DNA from: Streptomyces sp. NBC_01803 | GTDB taxonomy: Bacteria > Actinomycetota > Actinomycetes > Streptomycetales > Streptomycetaceae | DNA length: 64,000 nt | Assembly: GCF_035917415.1 (NCBI RefSeq) | Contig: NZ_CP109073.1 | Span: forward strand, 2,201,001-2,265,000 | Reading direction: 5' to 3' | In this document: positions 1 through 64,000 of the stretch, one piece after another | Position numbering within the stretch: the stretch's first letter is position 1 | Layout of the letters: each line of letters starts with the position of its first letter | The notes under the pieces: generated by a model | The model's input: the letters and a program-made list of their open reading frames with translations, nothing else | Databases searched by the model: none | Told to the model about the DNA's origin: nothing | Program-made: the position numbers and the translations under genes

Positions 1-161
1 CAGCCGCCTCGCGGCAAGTGGTCGCTCGAAGCGACAATGGTTGGGCCCGGGGGCATGAAACGGGCCGACGCCTTTTCCAGGCTACCGCACTCAGCCCCGG
101 GGTCAACTGGGCAGCGCGCGCCGCCAAGGCGCAGGTCAGAGCGGTGCCCGCCGCGGCCCGC

Positions 162-2462
162 TCAGCGGAGCAGGGCCGGCACCCCCGCCGGGTCCGGCTG
201 GTCCTCGGGTCCGGACAGCACGGTGAGCCGCTGGGTGGCCCGGGTGAGGGCCACGTAGAGCACGCGCAGCCCGGCCGGTGACTCGTTCGCGATCTCGCCC
301 GGGGCGATCACCAGCGTCGCGTCGTACTCCAGCCCCTTGGCCTCCAGGCTGCCCAGCACCACCAGCCGGTCCCCGCGGCCGGCCAGCCACCGGCCGGCCA
401 GCCACCGGGCGGCCTCCTCGCGGCGGCCCATCGCCACCACCACGCCGACCGTGCCCTCGACCTCCTCCAGCAGGCGTCCGGCCTCGGCGCGGGCCACGTC
501 CGCCAACGCCCGGCTCGTGGGCGCGGCCGTGAAACGGGGTGCCACACCGGTCTCCCGCACGGCGCGCGGCGGTCGGCTGCCGGGCATCGCGCGCTCCAGC
601 ACGCCGTCCGCGACGCGGGCGATCTCCGCCGGGTTGCGGTAGTTGACCGTCAGCTCGAACCGGCGGCGGGGCCGCCTGCCCAGCGCCGCGTCCCGCTCCA
701 CCGCCGCCTCCTCGGGCGCGGGCCACGAACTCTGCGCCGGGTCACCGACGATCGTCCACGTCGCCTGCCGCCCGCGCCGGCCCACCATCCGCCACTGCAT
801 GGGGGTCAGGTCCTGCGCCTCGTCCACGATGACGTGCGCGTAGTCGGCGCGGTCCTCGTCGATGTCCCTCGACTCCCGCCGCGCGGTGAGGCGTTCGGTG
901 TAGGTCGTCACCTCGTCCAGCCCGGTGAGCTGGTCCAGGACATCGGCCTCGCGCCGGCGCGCGGGCCGGACCGGGACGCCGAGCAGCACCCGCAACTCGT
1001 CGAGCAGCGCCACGTCGTGGCCGGACAGGCCACCGCCCTCCGGGGTGATCCGCCGCAGCGAGCGGGCGAGTTGGCGCACCTCGCGGGGGCGCAGCAGCCG
1101 TCGCGCCCAGCGGCCGAGGCGCTGTTCGTCGGCCATCGCGGTCAGCGCCTGGAGCGGGGTGACCTCCGGCCACCAGGCGTCGAGGAACTCCTGGAAGGCG
1201 TCCTCCGAGCCGATGTCCTCGTTGAACGCCTCCCTGGCCTCGGCCGCGATCGCCGGGTCCGGATAACGGCCCGGCGCGTCGGACGCCTCCCACAACGCGT
1301 CCAGGAGCAGCCTCCTGGCCCGGGGCCGCAGCAGGTTGACCGGCGCGGTGCCGTTGAGGGTCTGCTGCCTGACGCGCGCCAGCGCCTCGCCCTCCAGCTC
1401 GACGCGGCGGCCGAACGCGACCACCCGCAGCCGCTCCGGCGCGCCCGGCGCGTCCAGGACCCCGCGCGCCGCGCGGTGCAGCACCCGGGGCATCGCGGCG
1501 GAGCCCTTGATCCGGGCGACGGCCTGGTCGTCGTAGGAGTCGGCGGTCACGCCCTCCACCAGCGCGCCGAGCGCGCGGATGGCGACCTGGCCCTCCTCGC
1601 CCAGGGACGGCAGCACGCCCTCGGTGTAGGACACGAGCAGCGGAGTGGGGCTGACGACGAGGATGCCGCCCGCGTACCGCCGCCGGTCCTGGTAGAGCAG
1701 GTAGGCGGCGCGGTGCAGCGCCACGGCGGTCTTGCCGGTGCCGGGGCCGCCGGTGACCTCGGTGACCGAGACGGCGGGCGCGCGGATCACCTCGTCCTGC
1801 TCGGCCTGGATGGAGGCGACGATGTCGGTCATCCGGTGCCCGCGCGTCCGGCCGAGGGCGGCCATCAGCGCGCCGTCGCCCACGACGGGCAGCTCGGCGC
1901 CGTCGAGCAGGGCGCGCAGCTCGGGGCGGAGCAGGTCGTCCTCGACGCCGAGCACCTGGCGCCCCCGGCTGCGGATCACGCGCCGGCGCACGACGCGGCC
2001 GGGCGCCACCGGGGTGGCGCGGTAGAACGGCGCGGCGGCGGGCGCGCGCCAGTCGATGACCAGTGGGACGTACTCCGCGTCCAGCACGCCGATCCGGCCG
2101 ATGTGCAGCGTCTCCGCGATGTCGGCGACGCCGTCGCGCACCGCGTCGTCGGCGGGCTCGACCGAGGTGTACGCGCCGTCGGCACCCCGGGCGCCGTCCT
2201 TGCCCGCCAGCAGGTCGATGCGGCCGAAGAGGAAGTCCTCGAACTCGTTGTTCAGCCGGTTCAGGTGGACCCCGGCGCGGAAGACCTGGGCGTCGCGCTC
2301 GGCCAGGGCGCCCGGGGTGCCCACCTGGACGCGACGGGCGGCGTCCGCCATGAGGTACTCGGCCTCGTCGATCTTCTCGGCCAGTCGCTCGTAGACGGTG
2401 TCCAGGTGGCGCTGCTCGCCCTGGATCTCCCGTTCCCGCACGTCCAACGTGCCGTCCCCCAC
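162..2462 (-). CDS. HelD-family UvrD-like ATPase/helicase
   Basis: About 766 residues, the usual size of actinobacterial HelD-like proteins, which are superfamily 1 motor ATPases that remodel or recycle RNA polymerase. Some members (HelR) protect against rifamycins; I cannot tell which subtype this is. The N-terminal region is a charged coiled coil (DVREREIQGEQRHLD...). Walker A GGPGTGKTAVALH lies near residue 240, and motif II DEAQDLTPMQW near residue 544. The C-terminal helicase half has a GLEYDATLVI motif. The start is taken at GTG 2462; a TTG at about 2444 behind GGGGGAC is an alternative. An open frame continues upstream of the start but is low-complexity and unlike the family. A perfect 15-bp duplication gives RWLAGRWLAG in the C-terminal part. 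It appears monocistronic. Confidence 0.85.
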   Translation of the reverse strand: MGDGTLDVREREIQGEQRHLDTVYERLAEKIDEAEYLMADAARRVQVGTPGALAERDAQVFRAGVHLNRLNNEFEDFLFGRIDLLAGKDGARGADGAYTSVEPADDAVRDGVADIAETLHIGRIGVLDAEYVPLVIDWRAPAAAPFYRATPVAPGRVVRRRVIRSRGRQVLGVEDDLLRPELRALLDGAELPVVGDGALMAALGRTRGHRMTDIVASIQAEQDEVIRAPAVSVTEVTGGPGTGKTAVALHRAAYLLYQDRRRYAGGILVVSPTPLLVSYTEGVLPSLGEEGQVAIRALGALVEGVTADSYDDQAVARIKGSAAMPRVLHRAARGVLDAPGAPERLRVVAFGRRVELEGEALARVRQQTLNGTAPVNLLRPRARRLLLDALWEASDAPGRYPDPAIAAEAREAFNEDIGSEDAFQEFLDAWWPEVTPLQALTAMADEQRLGRWARRLLRPREVRQLARSLRRITPEGGGLSGHDVALLDELRVLLGVPVRPARRREADVLDQLTGLDEVTTYTERLTARRESRDIDEDRADYAHVIVDEAQDLTPMQWRMVGRRGRQATWTIVGDPAQSSWPAPEEAAVERDAALGRRPRRRFELTVNYRNPAEIARVADGVLERAMPGSRPPRAVRETGVAPRFTAAPTSRALADVARAEAGRLLEEVEGTVGVVVAMGRREEAARWLAGRWLAGRGDRLVVLGSLEAKGLEYDATLVIAPGEIANESPAGLRVLYVALTRATQRLTVLSGPEDQPDPAGVPALLR
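376..405. repeat. Perfect 15-bp tandem duplication inside the HelD-like gene
   Basis: Two adjacent copies of cggccggccagccac. The unit is a multiple of three, so the frame is kept and the protein carries a doubled RWLAG pentapeptide. This looks like replication slippage in the C-terminal helicase half. Confidence 0.9.
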
Positions 2463-2565
2463 TTTTCTTCTGGGCGGGCAGCCGCTGTCGGCGTGGCGGC
2501 CCGCTGTCGGCGTGGCAGCGGTCCACCGTACGCGAGATCGGGACGGCTCGCGCGGGTCGGGGCGG

Positions 2566-3711
2566 TCAGTCGCTGTACTTGTGACTGTCCAGCGCGGGGT
2601 CGAGGGCCAGCCGGTAGCCGCGCTTGACGACCGTCTGGATGAGCGTGGGCGCGCCGAGCGCCCCGCGCAGCCGGGCCATCGCGGTCTCCACGGCGTGCTC
2701 GTCACGCCCGGCGCCCGGGAGGGCGCGCAGCAGCTCGGCCCGGGGCACGACCCATCCCGGGCGCCGGGCCAGCAGCCGCAGCAGCGCCATCCCGGCCGGG
2801 GGAACGGGCCGCAGCTCGCCGTCCACGATCACGGCGTGGCCGCGGATCTCGATCCGCCGCCCGGCGACCGGCAGCGGCCGGGCCCGCTCCGGCAGCGCGT
2901 GGCACAGCAACTGCACCAACGGGCCGAGCCGGAACCTGTCGGGCTGACAGGTGGGCACGTCGCGGGCCTGCAGCGGCAGCGCGGTGACCGGGCCGACGCA
3001 GGCGGGGAGCACGAATTTCTGCAGGGCGGTCACGACCTGGTCGCACACGCCGCGCTCGTCGGCGCGCTTGAGCAGGGAGGCGGCGGCGGGCGCACTGGTG
3101 AAGGTGAGGGCGTCGACACCCCGGCCGAGGACCGCGTCGATCAGCCGGTCGACCGGGGCAATGTCCTCCGGCGGCATCCACCGGTAGACGGGCACCTCCA
3201 CGACCTCGGCGCCGGCCTCGCGCAGCGCCTCGATGAAGCCGGGCAGCGGCTCGCCGTGCAGTTGGAGGGCGATGCGCCGGTCCGTGACGCCCTGGTCGAG
3301 CAGGCGCTGGAGCACCTCCGCCATGGATTCGGAGGCCGGCGACCACTTCTCGGTGAGCCCGGCGGCGCGGACCGCGCCGCGCACCTTCGGGCCGCGGGCC
3401 AGCAGCTCGGAGCCGGCCAGGGTGGCGAGCAGGCCCTCGCCCAGGCCCCAGCCGTCGGCCGCCTCGACCCAGCCGCGGAAGCCGATCGCCGTGGTGGCGA
3501 CCACGAGGTCGGGCGCGTCGGCGATGAGCGTTCTGGTCGCGGCCAGCAGTTGGTCGTCGTCGGAAAGGGGCACGATGCGCAGCGCCGGCGCGTGCAGCAC
3601 CTCGGCCCCGCGCCGCCGCAGCAGCGCGCCGAGCTCGTCGGCGCGCCGTGCCGCGGTGACACCGACGGTGAACCCGTCGAGTGGCTTGATGTCGCGCTGA
3701 TCCTGACGCAT
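2566..3711 (-). CDS. nnaR: NnaR-type regulator: HemD-like domain fused to an OmpR-type winged helix
   Basis: The product has 381 residues. Residues about 13-265 resemble uroporphyrinogen-III synthase (DGFTVGVTAARRADEL; DALTFTSAPAAASLL). Residues about 285-375 form a transcriptional-regulator C-terminal winged helix (MALLRLLARRPGWVVPRAEL, then VETAMARLRGAL and VVKRGYRL). In Streptomyces this fusion next to narK is NnaR, which works with GlnR to activate nitrate/nitrite assimilation genes; the HemD part is thought to sense rather than make tetrapyrrole. ATG 3711 is chosen because the family begins just before the HemD domain and GGAG lies upstream. A longer open frame to 3948 runs through the intergenic repeats and into narK, so it is rejected. 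The gene follows narK on the same strand. Confidence 0.88.
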   Translation of the reverse strand: MRQDQRDIKPLDGFTVGVTAARRADELGALLRRRGAEVLHAPALRIVPLSDDDQLLAATRTLIADAPDLVVATTAIGFRGWVEAADGWGLGEGLLATLAGSELLARGPKVRGAVRAAGLTEKWSPASESMAEVLQRLLDQGVTDRRIALQLHGEPLPGFIEALREAGAEVVEVPVYRWMPPEDIAPVDRLIDAVLGRGVDALTFTSAPAAASLLKRADERGVCDQVVTALQKFVLPACVGPVTALPLQARDVPTCQPDRFRLGPLVQLLCHALPERARPLPVAGRRIEIRGHAVIVDGELRPVPPAGMALLRLLARRPGWVVPRAELLRALPGAGRDEHAVETAMARLRGALGAPTLIQTVVKRGYRLALDPALDSHKYSD

Positions 3712-3744
3712 GGCGTATCCGCTCCGCCCAAAGTGTTCCGATAC

Positions 3745-3806
3745 GTGAACCGAGCCTGCCAACGGTGCATGACAGGCCCGGTTCACGCTTGTTACTCGCA
3801 AGTTAC
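3745..3806. promoter_or_regulatory. Inverted repeat and GTTAC direct repeats between narK and nnaR
   Basis: Positions 3745-3758 and 3773-3786 form a 14-bp inverted repeat with one mismatch (gtgaaccg-a-gcctg and its complement). Two GTTAC words at 3791-3795 and 3802-3806 repeat with an 11-bp period, the spacing typical of OmpR-type tandem sites. The region lies upstream of nnaR and downstream of narK. It could be a narK terminator, an nnaR operator, or both. No clear T-run follows the hairpin. Confidence 0.45.
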
Positions 3807-3827
3807 ATACGCCTTTGGTGGGCGTTG

Positions 3828-5225
3828 TCACACTCCCGCGTAGGCGGGCTGCTGCTCGGCGCTGCCCTCGGCGGTCGTCTCGTCCGTCACCGCGCGGCTG
3901 GAAATCGCCGAGCGCCGCAGGTATACGGCCCAGGTGATCACGAAACACACCGCGTAGAAGGCGAGGAAGGAGGTGAAGGCTCCGGTGCCCGAGCCGGTGG
4001 AGAGGAAGGACTGCCGGAAGGCCAGGTTGATCCCGAGCCCGCCGAGCGCGCCGACCGCGCCGATCAGACCGATCGCCGCACCGGACAGGCGGCGCCCGTA
4101 CGCGGCGGCCTCCTCACCGGTCAGCCCCAGCGCCTGGGCCTTGGCCCGGTAGATGCCGGGGATCATCTTGTACGTCGAGCCGTTGCCGAGGCCGCTGAGC
4201 ACGAACAGGCTGATGAAGCCGACGAGGAAGACCGGCAACGACTCGGCCATCGAGGCCGCGACCACCACGCCGGTGGCCCCGGCCATGCCCGCGAAGGTGA
4301 ACAGCGTGATCCTCGCGCCGCCGTACTTGTCGGCCCAGTACCCGCCGATGGGCCGGATCAGCGAGCCCAGCAGGGGGCCGATGAAGGTGATCGACGCGGC
4401 CTGCAGCGGGGTGCGGTCGAACTGGTTCTGGAGGACCAGGCCGAAGGCGAAGCTGTAGCCGATGAACGAACCGAAGGTGCCGATGTACAGGAACGACATG
4501 ATCCAGGTGTGGGCGTCCCGCACGGACTCCTTGGCGGCGCCGGTGTCGTTCTTCACCGGGGCCAGGTTGTCCATGTAGCGCCAGGCCAGGAAGGCCGCGA
4601 CCAGGATCAGCGGGGCGTAGGCGGCCAGCAGGACCCGCGGCTCCCCGTCGCCCGCGGTGGCGATGACCAGCAGGCCGGCGAGCTGGACCACGGGAACGCC
4701 GATGTTGCCGCCGCCCGCGTTCAGCCCGAGCGCCCAGCCCTTCTTCCGCAACGGGAAGAAGGCGTTGATGTTGGTCATCGACGAGGCGAAGTTTCCGCCG
4801 CCGACGCCGGTGAGCACGGCGACCAGCATGAAGGTGGTGTACGAGGTGCCGGGCTCCATCACCAGCCAGGCCGCCGCCGTGGGCAGCAGGAGCATCGAGG
4901 CCGACACGACCGTCCAGTTGCGCCCGCCGAACCGGGCCACGGCGAAGGTGTAGGGCACGCGGACGACGGCGCCGACAAGGGTGGCCATGGAGACGAGGAA
5001 GAATTTACCGGCCGGGTCGATGCCGTACTCGGGGCCCATGAAGAGGACGAGCACGGACCACAGGGTCCATATCGAGAAGCCGATGTGCTCGGAGAGGATG
5101 GAGAAGATCAGATTGCGGCGGGCGATGCGCTCGCCCTTCTCCTGCCAGAACCGCTCGTCCTCGGGGTTCCACTCGTCTATCCAGCGGCCCCCTCGTCGGG
5201 CGGCCGTGGGCTTGGGGGCTGTCAT
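3828..5225 (-). CDS. narK: Nitrate/nitrite transporter, major facilitator superfamily
   Basis: The product has 465 residues and about 12 membrane segments, matching NarK-type nitrate/nitrite carriers. An N-terminal cytoplasmic stretch (WNPEDERFWQEKGERIARRN) is typical of actinobacterial NarK. Glycine-rich nitrate-signature segments are visible, GVGGGNFASSM in the first half and LSGLGNGSTYKMIP in the second. ATG 5225 has a strong GATGGAGGCGCC ribosome site. The neighbour nnaR and the GlnR-box match upstream fit nitrogen control. The open frame continues far upstream in another reading of the DUF1015 gene; that extension is not coding. Confidence 0.92.
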   Translation of the reverse strand: MTAPKPTAARRGGRWIDEWNPEDERFWQEKGERIARRNLIFSILSEHIGFSIWTLWSVLVLFMGPEYGIDPAGKFFLVSMATLVGAVVRVPYTFAVARFGGRNWTVVSASMLLLPTAAAWLVMEPGTSYTTFMLVAVLTGVGGGNFASSMTNINAFFPLRKKGWALGLNAGGGNIGVPVVQLAGLLVIATAGDGEPRVLLAAYAPLILVAAFLAWRYMDNLAPVKNDTGAAKESVRDAHTWIMSFLYIGTFGSFIGYSFAFGLVLQNQFDRTPLQAASITFIGPLLGSLIRPIGGYWADKYGGARITLFTFAGMAGATGVVVAASMAESLPVFLVGFISLFVLSGLGNGSTYKMIPGIYRAKAQALGLTGEEAAAYGRRLSGAAIGLIGAVGALGGLGINLAFRQSFLSTGSGTGAFTSFLAFYAVCFVITWAVYLRRSAISSRAVTDETTAEGSAEQQPAYAGV

Positions 5226-5302
5226 GGCGCCTCCATCAGGCTCGTTCAGGGGTTCGTGCTGCCTGAAGGTAGGGAGGGCTCGTTTCGCCGCTGTGGCAGG
5301 AG

Positions 5303-5318
5303 GTGACACGGACGAAAC
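5303..5318. promoter_or_regulatory. GlnR box upstream of narK
   Basis: GTGAC at 5303-5307, six bases, then GAAAC at 5314-5318: an exact fit to the Streptomyces GlnR a-site/b-site consensus gTnAc-n6-GaAAc. A weaker third element CTCAC follows after six more bases (5325-5329). The site is about 80-95 bp upstream of the narK start, the right place for nitrogen-responsive activation. Confidence 0.7.
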
Positions 5319-5365
5319 CTTGCTCTCACCTGGCGCGGGTGCCCACCGTGAGCGGATGGCCGTTT

Positions 5366-6403
5366 TCAGCCAGGAAGGCGTCCGATCAGCCCGGGAACGG
5401 GCACCGGGCCGAGACAGGTGCTCTTCGGCGGCATGCCCGCCCCACTGGCCGCGCCCGCCCAGATCTGGTCCCATGTGGGGGGCGGCAGGATGAGCCCGAC
5501 CTCCCCCGGGCCAGGGTACTGGCTGGTGAAGCGGGGTGCCGAGGCGATTCCCTGCTCCTCGCACAGGGTGGGGATGAGCACGTGGTCGCTGATCGCGGCG
5601 GGCAGCTCGACCCAGTCGGGCGGCAGGAACCGCAGCCGTCCGGCCATCGCCGCCGGCGAGATCTCCGACAGTCCCCACGTCTGCCCGCCGCCGGTGAGCA
5701 GGAACGTGCCCGGGCGCGGCGGCGGCGGCCGGTCGTCCACCGGCGACCGTTCGCTCACCCGCGCGATGCGGGCGGCGGTGCGCACGGCCGTGTCGATGTC
5801 CAGGCCGGGCACGACGCGGTGGGTGGCCGACAGGGTCAGCGGGTAGTGCCGGTGGTCGACCACCAGGGCGAGCAGCCGGTCGGCCACCGCGCCCTGGTGG
5901 GCCCGGTGCAGCCGGCGGGCGGCTTCGAGCCGGTGGTGGCCGTCGGCGAGCAGCACCGGCGGCAGCGCGGGCGGGTCGGCGGTCCAGGCCGCGTCGCAGG
6001 CCCACAGCCGCTGCGTGCCGCCCTCGGGGGTGGGCAGCTCCTGGTCGGCCGGGCCCACGGTGGTCTGGTCGATGCACCGCTGGAACGAGCTGAGGTCGGG
6101 CGCGGTCAGCAGCAGCGGCTCGACACTGCCGCCGCGCTCCTTCAACAGCCGGGTGTGGAACCGCACGTCGGACTCGCCGACCTGCTGGTGCCGCAGCACG
6201 TGCCCGGTCTCGACGCCGTTCAGGCTGAGCGCCCCGACGACGCCGCGCTGTTCGACCACACCGTCGGCGTCGCGGCGTTCGAGCACGTAGTAGCTGGGGC
6301 GTCCCAGCGGCTGGGCGAGGACGCCGTGGAAGGGGAGGAACAGATCTGTCCGTGGGGCCGGGGTCCCGGGCGGGACCAACGCGGGGAACAGGTCAGGCGG
6401 CAG
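5366..6403 (-). CDS. DUF1015 family protein (SerK/ParB-like fold)
   Basis: About 345 residues. Diagnostic DUF1015 features are the central LADGHHRLEAARRL motif (family DGHHR) and a C-terminal MPPKST segment. Distant relatives include free-serine kinases of the SerK/SbnI kind, so a small-molecule kinase activity is possible but not shown here. The start is unusual. The best ribosome site (GGAGGAGGAG) lies inside the end of the ATP-grasp gene and points to a CTG at 6403; a TTG at 6379 is the alternative, without a ribosome site. The gene overlaps the ATP-grasp stop by about 11 bases, so the two are probably translationally coupled. It is the last gene of the peptide operon. Confidence 0.75.
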   Translation of the reverse strand: MPPDLFPALVPPGTPAPRTDLFLPFHGVLAQPLGRPSYYVLERRDADGVVEQRGVVGALSLNGVETGHVLRHQQVGESDVRFHTRLLKERGGSVEPLLLTAPDLSSFQRCIDQTTVGPADQELPTPEGGTQRLWACDAAWTADPPALPPVLLADGHHRLEAARRLHRAHQGAVADRLLALVVDHRHYPLTLSATHRVVPGLDIDTAVRTAARIARVSERSPVDDRPPPPRPGTFLLTGGGQTWGLSEISPAAMAGRLRFLPPDWVELPAAISDHVLIPTLCEEQGIASAPRFTSQYPGPGEVGLILPPPTWDQIWAGAASGAGMPPKSTCLGPVPVPGLIGRLPG

Positions 6404-7625
6404 TGTGCTCCTCCTCCTTCGCGGGCACCGGCGCCACCGCCGGGCGCAGGGTGTCCTGGGCCTTGCGGAGCACGGCGTCGAGCTCCTGGGGGCCGTCGGC
6501 CACCGCGGTGACGAAGCCATGCCCGGCGACCCGGCTGGTGGTCTCCGGAACATGGCCGCCGAGCGGAACGGCGATCTCCAGGCCCGTGACGCCCGCCAGC
6601 GCCCGCGCCTCGTCGGCCCCGTCCACGGCCGTCAGCAGGCCGGGCGGCAGCCGCAGGAAGCGGACCCCGGCGTACCGGGTGGCGGCCGGCGCGGCCTCCG
6701 GCTCCGGGAGGCCGAGCACGCTGGCGATCGTCAGGGCGGCGAGATCGGTCCCGCCCGCCATCAGCAGCAGATCACTGATGTGGTCCGCGCCCGGGTGGGC
6801 GTGGGATTCGACGAGCCGGGGGCCGCGCGCGGTGAGGATCACCTCGGTCTGCGAGGGACCGCTGCGCTGACCCGCGGCGTTGAGGGTGGCCGTGACCAGG
6901 TGGTGGATCCGGTCGGTGGTCTCCGCGTCCAGATCGGCCGGCAGGTCGTAGCCGCTCTCCAGGCACCCGGGGGCGCCCGTGGTGTGCTTCCTGGACACCG
7001 CCAGGATCGTGTGCGTTCCGGCGCGGGAGTGCGCCTCGACGCTGAACTCCGGCCCGTCCAGGAACTCCTCGACGATCAGGGCGGGCTCCGGGGCCAACCC
7101 GGCGGCCAGGGCCGTCGCCTCCGCTGTGTCACGCAGCAGATGGACGTCCTGGCCGCCGCACCCCGTGCGTGGCTTGACCACGCAGGGGAAGCCGACGCGC
7201 TCGGCCACGGCGGCCAGCAGCGCGGCGCGGTCGCAGTGCTCGAACCGGACGGGGGTACCGGTGAGCTGGTTGACCTTGCCGCGCAGGGCAGCCTTGTCCG
7301 TCAGGTACGCGACGGCCGCGTGGGGGTTGCCGGGGAAGCGCAGTGCCTCGTTCGCGCGGGCCGCGACGAGCGCGCTGGCCTCGGTGAATCCGAACACGGA
7401 GGCTCGGGTCGGGAGGTTGGTGAGATGCCCGATGGCCATCATCAGCCGGGGGTGGTCCGCCCAGTCGACGGTGAGGGCGTCGTCGGCCACCGCGGCGGCC
7501 TGGCTGATTCCCGGTGCCGACAGGTCAGGAGCGAGCAGGAGACTGCGCGCACCGACCCGTCGAGCCGCGTCGACGACGGTGGGACGCGGACTGAGCAGCA
7601 CCGCCAGCGGCTTCTGGGGCGTCAT
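6393..7625 (-). CDS. ATP-grasp ligase-like enzyme
   Basis: The 410-residue product has the layout of carboxylate-amine (amino-acid or peptide) ligases of the ATP-grasp superfamily. The N-terminal third is a Rossmann-like preATP-grasp domain. CVVKPRTGCGGQDVHLL (K151) is the nucleotide-binding lysine and glycine loop. EEFLDGPEFSVEA follows at 186-198, and TEVIL (E261) with VESHAHPGADHI (E273) is the metal site. The usual Asn of this last motif (E-x-N-x-R) is His275 and the Arg is His277, a visible departure from typical ligases. The substrate is unknown. ATG 7625 has GGGAGGCGG upstream and lies 33 bases after the small peptide gene, so both should share a transcript. Modification or ligation of that peptide is an inference from position. 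Confidence 0.82.
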   Translation of the reverse strand: MTPQKPLAVLLSPRPTVVDAARRVGARSLLLAPDLSAPGISQAAAVADDALTVDWADHPRLMMAIGHLTNLPTRASVFGFTEASALVAARANEALRFPGNPHAAVAYLTDKAALRGKVNQLTGTPVRFEHCDRAALLAAVAERVGFPCVVKPRTGCGGQDVHLLRDTAEATALAAGLAPEPALIVEEFLDGPEFSVEAHSRAGTHTILAVSRKHTTGAPGCLESGYDLPADLDAETTDRIHHLVTATLNAAGQRSGPSQTEVILTARGPRLVESHAHPGADHISDLLLMAGGTDLAALTIASVLGLPEPEAAPAATRYAGVRFLRLPPGLLTAVDGADEARALAGVTGLEIAVPLGGHVPETTSRVAGHGFVTAVADGPQELDAVLRKAQDTLRPAVAPVPAKEEEHTAA

Positions 7626-7658
7626 GGTGCCGCCTCCCTGTCTCGCGGACGCTCCGGC

Positions 7659-7796
7659 TCAGAACCAGATGTTGCTGGTGCCCACGGACTGCGCCCCCGC
7701 GTCCTTCGCCGCGCTCGCGCCCTGGGCGGAGGCGACACCGGCGGACGCCGCCGTGATCAGCAGAGCCGCGACAACGGTGACAGCAAACTTCTTCAC
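7659..7796 (-). CDS. Short secreted peptide precursor ending in NIWF
   Basis: The product has 45 residues with a GTG start at 7796 and AGAGGG seven bases upstream. The N terminus is a textbook Sec signal: KK, a hydrophobic core (FAVTVVAALLITAASAG), then VASA|Q as a likely signal-peptidase site after about residue 24. The mature part would be about 21 residues, small and polar (A, G, S, T, one K, one D), and ends abruptly in the aromatic tail NIWF. There is no cysteine, so it is not a disulfide peptide or lanthipeptide. A longer open frame to 7859 lacks a good ribosome site. It is the first gene of an operon with the ATP-grasp and DUF1015 genes and divergent from two regulators. A signalling peptide or a modified-peptide precursor are the likeliest roles. 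Confidence 0.7.
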   Translation of the reverse strand: MKKFAVTVVAALLITAASAGVASAQGASAAKDAGAQSVGTSNIWF

Positions 7797-7825
7797 GGGT
7801 TCCCTCTTCCGTGTCCACATAGACG

Positions 7826-7842
7826 AACATGAGTGGCATGTT
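7826..7842. promoter_or_regulatory. Inverted repeat AACATG-n5-CATGTT in the divergent promoter region
   Basis: A perfect 6-bp inverted repeat with a 5-bp spacer, lying 30-46 bp upstream of the peptide start and about 115 bp upstream of the first regulator. It is the only clear dyad in this 160-bp divergent region and is a candidate operator for one or both TrmB/LuxR regulators. No -10/-35 pair was convincing. Confidence 0.4.
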
Positions 7843-7956
7843 GGCCCAATCATGCTCACGAGCTTTCACGAGGAAGTCGATAGAGTCGCTGTGGCATCAT
7901 CTCGCCTGTCAGGTTGACGCCAAGGGGCTGGCTGATGTCGTTCAAGGAAGAAGAGC

Positions 7957-8937
7957 GTGCACGAATCCGGCGAAATAGACGCAGCGGTCACCCGAGTTTA
8001 CCGCCTTCGCGTTATCCATCCCACGGACTCCGTGGAGCAGATAGCGGCAAGATCTGGTCTGACCCATGAAGAGGTGGCGGACGCCGAGTCGCGGCTCTTC
8101 ACACTTGGCCTCCTGCGTCCCTCGCCGGGGGGCGGCCGGGTGGCGATCAGCCCCGAGAGCGCCGCCGACGCCCTTCTCGCCCCACTTGAACAGGACATTC
8201 TCCAGCGGCGCATCGCGATGGCGACGACGCGCGCGCGGCTGCACTCGCTCTCCGGTGACTATCTGGAGGCGCGCAGCCTGCGCTCCGCGAAGAGCAGCAT
8301 CGAGGTCGTGGAGGGCATCGACAACATCCGCGCCGTCCTGGACGATCTGGCCCGGACCTGCGTGAAGACCCTTGAGGCACTGGTGCCGGGCCGGTTCCCC
8401 GAGGAGGCTATCCGCGCGGCCACCCCGCTGGATCTGGAGACACTTGAACGTGGTGTGAAGACGCGGCAGCTCTGGCAACAGACCACACGCAAATACTGGG
8501 CGACCGTGCAGTACGCCGAGACGCTGATCGCGGCGGGCGCGCAGGTGCGCACCACCAGCGTGCTGCCCTCGCGAATGCTCATCTACGACCGCAGCTGCGC
8601 GGTGCTGCCGCTCGACCCCATGCACACCGCCGCCGGCGTCGCCCTGGTGCGCGACCCGGCGGTGCTGAGCTTCCTCCAGCAGCTCTTCGAGCACTACTGG
8701 GACCGCGCGCTCGACTTCTCCGAGGAGGACCAGAAGTCCGGGCCCGAGCCGACCGGTGTGGAGCGGGACGTGCTGCTGCTGATGGCGGCGGGCAAGAAGG
8801 ACGAGGCCATCGCCCACCAGCTGGGGATGTCGCCCCGGTCCGTCAGCCGGATCGTGGCCCGGCTGATGGAGCGGCTGAGCGCCGACAGCCGGTTCCAGGC
8901 GGGCGCGCGAGCGGCGCTGAACGGGTGGCTGTCCTGA
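7957..8937 (+). CDS. TrmB-like/LuxR-HTH transcriptional regulator, first paralogue
   Basis: The product has 326 residues. Residues about 9-50 form a TrmB-type winged helix (TRVYRLRVIHP, QIAARSGLTHEEVADAESRL, LGLLRPSPGGGRVAISP). Residues about 70-250 are a mixed region like the PLD-like effector part of this Streptomyces family (MLIYDRSCAVLPLDP; ALVRDPAVLSFLQQLFEHYW). Residues about 265-322 are a LuxR/GerE HTH (DEAIAHQLGMSPRSVSRIVARLMERL). No phosphoacceptor domain or membrane segment is present, so any ligand must be cytoplasmic. The GTG start at 7957 has AAGGAAGAAG upstream. It is divergent from the peptide operon, and its stop overlaps the start of the second paralogue by 13 bases. Confidence 0.85.
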   Translation: MHESGEIDAAVTRVYRLRVIHPTDSVEQIAARSGLTHEEVADAESRLFTLGLLRPSPGGGRVAISPESAADALLAPLEQDILQRRIAMATTRARLHSLSGDYLEARSLRSAKSSIEVVEGIDNIRAVLDDLARTCVKTLEALVPGRFPEEAIRAATPLDLETLERGVKTRQLWQQTTRKYWATVQYAETLIAAGAQVRTTSVLPSRMLIYDRSCAVLPLDPMHTAAGVALVRDPAVLSFLQQLFEHYWDRALDFSEEDQKSGPEPTGVERDVLLLMAAGKKDEAIAHQLGMSPRSVSRIVARLMERLSADSRFQAGARAALNGWLS

Positions 8938-9992
8938 GAGCCTGGGAGCGGGGCGGGCGGAACCGCGACGGCGACGGCGGCGCGGCGGACGGCTCGACCG
9001 CCGTCTTCGAGCTGCTGGAGGACGAGCTGGACGCGGTGGCGGTCCGCGTCTACCAGCTCCGCGTGACGCATCCGACGGACCTGGTCAGCCAGCTCGCGGC
9101 CCGCGCCGGATTCACCGCGGACGAGGTCGCGGAGGCCGAACGCCTGCTCTCCCGGCTCGGTCTGCTCCAGCCCTCCCCGGGCGGCGGCTGGGTCGCCGTC
9201 AGCCCGGAGAGCGCCGCCGAGGGCCTGCTCGCGCCCCTGGAGCAGGACGTCCTCCAGCGGCGCATCGCGATGGCCGCCACCAGGGAGCAGCTGCTCGCGC
9301 TGTCCGGGGAGTACCTGGAGGCGCGCTCGATGCGCTCGGCCAAGACGAGCATCGAGATCGTCGAGGGCCTGGACAACATCCGGGCGGTCATCGACGACCT
9401 CGCCCGCACGTGTGCCGAGTCCCTGGACGCCCTGATCCCGGGCGGTGTGGAGAACGAGGCGGCCGTCGCCGCCGCCAAGCCGCTGGACCTGGAGCTGCTC
9501 TCGCGGGGCGTGCGGATCAGGTCGCTGTTCCAGCACGCGGCCCGCCGGCACCGGGTCATCGTGCAGTACGTCGAGACGATCACCTCGGCGGGCGCCGAGG
9601 TCAGGAGCATCAGCGTGCTGCCGTCGCGGATGCTGATCTACGACGGCGCCTGCGCCCTGCTGCCGCTGGACCCGCTGCACACGTCGGCGGGGGCCGCGCT
9701 GGTGCGCGACCCGGCGGTGCTGAGCTTCCTGTGCCGGCTGTTCGAGCACTGCTGGGGCGAGGGCGTCGAGTTCGCCGAGGCGGAGAGGGAGCGCGACGGG
9801 GCGCCGTCCGGCCTGGAGCGCGAGGTCCTGCTGCAGATGGCGAGCGGCCGGACGAACGAGGAGATCGCCCAGCGGCTCGGCGTCTCACAGCGCTCGGTCA
9901 GCCGGATCGTGGCCGGGCTGATGACGCGGCTGGGCGCGACGAACCGGTTCCAGGCCGGGACGAGGGCGGCGGCGAGCGGGTGGCTGACGTAG
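8925..9992 (+). CDS. TrmB-like/LuxR-HTH transcriptional regulator, second paralogue
   Basis: The product has 355 residues and the same architecture as its upstream neighbour; by eye roughly two thirds of positions match over the aligned length. Shared blocks include LEQD-LQRRIAMA-TR, GEYLEARS-RSAK and VLPSRMLIYD. The C-terminal HTH reads NEEIAQRLGVSQRSVSRIVAGL. About 25 extra N-terminal residues, rich in G and D, precede the first helix. GTG 8925 is read inside the end of the first gene, which suggests coupled translation, but a later start nearer residue 35 cannot be excluded. The pair probably arose by tandem duplication and may form heteromers or split one signal. Confidence 0.82.
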   Translation: MAVLRAWERGGRNRDGDGGAADGSTAVFELLEDELDAVAVRVYQLRVTHPTDLVSQLAARAGFTADEVAEAERLLSRLGLLQPSPGGGWVAVSPESAAEGLLAPLEQDVLQRRIAMAATREQLLALSGEYLEARSMRSAKTSIEIVEGLDNIRAVIDDLARTCAESLDALIPGGVENEAAVAAAKPLDLELLSRGVRIRSLFQHAARRHRVIVQYVETITSAGAEVRSISVLPSRMLIYDGACALLPLDPLHTSAGAALVRDPAVLSFLCRLFEHCWGEGVEFAEAERERDGAPSGLEREVLLQMASGRTNEEIAQRLGVSQRSVSRIVAGLMTRLGATNRFQAGTRAAASGWLT

Positions 9993-10007
9993 TCGGAGCC
10001 AGGGCCC

Positions 10008-10039
10008 GGTCCGGGTCCCGATCGGGACCCGCCCGGACC
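10008..10039. terminator. Hairpin between convergent genes
   Basis: GGTCCGGGTCCC-gatc-GGGACCC followed by the complementary GCCCGGACC arm, with one bulged base: a strong GC hairpin without a clear T-tract. It lies between the second LuxR-type regulator (+) and the flavin oxidoreductase gene (-), so it may end both transcripts. Confidence 0.55.
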
Positions 10040-10061
10040 GCCGCGCCGGCACCGGCGCTTT

Positions 10062-10934
10062 TCAGCCAGTTTTGAGCTGTTCGCGGACCGCGGGCACGAC
10101 CTCCTCCGCAAACATCCGGCACTGGCGCTCACGATCCATCACGGGCCAGAAGACGAAGGCGTTCATCCCGTAGTCCGTGTGCAGGACAGTGAGGGTTTCG
10201 ACCCAGCGGGCGACGGGACCGTTGAAGGCGTCCCTGTCCTGTTGCGCGATCGCACCCGCGACGTTGTAAAGCCGGGTCAGCTCCCCGGGGTCGCGGCCCG
10301 CCTCCTGTGCGGATTCCGTGATGATCGAGTTCAGCTCGGGCAGCCGCTGCGGGTGCACGTAGGAGCTGGACACGGACCAGCCGTCCGCCTTGGCACCGAC
10401 CAGCCGCACGGCCTTCGGGCCGATGACGCCGAGCCAGATGCCGATGTCGTGCGCGGGCGTGGGACCGGGGCGCACGCCGGGCACCGTGTAGTGGGTCCCG
10501 CCGGCCGCGAACGGCTCGCCCGCCCACGAGGCCCGGATGATGTCGATGGCCTCGCCCAGCGCGGCGCGCCCCTCGCCGCGGGTCCGGCGGGGGCCGCCCA
10601 TGCCGACCACACCGTCGGGGAACGCGCCCGCGCCCAGGCCCAGTTCGAAACGTCCGCCACTGAGCACGTCGATCGAGGCGGTCTGCTTGGCGAGCATCGT
10701 GGGGGGGCGCAGCGGCAGGTTGGCCACGTTGGGGAAGAAGTGCACCGAGCTGGTCCCGGCGGCCAGCCAGGTGATCAGCGTGAGGGTGTCGACGAAGTCG
10801 GCGTTGTACGGATGGTCCTGAACGCCGACGTACTCCAGGCCGGCGGTGTCGGCGATCTCGGCGATCCGGGCGGCGGCGGGGAGACCCGCGCCATGCGGAT
10901 CGACGTTGAGACCGAACCTGACGGGCAGCGCCAT
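10062..10934 (-). CDS. LLM-class flavin-dependent oxidoreductase
   Basis: The product has 290 residues with a luciferase-like monooxygenase (TIM-barrel) pattern: an FGLNVDP start, YVGVQDHPY, VANLPLRPPTMLAKQTASID, the glycine-rich GGRFELGLGAGAF, and IGPKAVRLVGAKADGW near the end. Members use reduced FMN or F420; which one cannot be told from sequence alone. ATG 10934 follows GGAAACAGAG. It is the third gene of a hemerythrin-MarR-oxidoreductase operon, 43 bases after the MarR stop, so the substrate may be linked to redox or xenobiotic stress. Confidence 0.85.
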   Translation of the reverse strand: MALPVRFGLNVDPHGAGLPAAARIAEIADTAGLEYVGVQDHPYNADFVDTLTLITWLAAGTSSVHFFPNVANLPLRPPTMLAKQTASIDVLSGGRFELGLGAGAFPDGVVGMGGPRRTRGEGRAALGEAIDIIRASWAGEPFAAGGTHYTVPGVRPGPTPAHDIGIWLGVIGPKAVRLVGAKADGWSVSSSYVHPQRLPELNSIITESAQEAGRDPGELTRLYNVAGAIAQQDRDAFNGPVARWVETLTVLHTDYGMNAFVFWPVMDRERQCRMFAEEVVPAVREQLKTG

Positions 10935-10977
10935 CTCTGTTTCCTTCGATTGGGGGTGGATGCGGCCACCCGGGGGG

Positions 10978-11412
10978 TCATTTCTCCGCGATCCGGGCCA
11001 GTGCCCTGGCCAGCAGGTCCTGCTCCTCGCCGGTGAGCTTGTCGAGGAGCAGCTCGCGGACGATCCGCGCCTGCAGGGGAACGGCCCGGTCCAGGGCGGC
11101 CTTTCCGGTCGGCGTGAGGGAGACGAGCACACCGCGCCGGTCGTCCGGATCACCCGTACGAGTGACCAACTCCTGCTGTGCCAACCGCACCAGCAGCCTG
11201 CTCAGCGACGGCTGCGTCAGCCGCACGGCCGGCGCGAGATCCCTCACGCGCAGGCCGGGCGGCGGGGCGCCGTCGAGACGGACCAGGACCTCGTAGTCGT
11301 TGATGGTCAGGCCGCACGTGGCGAGCGCGGCGCCGAGGTCCTCGGTGACCCGGGCGTGCGCGGCGGCCAGCGCCGCGAAGGCCCGGGCGCAGGCGTACTC
11401 GTCGTGTTCCAC
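10978..11412 (-). CDS. MarR-family transcriptional regulator
   Basis: The 144-residue product is the standard MarR length. A winged helix occupies residues about 40-105: DYEVLVRLDGAPPPGLRVRDLA, recognition helix LTQPSLSRLLVRLAQQELV, then the wing DPDDRRGVLVSLTPTG with the conserved D-x-R. These repressors bind palindromes as dimers and release them on binding small phenolic ligands or on oxidation. The gene lies four bases after the hemerythrin stop and before the oxidoreductase. The only clear palindrome nearby is at 11941-11956, just upstream of the operon. Confidence 0.88.
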   Translation of the reverse strand: MEHDEYACARAFAALAAAHARVTEDLGAALATCGLTINDYEVLVRLDGAPPPGLRVRDLAPAVRLTQPSLSRLLVRLAQQELVTRTGDPDDRRGVLVSLTPTGKAALDRAVPLQARIVRELLLDKLTGEEQDLLARALARIAEK

Positions 11413-11416
11413 GGCG

Positions 11417-11923
11417 CTAGCGTGGCAGCCCGGCCCAGGTGCGCATGGTGTCGAGGATGTGCTCCTCCTCGTACTCCAGATGCGGGAGGAGGTCGGCGGC
11501 GAGCGCCTTGAGAGCGGCGACCAGCCGCCCCCGGGCGGCGGAGTCGTCGCCTCCGCCGAGCCCGCGCGCGGCGGCCTCGGTGTCGTCCAGCAGCTTGGTG
11601 ACGCGCAGGTGGTCGGCCTCCAGCCGGTCCACGACGGGGTCCAGGGCCGGGTTCGTCCGGCGCAGCGCCGGGAAGATCACGGCGGACTCCACCCGGTGGT
11701 GGCCGTGGACGACGTTGCAGTACTGGAGGCAGTTGACCTTGAGCTGCCAGAGCGGGCCGTTCACCTGGAGCGCGCGGAGCGCGGCCGTCACCGCGTCCGC
11801 GGCGAGTCCCTCCGCCACCTCGTCGGCGAGCTTCTGGACGGTGTCCAGGTCCCGGCGCACCATGTCGTGCACCCACAGCAGCTGCGCCGCCAGCGCTTCG
11901 CCCTGCGGATGGGGAGCGCTCAC
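11417..11923 (-). CDS. Hemerythrin-like (HHE domain) protein
   Basis: The product has 168 residues and resembles bacterial hemerythrin HHE cation-binding proteins. Likely di-iron ligands sit in LLWVHDMVRRD, VVHGHHRVESAVIFPAL, LEADHLRVTKLL and LEYEEEHIL, the spacing expected for a four-helix bundle. Such proteins bind oxygen or nitric oxide or act as redox sensors. It begins with GTG 11923, with no strong ribosome site. First gene of the operon with marR and the flavin oxidoreductase, right behind a palindromic operator candidate. Confidence 0.85.
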   Translation of the reverse strand: MSAPHPQGEALAAQLLWVHDMVRRDLDTVQKLADEVAEGLAADAVTAALRALQVNGPLWQLKVNCLQYCNVVHGHHRVESAVIFPALRRTNPALDPVVDRLEADHLRVTKLLDDTEAAARGLGGGDDSAARGRLVAALKALAADLLPHLEYEEEHILDTMRTWAGLPR

Positions 11924-11940
11924 GGGCGCCTGCCTATTTC

Positions 11941-11956
11941 ATACATACGCATGTAT
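11941..11956. promoter_or_regulatory. Palindromic operator candidate ATACAT-ACGC-ATGTAT
   Basis: A perfect 6-bp inverted repeat with a 4-bp spacer, AT-rich in otherwise GC-rich DNA, starting 18 bp upstream of the first gene of the hemerythrin-marR-oxidoreductase operon. Length and symmetry fit a MarR dimer site, implying autoregulation. Confidence 0.6.
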
Positions 11957-12033
11957 CTAAGCGTACACCGCGGGGTGCCCGCGCCACCACGCTCAACTGT
12001 CCACCCCGCCTGGCCTGTTACCCCTTCGTCCAG

Positions 12034-13011
12034 TCACCGGCCGCCGGGCGCTGGTCCCAGCAGCCGGCGATCCGCGTCGGGGAGCCAGGCGCCGGCCGGC
12101 GGACGCAGCCAGCCGCCGGCTTCGGCCAGCGAGCCCGCCGCCGTGTGCAGCGTGTCCAGGCCGGGGTGGCGCAGGCCGCGCCGCCAGACCATCGAGACGG
12201 GGGCCAGCGGCACCGGGTCGGTGAGCGGGCGAAGCACCATGCCGGACAGGCCCACGAACTCCTCGCTCGCCAGCACCGACCAGCCCTGCTTGCGCACCAC
12301 CCGCCCGAACTCGGCATCACCCTCGAGCTTCGGGAACGGCGCGGCGAGGCCGACACCACGCCCGGCGAACAGGCTTCGCGCGTAGTCCGTCCACTCGGTC
12401 GTCTCGTCGTTGCCCGCCGCCGCGTACAGCGTCTCGCCCGCCAGGGCGGCCAGCGGCACCTCGGAGCAGGCCGCCAGCGGATGCTCCTCGGGCAGCAGCA
12501 CCGCCACCCGCTCCCAGCGGATCAGCCGCTGCTCCAGCCCCGCCCGGACGGCCGGGGAAAGCCCCGCCACCCGGCCGAACGAGACGTCCACCCGGCCTGC
12601 CGCGATCTCGGCCGCGGCCCGCGCGAGACCGCTGTGGAAGCGGGCGACGAACTCCACCTCGGGCGCGGCCCGGCGGGCCGCGGCCAGCACCCGGTGGCCG
12701 GTGGCGACGGGCGCGGCGACGTCGACGACGAGCGGCCGGCCGAGACCCGCGCCGAGCGCGCCGGCCAGCTCGTCGTGCGCGGCCAGCACGCGGCGGGCGT
12801 ACGGCAGCAGCCGCTGGGCGTCGGCGGTGAGCGCCACCTGCCGGGTGCTGCGCGTGAACAGCGCCGTGTCCCACTCCCGCTCCAGCCGCCGGATGTCGCG
12901 GCTGAGCGCCTGCTGCGCGACGAGGAGCCGGGCGGCCGCGCGGGTGAAGTGCAGCTCCTCGGCGACGGCCGTGAAGGCGCGCAGCAGACGGGGGTCGGTG
13001 TCATGGGGCAC
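12034..13011 (-). CDS. LysR-family transcriptional regulator
   Basis: About 325 residues. The N-terminal HTH reads LLRAFTAVAEELHFTRAAARL and QQALSRDIRRLE, followed by LFTRSTRQVALT, a classic LysR start. The remaining residues, from about 90, form a substrate-binding-like effector domain. GTG 13011 (VPHDTDPRLLRAF) matches the usual family N terminus; TTG 13044 would add 11 residues, and neither has a clear ribosome site. It is divergent from an MFS transporter 102 bp away. The spacer contains a CTGATCAG palindrome at 13065-13072, so control of that transporter is likely. Confidence 0.87.
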   Translation of the reverse strand: MPHDTDPRLLRAFTAVAEELHFTRAAARLLVAQQALSRDIRRLEREWDTALFTRSTRQVALTADAQRLLPYARRVLAAHDELAGALGAGLGRPLVVDVAAPVATGHRVLAAARRAAPEVEFVARFHSGLARAAAEIAAGRVDVSFGRVAGLSPAVRAGLEQRLIRWERVAVLLPEEHPLAACSEVPLAALAGETLYAAAGNDETTEWTDYARSLFAGRGVGLAAPFPKLEGDAEFGRVVRKQGWSVLASEEFVGLSGMVLRPLTDPVPLAPVSMVWRRGLRHPGLDTLHTAAGSLAEAGGWLRPPAGAWLPDADRRLLGPAPGGR

Positions 13012-13113
13012 GGGGCATTCTGCGCCACCGGGGCCGATTGACAACAGATATGCGTGAATGCTCGCTGATCAGGTGTTGGACGCGCGCGACCGGCCGCCGG
13101 AAAGGTGAGGGGC

Positions 13114-14424
13114 ATGCCGCACTCCCCCGACGCCCGCTTCTCCTACCGGGCGCTCCTCGCCCAGCCCGGCGCCCTGGCGTTCACCGTGCCGAACCTCGTC
13201 GCCCGGCTGCCGATGGGCATGTTCAGCGTCGCGGCGGTGATCATGATCACCGCGCACCACGGGTCCTACGCGCTGGCCGGAGCCGTCCAGGCGACCGGGC
13301 TGATCGGGTCGGTGCTCGCCGGACCCCTGATCGCCCGGCAGGTGGACCGGCGCGGCCAGGCCAGGGTCCTGGTGCCCGCCGTCACGGTCTGCGTGGCCGG
13401 GCACACCGCGCTGCTGCTGTGCGTGCTGCTCGGGGCGCCGGTGTGGAGCTGGTTCTGCTGTGTGCTGCTGACCGCCGCGACGCCCAACACGGGCGGCATG
13501 TCCCGGGCCCGCTGGGCACACCTCTTCGGTGAGCCGACCCCCGAGCACGCCGCCGCCCGGCACACCGCCAACGCCTTCGAGCAGGCCCTGGACGAGCTGT
13601 GCTTCATGTGCGGCCCGGTCCTGGCGGCCTTCCTGTGTACCGCGCTCTTCCCGGCGGCGGGCACCGTGACCGCCGCGGCGCTGATGCTGGGCGGCACCCT
13701 GCTGTTCGCGGCGCAGCGCCGTACCGAACCGCCGCCGGTGCCACCGCGCGCGGGCGGCGGCCCGGGGCCGCTGCGGGCGCCGGGGATGCCGATGCTGCTG
13801 GCGGCGTTCGTCTGCGCCGGTGCGATCTTCGGCTCCCTGGAGGTGGTCACCATCGCCTTCGCCGACGAGCGCGGACAGCAGGGCTGGGCGGGCCCGGTCC
13901 TCGCCGCCCAGGCCGCCGGCTCCGCCGCGGCCGGGCTGCTGTTCGGCGCGCTGCGGGTCGGCGGCTCGGCGCCCGGCCGGTTCGCCGCCTGCGCGGCGGC
14001 GATGGCCGCGCTGATGACGCTGCCCCCGCTGGTCGCCCAGGTCGGCTCGCTGCCTCTGCTGGCCCCCGCGCTGCTGCTGGCGGGCATGGCCACGGCACCG
14101 ACCATGGTCACCGGCATGACCCTGGTCCAGGGCGTGGTGCCGCCCGGACGCCTCAACGAGGGCATGACCCTGGCCGTGACGGCCCTGCTCGGCGGCATCG
14201 CACTGGGCGCGGCGAGCGGCGGCTGGGCCGTGGACCACCTGTCGGGCGGCGCCACGACGGCCTACTGGGCGCCCGTCTCGGCGGCGCTCCTGGCCGCCGC
14301 GTTCGCCACCGCGGGCCGCTACAGACCGTTCAGGAAGGCCGCCGCCACCGGACCGGCGTCCCGGCCGCCCGAGCCGCCGTCCTCCAGCATCACGGCGAAG
14401 GCCACGTCGCGCTCGCCGAGGTAG
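13114..14424 (+). CDS. Major facilitator superfamily transporter
   Basis: The product has 436 residues and about 12 hydrophobic segments. It resembles actinobacterial drug-efflux or exporter-type MFS proteins, with a motif-A-like segment GPLIARQVDRRGQARVL after the second helix. The substrate is not predictable. ATG 13114 has AAAGGTGAGG upstream; a GTG at 13105 is less likely. The last 35 or so codons, encoding a hydrophilic tail (ATGPASRPPEPPSSS...), overlap the 3' end of the convergent penicillin-binding protein gene by 106 bases. Probably controlled by the divergent LysR. Confidence 0.85.
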   Translation: MPHSPDARFSYRALLAQPGALAFTVPNLVARLPMGMFSVAAVIMITAHHGSYALAGAVQATGLIGSVLAGPLIARQVDRRGQARVLVPAVTVCVAGHTALLLCVLLGAPVWSWFCCVLLTAATPNTGGMSRARWAHLFGEPTPEHAAARHTANAFEQALDELCFMCGPVLAAFLCTALFPAAGTVTAAALMLGGTLLFAAQRRTEPPPVPPRAGGGPGPLRAPGMPMLLAAFVCAGAIFGSLEVVTIAFADERGQQGWAGPVLAAQAAGSAAAGLLFGALRVGGSAPGRFAACAAAMAALMTLPPLVAQVGSLPLLAPALLLAGMATAPTMVTGMTLVQGVVPPGRLNEGMTLAVTALLGGIALGAASGGWAVDHLSGGATTAYWAPVSAALLAAAFATAGRYRPFRKAAATGPASRPPEPPSSSITAKATSRSPR

Positions 14425-16190
14425 CCAATCATCCAGGCGTTGGTGGACAGCTCGCCCTCCTCGGTGCGGAACTCGGCGGTGCCCGTCTTGCCGTGCGGCT
14501 CGCCCGCCACGTCGCGCAGCGCCGAGGCCGAGCCGTCCGTCACCGTGTCGCGCATCATCGTCCGCAGCGCCTCGATGGTCTCCGGGCTCAGCCCGGCGGT
14601 GGCCTCGTGCCGCTCCTCCACCGCGTCGGGCACCAACCGCGGCTGGCGGAACGTCCCGTCCGCGACGGTCGCCGCGACCGAGGCCATGACCAGCGGGCTG
14701 GTCTGCACCTGGCCCTGGCCTATCAGCGAGGCGGCGAGCGCGTTCGGCGAGTCGGGGACGGGCACGCTGCCGTCGAACGTCACGGCGCCGACGTCCCACA
14801 CCGCCCCGATGCCGAACGCCCGCGCGGTCCGGTGCAGCGTGTCGTCGTCGAAACGGTCCAGGTTGTCGATGAAGGCGGTGTTGCAGGACGCGGTGAACGC
14901 GTCGTGCAGCGTCGTGCCGGGGCCGAGCTCGAACTCGCCCTGGTTCTCGAAGCGCTGGCCCTCCACCGTCGCGTACCGCGGGCAGCCCAGCACGTCGCCC
15001 GGGCCGGTGCCCGTCTCCAGCAGCGCGGCGGCGGTCAGCACCTTGAACGTCGAACCGGGCGCCAACTGCCCTTCCAGCGACCGCGCGAAGCCGTCCGCCG
15101 GCCAGTCGGCCGCCGCCAGGACGTCCCCCGTCGAAGGCCGCACGGCCACGATCGAGCCCTCCCTCCCGAGATCCGCCAGCGCGGCCTCGGCGGCCCGCTG
15201 CACGTCCAGCTCGATCGTCGTCCGCACCGGCGTGCCCGGCTCACCGCTCTCCTGCTCGTAGAGGGTCTCCACGGCCTCCCCGGACTCCCGGTCGGCCGTC
15301 ACCACGGCCCCGGCCGCCGTGCCGGCGAGCTGCTCGTCATAGCGGCTCTGGAGGCCGGACGCCCCCGCGCCGCTGTCCGGGTCCAGCACGCCGACCACCG
15401 AGCGCGCCGCGTGCGCCAGCGGCCTGGTGTCCTCCTGGAACTGAAGCCCCTCGACACCCCGCAGCGCCGTCTCGTGCTCGTCGAACACGCTCTCCCTGAG
15501 CGTCACCACCGGCACGGCCTGGTCCGGCCCGGCCTCCTCGACCCGGCCGGCCAGCGCCTCGGTGTCGATGCCGGCGTCGAGCCTTTCCAGCACCTCGTAC
15601 GCCGCGTCCGGGTCGGTGAGCCGCGCGGGCCATATCGACACGTCGTAGACGGTCGACGGCCCGGCGAGCTCGCCGCCGTCCGCCGCGAGGATCGCGGCGC
15701 GCTCGGGCTCCTCGGCGGTGAGCACCAGCGTCTGCCCCTCCGCCAGCTCCGGATGCACGAGGGCGGACTCCCAGCGCACGGTCCACTCCTCCGCGCCCTC
15801 CCCGGCCGGGAGCAGCAGCGCCGAGGAGTCGTAGGACCACTCCCCCAGCCCTTCGAGACCGAAAGTGGCCGCGAAGGGAACGGTGAACGCGCCGTCCTCC
15901 TCCTCGGTCACCTCGTCCGCGACCTCGAACACGAGGCTCTCCGCCCGCATGTTCGTCCCGACCGACTCCAGCAGCGACTGGGCCGCCTCGGGATCGTCGG
16001 TCAGCCCGGCCGCCTCCGGCAGATCCCCCGCCGCCCAGGCGTCGAGAAACCGCTCCGCCCCCGCCCTCGCCCGCTCCGGCCCGTCGTCCTCATCACCGCC
16101 GCCACGCAGCAGCAGCACGGCGACGACGGCCAGTGCCACCACGACGGCGACGGCGGCAAAGATCGTTGTACGTCCCACCCTGTTCCCCAT
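14319..16190 (-). CDS. Penicillin-binding transpeptidase with MecA_N-like domain
   Basis: The product has 623 residues: one membrane anchor near the N terminus (TTIFAAVAVVVALAVVAVLLL), an NTF2-like MecA_N region at about 35-150, a dimerisation domain, then the transpeptidase. Catalytic motifs are all present: S380-T-F-K383, S435-C-N437 and K568-T-G. Class B PBPs of this type cross-link peptidoglycan outside the membrane, and many such Streptomyces proteins have modest beta-lactam sensitivity. ATG 16190 is chosen; a GTG at 16214 would add eight residues. The 3' end is overlapped by the MFS gene on the other strand. The gene is downstream of ssrA on the same strand. Confidence 0.9.
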   Translation of the reverse strand: MGNRVGRTTIFAAVAVVVALAVVAVLLLRGGGDEDDGPERARAGAERFLDAWAAGDLPEAAGLTDDPEAAQSLLESVGTNMRAESLVFEVADEVTEEEDGAFTVPFAATFGLEGLGEWSYDSSALLLPAGEGAEEWTVRWESALVHPELAEGQTLVLTAEEPERAAILAADGGELAGPSTVYDVSIWPARLTDPDAAYEVLERLDAGIDTEALAGRVEEAGPDQAVPVVTLRESVFDEHETALRGVEGLQFQEDTRPLAHAARSVVGVLDPDSGAGASGLQSRYDEQLAGTAAGAVVTADRESGEAVETLYEQESGEPGTPVRTTIELDVQRAAEAALADLGREGSIVAVRPSTGDVLAAADWPADGFARSLEGQLAPGSTFKVLTAAALLETGTGPGDVLGCPRYATVEGQRFENQGEFELGPGTTLHDAFTASCNTAFIDNLDRFDDDTLHRTARAFGIGAVWDVGAVTFDGSVPVPDSPNALAASLIGQGQVQTSPLVMASVAATVADGTFRQPRLVPDAVEERHEATAGLSPETIEALRTMMRDTVTDGSASALRDVAGEPHGKTGTAEFRTEEGELSTNAWMIGYLGERDVAFAVMLEDGGSGGRDAGPVAAAFLNGL

Positions 16191-16350
16191 GCGCCGCACC
16201 CTACCCACGAGCACTGACAGCGCGCTGCCCCGTAAACGACAGCCCCGTCCCGGTTGTCCCGGAACGGGGCTGTTGACAGCAAGAACGCGGAAACGACGAA
16301 GACGACGCGGACCGCATACTTCGCGGACACACGTCGCCTGTCGTCTTCAG

Positions 16351-16718
16351 TGGAGATGGCGGGAATCGAACCCGCGTCCAACGGAGCAGAAGGAGGGCTT
16401 CTCCGAGCGCAGTCCGCTTCGATTTTCTCAGCCCCGGAGATCACGCGGACAAGTCTCCGACGGGCTCAGTCACTGTTTGATGTTCCGCGGGCTCCCGTGA
16501 CCGGAGCCGTTGGTGAGTCCCCTTGCTGATGCCGGACACCGGGTCGGGAACAGTCCCGGGCCAGCACCTTCGCGGTCGCTACTTACGCAGCGAGGCTGAA
16601 GGAATCGCGCTGAGAATTGGCGATTATTTTTTCGCGACACGTGGTTAACGAGATCATTGCCGCGTTCCTCGGCTCGCTTCCCCTGCTTCGACATCCGCTG
16701 TCGAAACCGATCATCCCC
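16351..16718 (-). ncRNA. ssrA: Transfer-messenger RNA
   Basis: The 5' GGGGATGATCGGTTTCGACA and 3' GGTTCGATTCCCGCCATCTC blocks form the tRNA-like acceptor and T arm; GGGGAUG pairs with CAUCUCC with one G-U pair. The CCA is not encoded. Length is about 368 nt. The tag reading frame starts at a GCC resume codon at 16621. The RNA lies upstream of the PBP gene and just downstream of smpB, the usual ssrA-smpB pairing. Its job is rescue of stalled ribosomes on broken mRNAs. Confidence 0.96.
16583..16621 (-). other. tmRNA degradation-tag reading frame ANSQRDSFSLAA
   Basis: GCC resume codon followed by eleven sense codons and TAA. The peptide keeps the family A-N-start and the C-terminal LAA degron, but it is shorter than the 16-residue tag I recall for S. 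coelicolor. A second stop (TAG) follows one base out of frame. Confidence 0.88.
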
Positions 16719-16789
16719 ATGTTGAGTTAACAAGCACCCCGCCGGAGACATTCCCAGCGGTGCGCGCACACTCCAGTATACGCCACCCG

Positions 16790-17269
16790 TCACGCGCGCT
16801 GCCGACGGCGCGCCGACGACATCACCCGTTCGGCCTCACGGCGGTCCTGCTTCTCCCGCAGCGTCTGCCGCTTGTCATACTCCCGCTTGCCGCGCGCCAG
16901 CGCGACCTCCACCTTCGCCCGCCCGTTCACGAAGTACAGCGCGAGCGGGACCAGCGTGACACCGGTCTCCTGCGTCTTGCCGATCAGCTTCTCGATCTCG
17001 GCCCGGTGCAGCAGCAGCTTCCGCTTCCGGCGCGCGCTGTGGTTCGTCCACGTGCCCTGCGCGTACTCCGGGATGTGCACGTTGTGCAGCCAGACCTCGG
17101 TGCCGTCGAGCTGCGCGAAGCCGTCGACCAGTGACGCGCGGCCCTGCCGCAGCGACTTCACCTCGGTGCCGGTCAACACCAGACCGCATTCGTACGTATC
17201 CAGAACGTGATAGTCGTGCCGCGCCTTCTTGTTCTGCGCGATCAGCTTACGACCTGTCTCTTTAGCCAT
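16790..17269 (-). CDS. smpB: SsrA-binding protein SmpB
   Basis: The product has 159 residues and is essentially full family length. It has [15 protein letters not shown] at the start, the core [14 protein letters not shown] and HNVHIPEY, and the basic C-terminal tail [18 protein letters not shown] that enters the empty mRNA channel. It binds tmRNA and delivers it to stalled ribosomes. Located 71 bp from the 5' end of ssrA and 12 bp after the S41 protease gene, so it is probably in the protease transcript. Confidence 0.97.
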
Positions 17270-17281
17270 GACCTGCCCACT

Positions 17282-18382
17282 CTACCGGCTGGCCGCCAGA
17301 CCGCCGAGCACAATACGGGCCTCCGCCTCGGCGTCCTCGCCCGGCTCCACCACGAGGTCCGGCACGATCCCGTCGTCGTCCACCGTCCGGCCGGAGGGGG
17401 TGGCGTAGTGCCCGACGGTCAGCTCGGCCACCGAGCCATCGGGCTGCTCGCTCGGCATCTGGACGGTGCCCTTGCCGAACGTGCGTGAGCCGACGATCAC
17501 CGCGCGGTTGCGGTCCTGAAGGGCGCCGGTCAGCATCTCGGCCGAGCTCATCGTGCCACCGTCCACCAGCACCACCAGGGGCATGGCCGTGTCGCCGCCG
17601 GCCTCCGCGTGCAGGGCGTGCTGCTCACCGCGCACGTCGTAGGTCGCGACCAGGCCGCCGTCCAGGAAGACGGAGGCGGCGTCGGCGGCCTCGGTCAGCA
17701 GCCCGCCCGCGTTGCCCCGCAGATCGAGCATGATGCCGTCGCCCTCCGGCGCGCTCTCCACGGCCGCGCGCAGCAGCTCCGCCGAGCCGCGCGTGAACGA
17801 GCTGACGTGGACCCGCGTGACGCCCGGGACATCGCGGCTCACGGTCACCGGCTCGACGGAGAGCCTGGCCCGCTCCACCTCGGCCTCCCAGCGACGGCCG
17901 TCCCGTTCGAGCCCGAGGAGCACCGTACTGCCCGGCCCGGCGGCCTCCTCCTGGTCGCTGCCGCGCAGCCGGCCCACGGCGTCGGTGACGGGCTGGCCGT
18001 CGAGGCCGGCGCCGTCGATGGTGCGGATCTCGTCGCCCGGCTGGATGCCCGCCCGCTCGGCGGGGCTGTCCGCGTGGACCTCGCTGACCTCGATCCGGCC
18101 CTCGGCGGTGCGGATCACCGCTATACCGGTGCCGACGTACTCGCCCTCCAGGCCGCGTTCGACCTCGGCGTACTCCTCGGCCGTGTACGCCGCCGACCAC
18201 GGGTCGCCGCTGCGGCCCACCAACTGGCCAGCGTCGTCGGGCGCCGAGAGCTCCGAGCCGTCCGCCGGCTCCGGCCAGGCGCCGGTGGCCGCGCCGGCGA
18301 CCAGAACGCCGGCGAAGACACACGCCAGGGCCGCACCGCTCCGCATGGTGCGGGATGAAGTGATGTGACGCAGGCGTGACAT
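17282..18382 (-). CDS. S41-family carboxyl-terminal processing protease
   Basis: The product has 366 residues with an N-terminal signal or anchor (GAALACVFAGVLVAGAATGAW). A PDZ domain at about 90-170 carries GTGIAVIRTAEG and SPAERAGIQPGDEI. The S41 core follows: LDLRGNAGGLL, the nucleophile in DGGTMSSAEMLTGAL, and the catalytic lysine in GSRTFGKGTVQ. It acts outside the membrane on C termini of substrates. Consistent neighbours in Streptomyces are ftsEX and smpB. ATG 18382 lacks a strong ribosome site; starts at later codons before the signal segment are possible. Confidence 0.9.
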   Translation of the reverse strand: MSRLRHITSSRTMRSGAALACVFAGVLVAGAATGAWPEPADGSELSAPDDAGQLVGRSGDPWSAAYTAEEYAEVERGLEGEYVGTGIAVIRTAEGRIEVSEVHADSPAERAGIQPGDEIRTIDGAGLDGQPVTDAVGRLRGSDQEEAAGPGSTVLLGLERDGRRWEAEVERARLSVEPVTVSRDVPGVTRVHVSSFTRGSAELLRAAVESAPEGDGIMLDLRGNAGGLLTEAADAASVFLDGGLVATYDVRGEQHALHAEAGGDTAMPLVVLVDGGTMSSAEMLTGALQDRNRAVIVGSRTFGKGTVQMPSEQPDGSVAELTVGHYATPSGRTVDDDGIVPDLVVEPGEDAEAEARIVLGGLAASR

Positions 18383-18460
18383 GGTGCGGAGTGTAGGACA
18401 CCGGCAAGGGGCGTACGGCAGGTGCACCAGGAAGCCAAGCGGAGATAAATCACAACCGGC

Positions 18461-19375
18461 TTACACCTTCAAGTACTTGAAGAGCGCGAAGAAAGCTGCC
18501 AAGGCCGGCATCAGCGCGCCCGCCACCAGGATGATCGGCAGCACCTGCAACACGTGGTCCCAGCCGATGAACTCGATCGCCGGGATGCGTTCGGCCAGGA
18601 AGTTGTTGATCGCGAAGAACTTGACGCCGACGAGCAGGAAGCAGGCGAACACCGCGCCCAGCAGCCCCGCGATCGTGGCCTCCAGGATGAACGGCAGCTG
18701 AATGTAGAAGCTGGAGGCACCGACCAGCCGCATGATGCCCGTCTCACGGCGGCGGCTGAAGGCGGAGACGCGCACGGTGTTGACGATCAGCAGCAGCGCC
18801 ACGACGAGCATCAGCAGCATCAGGCCGACGGCCGCGTAGTTGACGCCGTTGAGCAGGTTGAACAGGTTCTCCAGCAGGGAGCGCTGATCCGTCACCGACT
18901 GCACGCCGGGGCGGCCGGCGAAGGCGGAGGAGATCACGTCGTACTTGGTCGGATCCGTCAGCTTGATGCGGAACGACTCCTGCATCTGGTCCGGGGTGAC
19001 CACGGCGGCGATGGGAGACTCCGCCTGCTGCTCCTGGTAGTGCTCGTACGCCTCTTCCGCCGACTCGTAGTAGATCTCCTCGACGATCTCGTACTCCTCC
19101 AGCTCCGCCTCGATCGTCTCCTTCTGCTCCGCGGTGACCGCGCCCCTGGAGCAGGCGGGGTCACCGGACTCGGCGTCGTTGGCGTTGCAGAGGAAGATCG
19201 ACACCTCGACCCGGTCGTACCAGAAGTCCTCCATGCTGTCGACCTGCTGGCTGGCGAGCAGCGAGCCGCCGAACAGCGCCAGCGAGAGGGCGACCGAGAC
19301 GATGACCGCCAGGGTCATCGTGACGTTGCGGCGGAGACCGACGCCGATCTCCGACAGGACGAAGTGGGCGCGCAT
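18461..19375 (-). CDS. ftsX: Cell-division ABC transporter permease FtsX
   Basis: The product has 304 residues. A membrane segment at about 20-45 is followed by an extracellular domain (about 50-170) with a possible disulfide pair (FLCNANDAESGDPACSRG), then three membrane segments typical of FtsX. It works with FtsE to activate peptidoglycan hydrolases at division. ATG 19375 has AAAGGACG upstream. It follows ftsE by 30 bases in one operon. Confidence 0.96.
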   Translation of the reverse strand: MRAHFVLSEIGVGLRRNVTMTLAVIVSVALSLALFGGSLLASQQVDSMEDFWYDRVEVSIFLCNANDAESGDPACSRGAVTAEQKETIEAELEEYEIVEEIYYESAEEAYEHYQEQQAESPIAAVVTPDQMQESFRIKLTDPTKYDVISSAFAGRPGVQSVTDQRSLLENLFNLLNGVNYAAVGLMLLMLVVALLLIVNTVRVSAFSRRRETGIMRLVGASSFYIQLPFILEATIAGLLGAVFACFLLVGVKFFAINNFLAERIPAIEFIGWDHVLQVLPIILVAGALMPALAAFFALFKYLKV

Positions 19376-19405
19376 CGCGTCCTTTCAGTGCTTTCTCTGC
19401 TCGGG

Positions 19406-20095
<690 letters not shown>

Positions 20096-20306
20096 GGTTA
20101 CACCATGTCGGGGCTGGGTACGGGGGGTAACACCCTCTGCGGGAGGGTGGCTCCCCCTCGCTGGGGCAGACCCTACGCGAAGCGGCGCCCAGCGCGCAGT
20201 CAGCGTCCCAGGTCGTCCCCTTTGTCCGCCTCTGGCTTCGGGTTCTGCGATTCCCACCGGAGCCTGGCACAGTAGAGAGCGAGGGGACACGAGAGGAGAC
20301 GGTCGC

Positions 20307-20501
20307 ATGATCGCCGACTGGCTGGTGTGCGCGAACTGCGCGGGGCGGGTGAGCGAGGGCCGATGCGCCGCGTGCCGGGCCGAGCTGGCCCGGCTGCGCG
20401 AGGCGCGCGGCCCCTGGGCCGCTCTCGGCAGTCCCGCGACGCTGATCGCCCTGCTGGTGACGCTGGCCGCCGTCGCGCTGCTGGTGGCCCGGCCCGCCTG
20501 A
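20307..20501 (+). CDS. Small zinc-ribbon membrane protein
   Basis: The product has 64 residues with ATG 20307 behind GAGAGGAGAC. CANC and CAAC pairs at residues 8-11 and 20-23 could bind a metal; a C-terminal hydrophobic helix ([18 protein letters not shown]) anchors it. Divergent from ftsEX and ended by a perfect 16-bp hairpin. I do not recognise a function. Confidence 0.75.
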
Positions 20502-20522
20502 GGTCAGGCCACGGAAAACCTA

Positions 20523-20561
20523 CGACGGGCCCGGAGCGAAGGTGTCGCTCCGGGCCCGTCG
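20523..20561. terminator. Perfect 16-bp hairpin terminator
   Basis: cgacgggcccggagcg, loop aaggtgt, then the exact complement. It lies between the small zinc-ribbon gene (+) and the convergent LAETG surface-protein gene (-), so it can act in both directions. Confidence 0.85.
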
Positions 20562-20590
20562 CACTGTGCTTACGGGTGTTCCCCTCGCCG

Positions 20591-21349
20591 TCAGGCGGGG
20601 GTGGCGCCCTTGGTGACCAGACGGGGCAGGTAACGGAAGCCCACGCCGCCCGCGATCATGGTCGCGGCGCCGATGATCAGCAGGGCCTCGTTGGTCGAGG
20701 AACCGGTCTCGGCCAGCTCACCCTGGTCCCCGGAGGGGCTGGGGGTGGTCTCGGTGAGGTCCTCGGTGGGGCTTTCCTGCTCGATGGGGTTGCCCTGGCC
20801 CTCGGTGTTGGGCTGGGGACCACCGGTGGTGGAGCCGCCCTCGTTCACACCGCCGGGGCCGCCGACGTCGCCGCCACCGGCCTCTTCGCCACCGCCGGCT
20901 TCCTCACCACCGCCGGCCTCTTCGCCACCGCCGGCTTCCTCACCGCCACCGGCTTCCTCGCCACCGCCGGCCTCTTCACCGCCACCGGCTTCCTCGCCAC
21001 CGCCGGCCTCTTCACCGCCACCGGCTTCCTCGCCACCGCCGGCCTCTTCACCGCCACCGGCTTCCTCGCCACCGCCGGCCTCTTCACCGCCACCGGCTTC
21101 CTCACCACCGCCGGCCTCTTCACCGCCACCGGCTTCCTCGCCGCCACCGATGCTGACGCCGCCGCTGATGCTCACACCTCCGCTGAGGAGGCCGCTCACG
21201 CCGCCGGGCTCATCTGCTGCGTCGCTCGTGTCAGCCTTCGAGCTCGGGCTCGCCGTCGCCGTGCCGACCACGGCGAACGAAGCGCCCGCCGCGAAAACGG
21301 CGGCCGCTGCGACTCGCGCCATGTTGGCCCGCGTCTTGGGACTGGCCAT
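20591..21349 (-). CDS. LAETG sortase-anchored, repeat-rich surface protein
   Basis: The product has 252 residues. A signal peptide (RVAAAAVFAAGASFAVVGTATAS) is followed by a low-complexity stretch, about 15 tandem GGGEEA hexapeptides at residues about 68-157. A Pro/Glu/Thr spacer then leads to the sorting signal: LAETG, a hydrophobic segment (ALLIIGAATMIAGGVGF) and a charged end. LAxTG is the motif preferred by class E sortases in Streptomyces, so the protein should be covalently attached to peptidoglycan. The acidic, glycine-rich region is probably an extended stalk. The opposite strand is also open, but only because of the repeat composition. Confidence 0.85.
   Translation of the reverse strand: MASPKTRANMARVAAAAVFAAGASFAVVGTATASPSSKADTSDAADEPGGVSGLLSGGVSISGGVSIGGGEEAGGGEEAGGGEEAGGGEEAGGGEEAGGGEEAGGGEEAGGGEEAGGGEEAGGGEEAGGGEEAGGGEEAGGGEEAGGGEEAGGGEEAGGGDVGGPGGVNEGGSTTGGPQPNTEGQGNPIEQESPTEDLTETTPSPSGDQGELAETGSSTNEALLIIGAATMIAGGVGFRYLPRLVTKGATPA
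20879..21148. repeat. About 15 tandem 18-bp units encoding GGGEEA
   Basis: Eighteen-base units of near-identical sequence alternating between two synonymous forms (ccggcttcct and ccggcctctt on the + strand). The copy number should vary between strains through slippage without changing frame. Confidence 0.9.
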
Positions 21350-21581
21350 GTATCCACTACCCCCTGTAGCTGTTCATCTGGTGACAGTGTCCCGTCTGTG
21401 GGGCAGCCTCACGCAAGGGCCGCGGCGGTGCAGGGGGCTCCGCGTCAGTGTCGACTCGCCCCTCGCGCAACACGCACCCCAGAACTCAGGCATGCCAGGC
21501 GAACAGCTTTCCCGTTGATCGCACACACGTCAAGCAGGATGTCCGGTAAATGCCCTGCGGGGGGTGGAAGTTGCGTGAAGG

Positions 21582-22688
21582 TTACTTCTCCCGCTGTTTC
21601 CGCCAGCGGATTCCCGCTTCCAGGAAGTCGTCGATATCGCCGTCCAAAACGGCCTGCGGGTTTCCGACTTCGTGTTCCGTACGGAGATCCTTGACCATCT
21701 GGTACGGCTGCAGGACGTAACTGCGCATCTGGTTGCCCCAGGAGTTCCCGCCCTCGCTCTTCAGGGCGTCCATCTTGGCCTGCTCCTGCGCCCGTTGGTG
21801 AGCCAGCAGGCGGGACTGGAGGACGCGCATGGCGGCGGCGCGGTTCTGGATCTGGGACTTCTCGTTCTGGCAGGAGACGACGATGCCGGTCGGGAGGTGG
21901 GTGATCCGGACCGCCGAGTCCGTCGTGTTCACCGACTGGCCACCGGGACCGGAGGAGCGGAAGACGTCCACCCGGATCTCGTTCTCCGGCACCTCGATGT
22001 GGTCGGTCTGCTCCACCACCGGCAGCACCTCGACCCCGGCGAAGGAGGTCTGGCGGCGCCCCTGGTTGTCATAGGGAGAGATGCGGACCATCCGGTGCGT
22101 GCCCTGCTCGACGGAGAGCGTGCCGTAGGCGTAGGGCGCCTTGACCGCGAAGGTGGTCGACTTGATGCCGGCCTCCTCGGCGAACGAGGTGTCCAGCACC
22201 TCGGTCGGGTATCCCCTGCGCTCGGCCCAGCGCAGATACATCCGCTGGAGCTGCTCGGCGAAGTCCGCCGCGTCCACGCCGCCCGCCTCGGCGCGGATGC
22301 TGATCATGGCCTCGCGCTGGTCGTACTCGCCGGACAGGAGCGTGCGGACCTCCAGCTCGGCGACCGACTTGCGCACGGAGTCCAGGTCGGTCTCGGCCTC
22401 GCGGCGCGCGTCGGCGTCGCTCTCGGTCTCGGCGAGCTCGAAGAGAATCTCGACGTCCTCGATCCGGCTCCGCAGCTCCTCGATCTTGCGCAGCTGGCCC
22501 TGGAGCAGCGAAAGCCTGCTGGTCACCCGCTGGGCGTGCTCCGGGTCGTCCCAGAGGCTGGGCGCCGCGGCCTGGTCCTCCAGCACGGCGATGTCCGCCC
22601 TGAGCTGGTCGAGGTCGATCACGGCCTCGATCGACTCCATGGTGGAGGTGAGGGATTTGAGAGCTTCGGATACATCAAGGACTGCCAC
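21582..22688 (-). CDS. prfB: Peptide chain release factor 2
   Basis: The product has 368 residues, with the GGQ catalytic loop in [18 protein letters not shown] and the domain 2 block [22 protein letters not shown]. It terminates translation at UGA and UAA. GTG 22688 has TGGAGGC upstream. The frame is continuous, with no programmed frameshift of the E. coli kind. Follows pkaB by 23 bases and probably shares its transcript. Confidence 0.97.
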
Positions 22689-22711
22689 GCCTCCAGCGTA
22701 ACCGCTGGAGC

Positions 22712-23977
22712 TCAGCGGACGCCCGGCTCGTCGATTTCCACCACGCCCGGCGCGTGCCCGTCGTCGCTCCCGCCGCCGTCCCCGCCACCGGACAGCAGCA
22801 GCCAGCCGGCCACCGCGCCCGCTCCCACCAGCCCGGCCGCCGTGATCGCCAGCCGCCGTCTGCGGCGGGCGGCGGCGTGGTGCTTGGCGGAGCCCGCCCG
22901 GGGCTGGCCGGGGGCACGCACCACCCGGGCTGTGCCATGGGCGCCGCCCGCCAGCTCGTCCGCGTCGGGGACACGCATCCGGGTGTGCGTCGCCCGCTCG
23001 GAGTCGGGCGCCGAGCCGCGTACCAGCGGGACGGCGGTGCGGGAGCCGGCCGGACCGCGCCCGGCCGTCCCGGCGTGGACGGCGGCGGTGGGGGTCGCCT
23101 CAACGGGCGGCTCGTCGGCCGCAGCGGCCAGCGGGTCACCGATGTCCAGGGGCGGCAGGCCGGCCAGCGCGGGCTGGAGCTCGCGCAGCCGGGAGGCGAG
23201 CTCAACCGCGCGCAGCCGGGAGGCGGGGGCCTTGGCCAGACACTGCTGGATCACCTCCCACAGCTCCCGCGGCAGGCCGGGCAGCTCGGCGGCGGTCTCG
23301 GTGACCTGTCGGCGCAGGACGGCTCCCGGGTGTCCGCCGCCAAAGGGCGTGAACCCGGCCAGCAGCTCGTACAGCACGGTGACCAGCGCGTAGATGTCCA
23401 CGGCGGCGCGCGGCGGCAGTCCCTCGACGATCTCGGGGGCGATGTAGTCGGGGGTGCCGACGACTCCGCCCTTGCCGCTGTGCCGGGGCTCGTCGATGAG
23501 CTTGGCCACACCGAAGTCGGTGAGCAGGGCTCTGGGCTCCCGGGCCGTGGTGTCCAGCAGGATGTTCTCCGGCTTCACGTCCCGGTGCACGATGCCCGCG
23601 GCGTGCGCGACGGCCAGCCCGGCGGCGACGCCCGCGGTGATCGCGACGGCCTCGTGCGGGGTGAGACGCCGCTCCCGTTCGAGGTGGCGGCGCAGGTCCG
23701 GGCCGCGGACGAGGTCCATCACCAGGGCGATGTCACGGCCGTCGGGACCGCCGATGACGAGGTCGCGGACACCGACGATGTTGGGGTGCTCCAGGCCCAG
23801 GAGGGTGTGCCGCTCATGGGTGAAGCGCTCGGCGAGCTCGGGGTCCGCGGCGAGGTCCTCGCGCAGGACCTTGATGGCGACGGGGCCGCCCGGCCCCTCC
23901 CCGAGCCACACCGTGCCGGCGCTGCCGCGGCCGAGCACACGGTGGGCGGTGTAGTGGCTGCCGATGTTCCGTGCCAT
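22712..23977 (-). CDS. pkaB: Ser/Thr protein kinase PkaB
   Basis: The product has 421 residues. The kinase domain covers residues 8-270, with glycine loop [10 protein letters not shown]36 in [11 protein letters not shown] (D133), DFG at 154-156 and APE; all catalytic residues are present. A Pro/Ala-rich linker leads to a single membrane segment near 375-395 ([20 protein letters not shown]) and a short extracellular acidic tail without a sensor domain. The order prfB-pkaB-pkaA matches the characterised S. coelicolor locus. Confidence 0.9.
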
Positions 23978-24091
23978 GGCGTGAGGCTACGACGCCGGTC
24001 CGGCAACGGCAGGACACCATGCCCGTCTTGACCGCTTTTATAGGCATGACCCGAGGAAATTCCCCTCCCGGAAGTCGATAAATCTCCGGCG

Positions 24092-25825
24092 CTATTCGCT
24101 ATTCGAGATGCCGTTCTGGATGTCCTCGCCGGTCTGCTGGGCTTCCTCGATCAGGCCGAGCATTTCGCGGACCTCGTCATACCACTCGGTAACGGTGTCC
24201 CAGAAACTGCGGCCGTCGGCAATCCAGTCGTGCAGGGGTGTGAAGTTCCACACAAGGAAAACGACGACGGCCAGGATGAACAGGATGAACAGGCAGCCCT
24301 TGAGGCAGCCGAGCCCCGGGATGCGCATCGGGTTCGCGCTGCGTGACCGACCGCGCGGCTCGGGGGCGCGGCGCGGCGGCGGCTCCTGGTACGGCGGTGG
24401 CACCGGCCGCTGGTACTGCTGCGGCTGCTGGTACTGCTGCGGGTAGGGCTGCGGCTGTGGCTGTGGCTGCTGGTACTGCGGCGGGTAGCCGTATCCCTGC
24501 TGATGCGCCTGGGGCGGCGGCTGGCGGCGCTGCGGGCGCCGCTGGGGCGGCTGCCGGGGCGGCGGCTGCTGGGGCTGGCGCTGCGGGGCGCGGTAGAGCG
24601 GGTCGCGGGTGGGGTCGGCCGGCTGGACGCGGGTGGCCTCGTTGCGGTCCCTGGCCGCCCGGAGCTGGTCCTCCCACGGGTGCGGACCGTCGGGGGCCGG
24701 CGAGCCCGGTGCCGGCGGCATGGTCTGGGTGGCGTCCAGCCCCGGGGCGTTGCCGGGGTCGGCGCCGCCGTGCCGGGGCAGAACGCTGGTCGCCGCGAAG
24801 GGGTCGGCGCCCTGACTCGCGGAGCCGCCGGGCAGCACCTGGGTCGGCTCGGCGGAGCCGGGCGGGCTGATACCGGTGCCGGGCACCTTGACCGGCGCGG
24901 AGTCGGGGACGAGGAGCGCGGAGACGCCGAGCGCGGCCTGGCGCTGCTCGTGGCTCGTCCCCTGGCCGATCCCGGCGGCGACCGTGCGCAGCGCCCGGGC
25001 GAGGCCGGCGGCGCTGGGGCGCTCGGCCGGGTTCTTGCGCAGGCAGCACTCGACGACGGTCCACAGCGGTCCGGGCATGCCGTCCGGGCGCCGGGGCTGC
25101 TCGGTGATGTGGCGCTGGAGGACCTGGAGGGTGCTGCTGCCGCTGAACGGCGGGTGGCCGGTGACCAGCTCGTAGAGCAGGACCCCGGCGCCGTAGATGT
25201 CGACGGCGGAGGTCTGCGGGCGGCCCTCGGCGGATTCGGGGGCGACGTACGAGGGGCTACCGACGAACTCGTGGGCCCGGGTGACGCCCGGCGAGTCGGC
25301 CAGCCGGGCGATGCCGAAGTCGGTGAGCATCGGGCGCAGCGGCTCGGCCTCGTTCCCGGCGCCGGCCAGCAGGACGTTGGCCGGCTTGAGGTCCCGGTGC
25401 ACGACGCCCTTGGCGTGCGCGGCGGCGAGCGCGTCGGCGATCTGGGCGGTGAGCAGGGCGGCGCCGACGGAGCTGAAGGGGCCGTTGTCGTACAGGTAGC
25501 GGTGCAGGTCGGGGCCGTCGATCAGGTCCATGACGAGCGCGATCAGCTCGCCCTCGACGACCAGGTCGCGGGTGCGCACGATGTTGTCGTGGTTGTCGCC
25601 GGCCAGGCGGAGCAGCACGGAGCGCTCGCGGAGGAAGCGCATGACGACGTCGGGGTCGTGCGCGAGCTCTTCCTTGAGCACCTTGATGGCGACCTGCTCG
25701 CCCGGCTGCCCGGCGACGGCCGCCTCGTCGCCCGCGGTCTCCCGCTGGCGCGCCCGCCACACCGTGCCGGTGGCGCCGCGTCCGAGCGGCTCTTCGAGCA
25801 GGTACTTACTGCCTACGGGCCGCAC
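24092..25825 (-). CDS. pkaA: Ser/Thr protein kinase PkaA
   Basis: The product has 577 residues. Kinase domain at about 8-275: GRGATGTVW, K48 in VAIK, HRDLKPAN (D145), DFG 169-171, APES. A long Gln/Pro-rich region (tracts of QPQPQ and PPQRR) covers roughly residues 380-530, followed by a membrane segment (GCLFILFILAVVVFLVWNF) and a short tail. GTG 25825 (VRPVGSKYLLEEPLG) has AGGGAGC upstream; the open frame to 25942 is not conserved-looking. Substrates are unknown. The divergent FHA protein is an obvious candidate partner, because FHA domains read phospho-threonine. Confidence 0.88.
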   Translation of the reverse strand: MRPVGSKYLLEEPLGRGATGTVWRARQRETAGDEAAVAGQPGEQVAIKVLKEELAHDPDVVMRFLRERSVLLRLAGDNHDNIVRTRDLVVEGELIALVMDLIDGPDLHRYLYDNGPFSSVGAALLTAQIADALAAAHAKGVVHRDLKPANVLLAGAGNEAEPLRPMLTDFGIARLADSPGVTRAHEFVGSPSYVAPESAEGRPQTSAVDIYGAGVLLYELVTGHPPFSGSSTLQVLQRHITEQPRRPDGMPGPLWTVVECCLRKNPAERPSAAGLARALRTVAAGIGQGTSHEQRQAALGVSALLVPDSAPVKVPGTGISPPGSAEPTQVLPGGSASQGADPFAATSVLPRHGGADPGNAPGLDATQTMPPAPGSPAPDGPHPWEDQLRAARDRNEATRVQPADPTRDPLYRAPQRQPQQPPPRQPPQRRPQRRQPPPQAHQQGYGYPPQYQQPQPQPQPYPQQYQQPQQYQRPVPPPYQEPPPRRAPEPRGRSRSANPMRIPGLGCLKGCLFILFILAVVVFLVWNFTPLHDWIADGRSFWDTVTEWYDEVREMLGLIEEAQQTGEDIQNGISNSE

Positions 25826-26141
25826 GCGCGCTCCCTGATGATCAACTGACCGGTGCCGACGAGAATGAGAGATGCCTACTGTAGTGCCGCCGTCCTGACC
25901 GTGAACGGCGGCTGTTTCGGGGTCCGCCGGAGAGGACGCCATGGTGACGGCGCCCGGTTGCCGAACACTCTCAGTCGAATCCGATCAGAATCTGTCAATC
26001 AAGATCATGAAGGGCCGGAGGCGGGACCAAGTGTCAGTGGCGGGTGGGAGGATGCTTTCAGCATCAGCATCCGATGCGACGACTTGACGCGGGCGGGCAC
26101 GCGACAGCCGGGGCCGGCGGGCGAGGTGACCGGGAGGGCCG
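25826..26141. other. Divergent intergenic region pkaA / FHA protein
   Basis: 316 bases with no supportable gene. It must hold promoters for both directions. A short direct repeat of tcagcatc occurs near 26055-26072. No hairpin or recognised regulator site stood out. Confidence 0.5.
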
Positions 26142-28730
26142 ATGCCGATTCAGATCAGGTTGACCGTGCTCGGTCACGGCGATGCCGCCGGTGGCGTCGA
26201 CGTGCAGATCACCGCGCCCGCCGACACCCCCCTCTCGGATGTGCTGGGCGCGCTCGCCGGGGTGGTGACGCCGGGCTCGGCCGCGCCGGGCGCCGTGTTC
26301 TGCGAGGAGCAGCACCTCGACCCGCGCCGTGCCGCGCTCGGGCAGCCGCCGCTGGTGGACGGCGCGGTGCTGTCCTTCCACGGGCCGGTGGAGGGGCCGG
26401 GCCGGGAGCCGGTGCCGGCCAGGCTGCTCGTGGTGGCCGGGCCCGACGCCGGCGGGGTCCACCTGCTGCGCGGCGGCGTCGCCCGGATAGGGCGGTCGGC
26501 CGGGGCCGACATTCCGCTGGACGACCCCGATGTCTCCCGCACGCACTGCGCGGTCGCCCTCGGCGAGGACGGCACCGTGACGGTCACCGACCTCGACTCG
26601 ACGAACGGCACCTCGGTGGACGGCGTGCCGGTCACCGGCGGGCCGGTGACCGTGCGGCCCGGCGCCGTGCTGCGGCTGGGCGAGTCCGCGTTGCGGCTCG
26701 TCGCGGACGGCGCGGCGGCTGGCCCGCCGCCACCGGCTCAGCCGGCGCCCGTGCCCGCCGCCGCGCCCCGGGCGGGCCGCCGCGGGCTGACCGGCTGGGC
26801 GTTGGGCAGGCTCGCCGGCCCGGCCGACGCGCGCGAGGAGCCCGGCCCACCGGCCGCCGCCCCGGCGGAGGACGCGGCGGCGGCGCGCTGGCCCGATCCG
26901 GCGACCGTGCTGCTCACCGCGCTGGAGCCCGGACCCCGCCGCTGGGAGCGGGGCGCCGCGCACCCGGAGGCGTTCACCGTCCGGCTGGGCACGGCGCAGC
27001 GGGCCTCGGGCGCGCTGCGGCCGGTCACCGTCGGCCTGCCGGAGGCGGGCTCGCTCGGCCTGACCGGGCCGCGTGAGCGGGTCACCGGGGTCGCCCGGTC
27101 CGTCCTCGCCCAGCTCGCCGCCCTGCATCCGCCGAGCGCGCTGGAGCTGGTCGTGGTCGCCGTGGACCGGACCGAGGAGTGGTCCTGGCTGGGCTGGCTG
27201 CCGCATGTGCGCCCGGCCCGCGGCCAGGACTGCCGGCTGCTGCTCGCCTTCGACCCCCGGCAGGCGGCGGCCAGGACCGCGGAGCTGACCGCGTCGCTCG
27301 GGCGTCCGCGCGGCGCGCGGCGCACGGTGGTGCTGGTCGACGGCGATCCGGGCACGCAGGAGGCGCGCTCGGCGCTGGCGCGGCTGGCGGCCGACGGCCC
27401 GGCCGCCGGTATCCATCTGCTCGCCCTGGCCGAGACACCGCCGGCCACGGCCGCCTCGCCGCTCGCCCAGACGCTCGGCGCGGCCCGCGCCACCTCGCCG
27501 GTGCTGGCCGCCTGCGGGACGGTCGGCGTGCTCAGCGGCCCGGTGGCCACCGCGCTGCGGCTGGTCGGCCCGGACGGCGCGCCGGGGCCCGCGGCCGGGG
27601 CGGACGCCGTGTCCCTCCCCTGGGCCGAGCGGCTGGCGCGGGCCCTGGCCCCGGCGGCCGAGAGCACCACGGGCGGCGCCGCCGGCCCGGCCGACGCGAT
27701 GGGGCCGCCCGCCGCCGCGCCGCCCGAGAGCTGTCGGCTGCTGGATGCCCTGGAGCTGTCCCGGGTCACGCCGGGGGCGCTGCGCGCCCGGTGGGCCGGG
27801 CAGCCCGGGCTGCCGCTGGTGCTGGGCGCCGGGACCGAGGGACCGGTGGCCGTGGAGCTGGCGGACGCCTCCGGCCCGCTGGCGGTGACCGGGCCCGCGA
27901 AGTCGGGACGGACGGAGCTGCTGAGCGCGATGGCGGCCTCGCTCGCCGCCGCCCAGGGCCCGGCGAGCCTGTCGCTGCTGCTGATCGAGGGCGCGGGCGA
28001 CGGGCTCGCGCCCTGCGCCGAGCTGCCGCACGTCGCCTCCTATCTGGGGGCGACGGACCCGGTGCGGATGCGGGTCTTCGCGCAGGCGCTGCGCGACGAG
28101 CTGAGGCGGCGGGCCGCGCTGCTCGGCGAGACCGACTTCGACGCCGGCCGACCGCGCGCCGCGGCCCGGGTGGGCGCCCCCCGCTCCGGCGGAAGCAAGG
28201 CCCGGAGCGACGCCCCGACCGGGGCCGACGTGCCGGGCATGCTCGCCGCGGGCAGCGGGCCGATGCCGTGGCTGGTGATCCTCGTGGACGACTTCGACGC
28301 CCTGCTGTCGCCCGCGCTCGGCGCGCCGGGCCGGCAGGCCGCCGGGTCGGTCGTCCGCGCGGTCGAGGCCGCCGCCCGCGACGGACGGCGGCTCGGCGTG
28401 CGGGTGGTCACCGCCGGGCAGGACCCGGCGATGACCGGCTCCGCGGCGATCCGGATCGCCCTGGCCGGAGCGCCCCCGGGCCGGGCCGAGCTGTGGCGCG
28501 GCGCCGACCGGGTCATCCCGTTCCAGGGCGGCCGGGTCACCGGACGCATCCCGCGCACCGCGACGCTGCGTCCCACCGTCGCCCGGCTGGACTGGGCCCG
28601 GGCGGGCGATCCGCCCACCCGCCGCCCGGTGCGCGAGCTGGGGAACGGGCCGACGGACGTCGCCCTGCTGGCCAGCGCGGCGGCGCGGGCGGCCCAGACG
28701 GACCGGGCGACCACGGTCACGCTGGTGTGA
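26142..28730 (+). CDS. FHA-domain, FtsK/SpoIIIE-like protein with degenerate ATPase
   Basis: The product has 862 residues. An N-terminal ubiquitin-like region (1-85) precedes an FHA domain at about 94-188, with phosphothreonine-pocket residues in ARIGRS, VSRTHC and DSTNGT. Two FtsK/SpoIIIE-like modules follow. The second has GPAKSGRTELL at about 584-594, where the Walker lysine is arginine, and a Walker-B-like WLVILVDDFDAL. The layout recalls EssC-type proteins, but it has no membrane segments. ATG 26142 follows GGGAGGG. Divergent from pkaA. A phospho-dependent scaffold is more likely than an active motor. No type VII substrate genes are nearby. Confidence 0.8.
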   Translation: MPIQIRLTVLGHGDAAGGVDVQITAPADTPLSDVLGALAGVVTPGSAAPGAVFCEEQHLDPRRAALGQPPLVDGAVLSFHGPVEGPGREPVPARLLVVAGPDAGGVHLLRGGVARIGRSAGADIPLDDPDVSRTHCAVALGEDGTVTVTDLDSTNGTSVDGVPVTGGPVTVRPGAVLRLGESALRLVADGAAAGPPPPAQPAPVPAAAPRAGRRGLTGWALGRLAGPADAREEPGPPAAAPAEDAAAARWPDPATVLLTALEPGPRRWERGAAHPEAFTVRLGTAQRASGALRPVTVGLPEAGSLGLTGPRERVTGVARSVLAQLAALHPPSALELVVVAVDRTEEWSWLGWLPHVRPARGQDCRLLLAFDPRQAAARTAELTASLGRPRGARRTVVLVDGDPGTQEARSALARLAADGPAAGIHLLALAETPPATAASPLAQTLGAARATSPVLAACGTVGVLSGPVATALRLVGPDGAPGPAAGADAVSLPWAERLARALAPAAESTTGGAAGPADAMGPPAAAPPESCRLLDALELSRVTPGALRARWAGQPGLPLVLGAGTEGPVAVELADASGPLAVTGPAKSGRTELLSAMAASLAAAQGPASLSLLLIEGAGDGLAPCAELPHVASYLGATDPVRMRVFAQALRDELRRRAALLGETDFDAGRPRAAARVGAPRSGGSKARSDAPTGADVPGMLAAGSGPMPWLVILVDDFDALLSPALGAPGRQAAGSVVRAVEAAARDGRRLGVRVVTAGQDPAMTGSAAIRIALAGAPPGRAELWRGADRVIPFQGGRVTGRIPRTATLRPTVARLDWARAGDPPTRRPVRELGNGPTDVALLASAAARAAQTDRATTVTLV

Positions 28731-28947
28731 GCGGGAATGTGAGCATTCGCAACTGTTTCCTTCCGCACTTCTCCAGAACAGGCGCATGGGCGACCGATAA
28801 CAGCCCGATCACAAACGCAACGTGATGCTGACAGCGGTCTTGCCGCTTCCATGAACGGGGCGTAGTCATGCCGTGGAGGACATGCGGCGTGGCAAGCCCC
28901 CAGAATCCGTGGGGCGTTGCCGCTTCAGACGGATGAGGGCGGTGCTC

Positions 28948-30315
28948 ATGCGCGGTTCGGGCCGGGAGTCCCGGCGGAGGACCACCCGCGTGGCGGCGGC
29001 GGTGATCGCCGCCGGCGCGCTGACGCTGACCGCGTGCGGCGGCGGTGACGACGGGGCCCGGAGCGGTCCACCGCCCTCGATCGATCTGCCGGACCTCAGC
29101 GGGAAGTCGCTGGAGGTCGCCGCCGTGTGGACCGGCGCCGAGCGGGACAACTTCCTGCGGGTGCTGGACGAGTTCGAGGCGCTGACCGGCGCGTCGGTGA
29201 GCTTCGTGCCCAGCGGCGACAACGTCTCGCAGTTCGTCGGCAGCAAGGTCGAGGGCGGCTCGCCGCCGGACGTCGTGATGGTGCCCCAGCCGGGCGTGCT
29301 CCACGAGTTCGCCGAGAACGGCTGGCTGGCGCCCGTCGACGAGTCGGTCCAGCGACAGCTCGACGCCAACTACTCGCGGGGCTGGCAGGACCTCGCCCAG
29401 CACGAGGGCACCCAGTACGGCGTCTATGTGAAGGCCGCCAACAAGTCGCTGATCTGGTACAGCACCGCGGCGTTCGAGTACGCCGGGGTCGACGCCCCCG
29501 GCACCTGGGACGACTTCGTCTCCACCGCCTGGACGGTGTGGGAGTCCGGCACCACCCCGGTCTCCGTGGCGGGCGCCGACGGCTGGACCCTCACCGACTG
29601 GTTCGAGAACGTCTATCTGTCGCAGGCCGGGCCCGAGATGTACGACCGGCTGGCCGCCCACGAGATCCCCTGGACCGACCAGAGCGTCACCGACGCGCTG
29701 ACCACCCTCGCCGAGCTGTTCGGCTCGCCGCAACTGCTGGAGAACGGCAACAGCGGCTCCCTCCAGACGGACTTCCCGACCTCCGTCACCCAGACGTTCA
29801 TCGACCTGGAGACCCCGGCCGCGGGCATGGTCTTCGAGGCCGACTTCGTCGGCTCGGTCATCAGCGACAGCACCGACGCCGTGATCGGCGAGGACGCCCA
29901 GGTCTTCCCGTTCCCCACGGTGGGCGACGAGCCGCCCGTGGTCAGCGCCGGTGACGTCGCCGTGGCGGTCGCCCCGGACGGCGAGGCGAGCGATACGCAG
30001 CAGGCCCTGCTCGCCTATCTGGCCTCCACCGACGCCGCGCGGATCTGGGCCGAGGCGGGCGGCTTCGTGTCGCCCAACAAGTCCCTGGAGTTCGACGCCT
30101 ACCCCAACGAGGTGCAGCGCGGCATCGCCGAGGCGCTGATCGCGGCCGGCGACGACTTCCGGTTCGACATGTCGGACCAGACCCCCGCCGCCTTCGGCGG
30201 GACGACCGGCCAGGGCATGTGGCAGGGCCTGCAGAACTTCCTGCGCGACCCCGACGACATCGCCGGGGCCCAGGCGTACCTGGAGTCCCAGGCGACCCGC
30301 GCGTACGGCGACTGA
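28948..30315 (+). CDS. ABC transporter sugar-type solute-binding lipoprotein
   Basis: About 455 residues. The signal ends in lipobox LTAC|GGG, so it is membrane-anchored by lipid. It resembles family 1 solute-binding proteins for oligosaccharides (DVVMVPQPGVLHEFAENGWLAPVDES; GTPVSVAGADGWTLTDWFE-like region; AAFGGTTGQGMWQGLQNFL). ATG 28948 is preferred because GAGGGCGG lies upstream; ATG 28933 and GTG 28942 are alternatives. First gene of an importer operon with two permeases. There is no ATPase gene here, so a shared MsiK-type ATPase is probably used. Confidence 0.87.
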   Translation: MRGSGRESRRRTTRVAAAVIAAGALTLTACGGGDDGARSGPPPSIDLPDLSGKSLEVAAVWTGAERDNFLRVLDEFEALTGASVSFVPSGDNVSQFVGSKVEGGSPPDVVMVPQPGVLHEFAENGWLAPVDESVQRQLDANYSRGWQDLAQHEGTQYGVYVKAANKSLIWYSTAAFEYAGVDAPGTWDDFVSTAWTVWESGTTPVSVAGADGWTLTDWFENVYLSQAGPEMYDRLAAHEIPWTDQSVTDALTTLAELFGSPQLLENGNSGSLQTDFPTSVTQTFIDLETPAAGMVFEADFVGSVISDSTDAVIGEDAQVFPFPTVGDEPPVVSAGDVAVAVAPDGEASDTQQALLAYLASTDAARIWAEAGGFVSPNKSLEFDAYPNEVQRGIAEALIAAGDDFRFDMSDQTPAAFGGTTGQGMWQGLQNFLRDPDDIAGAQAYLESQATRAYGD

Positions 30316-30348
30316 TCCAAGCGACGACGGACGGAGATCGGAACTCTC

Positions 30349-31647
30349 ATGGCATCCGGCAAGGCGGTGATCAAGTCCCGTCCCTGGACGGTCGCGTGCT
30401 TCCTGCTGCCCGCCCTGGTGCTGCTCGGGGCCCTGGTCGTCTATCCCATCGGGTACTCGGTGTGGCGCAGCCTGTTCGACGCGTCGGGCAAGGACTTCGT
30501 CGGCCTGGACAACTTCCGGGAGATGTTCAGCGACGACTCGATCAGGACCGCGCTGCGCAACAACCTGATCTGGATCGTCGTCGCCCCGGCCCTGACCACC
30601 GCGCTCGGCCTGATCTTCGCGGTCCTGACCGAACGGATGCGCTGGGCCACGGCCTTCAAGCTCATCGTCTTCATGCCGATGGCGGTCTCCATGCTGGCGG
30701 CGGGCATCATCTTCCGGCTGGTGTACGAGCAGGACCCGGACCGGGGCGTGGCCAACGCGCTGGCGACGACCGTGCACGACACCTTCTCCGCCGGCTCCTC
30801 CTGGCCGGACGCCCAGCCGCGCCCCGGTGGCCCGGTCGAGGTGGGGGACGACGGCTCCTACCTGCTCACCGCGCCCGTCGAGGCCGGCTCGCCCGCGCTG
30901 GTGCCGCTGGTCGCCGTCCCGCAGCCGGAGCTGGCCGACGCCGAGCCCGCCGCGGTCGCCGCGGCCGAGCCCGGCGAGGTCTCCGGCACGGTCTGGATGG
31001 ACTTCACGCGCGGCGGGGGCGGCACGCGGAACGCGGTGGACCCCGAGGAACGCGGCCTGGCCGGGATCACCGTCGAGGCGGTGCGGGACGGCGAGGTGGT
31101 GGCCGAGACCGAGACCGCCGGCGACGGCACGTTCACCCTGCCCGCCGAGGCCGACGGCGCCCGGGTGCGGCTGGCGGCCGACAGCTTCACCGCCCCCTAC
31201 AACGGCGTCGAGTGGCTCGGCCCGGACCTCATCACCCCCGCGATCATCGGCAGTTACGTGTGGATGTGGGCCGGCTTCGCGATGGTGCTGATCGCCGCCG
31301 GCCTCGCCTCGGTCCCCCGGGAGACCCTGGAGGCGGCCCGCGTCGACGGCGCGAACGAGTGGCAGGTCTTCCGTCGCGTCACCGTCCCGATGCTGGCCCC
31401 CGTGCTCGCCGTCGTCCTCGTGACGCTGATGATCAACGTGCTCAAGATCTTCGACCTCATCTATGTCATCCCGCCCGCCTCCAGCCAGGCCGACGCGAAC
31501 GTGCTGGCCCTCCAGCTCTACCAGTCGTCCTTCGGCGCCGGAGCCGACCAGGGCGTGGGCAGCGCGATCGCGGTGTTCCTGCTGCTGCTCGTGGTGCCCG
31601 TGATGATCTTCAACGTGCGCAGGCTGCGACGGGAGAACCGCCGGTGA
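30349..31647 (+). CDS. ABC sugar permease with inserted extracellular domain
   Basis: The 432-residue product is about 120-140 residues longer than ordinary MalF-like permeases. Membrane segments lie near 13-36, 70-92 and 103-124, and again from about 293. The EAA loop reads PRETLEAARVDGANEWQVF. The extra material at about 128-290 is acidic and Ala/Pro-rich, with a Cna-B/SdrD-like beta fold: SGTVWMDFTRGGGGTRN, GLAGITVEAVRDGEVV, ETAGDGTFTLP at about 212-265. It sits in the loop after the third segment, expected outside the cell. ATG 30349 follows the binding-protein gene by 33 bases; the stop overlaps the next GTG. Confidence 0.88.
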   Translation: MASGKAVIKSRPWTVACFLLPALVLLGALVVYPIGYSVWRSLFDASGKDFVGLDNFREMFSDDSIRTALRNNLIWIVVAPALTTALGLIFAVLTERMRWATAFKLIVFMPMAVSMLAAGIIFRLVYEQDPDRGVANALATTVHDTFSAGSSWPDAQPRPGGPVEVGDDGSYLLTAPVEAGSPALVPLVAVPQPELADAEPAAVAAAEPGEVSGTVWMDFTRGGGGTRNAVDPEERGLAGITVEAVRDGEVVAETETAGDGTFTLPAEADGARVRLAADSFTAPYNGVEWLGPDLITPAIIGSYVWMWAGFAMVLIAAGLASVPRETLEAARVDGANEWQVFRRVTVPMLAPVLAVVLVTLMINVLKIFDLIYVIPPASSQADANVLALQLYQSSFGAGADQGVGSAIAVFLLLLVVPVMIFNVRRLRRENRR

Positions 31648-32570
31648 CCGCTCCCACCACAATCGCCCCCCAGCCGGACCCGGCGGACGCTCCGCCGCCG
31701 CCCGCCGCCGGACCGCCCCCGCGCCCGGTCGTGTCCCGGCTCGCCTCCCTCGCGGCGGGCGGCGCGGTGCGTGTGCTCCTCGTGGTGCTCGCCGTGGTGT
31801 GGCTGCTGCCCACCGCCGGGCTCTTCGCCTCCTCCTTCCGGGACGCGCGCGACATCGCGTCGTCCGGCTGGTGGGACGTGCTGACCGACATGGACCAGCT
31901 CACCTGGTCGAATTACGACAGTCTGCTCGCCAACGACAACTTCACCGGCTCCATATGGACCACGGTGGCGATCACCGTCCCGTCCACCCTGCTGGTCGTC
32001 GTCCTGGGCTCGCTGGCCGCCTACGCCTTCGCCTGGCTGGACTTCCCCGGCCGCGACGGGTGGTTCCTGCTGGTCGTGGCACTGCTGGTGGTCCCGGTGC
32101 AGGTGGCTCTGATCCCGGTCGCACGGCTGTTCAACACCCTGGGCATCTTCGAGACAACGCTCGGCGTGGTCCTCTTCCACTCCGCGTTCGGCCTGCCGTT
32201 CGCCATCTTCCTGCTGCGCAACTTCTTCGCCGAGATCCCCCGCGAGCTGCTGGAGGCGGCCCGGCTCGACGGCGCGGGCGAGATCCGCCTGTTCCTGCGC
32301 GTGGTACTGCCGCTGGGCGGCCCTGCCATCGCCGCGCTGGCCATCTTCCAGTTCATGTGGGTGTGGAACGACATGCTGATCGCGCTGATCTTCGCCGACA
32401 ACGGTTCGCCGCCGATGACGATCGCCCTCCAGCAGGAGATGCGCCAGTTCGGCAGCAACTTCGACGTCCTGGCGCCGGGCGCGTTCCTGACGATGGTCAT
32501 TCCGCTGGCGATCTTCTTCGCCTTCCAGCGGCAGTTCGTCTCGGGCGTGATGGCGGGCGCGGTGAAGTAG
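31644..32570 (+). CDS. ABC sugar permease, MalG-like
   Basis: The product has 308 residues. A Pro/Ala-rich cytoplasmic N terminus precedes six membrane segments, with the EAA loop IPRELLEAARLDGAGEIRLF. GTG 31644 overlaps the stop of the first permease (GTGA), so translation is coupled. Forms the second half of the membrane channel for the importer. Followed by a 16-bp tandem repeat rather than by an ATPase gene. Confidence 0.92.
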   Translation: MTAPTTIAPQPDPADAPPPPAAGPPPRPVVSRLASLAAGGAVRVLLVVLAVVWLLPTAGLFASSFRDARDIASSGWWDVLTDMDQLTWSNYDSLLANDNFTGSIWTTVAITVPSTLLVVVLGSLAAYAFAWLDFPGRDGWFLLVVALLVVPVQVALIPVARLFNTLGIFETTLGVVLFHSAFGLPFAIFLLRNFFAEIPRELLEAARLDGAGEIRLFLRVVLPLGGPAIAALAIFQFMWVWNDMLIALIFADNGSPPMTIALQQEMRQFGSNFDVLAPGAFLTMVIPLAIFFAFQRQFVSGVMAGAVK

Positions 32571-32589
32571 TCGGGGCACCGCACGCGAG

Positions 32590-32653
32590 CCGCGCCCGAG
32601 AGGGGCCGCGCCCGAGAGGGGCCGCGTCCGAGGGGGGCTGCGTCCGATTGAAC
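32590..32653. repeat. Four tandem 16-bp units downstream of the ABC importer
   Basis: Two identical copies of ccgcgcccgagagggg followed by two diverged copies (ccgcgtccgagggggg and ctgcgtccgattgaac). The array lies between the permease stop and the glycosyltransferase gene. It could be a slippage product or bind a regulator. Confidence 0.8.
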
Positions 32654-32754
32654 GAATGGCCCCCGCGACACCCCACGCATGCGCGGAAAGACATCCATGA
32701 AGAGCGATTGTCGGATGGTCCGTGTAATCCGACGCGCCGCCCCCTGGATGTGCC

Positions 32755-35007
32755 GTGCCCCGCTTCAGCATCATCGTGCCCGCTCACCGGGTGCAGGCTT
32801 ATCTCCCCGCCTGCTTGGCGTCCGTGCTCTCCCAGGACTACCGCGACCTCGAACTGATCGTGGTGGACGACGCCTCGCCCGACGCCTGCGGCGAGATCAT
32901 CGCCGAGGCCACCGCGGCCGACGACCGGGTCACCGGCCTGCGGCTGGCCGCGAACGTGGGCCCCGGACCGGCCCGCAACGCCGGCCTGGCCCGTGCCATC
33001 GGGCGGTACATCCTCTTCCTCGACGGCGACGACACCCTGGCCCCCGGCGCGCTGGCCGCCCTCGCCGCCCGGCTGGCCGCCACCCGCGACCCCGCGCTCC
33101 TGCTGTTCGACCACGCCCGCGTCTCCTGGGACGGCACGGTCACCCCCGGCGCCCGCCCCGGGCTCCTCGGCGAACACGGCTCCCCCGTCGTCACCCTGGC
33201 CGACCGCCCCGCCCTGCTGCGGCTGCCGCCCGTCGCCTGGTCCGCCGCCTACCGCCGCGACCTCCTCGAACGACCCGGCCTGCGCTTCCCGCCCGGCCAC
33301 TACCAGGACATCCCCTTCCTCTGGCCCGCGCTCGCCGCCGCCGAGTCCATCGCGGTCCTCGACCGGGTCTGCGTGCACCACCGGGGGCGCCGTACCGGAG
33401 GCCGGGCACGGAGCGCGGGCCGCGGCCACCTCGACATCCTCGTCCAGTACGAACGGCTCTTCGACCGCCTCGCCGCGCTCCCCGGCGGCGACCGGTGGCG
33501 CCCGGCGCTCTACCGCCGCATGGTCGACCACCTCAGCACCGTCTACCGCACCCGCGGCCTGCTGCGCGCCGCCGACCGCGCCGAGTTCTTCCGGCGCGGC
33601 GCCGCGCTCTGCCGCCGCCACCGCGCCGCGGCCGGCGCGACCGCGATCGGCGGCGGCCGACGGCGCGGCCGGGCCGGGCTGCGGCAGTTCCTGCTCCGCC
33701 TCGGCGCCCGCCGCGTCTTCCAACTGCTGTGGACGGGCCACCGCCTGGCCCGCCGCACGCGCGACCGGATCGGCGGCGGCCTGCGCGCCGCCCTGCTGCG
33801 CGCGCACTACCGCTGCCAGTTGCGCCGCCCGCTCGACCCCCGGCTCGCGGTCTTCGCCGGGGGCGGCAGCGGCGGCCACGCCTGCCAGCCGGCCGCCATC
33901 GAGGCGAAGCTGCGCGCGCTGGCCCCCCGCGTCCGCACCGCCTGGGTGACCGCCCCCGGACAGGAGCGCCATCCCCTGCCGGCCGGCGTGCGGCGGCTCG
34001 TGCCCGGCACCGCGCCCTACTGGACGGCGGTCGCCCGCGCCCGCTACCTGGTCAGCGGCACGGGCTTCCCCCCGGCCCTGGTCAGGCGCCCCGGGCAGCT
34101 CCGCCTCCAGACCCACCGGGGCACCCCTCTCGCGTACGCCGGACTGGACGCGCCCGACCGCGACATCCCCCGGCTGCTGCGCCAGATCGACGGCTGGGAC
34201 TACTGCCTCTCCGCCAACCGTCACTCCACCCTCGCCTGGGAGGGCGCCTACCCGGCGGGCTACGTGACGCTGGAGTACGGCTCCCCCGCCGCCGACATCT
34301 TCCACACCGCCGACGCCGACGACGTGCTGCGCGTCCGGGCCGGACTGGGCATCCCCGACGGCGTGCTGGCCGTGCTCTACGCCCCGGCCCCCCGCCGCTA
34401 TCCGCGCGGCCACCTGCCGGCGCTCGATCCCGAGCGGCTGGCCGGCCGCCTCGGCCCCGGCTTCCTGCTGCTCGTCCGCGACCCGTACGGCCCCCACGGT
34501 CCCTGCGCCCCGGGAGCCCACCCCGCCGCCGGGGTGCTCGACGTCAGCGGCCACCCCCGCCTGGAGGAGCTGTGCCTGGCGGCGGACGCGCTCGTCACCG
34601 ACTACGCGCCCGTGCTGTTCGACTACGCCAACCTCGACCGGCCGATCGTCGTCCACGCCGTGGACTGGGAGGCGTACCGGGTGGTGCACGGCGCCTACTT
34701 CGACCTGCTCGCCGTCGCGCCCGGCCCGGTCACCAGGTCCGAGGAGGAGCTGCTGGCCGTCCTCGCCGGTCCGGGGCTGTGGACCGATCCGCGTCTCGCC
34801 GCGCCGCGCGCCGAGTTCAGGCGGCGGTTCTGCCCGTACGACGACGGGTTCGCCGCCGAGCGTGTCGTCCGCCGCTTCTTCCTCGACGGCGCGGGCGTGC
34901 CGCCCGTCGTTCCGCCCGAGGCCCGCCGACCCGCGCCGGGAGCGGTCCTGGTGCGGGCATCGGCTCCCCGACCCCGATCCGGACATCCCATCTACACCAG
35001 AGGTTGA
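32755..35007 (+). CDS. GT2 glycosyltransferase fused to CDP-glycerol phosphotransferase-like domain
   Basis: The product has 750 residues. Residues 1-230 are a GT-A family 2 transferase (FSIIVPAHRVQAYL, VVDDASPD, ILFLDGDDTL). A basic linker (about 270-360) follows, then a TagB/TagF-like domain: LQTHRGTPLAYAGLD corresponds to the family QTWHGTPLK with an Arg after the His, and VTDYAPVLFDYANLDRPIV is the conserved nucleotide-binding end. Such proteins build wall teichoic-acid-like or glycerol/ribitol phosphate glycopolymers at the inner membrane face. The GTG start at 32755 has no strong ribosome site. Followed two bases later by galE. Confidence 0.85.
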   Translation: MPRFSIIVPAHRVQAYLPACLASVLSQDYRDLELIVVDDASPDACGEIIAEATAADDRVTGLRLAANVGPGPARNAGLARAIGRYILFLDGDDTLAPGALAALAARLAATRDPALLLFDHARVSWDGTVTPGARPGLLGEHGSPVVTLADRPALLRLPPVAWSAAYRRDLLERPGLRFPPGHYQDIPFLWPALAAAESIAVLDRVCVHHRGRRTGGRARSAGRGHLDILVQYERLFDRLAALPGGDRWRPALYRRMVDHLSTVYRTRGLLRAADRAEFFRRGAALCRRHRAAAGATAIGGGRRRGRAGLRQFLLRLGARRVFQLLWTGHRLARRTRDRIGGGLRAALLRAHYRCQLRRPLDPRLAVFAGGGSGGHACQPAAIEAKLRALAPRVRTAWVTAPGQERHPLPAGVRRLVPGTAPYWTAVARARYLVSGTGFPPALVRRPGQLRLQTHRGTPLAYAGLDAPDRDIPRLLRQIDGWDYCLSANRHSTLAWEGAYPAGYVTLEYGSPAADIFHTADADDVLRVRAGLGIPDGVLAVLYAPAPRRYPRGHLPALDPERLAGRLGPGFLLLVRDPYGPHGPCAPGAHPAAGVLDVSGHPRLEELCLAADALVTDYAPVLFDYANLDRPIVVHAVDWEAYRVVHGAYFDLLAVAPGPVTRSEEELLAVLAGPGLWTDPRLAAPRAEFRRRFCPYDDGFAAERVVRRFFLDGAGVPPVVPPEARRPAPGAVLVRASAPRPRSGHPIYTRG

Positions 35008-35009
35008 CC

Positions 35010-35984
35010 ATGTCCTTTCTGATCACCGGCGGCGCCGGATACATCGGATCCCATGTGGTGCGCGCCCTCGCCCTGGCCGGCGAGCAGGTCGTCGCCTACG
35101 ACGACCTGTCCACGGGCGACGCCTCGCGCGTCCCCGACGGCGTGCCGTTCGTGCAGGGCACGACGCTCGACCGGGGGCTGCTCGACCGAACGATCGCCGA
35201 CCACCGGGTGACCGCCGTGATCCATCTGGCGGCCAAGAAGCAGGCGTGCGAGTCCATGGCACAGCCCCTGCGCTACTACCGGGAGAACCTGCACGGCCTC
35301 CAGATCCTGCTGGAGGCGGCCCGGGGCAACCGCGTCGGCCGGTTCGTCTTCTCCTCCTCGGCCACCGTCTACGGCGCGCCCGACACCGAGCCGGCCACCG
35401 AGGACACCCGCTGCGCGCCGGCCACCCCGTACGGGGAGACCAAGCTCGTCGGCGAGTGGCTGGTGCGCGACGCGGGCCGCGCCTACCGGATGTCCACCGC
35501 CTGTCTGCGACACGTCAACGTGGCCGGCGCCGCCGCGCCGGAACTCGCCGACACCGGCGGGGACGGGCTGATCCCGATGACGTTCGAGTACCTGTCGGCC
35601 GGCTCGCCGCCGCGCATCTTCGGCGCCGACTACCCGACGCCCGACGGGACCTGCGTCCGCGACTACATCCACGTCGAGGACCTGGCCGAGGCTCACGTCG
35701 CGACGGCCCGCGCCCTGGCCGAGCAGCCGGAACCGGAGCACCTGACGCTCAACATCGGGCGGGGCCAAGGGGTGTCGGTGCGCGAGATGGTGACGCTCAT
35801 CGCCCAGATCACCGGCCACGAGGACCTCTCCCCGGTGGTCGCCCCGCGCCGGCCCGGCGACCCGGCCCGGGTGGTGGTCAGCCCCGAGCTGGCGGCCAAG
35901 CACCTGGGCTGGACCGCGCGCCGCGACGTGGCCGCGATGGTCACCTCCGCCTGGGCGGGCTGGCTGTGCCGGGGCACGGCCTGA
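35010..35984 (+). CDS. galE: UDP-glucose 4-epimerase (GalE-type)
   Basis: The product has 324 residues in the extended short-chain dehydrogenase family. The NAD motif is GGAGYIGSH, the catalytic Ser is in FSSSATVYG, and the catalytic Tyr is in TPYGETKLVGE. The block DYPTPDGTCVRDYIHVEDLAEAH is diagnostic of UDP-hexose 4-epimerases. It starts at ATG 35010, two bases after the transferase stop, so it probably supplies a UDP-sugar for that enzyme. Ended by a perfect hairpin. Confidence 0.9.
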   Translation: MSFLITGGAGYIGSHVVRALALAGEQVVAYDDLSTGDASRVPDGVPFVQGTTLDRGLLDRTIADHRVTAVIHLAAKKQACESMAQPLRYYRENLHGLQILLEAARGNRVGRFVFSSSATVYGAPDTEPATEDTRCAPATPYGETKLVGEWLVRDAGRAYRMSTACLRHVNVAGAAAPELADTGGDGLIPMTFEYLSAGSPPRIFGADYPTPDGTCVRDYIHVEDLAEAHVATARALAEQPEPEHLTLNIGRGQGVSVREMVTLIAQITGHEDLSPVVAPRRPGDPARVVVSPELAAKHLGWTARRDVAAMVTSAWAGWLCRGTA

Positions 35985-36059
35985 CCGAGACCTGACCCGG
36001 GCCCGGGCCCTGACCCGGACCGGCCGGCCGCCCGCCCGCCCGCCCGAAGCCGACCGGAA

Positions 36060-36085
36060 GCGGGCGCCCATACCCGGGCGCCCGC
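36060..36085. terminator. Hairpin between galE and NAD-glutamate dehydrogenase
   Basis: gcgggcgccc, loop ataccc, then the exact 10-bp complement. It separates two convergent genes and could end both transcripts. No T-tract. Confidence 0.7.
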
Positions 36086-36093
36086 CCGCGCCG

Positions 36094-39000
36094 TCAGCGG
36101 TTGCTGCGCAGCAGCGTCCGCATCGTCCGCATCGCCACCGACAGGTTGGCCAGGTCGAAGCTCTCGGAGGACTGGATCTCCCCGAGCGTCGCCCGGGCCC
36201 GGCCCAGGATCGCGCTGCTCCGCTGCGACCAGGCCGCGAACCGCTCCTCCGGCGTGGCGTCCGGGCCGCCCGCCGCCAGCACATCGGCGGTGATCAGCTG
36301 GTGGGCCGCGTACAGGTCCTCCCTGATCGCCGTGCGCGCCATGGACTGCCAGCGGTCGGCGCGCGGCAGCTCGCTGATCCGGTCCTTGAGGCGGGCGATG
36401 CCGAGCTGGTCGCTGAGGTGGTAGTACACCTCGGCCACCTCCAGCACGTCGTGCCCGGTGCGGTCGGCGACGGCCACGATGTCCAGGGCCGGGAAGACGG
36501 CCGAGAAACCGGCGACCTGCTGGGCGACCTCGGCGGGGACGCCGTTGCCCGTCAGCTCGTCCAGCATCCTGCCGTACCACTCCTGGTCCAGGCCGCGCAG
36601 CAGCTTGGGCAGCTCCTGCCACACCTGTCCGACCCGGTCCGCGAACAGCTCGATCGTGTCGGCCAGTTCCAGCGGCTGCGGGCGGTTGTTGAGCAGCCAG
36701 CGGGCGCCCCGCTCGACCAGCCGCCGCGCGTGCAGCCGGACGCGGGTGAGAACCTTGGCCTCCACCTCGTTGTCCAGCCGCTCGGTGGTGTCCCAGATCT
36801 CGGCCAGGTTGAAGATGGCGCGCGACGCGGTGTGCGCCCGGACGATCTCCTCGGTCGAGGCGCCCGACTCCTCCTGCATGCGGTGGGTAAACGAGCAGCC
36901 GCCGGTGTTGACGGTGTCGTTGACCAACAGGGTGGTGATGATCTCCCGGCGCAGCGCGTGGCTCTCGATCCGGTCGGCGAACCGTTCCCGCAGGGCCGTC
37001 GGGAAGTAGTCGAAGAGCAGACGGCTGACATAGGGATCGTCGGGCAGTCCGGTGCCGAGCAGCTCGGCGGTGACCGTCAGCTTCACATAGGCCATCAGGA
37101 CCGCCGACTCCGGCTGCGTCAGGCCCCGGCCGGCGGTGCGGCGCTCGCGGAACTCGTCGTCGGACGGCAGGAATTCCAGCTCGCGGTCGAGCAGACCGTC
37201 CTCGCTGAGCTTGCGGATGAGGCGCTGGTGGGCCAGCACCAGACCGGGCGCGGTGGTCGCGCCGTTGGCCAGGGCGACGTTCTGCGCGTAGTTGTTCCGC
37301 AGGACGAGCGCGCCGACCTCGTCGGTCATCCGGGCGAGCAGGGCGTTGCGCTGCTTGACGGTGAGATCGCCGTTGGCGACCACCGAGTTGAGCAGGATCT
37401 TGATGTTCACCTCGTGGTCCGAGGTGTCGACGCCCGCGCTGTTGTCGATGGCGTCGGTGTCACAGTGGCCGCCCGCCAGCGCGTACTCGACGCGACCGCG
37501 CTGGGTCAGGCCGAGGTTGCCGCCCTCGCCGACGACCTTGGCGCGCACGTCACGGCCGTCGACGCGGATCGCGTCGTTGGCCTTGTCCCCGGCGTCGGCG
37601 TGCGACTCGACGGACGACTTCACATACGTGCCGATGCCGCCATTCCACAGCAGGTCGACCGGGGCCTTCAGGATCGCCTTCATCAGCTCGGCCGGGGTCA
37701 GCGACGAGCCGCCGCCGTCGATGCCGAGCGCCGCCCGCGCCTGCGGGGTGATGACGATGGACTTGGCCGCGCGCGGGTAGACGCCGCCGCCCCTGGAGAT
37801 CAGGGCCTTGTCGTAGTCCGCCCAGGAGGACCGGGGCAGCTCGAACAGGCGGCGCCGCTCGGCGAAGGAGACGGCCGGGTCCGGGTCCGGGTCGATGAAG
37901 ATGTGCCGGTGGTCGAAGGCGGCCACCAGCTTGATGTGCTCGGACAGCAGCATCCCGTTGCCGAAGACGTCGCCGGACATGTCGCCGATCCCGGCGACCG
38001 TGAAGTCCCGCGTCTGGGTGTCGTGGCCCAGCTCGCGGAAGTGCCGCTTGACCGACTCCCAGGCGCCGCGCGCGGTGATGCCCATGCCCTTGTGGTCGTA
38101 CCCGGCGGAGCCGCCGGAGGCGAAGGCGTCGCCGAGCCAGAAGCCGTAGGAGATGGCGACCTCGTTGGCGATGTCGGAGAAGGTGGCGGTGCCCTTGTCG
38201 GCGGCGACCACGAGATACGTGTCGTCGCCGTCGTGCCGCACCACGTCCTGGGGGGGAACGACGCGGCCGTCCACCAGGTTGTCCGTGATGTCCAGCAGGC
38301 CGGAGATGAACGTCTTGTAGCAGGCGATGCCCTCCGCCAGCCAGGCGTCACGGTCGGCGGCCGGGTCGGGCAGCCGCTTGCCGACGAAGCCGCCCTTGGC
38401 GCCGACCGGCACGATCACCGTGTTCTTCACTTCCTGGGCCTTCACCAGGCCCAGGATCTCGGTGCGGAAGTCCTCGCGCCGGTCGGACCAGCGCAGGCCG
38501 CCGCGAGCCACCTTGCCGAACCGCAGGTGGACGCCCTCGACCCGCGGCGAGTACACCCAGATCTCGAACGCGGGGCGGGGCTGCGGCAGCTCGGGAATGG
38601 CCTTGGGCTCCAGCTTCAGCGACAGATAGCCGTGCGGCGCGCCGTCGCCGTCGCGGGCTTGGCCCCTTCCCCCGCTTCCCTCGTCGGCGTTCTGGAAGAA
38701 GTTGGTCCGCAGGGTGGCCTTCACCACCGTCAGGAAGGAGCGCAGAATCCGGTCCTCGTCCAGATTCGCGACGTGCTCCAGGGCACCGTCCAGCTCCTCC
38801 AGCAGGCCGTCGATGATCTCCCGGCCGGCGCTCTGGCGCATCGGGGCGAGCCTGGCCTCGAAGAGGTTGACCAGCAGCCGCGCGGTGTGCGCGTTCTTCC
38901 GGAGGGTCGCCTCCATCGTCTCCTGGGTGAAGCGCGCGCCCGCCTGCCACAGGTACTTGGCGTAGGCGCGCAGCACCATCGCCTCGCGCCAGGTGAGCCC

Positions 39001-41067
39001 GGCGGCCAGCACCAGGGCGTTGAACCCGTCGTTCTCCGCCGCGCCCGTCCAAGCGGCGGAGAACGCCTCCTGGAACCGTGTACGGACGTCCCCGACCAGG
39101 CTCCCGGCCAGGGACTCGGGGACCCGCAGGCCGAAGTCGTAGATCCACGCGGTGGGCCCGGTGGCGGGCCGCAGCTCGTACGGCCGCTCGTCCACGACCT
39201 CCACGCCGAGGCACTGGAGGACGGGCAGCACGGCGGAGAGCGAGACCGGCTCGCCCGTCCGGTAGATCTTGAACCGCCGCTCGCCGGGCGCCGCGTTGAC
39301 CGGCTCGTAGAGGCTGAGCGCGAAGTCCTCGCCGTCCCCGGGCCGCAGGCCCGCCACATACTGCACGTCCGCGACAGCGGCGCGCGGCGGGAAATCGGCC
39401 TTGTACCCCTCGGGGAAGGCATCCAGGAAACGGTGGCCCAGCTCGGCGGCCTGCTCCTCGCCGCACTCGGCCAGCAGCGCGTCCGCGAACCCGTCGCTCC
39501 AGGACCGGGACGCCTCCGCCAGCCTGGCCTCGATGCGCTCGACATCCGCCTCGGTCAGGTCCGGCAGCTCGGTGCCGGGCGCCACACGGATCACGAAGTG
39601 CAGCCGGGACAGCACCGATTCGGTGTTCCACGCGGTGAAGTCGACGTTGGTGCCGTCCAGCTCCTCGGTGAGGATGTCGATCAGCCGCAGCCGGACGGAG
39701 GTGGTGTACCGGTCGCGCGGCAGGTAGACGAGCGCCGAGTAGTACCGCCCGTACTCCTCCTGCCGCAGGAACAGCCGCAGCCGGCGCCGCTCCTGGAGGT
39801 GCAGCACCGAGGTGGCGATGCTGCCCAGCGTCTCCACGTCGGTCTGGAACAGCTCGTCGCGCGGATAGGTCTCCATGATCTGGAGCAGGTCCCGGCCGCT
39901 GTGGCTGTTGGGCGCGAACTTGGCGCCCGCCAGCACCTCCGCGACCTTGTGCCGGATGACCGGGATACGGCGCACCGACTCGGTGTAGGCGGCGGCGGAG
40001 AACAGGCCGAGGAAGCGGCGCTCGCCGACGACCTTCCCGTCCGCGTCGAACTCCTTGACGCCGACGTAGTCCAGGTAGGACCTGCGGTGCACGGTGGACC
40101 GGCTGTTGGCCTTGGTGAGGATCAGCAGCCGCGGCTCCCGGGCCTTGGCCCTGGCCGACGGCGAGAGCCGGATGAACGCGGCGGAGGCGGCCGGATGCTC
40201 GGCGTCCGGGTCGTGCGCGGGGTCGGCGCGCAGGATGCCGAGCCCGGTGCCGGGCACGGCCTGCAGCACGTCGCCCTCGCCGCCGTTGTCCTCGCGGGAG
40301 AGCCGGTACTCCCGGTATCCCAGGAAGGTGAAGTGGTCGGCGGCGAGCCAGCGCAGCAGCTCCCCGGCCTCCTCGACGTCCTCGGGGCGCAGCTCCGCCG
40401 CGAGCGGCTCGGTGGCCAGGTCCTCGGCGATCCGCAGCGCGGTGCCACGCATCCGCTGCCAGTCCTCGACGGACTCGCGCACGTCGTTGAGGACCCGGCG
40501 CAGATCCGTCTCGATTCCCCTGAGGTCGGCGTGGTCGGTCTCGCGGTCGATCTCGACGTGGATGAAGGACTCGATGACCGCGTCGTCCGGCAGCTCCCCG
40601 TCGGCGTCGGCGGCCTCAAGCACCTCCAGCAGCCGCCCCGCGACGTCGCGCCTGACGACGATCTGCGGGTGGATGACGAGGTGGATGCCGCGGCCCTGGC
40701 GGGACAGCTCGTTGGTCACCGAGTCGACGAGGAAGGGCATGTCGTCGGTGATGACCTCGACCACGGTGTGGCTGCAGGCCCAGCCCATCTCCTCGACGGT
40801 GGGCGTGTGGACGCGCACGTTGGCGGTGCCCTGCGGCCGGTTGGCGGCCAGCCGGAGATGCGCCGAGGCGGCACCGTAGAGGTCGACCGGATCGCGGTCG
40901 GTGAGATCCTCGGAGGCGATGAAGAGGTAGTAACGCTGGAGGTACGCGCGGAGGGCGGCGGAGTCCATACCGTGCGGGGGCCGCTGCCCCCCGGCACCCC
41001 CGTGCTCCGCTACCCGGGCGGCCTGTTCGAGTAGTTCAGCCTTGGCTTCGTCCAGCTTGGTGTGCAT
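36094..41067 (-). CDS. NAD-specific glutamate dehydrogenase, large (180 kDa) class
   Basis: The product has 1657 residues, the size of the large catabolic NAD-GDH class first described in Streptomyces clavuligerus. It runs from an N-terminal ACT-like regulatory half to a catalytic core around 830-1200: GLRWSDRREDFRTEILGLV, KNTVIVPVGAKGGFVGKRL with the lysine, and GIGDMSGDVFGNGMLLS. ATG 41067 is preceded by AGAGGAC. It oxidises glutamate to 2-oxoglutarate and ammonia when amino acids serve as carbon source. Monocistronic by spacing. The upstream region has a GlnR-like half match with the wrong spacing (see the rejected list). Confidence 0.95.
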   Translation of the reverse strand: MHTKLDEAKAELLEQAARVAEHGGAGGQRPPHGMDSAALRAYLQRYYLFIASEDLTDRDPVDLYGAASAHLRLAANRPQGTANVRVHTPTVEEMGWACSHTVVEVITDDMPFLVDSVTNELSRQGRGIHLVIHPQIVVRRDVAGRLLEVLEAADADGELPDDAVIESFIHVEIDRETDHADLRGIETDLRRVLNDVRESVEDWQRMRGTALRIAEDLATEPLAAELRPEDVEEAGELLRWLAADHFTFLGYREYRLSREDNGGEGDVLQAVPGTGLGILRADPAHDPDAEHPAASAAFIRLSPSARAKAREPRLLILTKANSRSTVHRRSYLDYVGVKEFDADGKVVGERRFLGLFSAAAYTESVRRIPVIRHKVAEVLAGAKFAPNSHSGRDLLQIMETYPRDELFQTDVETLGSIATSVLHLQERRRLRLFLRQEEYGRYYSALVYLPRDRYTTSVRLRLIDILTEELDGTNVDFTAWNTESVLSRLHFVIRVAPGTELPDLTEADVERIEARLAEASRSWSDGFADALLAECGEEQAAELGHRFLDAFPEGYKADFPPRAAVADVQYVAGLRPGDGEDFALSLYEPVNAAPGERRFKIYRTGEPVSLSAVLPVLQCLGVEVVDERPYELRPATGPTAWIYDFGLRVPESLAGSLVGDVRTRFQEAFSAAWTGAAENDGFNALVLAAGLTWREAMVLRAYAKYLWQAGARFTQETMEATLRKNAHTARLLVNLFEARLAPMRQSAGREIIDGLLEELDGALEHVANLDEDRILRSFLTVVKATLRTNFFQNADEGSGGRGQARDGDGAPHGYLSLKLEPKAIPELPQPRPAFEIWVYSPRVEGVHLRFGKVARGGLRWSDRREDFRTEILGLVKAQEVKNTVIVPVGAKGGFVGKRLPDPAADRDAWLAEGIACYKTFISGLLDITDNLVDGRVVPPQDVVRHDGDDTYLVVAADKGTATFSDIANEVAISYGFWLGDAFASGGSAGYDHKGMGITARGAWESVKRHFRELGHDTQTRDFTVAGIGDMSGDVFGNGMLLSEHIKLVAAFDHRHIFIDPDPDPAVSFAERRRLFELPRSSWADYDKALISRGGGVYPRAAKSIVITPQARAALGIDGGGSSLTPAELMKAILKAPVDLLWNGGIGTYVKSSVESHADAGDKANDAIRVDGRDVRAKVVGEGGNLGLTQRGRVEYALAGGHCDTDAIDNSAGVDTSDHEVNIKILLNSVVANGDLTVKQRNALLARMTDEVGALVLRNNYAQNVALANGATTAPGLVLAHQRLIRKLSEDGLLDRELEFLPSDDEFRERRTAGRGLTQPESAVLMAYVKLTVTAELLGTGLPDDPYVSRLLFDYFPTALRERFADRIESHALRREIITTLLVNDTVNTGGCSFTHRMQEESGASTEEIVRAHTASRAIFNLAEIWDTTERLDNEVEAKVLTRVRLHARRLVERGARWLLNNRPQPLELADTIELFADRVGQVWQELPKLLRGLDQEWYGRMLDELTGNGVPAEVAQQVAGFSAVFPALDIVAVADRTGHDVLEVAEVYYHLSDQLGIARLKDRISELPRADRWQSMARTAIREDLYAAHQLITADVLAAGGPDATPEERFAAWSQRSSAILGRARATLGEIQSSESFDLANLSVAMRTMRTLLRSNR

Positions 41068-41354
41068 GTCCTCTGGCTCCTGTCGCGCGCCGTTGCGTGA
41101 CGTCGAGAAACGGTCACCGGGCAGCGCTCGATCTCATACCTGGGATGCTCCCGGCGATGCGGACCAGTGGCGGACCTGGCCCGGATCAACACCGGGTGCC
41201 GAGAGGAGGCGGCGCTGCCTCCGGCCGGAACTCCAGCCGATATCGCACTGATCACGGAAGTAAGGCTATCGTCCCGCCCGCGCCCGGAAGCCCGCCATCG
41301 GGCGAAAAGTGGCGCCGCCCCCCGGCGCACCCGAAGCACGCGGCGGCGTGGCTC

Positions 41355-42053
41355 TCACCCCGGTCCCACCAGCTCCTCCGCGACCAGCACCGCCTCCGCG
41401 AGCGTGTCCACCACGGGGACCCCGGCGCTCAGCAGACTACGCCGGCTGTGCGATCCGCCCGTGTACAGCACGGCCTTGGCCCCCGCGTGGGCCGCCGCCT
41501 TCGCGTCGTCGGTCGCGTCGCCGATGATCACCACGCGCTCCGGGTCCATGCCCTCGACCAGCCCGGCGAGGGCGGCGACATGGCGGGCCATCTGCTCGGC
41601 CTTGCCCCGGACGACGCTGTCCCCGGTGTTCCCGTCGACGCGCAGGAAGTGCCCGTCGATCCCGAGCCGGGCCACCCACGACAGCAGCCGGTCGTGATGC
41701 GCGAGGGAGCAGACCGACTGCGTGTGCCCGGCCGACACCCAGTCGGCCAGCAGGGCCACCGCCCCCTCGGTGAGGCCGGCCGTGTCGGCGCGCGCGTAGT
41801 AGTGCCGATGGAAGGCCCTGTCCATGACGGCCCACTCCTCGTCGGTGGGCAGCCGGCCGAGCAGGCGCTCGTAGAACAGCGGGATCGGCACGCAGTACAG
41901 CTCGCGGTACCGCTCCAGCGTGATCGGCGGGATCCCCACCTCGGCGAACGAGGCGTTGGTCGCCTCGATCACCACGTCGATGTCGTGGAGCAGCGTGCCG
42001 TTCCAGTCCCAGACGATATGCCCCGAGCCGGCGGGAGGGATCCGTGTAGCCAT
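41355..42053 (-). CDS. HAD-superfamily hydrolase
   Basis: The product has 232 residues. Motif I VWDWNGTLLHD carries the nucleophile Asp (D-x-N variant) and the helical cap follows. Motif II is probably the Ser in SVCSLAHHD. Motif IV is VIIGDATDDAKAA. Phosphoglycolate phosphatase-like members share this layout, but the substrate is unclear. ATG 42053 is chosen; the long upstream open frame overlaps the next gene in another frame and is not coding. A 50-base gap separates it from the upstream conserved gene, so they may be co-transcribed. Confidence 0.85.
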   Translation of the reverse strand: MATRIPPAGSGHIVWDWNGTLLHDIDVVIEATNASFAEVGIPPITLERYRELYCVPIPLFYERLLGRLPTDEEWAVMDRAFHRHYYARADTAGLTEGAVALLADWVSAGHTQSVCSLAHHDRLLSWVARLGIDGHFLRVDGNTGDSVVRGKAEQMARHVAALAGLVEGMDPERVVIIGDATDDAKAAAHAGAKAVLYTGGSHSRRSLLSAGVPVVDTLAEAVLVAEELVGPG

Positions 42054-42103
42054 GGGGTAAACGTTACGACCAACCACCGACAGCGCGGCCGTGGTGGTAC
42101 CCG

Positions 42104-42607
42104 TCAGACAAGGCCGTCGATCTCCTGCACGCCGTACCACAGGAGCTCGTGGTCGGCCGCGCCGTCCACGGTGAACCGGGCGTCGTCGTCGCCCTCGTCC
42201 GCCGCGTGGATGACACCGGCCGCCGCCGCGACGTCCGGCTCGGCGTCGGCCGCGTCCACGTGGACCGCCGCCATCGTGGCCAGCGGCACCGCCTCGGTCA
42301 GCCGCACCTCCCCCAGCGCCTCGGCGTCCAGCGCCCGGTCCGGGTCCGCGACCGCGCTCTTGTCGGGCACGTCGGCCGCCACCACGACCCGGCGCCGGGG
42401 CGCCTCGGGATCGGCGGCGAGGAGCCGCAGCGAGGCCAGGGCGGCCCGGCTGAGCGCGGCGTACTCCAACTCCTCCTGGCTGCCGGAGAGATACCACTCG
42501 CGCAGCGCCGGGGTGACGGCGTAGGCGGTCAGCGGTGCCGGTCCGGCCTGCCCGGTCCGGTGCAGCTCGGCGAGCCAGGGCAGGGTGAGCGGAAGGTAGA
42601 CGCGCAT
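42104..42607 (-). CDS. Conserved actinobacterial protein (DUF6912-like)
   Basis: The product has 167 residues, begins MRVYLPLTLPWLAEL and has several Ala-rich acidic stretches (AADPEAPRRRVVVAADVPD; DEGDDDARFTVDGAADHELLWY). I recognise it as a family regularly found in this position in Streptomyces, tentatively DUF6912, with no known function. It is a soluble, acidic protein. ATG 42607 starts the conserved N terminus. Confidence 0.7.
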   Translation of the reverse strand: MRVYLPLTLPWLAELHRTGQAGPAPLTAYAVTPALREWYLSGSQEELEYAALSRAALASLRLLAADPEAPRRRVVVAADVPDKSAVADPDRALDAEALGEVRLTEAVPLATMAAVHVDAADAEPDVAAAAGVIHAADEGDDDARFTVDGAADHELLWYGVQEIDGLV

Positions 42608-42815
42608 GAACGGCCGCTTTCTCGACGAACCTCGCCTCGCGTCGGGCGGTGCGGGAGAAACACACTGCCGGGCCCGGGCCGCGAGCGGGCTCACTGTACC
42701 AGGGCGGCGCGCGGCGCCCCGCCCGCTCCGGACGCACTTGCCGCTGCGTGATCACCCCGCTACACTCCGCGCTAGTTACCAGTCAGTAGCTTCATTTCGC
42801 GGGGGTGGCGACGCC

Positions 42816-43232
42816 ATGAGGATCAGCAAGCGCGGCCCGGGTTCGGGCGCACCGCCGCCCAGGACCGATGCACGCCGACCGGCCCGGCCCGTGCCGGTGG
42901 GCCGCGCCCACCGGCCGCAGGACTGGTTCGCCCACCGGCTCCTGCTGGTGCTCAGCGGCCAGCGCCCGGTGCGGCTGCTGCTCGGCCACGCCGGAGCCAC
43001 CGCCTACGACCAGCTCTGCCGCCTCGCCCCGCGCGCCCCGCTCCGCCCGCCACCGGGCGGAGCGGCCCCCGTGCTGCGCGGCGTCGGGGCCTGCCGCCCG
43101 AGCGCGGACGCCATTGAGGCGTTCGCTCGCGTCACGACCGGCGACCGCACCCGGGCCCTGGCCTTCCGTCTGGAACGCCGACCCGACGGCCGCTGGCAGT
43201 GCGCGGCGATCGAGCTGGACACGGTCCCCTGA
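42816..43232 (+). CDS. Rv3235-family protein
   Basis: The product has 138 residues. A basic Pro/Arg-rich N terminus (about 1-38) precedes a compact domain (WFAHRLLLVLSGQRPVRLLLGHA ... ALAFRLERRPDGRWQCAAIELD) like mycobacterial Rv3235, which also lies next to secA. Function unknown. ATG 42816 has GGGGGTGG upstream. Convergent with secA across a 15-bp perfect hairpin. Confidence 0.8.
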   Translation: MRISKRGPGSGAPPPRTDARRPARPVPVGRAHRPQDWFAHRLLLVLSGQRPVRLLLGHAGATAYDQLCRLAPRAPLRPPPGGAAPVLRGVGACRPSADAIEAFARVTTGDRTRALAFRLERRPDGRWQCAAIELDTVP

Positions 43233-43246
43233 CCGGCCCCCGGCAG

Positions 43247-43288
43247 GCCGAAGGGGCCGGCCCCCCAGCGGGAGCCGGCCCCTTCGGC
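43247..43288. terminator. Bidirectional hairpin between Rv3235-family gene and secA
   Basis: gccgaaggggccggc, a 12-base loop, then the exact complement. It lies just past both stops. Confidence 0.85.
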
Positions 43289-43313
43289 GCTTCGCCTCGG
43301 ACCGCGCCGGGCG

Positions 43314-46151
<2,838 letters not shown>

Positions 46152-46285
46152 GAGGGCTGGTCTCCTTGCCGGTCGGGCCTGGCGCGGGTATCGATTGCGC
46201 GGGCACAGCGAGATGGCCCCGCCGCATCGGCCATGGTATGCGAGCGCCGGGACGAGTGTCAGTGCTCGGATCTACGATCGCTCGC

Positions 46286-47488
46286 ATGACTGCCGTCGTT
46301 CTCGAACTCTCCTCCGACGAGGCCCGACGCATCGCGCTGCGCGCCCAGGGGCTGCTGGGCGCGCCCGACCGGGCGGCCGGCGTGCGCGGCGTGCTGCGGC
46401 GCCTGGGCGCGGTGCAGCTCGACACGATCTCGGTGCTCGCCCGCTCCCACGAGCTGCTGCCGTACGCGCGGCTGGGCGCGGTGGGCAGACCGGCGGTGGA
46501 GGAGGCGTTCTGGTCGGGCGGCCACTCCTTTGAGTACTGGTCGCATGCCGCCTGCGTGCTGCCCATTGAGGAGTGGCCGCTGTTCGCCTTCCGCCGCCGC
46601 TCGTACGAGGCGCGGGGGGTGTGGGGCCACCGGCTGGCCCCCGGGGCGTATGAGTCGGTGATCGCCCGGCTGCGCGCCGAGGGACCGTTGACGGCGACGG
46701 AGCTGGGCGGTTCGAAGAACGGCGGCCCGTGGTGGGACTGGAGCGACGCGAAGGTCGCGGTCGAGCGGGCGCTGGCGCTGGGCGAGGTGGTGTGCGTCGA
46801 GCGGCGCGGCTGGAAGCGGGTGTACGACCTGGCCGCGCGCGCGGTCCCGGAGAAGCTGTTCCACGACGACCTGGACGACGACGAGTGCGTGCGCCGCCTC
46901 GTCGCCCAGGCGGGCGCGGCGATGGGTGTCGCCACGCAGGCCGATCTCGCCGACTACCACCGGCTGACGGGCGCGTGGGTGGAGCGGGTGGTGCGGGACA
47001 CCGGCCTGGTCGAGGTCGAGGTGGCGGGCTGGGGAGCGGCGGACGGCCGGACCGCGCGGCACCGCGCGTGGGCCGACCCGGCCGCCCTGGCCTCGCCGCC
47101 GCGCGGGCGGCACCGCACGACGCTGCTCTCACCGTTCGACTCCCTGGTCTGGGACCGGCCGCGCACCGAGCGGATCTTCGGATTCACGCACCGGCTGGAG
47201 GCGTATGTGCCCAAGCCCCAGCGGATATACGGGTATTTCTCGATGCCGCTGCTGTCTGGCGGGAAGCTGCTGGGCCGGGTGGACCCGGCCCGCGAGGGCG
47301 GCACGCTGGTCGCCCGGCACGCGGCGTTCGAGGGCCCGGCGGCGCGGGCGGCGAGGGCGATACCGGCGATGGCGGAGGCCCTGGCCGAGGCCGCGCGGTG
47401 GGTGGGGTGCGGGGGCGTGCGCGTGGAGCGGACGAGCCCGCCCGAGCTGCACCGCCCGCTGTCGGAGGCGGTCGCGCGCGTCGGCTAG
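46286..47488 (+). CDS. YcaQ-type winged-helix DNA glycosylase-like protein
   Basis: The product has 400 residues. The N-terminal LRRLGAVQLDTISVLARSHELL contains the QLD motif of the AlkX/YcaQ family, whose E. coli member unhooks interstrand DNA cross-links. LLSPFDSLVWDRPRTERIFGF and the tyrosine-rich EAYVPKPQRIYGYFSMPLL are the conserved C-terminal blocks. Divergent from secA. ATG 46286 is the family start. Its 3' end overlaps that of the convergent response-regulator gene by four bases. Confidence 0.85.
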   Translation: MTAVVLELSSDEARRIALRAQGLLGAPDRAAGVRGVLRRLGAVQLDTISVLARSHELLPYARLGAVGRPAVEEAFWSGGHSFEYWSHAACVLPIEEWPLFAFRRRSYEARGVWGHRLAPGAYESVIARLRAEGPLTATELGGSKNGGPWWDWSDAKVAVERALALGEVVCVERRGWKRVYDLAARAVPEKLFHDDLDDDECVRRLVAQAGAAMGVATQADLADYHRLTGAWVERVVRDTGLVEVEVAGWGAADGRTARHRAWADPAALASPPRGRHRTTLLSPFDSLVWDRPRTERIFGFTHRLEAYVPKPQRIYGYFSMPLLSGGKLLGRVDPAREGGTLVARHAAFEGPAARAARAIPAMAEALAEAARWVGCGGVRVERTSPPELHRPLSEAVARVG

Positions 47489-48237
47489 CCCGTCTCCAGA
47501 TCCAGGATCTTCTCGCGCATCGCGTAGACCACGGCTTCCATCCGGGAGTGCAGCTGGAGCTTCTCCAGGATGTTGCGCACGTGGTTCTTCACCGTGTTCT
47601 CGCTGATGAAGAGCTCCTTGGCGATGTCCCGGTTGTTCCGGCCGGTGGCGACCAGCTTGAGCACCTCCAGCTCCCGGTCGGTGAGCCTGGGGGCCGGGAC
47701 GAGGCGGCGCTCGTCGGTGCGCTGGATCAGCGACTTGAACTCGGTGAGGAGCTTGGCGGCCATCGACGGGCTGATCTGTGACTGGCCGTCGGCCACGGCC
47801 CGGATCGCCGCGGTGACCTCGTCCGTGGAGATCTCCTTCAGCAGATAGCCGGTGGCGCCCGCCTTGATGGCGTCGTAGAGGTCGGCCTCCTCGTCGCTGA
47901 TCGTCAGCATGATGATCCGCGCGCTGGGAGCCACTTCCTTGATGGACGTGCACGCCTCGATCCCGCCGCGGCGCGGCATCCGCACGTCCATCAGCACGAT
48001 GTCGGGCAGCAGGTCGGCGGCCTTCTCCACGGCCTCGGCGCCGTCCCCGGCCTCGCCGACGACCTGGATGTCCTCCTCGTGGGCGAGCACGATCTCCAGC
48101 CCCCGCCGGAACAACTCGTGGTCGTCGACCACGAGCACCCGGATCGGCTCCCGCTGCTCCCGGGACGGGCCGGAGGGGATCACGCGGGCCTCGCCGCGCT
48201 GGCCCCGGGACATCGTGGGTCCGAAAGTGTCCACCAT
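47485..48237 (-). CDS. Orphan LuxR-type response regulator
   Basis: The product has 250 residues. Receiver at about 33-150: VLVVDDHELFRRGLE, phosphoacceptor Asp in DIVLMDVRMPRRGG, Lys in GYLLKEIS. LuxR/NarL HTH at about 180-245: LTDRELEVLKLVATGRNNRDIAKELFISENTVKNHV. No histidine kinase gene adjoins it. Its position between hpf and secA matches the orphan regulator called OrrA in S. coelicolor, as far as I recall. ATG 48237 gives a 30-residue N-terminal extension before the receiver; a later start is possible. Confidence 0.88.
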   Translation of the reverse strand: MVDTFGPTMSRGQRGEARVIPSGPSREQREPIRVLVVDDHELFRRGLEIVLAHEEDIQVVGEAGDGAEAVEKAADLLPDIVLMDVRMPRRGGIEACTSIKEVAPSARIIMLTISDEEADLYDAIKAGATGYLLKEISTDEVTAAIRAVADGQSQISPSMAAKLLTEFKSLIQRTDERRLVPAPRLTDRELEVLKLVATGRNNRDIAKELFISENTVKNHVRNILEKLQLHSRMEAVVYAMREKILDLETG

Positions 48238-48302
48238 CGTCGTTCCCCCTGCCGGTCGGTACGCGCCTGCCACAATCGGCAACCCCATGATTCCATGGCG
48301 AC

Positions 48303-48335
48303 ACCCCTGGCCAGATCCGTGATCCGGCCCGGGGT
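48303..48335. terminator. Imperfect hairpin between hpf and the response regulator
   Basis: ACCCC-GGCC-GATC, loop cgt, then GATC-GGCC-GGGGT with two single mismatches. It probably ends hpf transcription on the minus strand before the response-regulator promoter. Confidence 0.5.
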
Positions 48336-48355
48336 GCCTGTCGGGGGTGCGCGGT

Positions 48356-49042
48356 TCAGCCGCCGAGCACGCCGCCGGCCTCCTCGGGAGCGACCTCGGC
48401 GAGCGGATCGGTCTCCACGTGGATCACCCCGTAGTCGTAAGCGTGCCGCCGGTAGACGACGCTGGGCTGCTTCGTGTCGGAGTCGACGAAGAGATAGAAG
48501 TCGTGCCCGACCAACTCCATCTCGTAGAGCGCCTGCTCCAGCGTCATCGGCGCCGCCTTGTGGGTCTTCTCCCGGACCACCAGCGGGCCGTCGCCCTCCA
48601 CCACGATCGAGCCCAGCCGCCGCACGGGCGGCGCGTCGTCCTCGACCACCGGGGCCGCCCCGCGGCCGTTGATCGACGCCGCGTCGGGCACCACCGCCGC
48701 GACCTCACTGGCCGGGATCCGGTCGCGGCCCCGACGGCAGCGACGCTTGTCGTGCTGCCTGCGCAACCGGGATTCCAGCTTCTCCACCGCGAGGTCCAGG
48801 GCGGCGTAGGCGTCGGCCGCGGCAGCCTCCGCCCGCACCACCGGACCCCGGTGCCGCAGCGTGATCTCCACCCGGTCGGAACGGTCTGCCTGGCGAGGGT
48901 TGTGCTCCTTGGACAACTCCACGTCCAGGCGGATCACCTTGCCGTCGATCCTCTGGATCTTGTCAAGCTTCAGCTTCTCGGCCACATGCCGCCGGAATCG
49001 CTCCGGCACCTCGGTCTTACGGCCCTTGACGACGATGTCCAC
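48356..49042 (-). CDS. hpf: Long-form ribosome hibernation-promoting factor
   Basis: The product has 228 residues. The N-terminal HPF/RaiA domain (about 1-100: DIVVKGRKTEVPERFRRHV; AALDLAVEKLESRLRRQHDK) binds the 30S decoding site. A linker follows, and the C-terminal dimerisation domain (about 165-228: KAAPMTLEQALYEMELVGHD; VVYRRHAYDYGVIH) pairs ribosomes into 100S particles. GTG 49042 has ACGGAGTTCTGC upstream. The longer open frame lacks similarity. It protects ribosomes during stasis. Confidence 0.94.
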   Translation of the reverse strand: MDIVVKGRKTEVPERFRRHVAEKLKLDKIQRIDGKVIRLDVELSKEHNPRQADRSDRVEITLRHRGPVVRAEAAAADAYAALDLAVEKLESRLRRQHDKRRCRRGRDRIPASEVAAVVPDAASINGRGAAPVVEDDAPPVRRLGSIVVEGDGPLVVREKTHKAAPMTLEQALYEMELVGHDFYLFVDSDTKQPSVVYRRHAYDYGVIHVETDPLAEVAPEEAGGVLGG

Positions 49043-49347
49043 GCAGAACTCCGTTCCCGGGCGACCCCGCCTGTCCGGCGGCGCGCCCGTCGTGCACTGG
49101 AACCGGAAGTGCCGGTGTACGCGGCACCCTTCCGGCGTTACATCGGGTACGACTTCACCTCCTTCTCCCCCAAGAGGAAGATCAACACCCCATCGATTTC
49201 CGACGGGAGCACTTCGAGGTCGAACCCTGTTCAGGGCTCGTTCGTCGATATCCACTTGTACCGGCGCGGCACACAGGCTGCCTGCTACCGAACCTACCCC
49301 CGGCGCGGGCCGTCCGGCACCCTTACCGGTCCGTAGATCGGGGGCCG
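49043..49347. other. Promoter region upstream of hpf
   Basis: 305 bases without a supportable gene, AT-richer than average. It holds a small dyad at 49221-49244 (CGAA-CCCTG-tt-CAGGG-CTCG-TTCG) that could be an operator or an RNA leader hairpin. I could not identify a definite sigma-factor recognition pair. Confidence 0.45.
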
Positions 49348-50037
49348 TCAGATCCACCCGGTAGGAGGACCCGCCACGACGGCCGCGCCGACCGGCAGGC
49401 CGCCCGAGGAACGCACCGCCCGCGCCGCCTCGGCGAGCGAGGCGCCGGTGGTCAGCAGGTCGTCCACGAGCACCACGGAGTCACCCGCGATCAGCGCCCC
49501 CGGCCGTACGACCAGCGCTCCCGTCAGGTTCGCCACCCGCTGCCCGGCCGTCAGCCCCGACTGGTCGGCGACGCGGCGGCGTTGCCGCAGCGCGGGCCGC
49601 ACCCGCACCGCGAGCCCGTCCCGCCGGAGCCACCCGGCCGCCGCCAGCGCGATTCTTCGCACCGGATCGTGCCCGCGCCCGGCCACCGCCGAACGTGCCG
49701 ACGGCACCGGCACGAGGCTGAGCACCCGGCCCTCCGCCGCCCCGGCGGCCCCCGCGGCCCGCACGGCGAGGGCCAGCGCGCGGCCCAGCGGCCCGGCCAG
49801 CGACAGCACCCCGCGCTCCTTGTGGGCCAGCAGCACGGCGCGCGCCTCGTCGACGTACGCCACGGCCGCGTAGACGGGCGGCAGTCCCTCGGGCTCGGGC
49901 ACCGGCCGCACCCGCCGGGCCGGGCCGGCGCTCAACAGCCCCCGGCACGACGCGCACAGCACGGCGCGCGCCCCGCCGCAGCCGGCGCACTCCGCCGGAA
50001 GCACGAGGGAGCCGAGCTCCCGCCACCATCCCCGCAT
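49348..50037 (-). CDS. ComF-family phosphoribosyltransferase-like protein
   Basis: The product has 229 residues. Two cysteine pairs (CAGCGG...LCASC) form a likely zinc finger at residues about 17-31, and the PRPP-binding loop VVLVDDLLTTGASL lies near the C terminus. The family is linked to DNA uptake in competent bacteria, but here it is a conserved gene of unknown role. ATG 50037 is chosen. Lies 60 bases after lpqB and may be the last gene of the mtr cluster. Confidence 0.85.
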   Translation of the reverse strand: MRGWWRELGSLVLPAECAGCGGARAVLCASCRGLLSAGPARRVRPVPEPEGLPPVYAAVAYVDEARAVLLAHKERGVLSLAGPLGRALALAVRAAGAAGAAEGRVLSLVPVPSARSAVAGRGHDPVRRIALAAAGWLRRDGLAVRVRPALRQRRRVADQSGLTAGQRVANLTGALVVRPGALIAGDSVVLVDDLLTTGASLAEAARAVRSSGGLPVGAAVVAGPPTGWI

Positions 50038-50097
50038 GACACCCACCGTGACGGACCGGAAGCCATAGCGCCAACCCACGGAGGGGAGTTTCAGCCA

Positions 50098-51945
50098 TCA
50101 GCCGGGATAGACGGGGGCGAATCCACCCTTCGCGTCGGCGACGACCTTCCACTGGGCGTCGTCCTGGAGCCGCGCGATGTCGTCGCCCGTCTGCGCCAGC
50201 AGTGGCTGCCGCTCGTCCTCCGCCGCCGCGACGGCGGTGACATTGTTGAGCCCCGGAACGGTGGGAGTGTTCAACGGGGAGCCGTCCGTCGCCACATAGT
50301 GCAGCTGCTCGACGCCGTCGTCCGGACGGCCCACTACCACGAGTCGGCTGCCGCCGGCCCAGGACGCCGCGACCACGTTCTCCAACTCCGGCGCGACCGG
50401 CCGCGGTGCGTCCACGGACACCGCGACGCCGTCCTCCGACCGGGTCCGCTCCACACGGCCGAGTCGCAGCGTCGTGTGCCCGTCGCCGCTGACCAGCATC
50501 GCGATCCGCACCCCGTCCGAGGCCACCCGGACCGCCTCGATCCGCTGCCCCTCGCCCAGGCCGGCGACCGGTACCTCCCGCGGCTGTCCCTCGCCGCCCG
50601 TCAGCCGCAGCAGCCGCGGCCCGTGGGGGTCGCGGTCCGCGACCCACAGATCGCCGAGGCCGTCCCAACTCGGCGCGCTCAGTCCGGCGTCCGCGCCGCC
50701 GGACTCGCTGGTGAGGACCGCCTCCAGCTCCGCGTCCTCCTCGGCCATCGAGGCGACGTAGAGGGTGGACCCGTCCGCGCTGACGCCCGCGCCCCGCTGC
50801 TCGTCCCGGTCGACCGCCACCCCGCGCAGCTCGACGCCGGGCTCGCCCAGCGCGCCGCGCACCGGCCGCGGAGCGCTCTGGTCGTCCACCACGGACACCA
50901 GCCGCCCGTCCTCGTCGAGGAAGTACGCGCGCGCCACCTCGCCGTCACTCAGCCCCGGCGTGTACGCGTCCGCCTCGGCGCGGCTGACGGCGCAGAGTTG
51001 GGACCCGTCCTCGGCCAGCAGCACGGTCTCCGTCAATGTCTGGGAGGCCACCTCCCGCACCGTCTGGAGGAGCTGCGCCGCCATCAGCTCGCAGCGGTAG
51101 CGCGGCCAGTCGTCCGGTACTCCGGACAGCCGCACCGTCAGGGTGCCCGAATCACCGATCACCGATCCGGCCGCCAGCTGGGCGCCCGCGGGGAAGGCCG
51201 TGGTCACCACCGGGTCGTGCCACTCGCTCGGCCCGTCGAGCAACGCGCGCACGGTGTCCCCGACCGGGTCGATCCGGCGCCGCACATACACCGGATCCGG
51301 CACCAGTGCCTCGTCGCCGCCGGACGCCCGCGGCGCCTCGGCGCCCAGATCGGCGTAGTAGTACGTGTCGACCGAGCGGTAGATCCGGCGGAAATCCGCC
51401 TCGCTCATCACGAGGCCGTCCGGCAGCGCGTCGATCCGCCACTCGCCGTCCACCTGGCGCAGGTCGAACGTCCCCCGGTACGCGCCGGTCTGCGGCGTGT
51501 ACACGTGCGTGCCGTCCACCGTGGCCAGCCGGGCGCCGCTCAACTCGACGCGCGAGTCCCCGCCGCGCGGGCTGCTCAGTCCCAGCCCCGACGACAGCAC
51601 GGTGATGCCGGTGAACGGGTCCCAGGACCCGGCGCGTTCCGGCGTGAGGTACTGCCTGGCCGTCTCGAACCGTTCGTCGTCGCTGGTGATCGCCTCCAGG
51701 AAGCCGCGCACGATCTGCTGCGGCAGCGCGTCGTCCTGCGGCGCCACCCCGTAGACCCGCACCAGCGACTCGCTGTCCGGCCGCTGCGAGGAGTCCACAC
51801 TCTGCACCGGGCCGCTGCCCGGCATGGAGGCGCAGCCGCTCAGCAGCAGCGCCACCGCCGCCAGCGAACCCGCCGCCCGCCGCACCGCGCCCCGCCCGCG
51901 CCCCGCCCGCCGCCGTCCGCGCACCCGCTCACTCCCCGCGCCCAT
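50098..51945 (-). CDS. lpqB: LpqB lipoprotein of the MtrAB system
   Basis: About 615 residues. The signal ends in lipobox LLSGC, followed by a GerMN domain in the first half (GAYRGTFDLRQVDGEWRID; YYYADLG) and a beta-propeller-like second half (DGLGDLWVADRDPHGPRLLRL). In mycobacteria LpqB interacts with MtrB and modulates signalling. ATG 51945 (GGAGGGCGGCC) overlaps the mtrB stop by 17 bases; GTG 51924 also has a good ribosome site. Confidence 0.93.
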   Translation of the reverse strand: MGAGSERVRGRRRAGRGRGAVRRAAGSLAAVALLLSGCASMPGSGPVQSVDSSQRPDSESLVRVYGVAPQDDALPQQIVRGFLEAITSDDERFETARQYLTPERAGSWDPFTGITVLSSGLGLSSPRGGDSRVELSGARLATVDGTHVYTPQTGAYRGTFDLRQVDGEWRIDALPDGLVMSEADFRRIYRSVDTYYYADLGAEAPRASGGDEALVPDPVYVRRRIDPVGDTVRALLDGPSEWHDPVVTTAFPAGAQLAAGSVIGDSGTLTVRLSGVPDDWPRYRCELMAAQLLQTVREVASQTLTETVLLAEDGSQLCAVSRAEADAYTPGLSDGEVARAYFLDEDGRLVSVVDDQSAPRPVRGALGEPGVELRGVAVDRDEQRGAGVSADGSTLYVASMAEEDAELEAVLTSESGGADAGLSAPSWDGLGDLWVADRDPHGPRLLRLTGGEGQPREVPVAGLGEGQRIEAVRVASDGVRIAMLVSGDGHTTLRLGRVERTRSEDGVAVSVDAPRPVAPELENVVAASWAGGSRLVVVGRPDDGVEQLHYVATDGSPLNTPTVPGLNNVTAVAAAEDERQPLLAQTGDDIARLQDDAQWKVVADAKGGFAPVYPG

Positions 51946-53755
51946 GGCCGCCCTCCGCCCCCGGCTCGCCCGCGTCACCGCTCACCGCGGCGACCCGCTC
52001 CTGCCGTCCCGACCCACCGCTCGCGCCGCGCGCCCGGTTGGCCCGCGAATCACCCGGCTCCAGCGGCAGCGGCGACCCGCGCAGCGGACCGCCGACCGTG
52101 CGCGGCAGCGTCAGCCGGAACTGCGCGCCGCCGCCCGGCTCGCCCCACGCCTCCAGCCGGCCGCCGTGCAGATGCGCGTCCTCCACGGCGATCGACAGTC
52201 CCAGCCCGGTGCCGCCCATGGTCCGCGCCCGCGCCGGGTCGGCCCGCCAGAAGCGGCTGAAGACCTGCTCCGCGTCGCCGGGCCGCAGCCCGATCCCGTA
52301 GTCGCGCACGGCGATGGCCACCATCCCGCCGTCCCGACTCGCCGCCAGCCGCACCGCGATGTCGCGGCCCTCGCCGTGCTCGATGGCGTTGACCACGAGG
52401 TTGCGCACCACGCGCTCGATCCGCCGCGGATCGGCCTCGGCGACGACCGGCCGGGTCGCGCCGCGCACCAGCAGCCGGCTGCCCTTCCGTTCGGCCAACG
52501 GCTCGGCGCCCTCGACCACCCGGTGCACCACGTCCCGCAGATCGGTGTCCTCCGCCTCCAGCCGGGCCGCGCCCGCGTCGAAGCGGCTGATCTCCAGCAG
52601 GTCCGCGAGCAGCGACTCGAACCGGTCGAGCTGGCTGAGCAGCAGCTCCGCCGACCGCGCGGTGGCCGGGTCGAACGCGCCGCGCGACTCGTGGATGACG
52701 TCCGCCGCCATCCGCACCGTCGTCAGCGGCGTGCGCAGCTCGTGCGAGACGTCCGAGACGAAGCGGCGCTGCATCCGCGACAGCTCCTCCAGCTGCTGGA
52801 TCTTGAGCTGGAGGTTGCGCGCCATCTTGTTGAACGACTCGCCCAGCCGCGCGATGTCGTCCTCGCCGCTGACCTTCATCCGCTCGTGCAGCCGCCCGGC
52901 CGCCAGCCGCTCCGCGATCCTGGCCGCCATCCGGACCGGCGTGACCACCTGCCGCACCACCAGCCAGGCGATGGCGCCCAGCAACACCACGACGAACAGC
53001 CCGGCCGTCGCGATGGTGCCCGTGACCAGGCTGAGGGACTTCTCCTCCTGCGTGAAGGGGAAGACGAAGTAGAGCTGGTACTGGTGCCCCTCGTTGTCCG
53101 TCAGCCGCCTGCCGATGATCAGCGCGGCCTCGGTGTCGCCGTTCTGGCGGACGATCGTGTGGTACTGCCGGTGCGTCGCCAGGTCCGCGTCCAGCGCGTC
53201 CCGCAGCTCCTGCGGAATGCTCAGCTCCGGGTTGATGCTCCGCTCCGGGTTGACGTCACCCTGCGCGCGCGCCCCCAGCGGCGCCGACGCGGTGTCCCCG
53301 ACGAACGGCGTGGACAGCTGCGACGGGAGCGCCACCACCGAGAACACGCCCTGACCGCCGCTGGCGAGCTGCTGCACGATGCTCGTCATCCACTCGCCCG
53401 CGTCGGCCGACTGCCCGGCCCCGGCGCCCTGGCCGTCACCGTCGCCCGCGGCCTGCTCCTTCGCCGCCGAGAAGCCGCCCTCCGCCTGGCTCTGCGCCGT
53501 CTGCCGCTTGGCCTCCAGCAGACCGTTGCGCACCTGCCCGATCACCACGAAGCCCAGCACCAGCACCACCGCGAGCGAGAGCAGCAGCGTGCTGGCCACC
53601 ACGCGGAGCTGGATGTTGCGCCGCCACAGCCGCATCACCGACAGCAGCGGGCCGCGCGCCCAGCGCCCGAAGATCCGGATAGCGGGCTGGGCCCGGCCGC
53701 CCGTCGCCCTTTCGGTCAGCAGCCGGGGGCCCTGCCACCACATCCGGTCGGACAC
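51929..53755 (-). CDS. mtrB: Sensor histidine kinase MtrB
   Basis: The product has 608 residues. A first membrane segment at about 52-75 precedes a large extracellular region and a second segment near 245 (GLFVVVLLGAIAWLVV). A HAMP follows, then HisKA FVSDVSHELRTPLT with the phospho-His and HATPase N/G boxes (NAIEHGEG, GTGLGLSIAVEDAH). Partner of MtrA in controlling cell wall, division and secondary metabolism. The GTG start is one base after the mtrA stop. Unusual features are Gly/Gln-rich stretches in the sensor region (GDGDGQGAGAGQ). Confidence 0.95.
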   Translation of the reverse strand: MSDRMWWQGPRLLTERATGGRAQPAIRIFGRWARGPLLSVMRLWRRNIQLRVVASTLLLSLAVVLVLGFVVIGQVRNGLLEAKRQTAQSQAEGGFSAAKEQAAGDGDGQGAGAGQSADAGEWMTSIVQQLASGGQGVFSVVALPSQLSTPFVGDTASAPLGARAQGDVNPERSINPELSIPQELRDALDADLATHRQYHTIVRQNGDTEAALIIGRRLTDNEGHQYQLYFVFPFTQEEKSLSLVTGTIATAGLFVVVLLGAIAWLVVRQVVTPVRMAARIAERLAAGRLHERMKVSGEDDIARLGESFNKMARNLQLKIQQLEELSRMQRRFVSDVSHELRTPLTTVRMAADVIHESRGAFDPATARSAELLLSQLDRFESLLADLLEISRFDAGAARLEAEDTDLRDVVHRVVEGAEPLAERKGSRLLVRGATRPVVAEADPRRIERVVRNLVVNAIEHGEGRDIAVRLAASRDGGMVAIAVRDYGIGLRPGDAEQVFSRFWRADPARARTMGGTGLGLSIAVEDAHLHGGRLEAWGEPGGGAQFRLTLPRTVGGPLRGSPLPLEPGDSRANRARGASGGSGRQERVAAVSGDAGEPGAEGGHGRGE

Positions 53756-53756
53756 G

Positions 53757-54434
53757 TCAGCTGGACCCGGCCTTGTAACCCACCCCGCGGACCGTCACCA
53801 CGATCTCCGGCCGCTCCGGATCCTTCTCCACCTTGGAACGCAGTCGCTGCACATGCACGTTGACCAGCCGGGTGTCCGCCGCGTGCCGGTACCCCCACAC
53901 CTGCTCCAGCAGCACCTCGCGGGTGAACACCTGCCATGGCTTGCGCGCCAGCGCCACCAGCAGGTCGAACTCCAGCGGCGTCAGCGAGATCGCCTGGCTG
54001 CCCCGCTTCACCGAGTGCCCCGCCACGTCGATCACCAGGTCGCCGATCGCGAGCTGCTCGGGCGCCGGCTCCTCCGAACGCCGCAGCCTCGCCCGGATGC
54101 GGGCGATCAGCTCCTTCGGCTTGAAGGGCTTGACGATGTAGTCGTCCGCGCCGGATTCGAGGCCGACGACCACGTCGACCGTGTCGCTCTTCGCGGTGAG
54201 CATGACGATCGGGACGCCGGACTCACCCCGGATAAGGCGGCACACCTCGATGCCGTCCCGGCCGGGCAGCATCAGGTCCAGCAGGACCAGATCCGGCTTG
54301 ATCTCCCGGAACGCGGCCAGCGCCTTGTCCCCGTCCGCCACGAACGACGGTTCGAACCCCTCACCGCGCAGCACGATGCCGAGCATCTCCGCCAGCGCGG
54401 TGTCGTCGTCGACGACGAGTACGCGACCCTTCAT
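53757..54434 (-). CDS. mtrA: Response regulator MtrA
   Basis: The product has 225 residues. Receiver: VLVVDDDTALAEML, phospho-Asp in DLVLLDLMLPGRDG, Lys in YIVKPFKPKEL. OmpR-type winged helix: LTPLEFDLLVALARKPWQVFTREVLLEQVWG and VNVHVQRLRSKVE. Start ATG 54434 overlaps the mtnA stop (ATGA), so translation is coupled to a methionine-salvage enzyme. Global regulator of development and antibiotic genes in Streptomyces. Confidence 0.97.
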   Translation of the reverse strand: MKGRVLVVDDDTALAEMLGIVLRGEGFEPSFVADGDKALAAFREIKPDLVLLDLMLPGRDGIEVCRLIRGESGVPIVMLTAKSDTVDVVVGLESGADDYIVKPFKPKELIARIRARLRRSEEPAPEQLAIGDLVIDVAGHSVKRGSQAISLTPLEFDLLVALARKPWQVFTREVLLEQVWGYRHAADTRLVNVHVQRLRSKVEKDPERPEIVVTVRGVGYKAGSS

Positions 54435-55525
54435 GCCTTCATCATTCCATCCCCTGAATCCGACTCTGCCGAGCGTGACCTGGAACACACTTCCGAAAGG
54501 TTCCCACGGTCAACGGGCGACACCACACCCAGCTCGGTGACAATCGCCGTCACGAGCTCGGGAGGCGTCACGTCGAACGCCGGGTTGTACGCCTGCGCGC
54601 CCACCGGTGCCACCGGCACCCCCGGCGCGATATCCGTGACCTCGTGCCCCGGCCGCTGCTCGATGTGGATCGCCGCGCCGTCCGGCGTCGCCAGATCCAC
54701 CGTGCTCGCCGGAGCCACCACCACGAACGGCACCCCGTGATGCCGAGCCAGCACCGCCAGCGGGTAGCTGCCCACCTTGTTGGCCACCGAGCCGTCCGCC
54801 GCGATCCGGTCCGCCCCGATGAACACCGCGTCCACCTCACCGGCCGCGAACAGCGACCCGGCCGCCGAGTCCGCCAGCACGGTGTACGCCATCCCGTCGC
54901 GCGCCGCCTCGTAGGCCGTCAGCCGCGCGCCCTGGAGCAACGGCCGCGTCTCGTCCACCCACAGCCGCCGCAGCTCCCCCGCCCGGTGCGCGGCGCGCAC
55001 CACCGCCAGCGCCGTGCCCTCACCGCCCGAGACCAGCGCGCCCGTGTTGCAGTGCGTCAGGATCCGGTACCGGCCGCCGGGCAGCAGCTCACCCAGCAGC
55101 TCCCGGCCCAGCTCGGCCATCCGGTCGCTGGCCGCCGCGTCCTCCCGGTGCAGGGCCACCGCCGCCTCCAGCGCCGCCCGCGCCGCGGCCGGCCCGTCGC
55201 CGCCCACCGCCCGGTAGGCCGCGAGGGCCCGCTCGACCCCGTGGGCCAGGTTCACCGCGGTCGGCCGCGCCTGGGCCAGCGACCGCGCCGCGTCCACCAC
55301 GTCGTATCCGCGCACGGCGGCCAGCGCGACGCCGTAGGCCCCGGCGAGGCCGAGCACCGGAGCGCCGCGGACGGCGAGCGACTGGATCGCCGCCACGAGC
55401 CCCGGGACATCCGTACAGATGAGCTCCACCTCCTCGACGGGCAGCCGGGTCTGGTCGAGCAGCACCAGCACCGGCCCGTCGGGCGGCTCGGCCCAGCGCA
55501 AGGCGGGGAGTCTGAGATCAGCCAT
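54431..55525 (-). CDS. mtnA: Methylthioribose-1-phosphate isomerase
   Basis: The product has 364 residues, related to eIF2B alpha. Blocks AVRGAPVLGLAGAYGVALA, LTHCNTGALVSGG, VDETRPLLQGARLTAYEA and FIGADRIAADGSVANKVGSY carry the catalytic Cys and Asp. It converts methylthioribose-1-phosphate to the ribulose form in methionine salvage. ATG 55525 is the family start. The C-terminal tail (CSRSRSAESDSGDGMMKA) runs into the mtrA start, extending slightly past the usual end. Confidence 0.93.
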   Translation of the reverse strand: MADLRLPALRWAEPPDGPVLVLLDQTRLPVEEVELICTDVPGLVAAIQSLAVRGAPVLGLAGAYGVALAAVRGYDVVDAARSLAQARPTAVNLAHGVERALAAYRAVGGDGPAAARAALEAAVALHREDAAASDRMAELGRELLGELLPGGRYRILTHCNTGALVSGGEGTALAVVRAAHRAGELRRLWVDETRPLLQGARLTAYEAARDGMAYTVLADSAAGSLFAAGEVDAVFIGADRIAADGSVANKVGSYPLAVLARHHGVPFVVVAPASTVDLATPDGAAIHIEQRPGHEVTDIAPGVPVAPVGAQAYNPAFDVTPPELVTAIVTELGVVSPVDRGNLSEVCSRSRSAESDSGDGMMKA

Positions 55526-55687
55526 TGGCACAGTCTGCCCTTCCAGCAGAGGCGAGAGAAGGCGAGGGCCCCCGGGACCACTTCGGCGCGCCCGCCGTAA
55601 CGCCATGGCACGATGGGCGCCATACCCGCCCGGCGACGACAGTCGGCGGCGTCGGCGACAGAGGTGTGAAGCGACCGAGGAGAGATT

Positions 55688-56860
55688 GTGAGCGACTCGC
55701 CGGGCTGGGCGTCCCCCGGATCACCACCGCCGGAGAACGGCCGCAACGACCCCGCGCCCGCCGAACCGCAGGCCCCGCCCCAGCCCCCCGCGCCTCAGGG
55801 CTGGCAGAGCGCGCCCCCGCCGCCGCCCCCGGCGCAGCCCGGCTGGCAGGGCGCCCCGGCACCCGCCGGGTGGGGCGGCTGGGGCGGCTGGCACCCGCAC
55901 ACGTTCGCCGCCAAGCCCGGCGTCATCCCGCTCCGCCCGCTCGGTATCGGCGAGATACTCGACGGCGCGGTCTCCACCGCCCGCGCCCACTGGCGAACCG
56001 TGCTGACCATCGCCCTCGGCATCGCCATCATCACCGAACTGATCTCCGCCGTCGCGATGCACACCTGGATCGGCGACAGCTCCGGCATCGCGGCCCTGGA
56101 GGAGAAGCCGAACCCCACCGACGAGGAGATCCGCGACGCCTTCACCGACCTCGCCGCGCTCGCCTCCGTCACCTCCGTCGTCGCCTTACTCGGCAGCGTC
56201 CTGGCCACCGCCATGCTCACCATCGTCGTCAGCCGCGCGGTCCTCGGCCGCGAGGTCACCGTCGCCGAGGCGTGGGCGGACTCCCGCTCCCGGCTGGCAC
56301 GTCTGCTGGGCGTGGTCCTGATCGTCCCGCTCCTCTCCATCCTGGCCGTCGGCGTCCCCGTCCTGCTCGCCGCCCTGACCGGCGCCGTGGCCCTCGCCGT
56401 CGTCGCCGCCATCGGCGGCGGGGTGCTCGCCGTCTGGCTCTGGGTGCGGTTCTCGCTGGCCGCGCCCGCCCTGATGCTGGAGCGCCAGGGCGTTCTCGCC
56501 GCCATGCGCCGCTCCGCCAAGCTCGTGAGCGGCTCGTGGTGGCGCGTCCTCGGCGTCCAGATCCTCGTTCTCGTCCTGCTCACGGTGGTGGGCGGCATCA
56601 TCGAGATCCCGACCTCCATCCTCGCCGGAATCGCCGCCGGAAACGGCGGGGACAGCTTCTTCCAGGGCACCACGAGCGACATGACCTGGACCTACCTCGC
56701 CGTCGCCGGCATCGGCTCGGTCATCTCCTCCACCATCACCCTCCCCATCGGCGCCGGCGTCGTCGCCCTGCTCTACATCGACCAGCGCATCCGCCGGGAG
56801 GCCCTCGACCTCGAACTGGCCCGCGCGGCGGGCCTCGGCGACCAGGGCCGGGAAAGCTGA
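55688..56860 (+). CDS. Polytopic membrane protein with Pro-rich N terminus
   Basis: The product has 390 residues. The first 70 are Pro/Gly/Trp-rich and cytoplasmic. From GVIPLRPLGIGEILDGAVSTARAHW onward there are about six membrane segments, like the glycerophosphodiester phosphodiesterase membrane-domain or DUF7847 family often found beside DUF4129 genes. No enzyme motif is present. GTG 55688 follows GAGGAGAG. First gene of an operon with DUF4129, DUF4350, MoxR and DUF58 proteins. Confidence 0.8.
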   Translation: MSDSPGWASPGSPPPENGRNDPAPAEPQAPPQPPAPQGWQSAPPPPPPAQPGWQGAPAPAGWGGWGGWHPHTFAAKPGVIPLRPLGIGEILDGAVSTARAHWRTVLTIALGIAIITELISAVAMHTWIGDSSGIAALEEKPNPTDEEIRDAFTDLAALASVTSVVALLGSVLATAMLTIVVSRAVLGREVTVAEAWADSRSRLARLLGVVLIVPLLSILAVGVPVLLAALTGAVALAVVAAIGGGVLAVWLWVRFSLAAPALMLERQGVLAAMRRSAKLVSGSWWRVLGVQILVLVLLTVVGGIIEIPTSILAGIAAGNGGDSFFQGTTSDMTWTYLAVAGIGSVISSTITLPIGAGVVALLYIDQRIRREALDLELARAAGLGDQGRES

Positions 56861-56864
56861 CGCC

Positions 56865-57545
56865 ATGGCGCTGCCGTGGGCCGACGACCCGCCCGGCCCG
56901 CCCCTCGTCATCGACCGCGAGCCCGCCCGGGACGCGGCCGAGCGCGAGCTGTCCGGACAGCGCTACGCCGAGCACGAGCCAGGCCCGATCCGGCGCGCCT
57001 GGAGCTGGCTGTGGGAGCAGCTCTTCGGCGCCCTGGAGAACGCCGCGTTCAACACCCCCGGCGGCTGGCTCGGCCTGCTGATCATCGTCGCCGTCACCGT
57101 CGGCCTGATCATCGCCCTCCGGCTGCGCCTCGGCGGCCTGCGCACCGCCCGCTCGGCCGGGCCGGGCCGGGCCGGCGCCGTGTTCACCGACCGACCGCGC
57201 ACCGCCGCCGAGCACCGCGCCGCCGCGCAGGAGCACGCCGCCGCCGCCCGCTGGGCCGAGGCCGTGCGGGAACGGATGCGCGCCGTCGTCCGCGACCTGG
57301 AGGAGCGAGCCCTGCTCGACCCGCGCCCCGGCCGCACCGCGAACGAGGCCGCCGCCGAGGCCGCCCGCCCGATGCCCGCCCTCACCGGGGAGCTGCGGTC
57401 GGCCGCCGCCACCTTCGACGCCGTCACCTACGGCGGCCTGCCCGCCGGCCCCGACGACTACGCCCGGCTGGCCGACCTGGACACCCGACTACGCCGCGCC
57501 AAGCCCGACCTCACCGCCACCGCCCCGTCCTGGACGGCGCCATGA
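56865..57545 (+). CDS. DUF4129 membrane protein
   Basis: The product has 226 residues with one membrane segment near 75-95 (LLIIVAVTVGLIIALRLRL) and a C-terminal DUF4129 helix block (EHAAAARWAEAVRERMRAVVRDLEER; TFDAVTYGGLPAGPDDYARL). ATG 56865 begins four bases after the preceding stop; the stop overlaps the next ATG. Probably part of a MoxR-associated membrane complex. Confidence 0.85.
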   Translation: MALPWADDPPGPPLVIDREPARDAAERELSGQRYAEHEPGPIRRAWSWLWEQLFGALENAAFNTPGGWLGLLIIVAVTVGLIIALRLRLGGLRTARSAGPGRAGAVFTDRPRTAAEHRAAAQEHAAAARWAEAVRERMRAVVRDLEERALLDPRPGRTANEAAAEAARPMPALTGELRSAAATFDAVTYGGLPAGPDDYARLADLDTRLRRAKPDLTATAPSWTAP

Positions 57546-58764
57546 GCGACACCGGCACCGACACCGGCACCGGTACCGACACCACGGCCGTCTCCCCCGA
57601 CGCCCGGCGGCTCTGGCTCCGCGGCCGGGGCCTCCTCACCGCCCTCGCCCTGCTCGTGCTGGCCGGCGCCCTCCTCGGTCTGCTCACCTCCGGCGACGAC
57701 GGCAGCCTCGACCCCCGCTCCGCCACCCAGCACGGCAGCCGCGCCATCGCCGAGCTGCTCGCGGACCGAGGCGTCGACACCACCCTGACCACCACCGCCC
57801 GCGAGGCCGCCGCCGCCACCGGTCCCGACACGACTCTCCTCGTCGTCCGCCCCGAGGCCCTCACCGACAGCACCCGCGAGATCCTGCGCCGGGCCGCCTC
57901 GGACACCGGCGCCCGGCTCGTTCTCCTCGCCCCCGGCCAGGCGGCACTCGACACCTTCGCCCCCGGAGTGCTGGCCGCCGGCCCCGCCACGGTCGAGGAG
58001 CGGCAGCCCGACTGCGCCGACCCCGTCGCCCGGCGAGCGGGCAGCGCCCGCCTCGGCGGCTACGGCTACGTCCCGCCCGCCGCCGAGGGCACCGGCTGCT
58101 ACCCGGTCTCCGGGCTCCCCACCCTCGTCACCCTCCCCACCGGCCCCGCGGCCGGCGAGACCGTTCTCCTCGGTGCCGCTGACCTCCTCCACAACCAGCA
58201 TCTCGACGAGGACGGCAACGCCTCCCTCGCCCTCCAGCTCCTCGGCGCCCGCGACCACCTCGTCTGGTACCTGCCCTCCGGCGAGGAGGCACCCGGCGCC
58301 GCCGAGGAGGAGAGCCTGCTCGGCCTCCTCGACCCCGGCTGGCGCTGGGCCACCCTCCAGCTCGCCCTCGCCGTCGCCCTCGCCGCCCTCTGGCGCGCCC
58401 GCCGCCTCGGCCCCGTCGTCACCGAACGGCTCCCCGTCACCGTCCGGGCCGCCGAGACGACCGAGGGCCACGCCCGCCTCTACCACCGGGCCGGCGCCCG
58501 TGACCGCGCCGCCGACGCGCTGCGCGCCGCCACCCGCGACCGCCTGGCCCCCCTGGTCGGCGTCGCCCCGGCGGCGGCCCACACCCCCGAGGCGCTCCCG
58601 GCCGCCGTCGCCGCGCACACCGGGGACGCCCCCCAGGCCGTGCACGCCCTGCTCTTCGGCCCGCCCCCCGGCGACGACACCGCCCTCGTCCGGCTGGCCG
58701 ACGACCTCGACGCGCTGGAACGGCGCGTCACCCCCGACGCGACGAAAGGCAAGGACCACAGCTC

Positions 58765-58768
<4 letters not shown>
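57542..58768 (+). CDS. DUF4350 membrane protein
   Basis: The product has 408 residues. Membrane segment at about 32-50, an extracellular DUF4350 domain (SATQHGSRAIAELLADRGVD; VVRPEALTDSTREILRRA) and a second segment near 275. The cytoplasmic tail is Ala-rich. Resembles ThuA/GATase-like folds without the catalytic residues. It shares ATGA overlaps with both neighbours, so it is tightly coupled. Confidence 0.85.
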
Positions 58769-59729
<961 letters not shown>

Positions 59730-59730
<1 letters not shown>

Positions 59731-61037
59731 TGGCGCTGTCCGGGCGCACGGCCCTGATCGCCGCCCTCGGCGCCCTGATCGTCGGTCTCCTCCCGGGCTG
59801 GCACGGAGTCCTCGCCGTCTGCCTCCCGCTGCTGGCCGCCCTCCTGTTCGACCTGGCCCGCGCCGCCCCGGTCCGCTCGCTCCGCCTGGAGCGAGCGGGC
59901 GCGACCTCGGTACGCCTGGGCGACGACGCGAACGTGCACCTGACCATCACCAACCCGTCGGCCCGCCCGCTGCGCGCCGAGTTGCGCGACGCCTGGCCGC
60001 CGAGCAGCTGGCGCCCCGGCATCAGCTACGCCGCGGCTCGGCACCGCCTCGCGGCACCGGCCGGTGAACGCCGCCGCCTGACGACCGTGCTGCACCCCAC
60101 CCGCCGGGGCGACCACCGGGCGGTACGGGTCACGATCCGCTCGCACGGTCCACTCGGCCTCGCCGCCCGCCAGGGCAGCCACGCGGTGCCGTGGACGCTG
60201 AGCGTGCTGCCACCGTTCGCCAGCCGGAAACACCTGCCGGCGAAGCTGGCCCGGCTGCGCGAACTGGACGGTCGCACCACGCTGCTGACGCGCGGAGAGG
60301 GCACGGAGTTCGACAGCATCCGGGCCTACGTGCCGGGCGACGATGTCCGTTCGATCGACTGGCGGGCCACGGCCCGGCAGTCCTCGGTCGCGGTGCGCAC
60401 CTGGCGTCCGGAGCGCGACCGTCACCTGCTTCTCGTGCTCGACTCCGGCCGTACGTCGGCGGGCCGGGTCGGTGACGTGCCGCGCCTGGACGCGGCGATG
60501 GACGCGGCCCTGCTGCTCACGGCGCTCGCCACGCGGGCTGGCGACCGGGTCGACCTGCTCGCGTTCGACCGCGTGACGCGCGCGTCCGTGCGCGGCCGGA
60601 CGGGCGGGGACACTCTGCCCGCCATGGTCCAGGCGATGACCCACCTCGAACCGGAGCTGATCGAGACCGACACCCGCGCCCTGGCCGCCGCCGCCCTGGC
60701 CGGCGCACCGCGCCGCTCGTTCATCGTGCTGTTCACGGGCCTGGACACGGCCCCGGTCGAATCGGGGCTACTGCCGGTCCTGCCGCGGCTCACCCAGCGC
60801 CACACGGTCCTGGTGGCGGCCGTGGCCGACCCGCGTGTCGCGGAGATGGCCCGCGCCCGCGGCACGGTCCCCGGCGTCTACGAGGCAGCGGCGGCGGCGC
60901 GGCACCAGGCCGAACGCCGACGCACGGTCGAACGTCTCCACCGCCTGGGCGTCACGGTCGTCGAGGCCGCCCCCGAAGAACTCCCCCCGGCCGTCGCCGA
61001 CGCCTATCTCGCCCTGAAGGCGGCGGGAAGGCTGTGA
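59730..61037 (+). CDS. DUF58 protein with von Willebrand A-like fold
   Basis: The product has 435 residues. Two N-terminal membrane segments (LIAALGALIVGLLPGW, LAVCLPLLAALLFDLA), then beta-rich repeats and the DUF58 core EFDSIRAYVPGDDVRSIDWRATAR. A VWA/MIDAS-like LLVLDSGRTSAG follows; the typical DxSxS is DSGRT, so metal binding may be altered. Works with the adjacent MoxR. TGATG overlap at its start; a strong hairpin follows. Confidence 0.9.
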
Positions 61038-61079
61038 CGTGAGGAAATGGGCCGTCTGAGAAAAGCGCCGTGACACAAG

Positions 61080-61125
61080 AAATGCGTAGGGCCCGCTGGA
61101 ATTATCCAGCGGGCCCTACGCATTT
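61080..61125. terminator. 20-bp perfect hairpin between DUF58 gene and rRNA operon
   Basis: aaatgcgtagggcccgctgg, loop aattat, then the exact complement, with T-rich sequence on the right side (atttatttct) and ttt after the stem on the minus strand. It can end both the DUF58 operon and the leftward rRNA operon. Confidence 0.92.
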
Positions 61126-61139
61126 ATTTCTAAAGATTG

Positions 61140-61258
61140 TCCGGCGGTGTCCTACTCTCCCACACGGTCCCCCATGCAGTACCATCGGCGCTGGAGGGCT
61201 TAGCTTCCGGGTTCGGAATGTAACCGGGCGTTTCCCCTCCGCCATGACCACCGGAACA
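61140..61258 (-). rRNA. 5S ribosomal RNA
   Basis: About 119 nt. The minus strand carries the conserved CCCGGTTACATTCCGAACCCGG core and ends AGTAGGACACCGCCGG. It follows the 23S 3' end after a spacer of about 60 bases. Ends are estimated to within a few bases. Confidence 0.93.
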
Positions 61259-61318
61259 CCCTGAGGGTATCCCTACGGTTCTCTGGCTTCGAGATTTCAC
61301 AGTGGACGCGAGCATCTG

Positions 61319-64000
<2,682 letters not shown>

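Follow-up and report, generated by a model that had tools for sequence, protein, structure and literature searches.

A tiny peptide that ends in a Trp motif and, judged from its sequence, is apparently exported is encoded back to back with its probable sensor, a regulatory protein, in Streptomyces sp. NBC_01803, and many related Streptomyces carry peptide versions of their own in what looks like an undescribed peptide language. We favour, as somewhat probable, the reading that this locus is a self-contained peptide-pheromone circuit in which an exported, trimmed and re-imported Trp peptide binds the regulator of its own divergent locus.

The divergent module and its parts

An earlier note on this DNA had proposed a five-gene divergent module, and the module proved to be real, as all five open reading frames (ORFs) were found in the window (the whole stretch of 64,000 nucleotides analysed, with positions counted from its first letter):

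7659..7796, minus strand: precursor peptide gene, 45 codons, GTG start at 7796, stop at 7659-7661
7662..7676, minus strand: codons of SNIWF, the C-terminal pentapeptide and putative signal core
7892..7921, no strand: candidate operator, conserved and near-palindromic (TGGCATCATCTCGCCTGTCAGGTTGACGCC), between the divergent genes
7957..8937, plus strand: Reg1, the putative peptide receptor, built of a TrmB-like wHTH, a long helix, a PLD-like domain and a LuxR (GerE) HTH
8925..9992, plus strand: Reg2, tandem Reg1 paralogue, 65% identical, overlapping it by 13 bases
6393..7625, minus strand: ATP-grasp ligase of the L-amino-acid-ligase type (LAL_C2)
5366..6403, minus strand: DUF1015 protein with predicted free-serine-kinase (SerK/SbnI) fold, start CTG 6403 or TTG 6379

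The spacing given in the note was exact for the 33-base gap between the peptide and ATP-grasp genes and for the overlap of the two regulator genes, whereas the 11-base overlap of the ATP-grasp and DUF1015 genes holds only with the CTG start at 6403; with TTG 6379, which agrees with the 337-residue database copy, the two genes lie 13 bases apart. Other Streptomyces also keep the five genes together, twice without the NarK/HemD-like neighbours that they have in the window. Peptide relatives adjoin the same neighbours beyond chance in loci L004-L008 and L128-L133 (L008 and L129 being apparently one locus counted twice), and 20 of 44 DUF1015 relatives, the window's included, apparently share their genome with a listed Reg1 relative. 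The 160-base intergenic region (7797-7956) is strongly conserved in close relatives, and the long pattern of its near-palindromic element occurs once in the genome. A role as a defence system was dropped: neither the two enzymes nor the two regulators matched anything in PADLOC at E <= 0.01.

The 45-residue mini-peptide gene was likewise upheld (third-position GC of 0.87), and its product is composed of a Sec-like signal, MKKFAVTVVAALLITAASAGVASA, and a predicted mature part, QGASAAKDAGAQSVGTSNIWF, with the cleavage site judged by eye. Relatives have the same layout, namely a conserved Sec-like signal, a spacer that changes quickly and, adjoining the C-terminus, a Trp that does not vary, as seen for the SNIWF end in 7 aligned relatives. 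Purifying selection, on which the note had made its proposal depend, is seen in the signal peptide (pN < pS in seven of eight pairs, with no change at all in the eighth), but constraint is not evident for the last five residues as a whole, where pN was 0.28-0.53 in five of eight pairs (over at most 3 synonymous sites) and only the Trp and the Asn/Ser two places before it hold. The core motif of graspetides is a repeated Thr/Ser plus Glu/Asp ring motif, and inspection by eye found none in QGASAAKDAGAQSVGTSNIWF and six relatives, as the note had remarked for the usual Thr/Glu form. Neither Pfam nor, among the matches listed, NCBIfam has a match to the 66-residue ORF containing the peptide. The shortness and variability of the peptide limited a protein-word search for homologues to a single match; the gene-context route succeeded instead.

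The description of the regulators as twin TrmB/LuxR proteins also held, with GerE called in both and a TrmB-like wHTH and PLD-like domain suggested by the AlphaFold model and Foldseek, which ranked TrmBL2 first. The modelled Reg1 comprises the TrmB-like wHTH, the phospholipase-D-like (PLD-like) domain and the LuxR HTH, with no TPR ligand-binding domain. Pfam TrmB was not called in either window regulator at E <= 0.05 and was called in 8 of 70 aligned relatives. A search of 50,697 phage records with Reg1 gave no sign of a phage-borne version, nothing matching at E <= 1e-5. PLD-like domains of TrmB proteins are known to bind sugar, and no peptide binding by them is known; that the regulator binds a ligand here is something we infer.

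Trp-peptide genes beside related regulators

For 53 of 84 related regulators we found an upstream signal-peptide-like ORF with a Trp in its last 14 residues, compared with 9/84 downstream, 112/1241 random and 30/420 shuffled stretches under the same criterion, and all 21 regulators with at least 38.5% identity had such an ORF. Among newly fetched regulators, it was present for 8 of 20 from Streptomyces (6/20 with a stricter motif) and 6 of 20 from outside the genus (2/20 with the stricter motif, four of the six being regarded as chance), and downstream of both new sets pooled for 3 of 29 (0/29). Chance ORFs apparently account for two of the 53 positives, L194 and L201, and a third, L179, entered the count via a different ORF. 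Among the 84 loci, L007, L008 and L087-L089 are not independent, having been found via an ATP-grasp or peptide search; all five pass, and 48 of 79 regulators remain positive when they are excluded. The 31 failures include both distant paralogues in the window's genome, and a looser look gave a candidate for seven of them (L204, L162, L177, L195, L168, L200 and L202), located downstream of the regulator in L200 and L202. The 78 loci L128-L205 were picked nearly in score order from the list of regulator relatives, leaving out second tandem copies, G516 (contig end), the second place in G592 and G541 (a near-copy of G301); of the 78, L139 was then discarded, as it lies at a contig end. Plasmid peptides were judged by eye outside the fixed criterion, and the GCCTGGCA core had been spotted in alignments prior to counting.

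The motifs are often repeated inside the precursors (VIGWD up to five times, SINWD up to four, DPIW and NYWE twice), with the last copy often running up to the stop codon and several copies differing in their synonymous codons. An identical Trp-containing 4-mer recurred within the ORF in 25 of 84 upstream regions (two of which, L133 and L147, are unrelated ORFs), 4 of 85 downstream regions (two being IGWD-type peptides) and 182 of 2276 random stretches. Mapped onto the regulator tree, the motif classes required 18 changes versus a mean of 51.1 when shuffled (as low in 0/200), a statistic that near-copies help and that indicates clustering rather than independent proof because the classes were assigned by eye once the peptides were known. 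Most classes cluster; PGWS (42/500 shuffles as low) and DPIW (9/500) do so weakly. L168, L200 and L202 are still labelled 'none' on this tree, and L161 is labelled PGWS from the peptide upstream of its second regulator, not the one in the tree. The precursor-regulator pair recurs across Streptomyces with differing Trp motifs and differing neighbour genes, the neighbours varying by clade while the regulator stays constant.

The ATP-grasp enzyme and the DUF1015 protein

The ATP-grasp enzyme matches ATP-grasp_4 and LAL_C2 (PF13535, 1.7e-13; PF18603, 1e-13) above curated cut-offs, and the solved structures that come nearest to its sequence belong to L-amino acid ligases (BL00235, PDB 3vot, E 3.9e-15); Pfam, with every family taken to E 0.05, and PDB agree on this assignment (for NCBIfam, the best 25 of 32 families were considered). 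The 'altered metal motif' of the note is present, with ESHAH replacing ExN, but it is ordinary for the family, since BL00235 carries EVGAR at the aligned place. The DUF1015 protein (Pfam E 1.5e-22) had been called a possible serine-kinase relative, and modelling supports this by predicting a free-serine-kinase (SerK/SbnI) fold, although no solved structure in PDB matched it at the sequence level. A SerK-like protein is reported to bind CTP and not ATP (PMC12704722), and therefore the fold alone would leave the activity unfixed.

An ATP-grasp gene adjoins the peptide gene in all 17 surveyed NIWx/GNIWD/fTAW loci, even though the enzymes are very divergent, and one is present in the later-fetched L255 too. 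This clade is the exception: none of 40 labelled loci of other Trp-peptide classes has this ATP-grasp cluster within -4 to +5 kb (in L142 an ATP-grasp gene lies beyond that span). The 40 include L161, loci with the peptide gene on the regulator's strand (L151, L175, L185 and L187) and loci with it downstream (L200 and L202); a 700-bp test missed the peptide side in these last six, which the -4/+5 kb test covered without finding any. A weak DUF1015 match in a 766-residue ORF of L135 was excluded from the counts. Because of the 0/40 result, ligase and DUF1015 protein are more likely the output of the system than obligatory modifiers of the peptide, and obligatory modification was dropped as a general rule. 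The note's suggestion that the enzymes alter the peptide or a small molecule whose product the regulators sense is to that extent partly supported.

As a separate observation, a TrmB-LuxR-like gene lies within several kb in L043, L047, L055, L059, L061, L069, L078, L083, L084 and L014, all drawn from 80 ATP-grasp loci.

The proposed circuit, its rivals and known systems

In the circuit that we favour, the precursor would, after export, be cut down to a C-terminal fragment of about five residues (here near SNIWF), with endoproteolysis needed to release internal repeat copies. The fragment would re-enter via an oligopeptide importer (the solute-binding family SBP_bac_5 has 16 matched places in the genome, 15 above cut-off) and bind the PLD-like domain of Reg1, perhaps also of Reg2, and Reg1 would act on the operator to control both its own gene and the peptide/ATP-grasp/DUF1015 operon. 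As the likely output, the amino-acid ligase and the serine-kinase-fold protein would together make a small molecule, such as a dipeptide derived from serine or phosphoserine. To the wider reading, a genus-wide and diversified peptide-pheromone language in which each signal has its own TrmB-PLD-LuxR receptor and a private output, we give an even chance. Exported precursors would then carry one to several Trp-centred signals of 4-6 residues (NIWF, VIGWD, SINWD, DPIWG, DDQWG, DLPWT and PGWS), coupled here to the amino-acid ligase and serine-kinase-fold operon and elsewhere to cell-wall enzymes or to polyketide clusters that include AfsA-type genes; signals of the NIWx clade may in addition be tailored by the ATP-grasp enzyme.

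That tailoring is the core of a RiPP-like pathway, in which NIWx-type peptides would be modified or extended in the cytoplasm, either ahead of export or once re-imported, by the ATP-grasp enzyme and perhaps the serine-kinase-fold protein too, and it is this modified form that the regulators would sense. ATP-grasp enzymes are known to act on peptides in graspetides and, by ligation to a ribosomal peptide, in pheganomycin (PGM1). The constant adjacency of the ATP-grasp gene to the peptide gene despite strong divergence and the likely co-transcription of the two, given the 33-base gap, speak for such a pathway, but the absence of the cluster from other classes, the kinship with L-amino acid ligases and the lack of a graspetide-like Thr/Glu core in the aligned peptides argue against it, and Sec export ahead of modification would be awkward, so that we regard it as doubtful. 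Slightly less probable still, and in our view unlikely, is an effector role for the exported Trp peptide, antimicrobial or at the cell surface, in which it would be the target of a regulator that senses something else. The variable spacer, the pN of the last five residues and the IGWD/INWD clade neighbours (transglycosylase, tachylectin and weak NlpC/P60 matches) are compatible with an effector; yet conservation falls, in the manner expected of a short signal, on the signal sequence and on what surrounds a single Trp, a stretch that often recurs; the motif classes cluster on the regulator tree; and it is the neighbours that change by clade, not the regulator. Given the conserved intergenic region, the small ORF could also have arisen as a side effect of conserved promoter/operator DNA or serve as a Trp attenuation leader, rather than encode a functional secreted peptide. 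We dropped this as very improbable: the signal peptide is kept at the protein level with synonymous changes, the motif repeats use differing codons, other clades have the peptide gene on the regulator's strand or downstream, and one Trp per repeat would be unlike an attenuator.

The favoured pheromone circuit resembles the RRNPP systems (Phr-Rap, PapR-PlcR and NprX-NprR), whose receptor is a TPR protein, in having a small exported-type precursor with a conserved short C-terminal motif (the Trp and a few neighbours) encoded beside a cytoplasmic receptor, and in the proposed re-import by oligopeptide permease. It differs in its wHTH/PLD-like/LuxR receptor, its Trp-centred motif, its two divergent genes that share a conserved element and its occurrence in Streptomyces. 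ComX of the Bacillus ComX-ComP/ComQ system is likewise a short, species-variable pheromone with a conserved Trp near its C-terminus, but here the peptide has a Sec-like signal and a one-component regulator, and a Pfam scan of eight ORFs of the window found neither a ComQ-like prenyltransferase nor a histidine kinase. Unlike archaeal TrmB/TrmBL2, the regulators have an extra C-terminal LuxR HTH and are linked to Trp-peptide genes; the ligase shares ATP-grasp and LAL_C2 domains with BL00235 but is the operon partner of a Trp-peptide gene; and the DUF1015 protein is larger than SerK/SbnI, its likeness being one of modelled fold. No description of such a peptide-regulator system was found in the literature searched, a scope that leaves aside preprints and most subscription papers and does not establish absence from print.

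Cell-cell signalling in Streptomyces is known chiefly through gamma-butyrolactones and similar small molecules. If the pheromone reading is true, the regulators would make TrmB-like/PLD-like domains the basis of a new peptide-receptor class, and the precursor-receptor code would be readable, so that inducers of silent gene clusters could be predicted from sequence as short synthetic peptides that are cheap to test.

The module and its recurrence

The genome holding the window is a single contig of 5.85 Mb, and all five open reading frames (ORFs) described in the earlier note are in place:

7796-7659, leftward: peptide gene, 45 codons
7625-6393, leftward: ATP-grasp gene (Pfam LAL_C2 and ATP-grasp_4)
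ending at 5366, leftward: DUF1015 gene (Pfam DUF1015)
7957-8937, rightward: regulator Reg1 (Pfam GerE)
8925-9992, rightward: regulator Reg2 (Pfam GerE)

The claimed 33-base gap and 13-base overlap were confirmed to the base and the 11-base overlap holds only with a CTG start, while Pfam bears out the claimed domains as far as DUF1015, ATP-grasp and, in both regulators, GerE. At 2566-5225 a NarK-family nitrate/nitrite transporter gene adjoins a HemD-like protein fused to an OmpR-type DNA-binding domain, a pair whose synteny with the module is retained in several relatives, not in genomes G098 and G238.

Co-occurrence of the five families, a check proposed earlier, was found in further Streptomyces genomes. 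A peptide search of 394 family genomes (E <= 0.01) gave matches in four, the window's own among them, and an ATP-grasp search of species genomes identified Streptomyces sp. SBT349 (78%) and S. zhaozhouensis (73%) as close relatives. The same gene order (peptide, ATP-grasp, DUF1015, both regulators) occurs in these two and in G373, G098 and G238; in G098 and G238 the 18-kb stretches have no NarK or HemD-like neighbours, so the module lies at another place there. When Reg1 was searched against 392 genus genomes and the regions around matches were fetched, all five families also emerged in G514, G447 (apparently S. zhaozhouensis once more), G543, G629, G566, G513 and the more distant G507, along with loci of changed gene content. 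Independently of this search, of the 44 DUF1015 relatives for which a contig is listed (window's own included), 20 share their longest-contig size with a listed Reg1 relative.

Tryptophan peptides beside the regulators

Seven aligned peptides agree in MKKF, in a hydrophobic segment, in a site of AxA type and in a penultimate Trp that never changes; elsewhere the mature part is variable (NIWF, NVWW, NIWA, NTWF, SLWD). In the signal sequence pN was below pS in 7/8 pairs, the eighth being without any change, and in the spacer pN roughly equalled pS in most pairs (exception L088-L089, 0.07 versus 0.35). The last five residues, with very few synonymous sites, are not conserved as a block (pN 0.28-0.53 in 5/8 pairs); within them the Trp is kept, as is Asn or Ser at the position two before the Trp. 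Selection is therefore demonstrated on the export signal and on the two positions just named, but not on any fixed pentapeptide.

Upstream of other Reg1-family regulators there are further signal-peptide-like ORFs that carry a Trp motif. A fixed criterion (a start resembling a signal, a length of 28-120 residues and a Trp within the last 14) picked out 53/84 upstream stretches, three of them via chance-looking ORFs (L179, which also has a GYGWG peptide, L194 and L201), versus 9/84 downstream, 112/1241 stretches drawn at random from these loci and 30/420 dinucleotide shuffles. Regulators at least 38.5% identical to Reg1 were upstream-positive in 21/21 cases and those below in 32/63, and on looser inspection 7/31 negatives have a candidate peptide, which in L200 and L202 lies downstream of the regulator. 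Newly fetched regulators were positive in 8/20 cases in Streptomyces and 6/20 elsewhere (6/20 and 2/20 with a stricter motif), with 3/29 downstream in the pooled sets (0/29 with the stricter motif). Three plasmid regulators, examined from 30 listed of 133 records, each have a Trp peptide by eye: DLPWT twice on S. clavuligerus pSCL4, QDDQWG in NBC_00826 and GFGW three times in NBC_00012. In L136 and L137, tblastn places three regulator paralogues in tandem beside the NYWE-peptide gene, which suggests that receptor duplication is still ongoing.

Many precursors carry several copies of the motif, and the final one often ends at the stop codon. VIGWD occurs as many as five times and SINWD as many as four; VISWD and GIGWD have three copies, and DPIWG or DPIWD, NYWE and DLPWT two. 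More than one copy is present in 28/63 peptides of a hand-made list, and ORFs with a repeated identical Trp 4-mer were found in 25/84 upstream, 4/85 downstream and 182/2276 random stretches. Upstream of the L162 regulator, the ORF of a Trp precursor contains SISWD six or more times, and part of its repeat array is masked as a run of N. Motif classes, assigned by eye, are clustered on the regulator tree (18 changes versus 51.1 after shuffling), PGWS and DPIW only weakly.

A candidate peptide circuit

Anatomy, conservation, repeats and class-tree clustering are observed, as are a conserved intergenic element and the predicted fold; we infer export, trimming, import, binding and the direction of regulation. 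In the best-supported scheme the Trp precursor would be exported, trimmed to a short Trp peptide and re-imported (SBP_bac_5 matched 16 places in the genome, 15 above cut-off), whereupon the peptide would bind the PLD-like domain of the regulator, which would then control the divergent promoters. Its mode of action would resemble RRNPP peptide signalling, yet the module falls outside the RRNPP group because its receptor model lacks a TPR domain. The Trp recalls that of ComX; neither a prenyltransferase nor a sensor kinase was among the window ORFs scanned. As claimed earlier, no account of a system with this set was found in the literature searched, which left out preprints and most subscription papers.

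Enzymes and neighbouring genes

The nearest relatives of the ATP-grasp protein are L-amino acid ligases, and for the DUF1015 model (pLDDT 89.3, pTM 0.87) the free serine kinases SerK and SbnI are by far the strongest of the matches listed; a serine- or phosphoserine-containing small product would follow from the two families. As a rival reading, the ATP-grasp enzyme may tailor the peptide in the NIWx clade. Its gene adjoins the peptide gene in 17/17 loci with NIWx, fTAW or GNIWD peptides, although the enzymes of these loci differ strongly from one another. No graspetide features were found by Pfam domains, aligned peptides or nearest solved ATP-grasp relatives. Among distant Actinomycetota ATP-grasp genes, L043, L047, L055, L059, L061, L069, L078, L083 and L084 have a TrmB-LuxR-like regulator within several kb, divergent and directly upstream in L043 and L061.

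ATP-grasp cluster members occur in 0/40 loci labelled with other peptide classes (-4 to +5 kb; the label of L161 belongs to a second regulator). Neighbours scanned in the IGWD/INWD clade included a transglycosylase, a tachylectin and a protein whose NlpC/P60 match falls slightly short of its cut-off. At least two large proteins of one BLAST cluster lie near L152, L154, L181, L182, L190, L198, L201 and L204 (loci of the IGWD type, or regulators from related clades); the two scanned were a transglycosylase with FG-GAP repeats and a weak NlpC/P60 match, a possible secreted cell-wall output. In the DDxW clade and its relatives, AfsA-type, phosphopantetheinyl-transferase and polyketide genes were found among the neighbours scanned. 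AfsA-hotdog genes (one called by Pfam scan, one annotated, the others by BLAST clustering) adjoin DDxW-type pairs or DDxW-clade regulators at L143, L145, L146, L147, L163, L183, L203 and L276, all except L147 with a 4'-phosphopantetheinyl transferase gene, which suggests that DDxW-type peptides control polyketide clusters. Given ATP-grasp genes in every locus of the one group versus none of the other, and different neighbours elsewhere, the peptide and regulator pair forms the core, and the enzymes appear to be an output that differs by clade.
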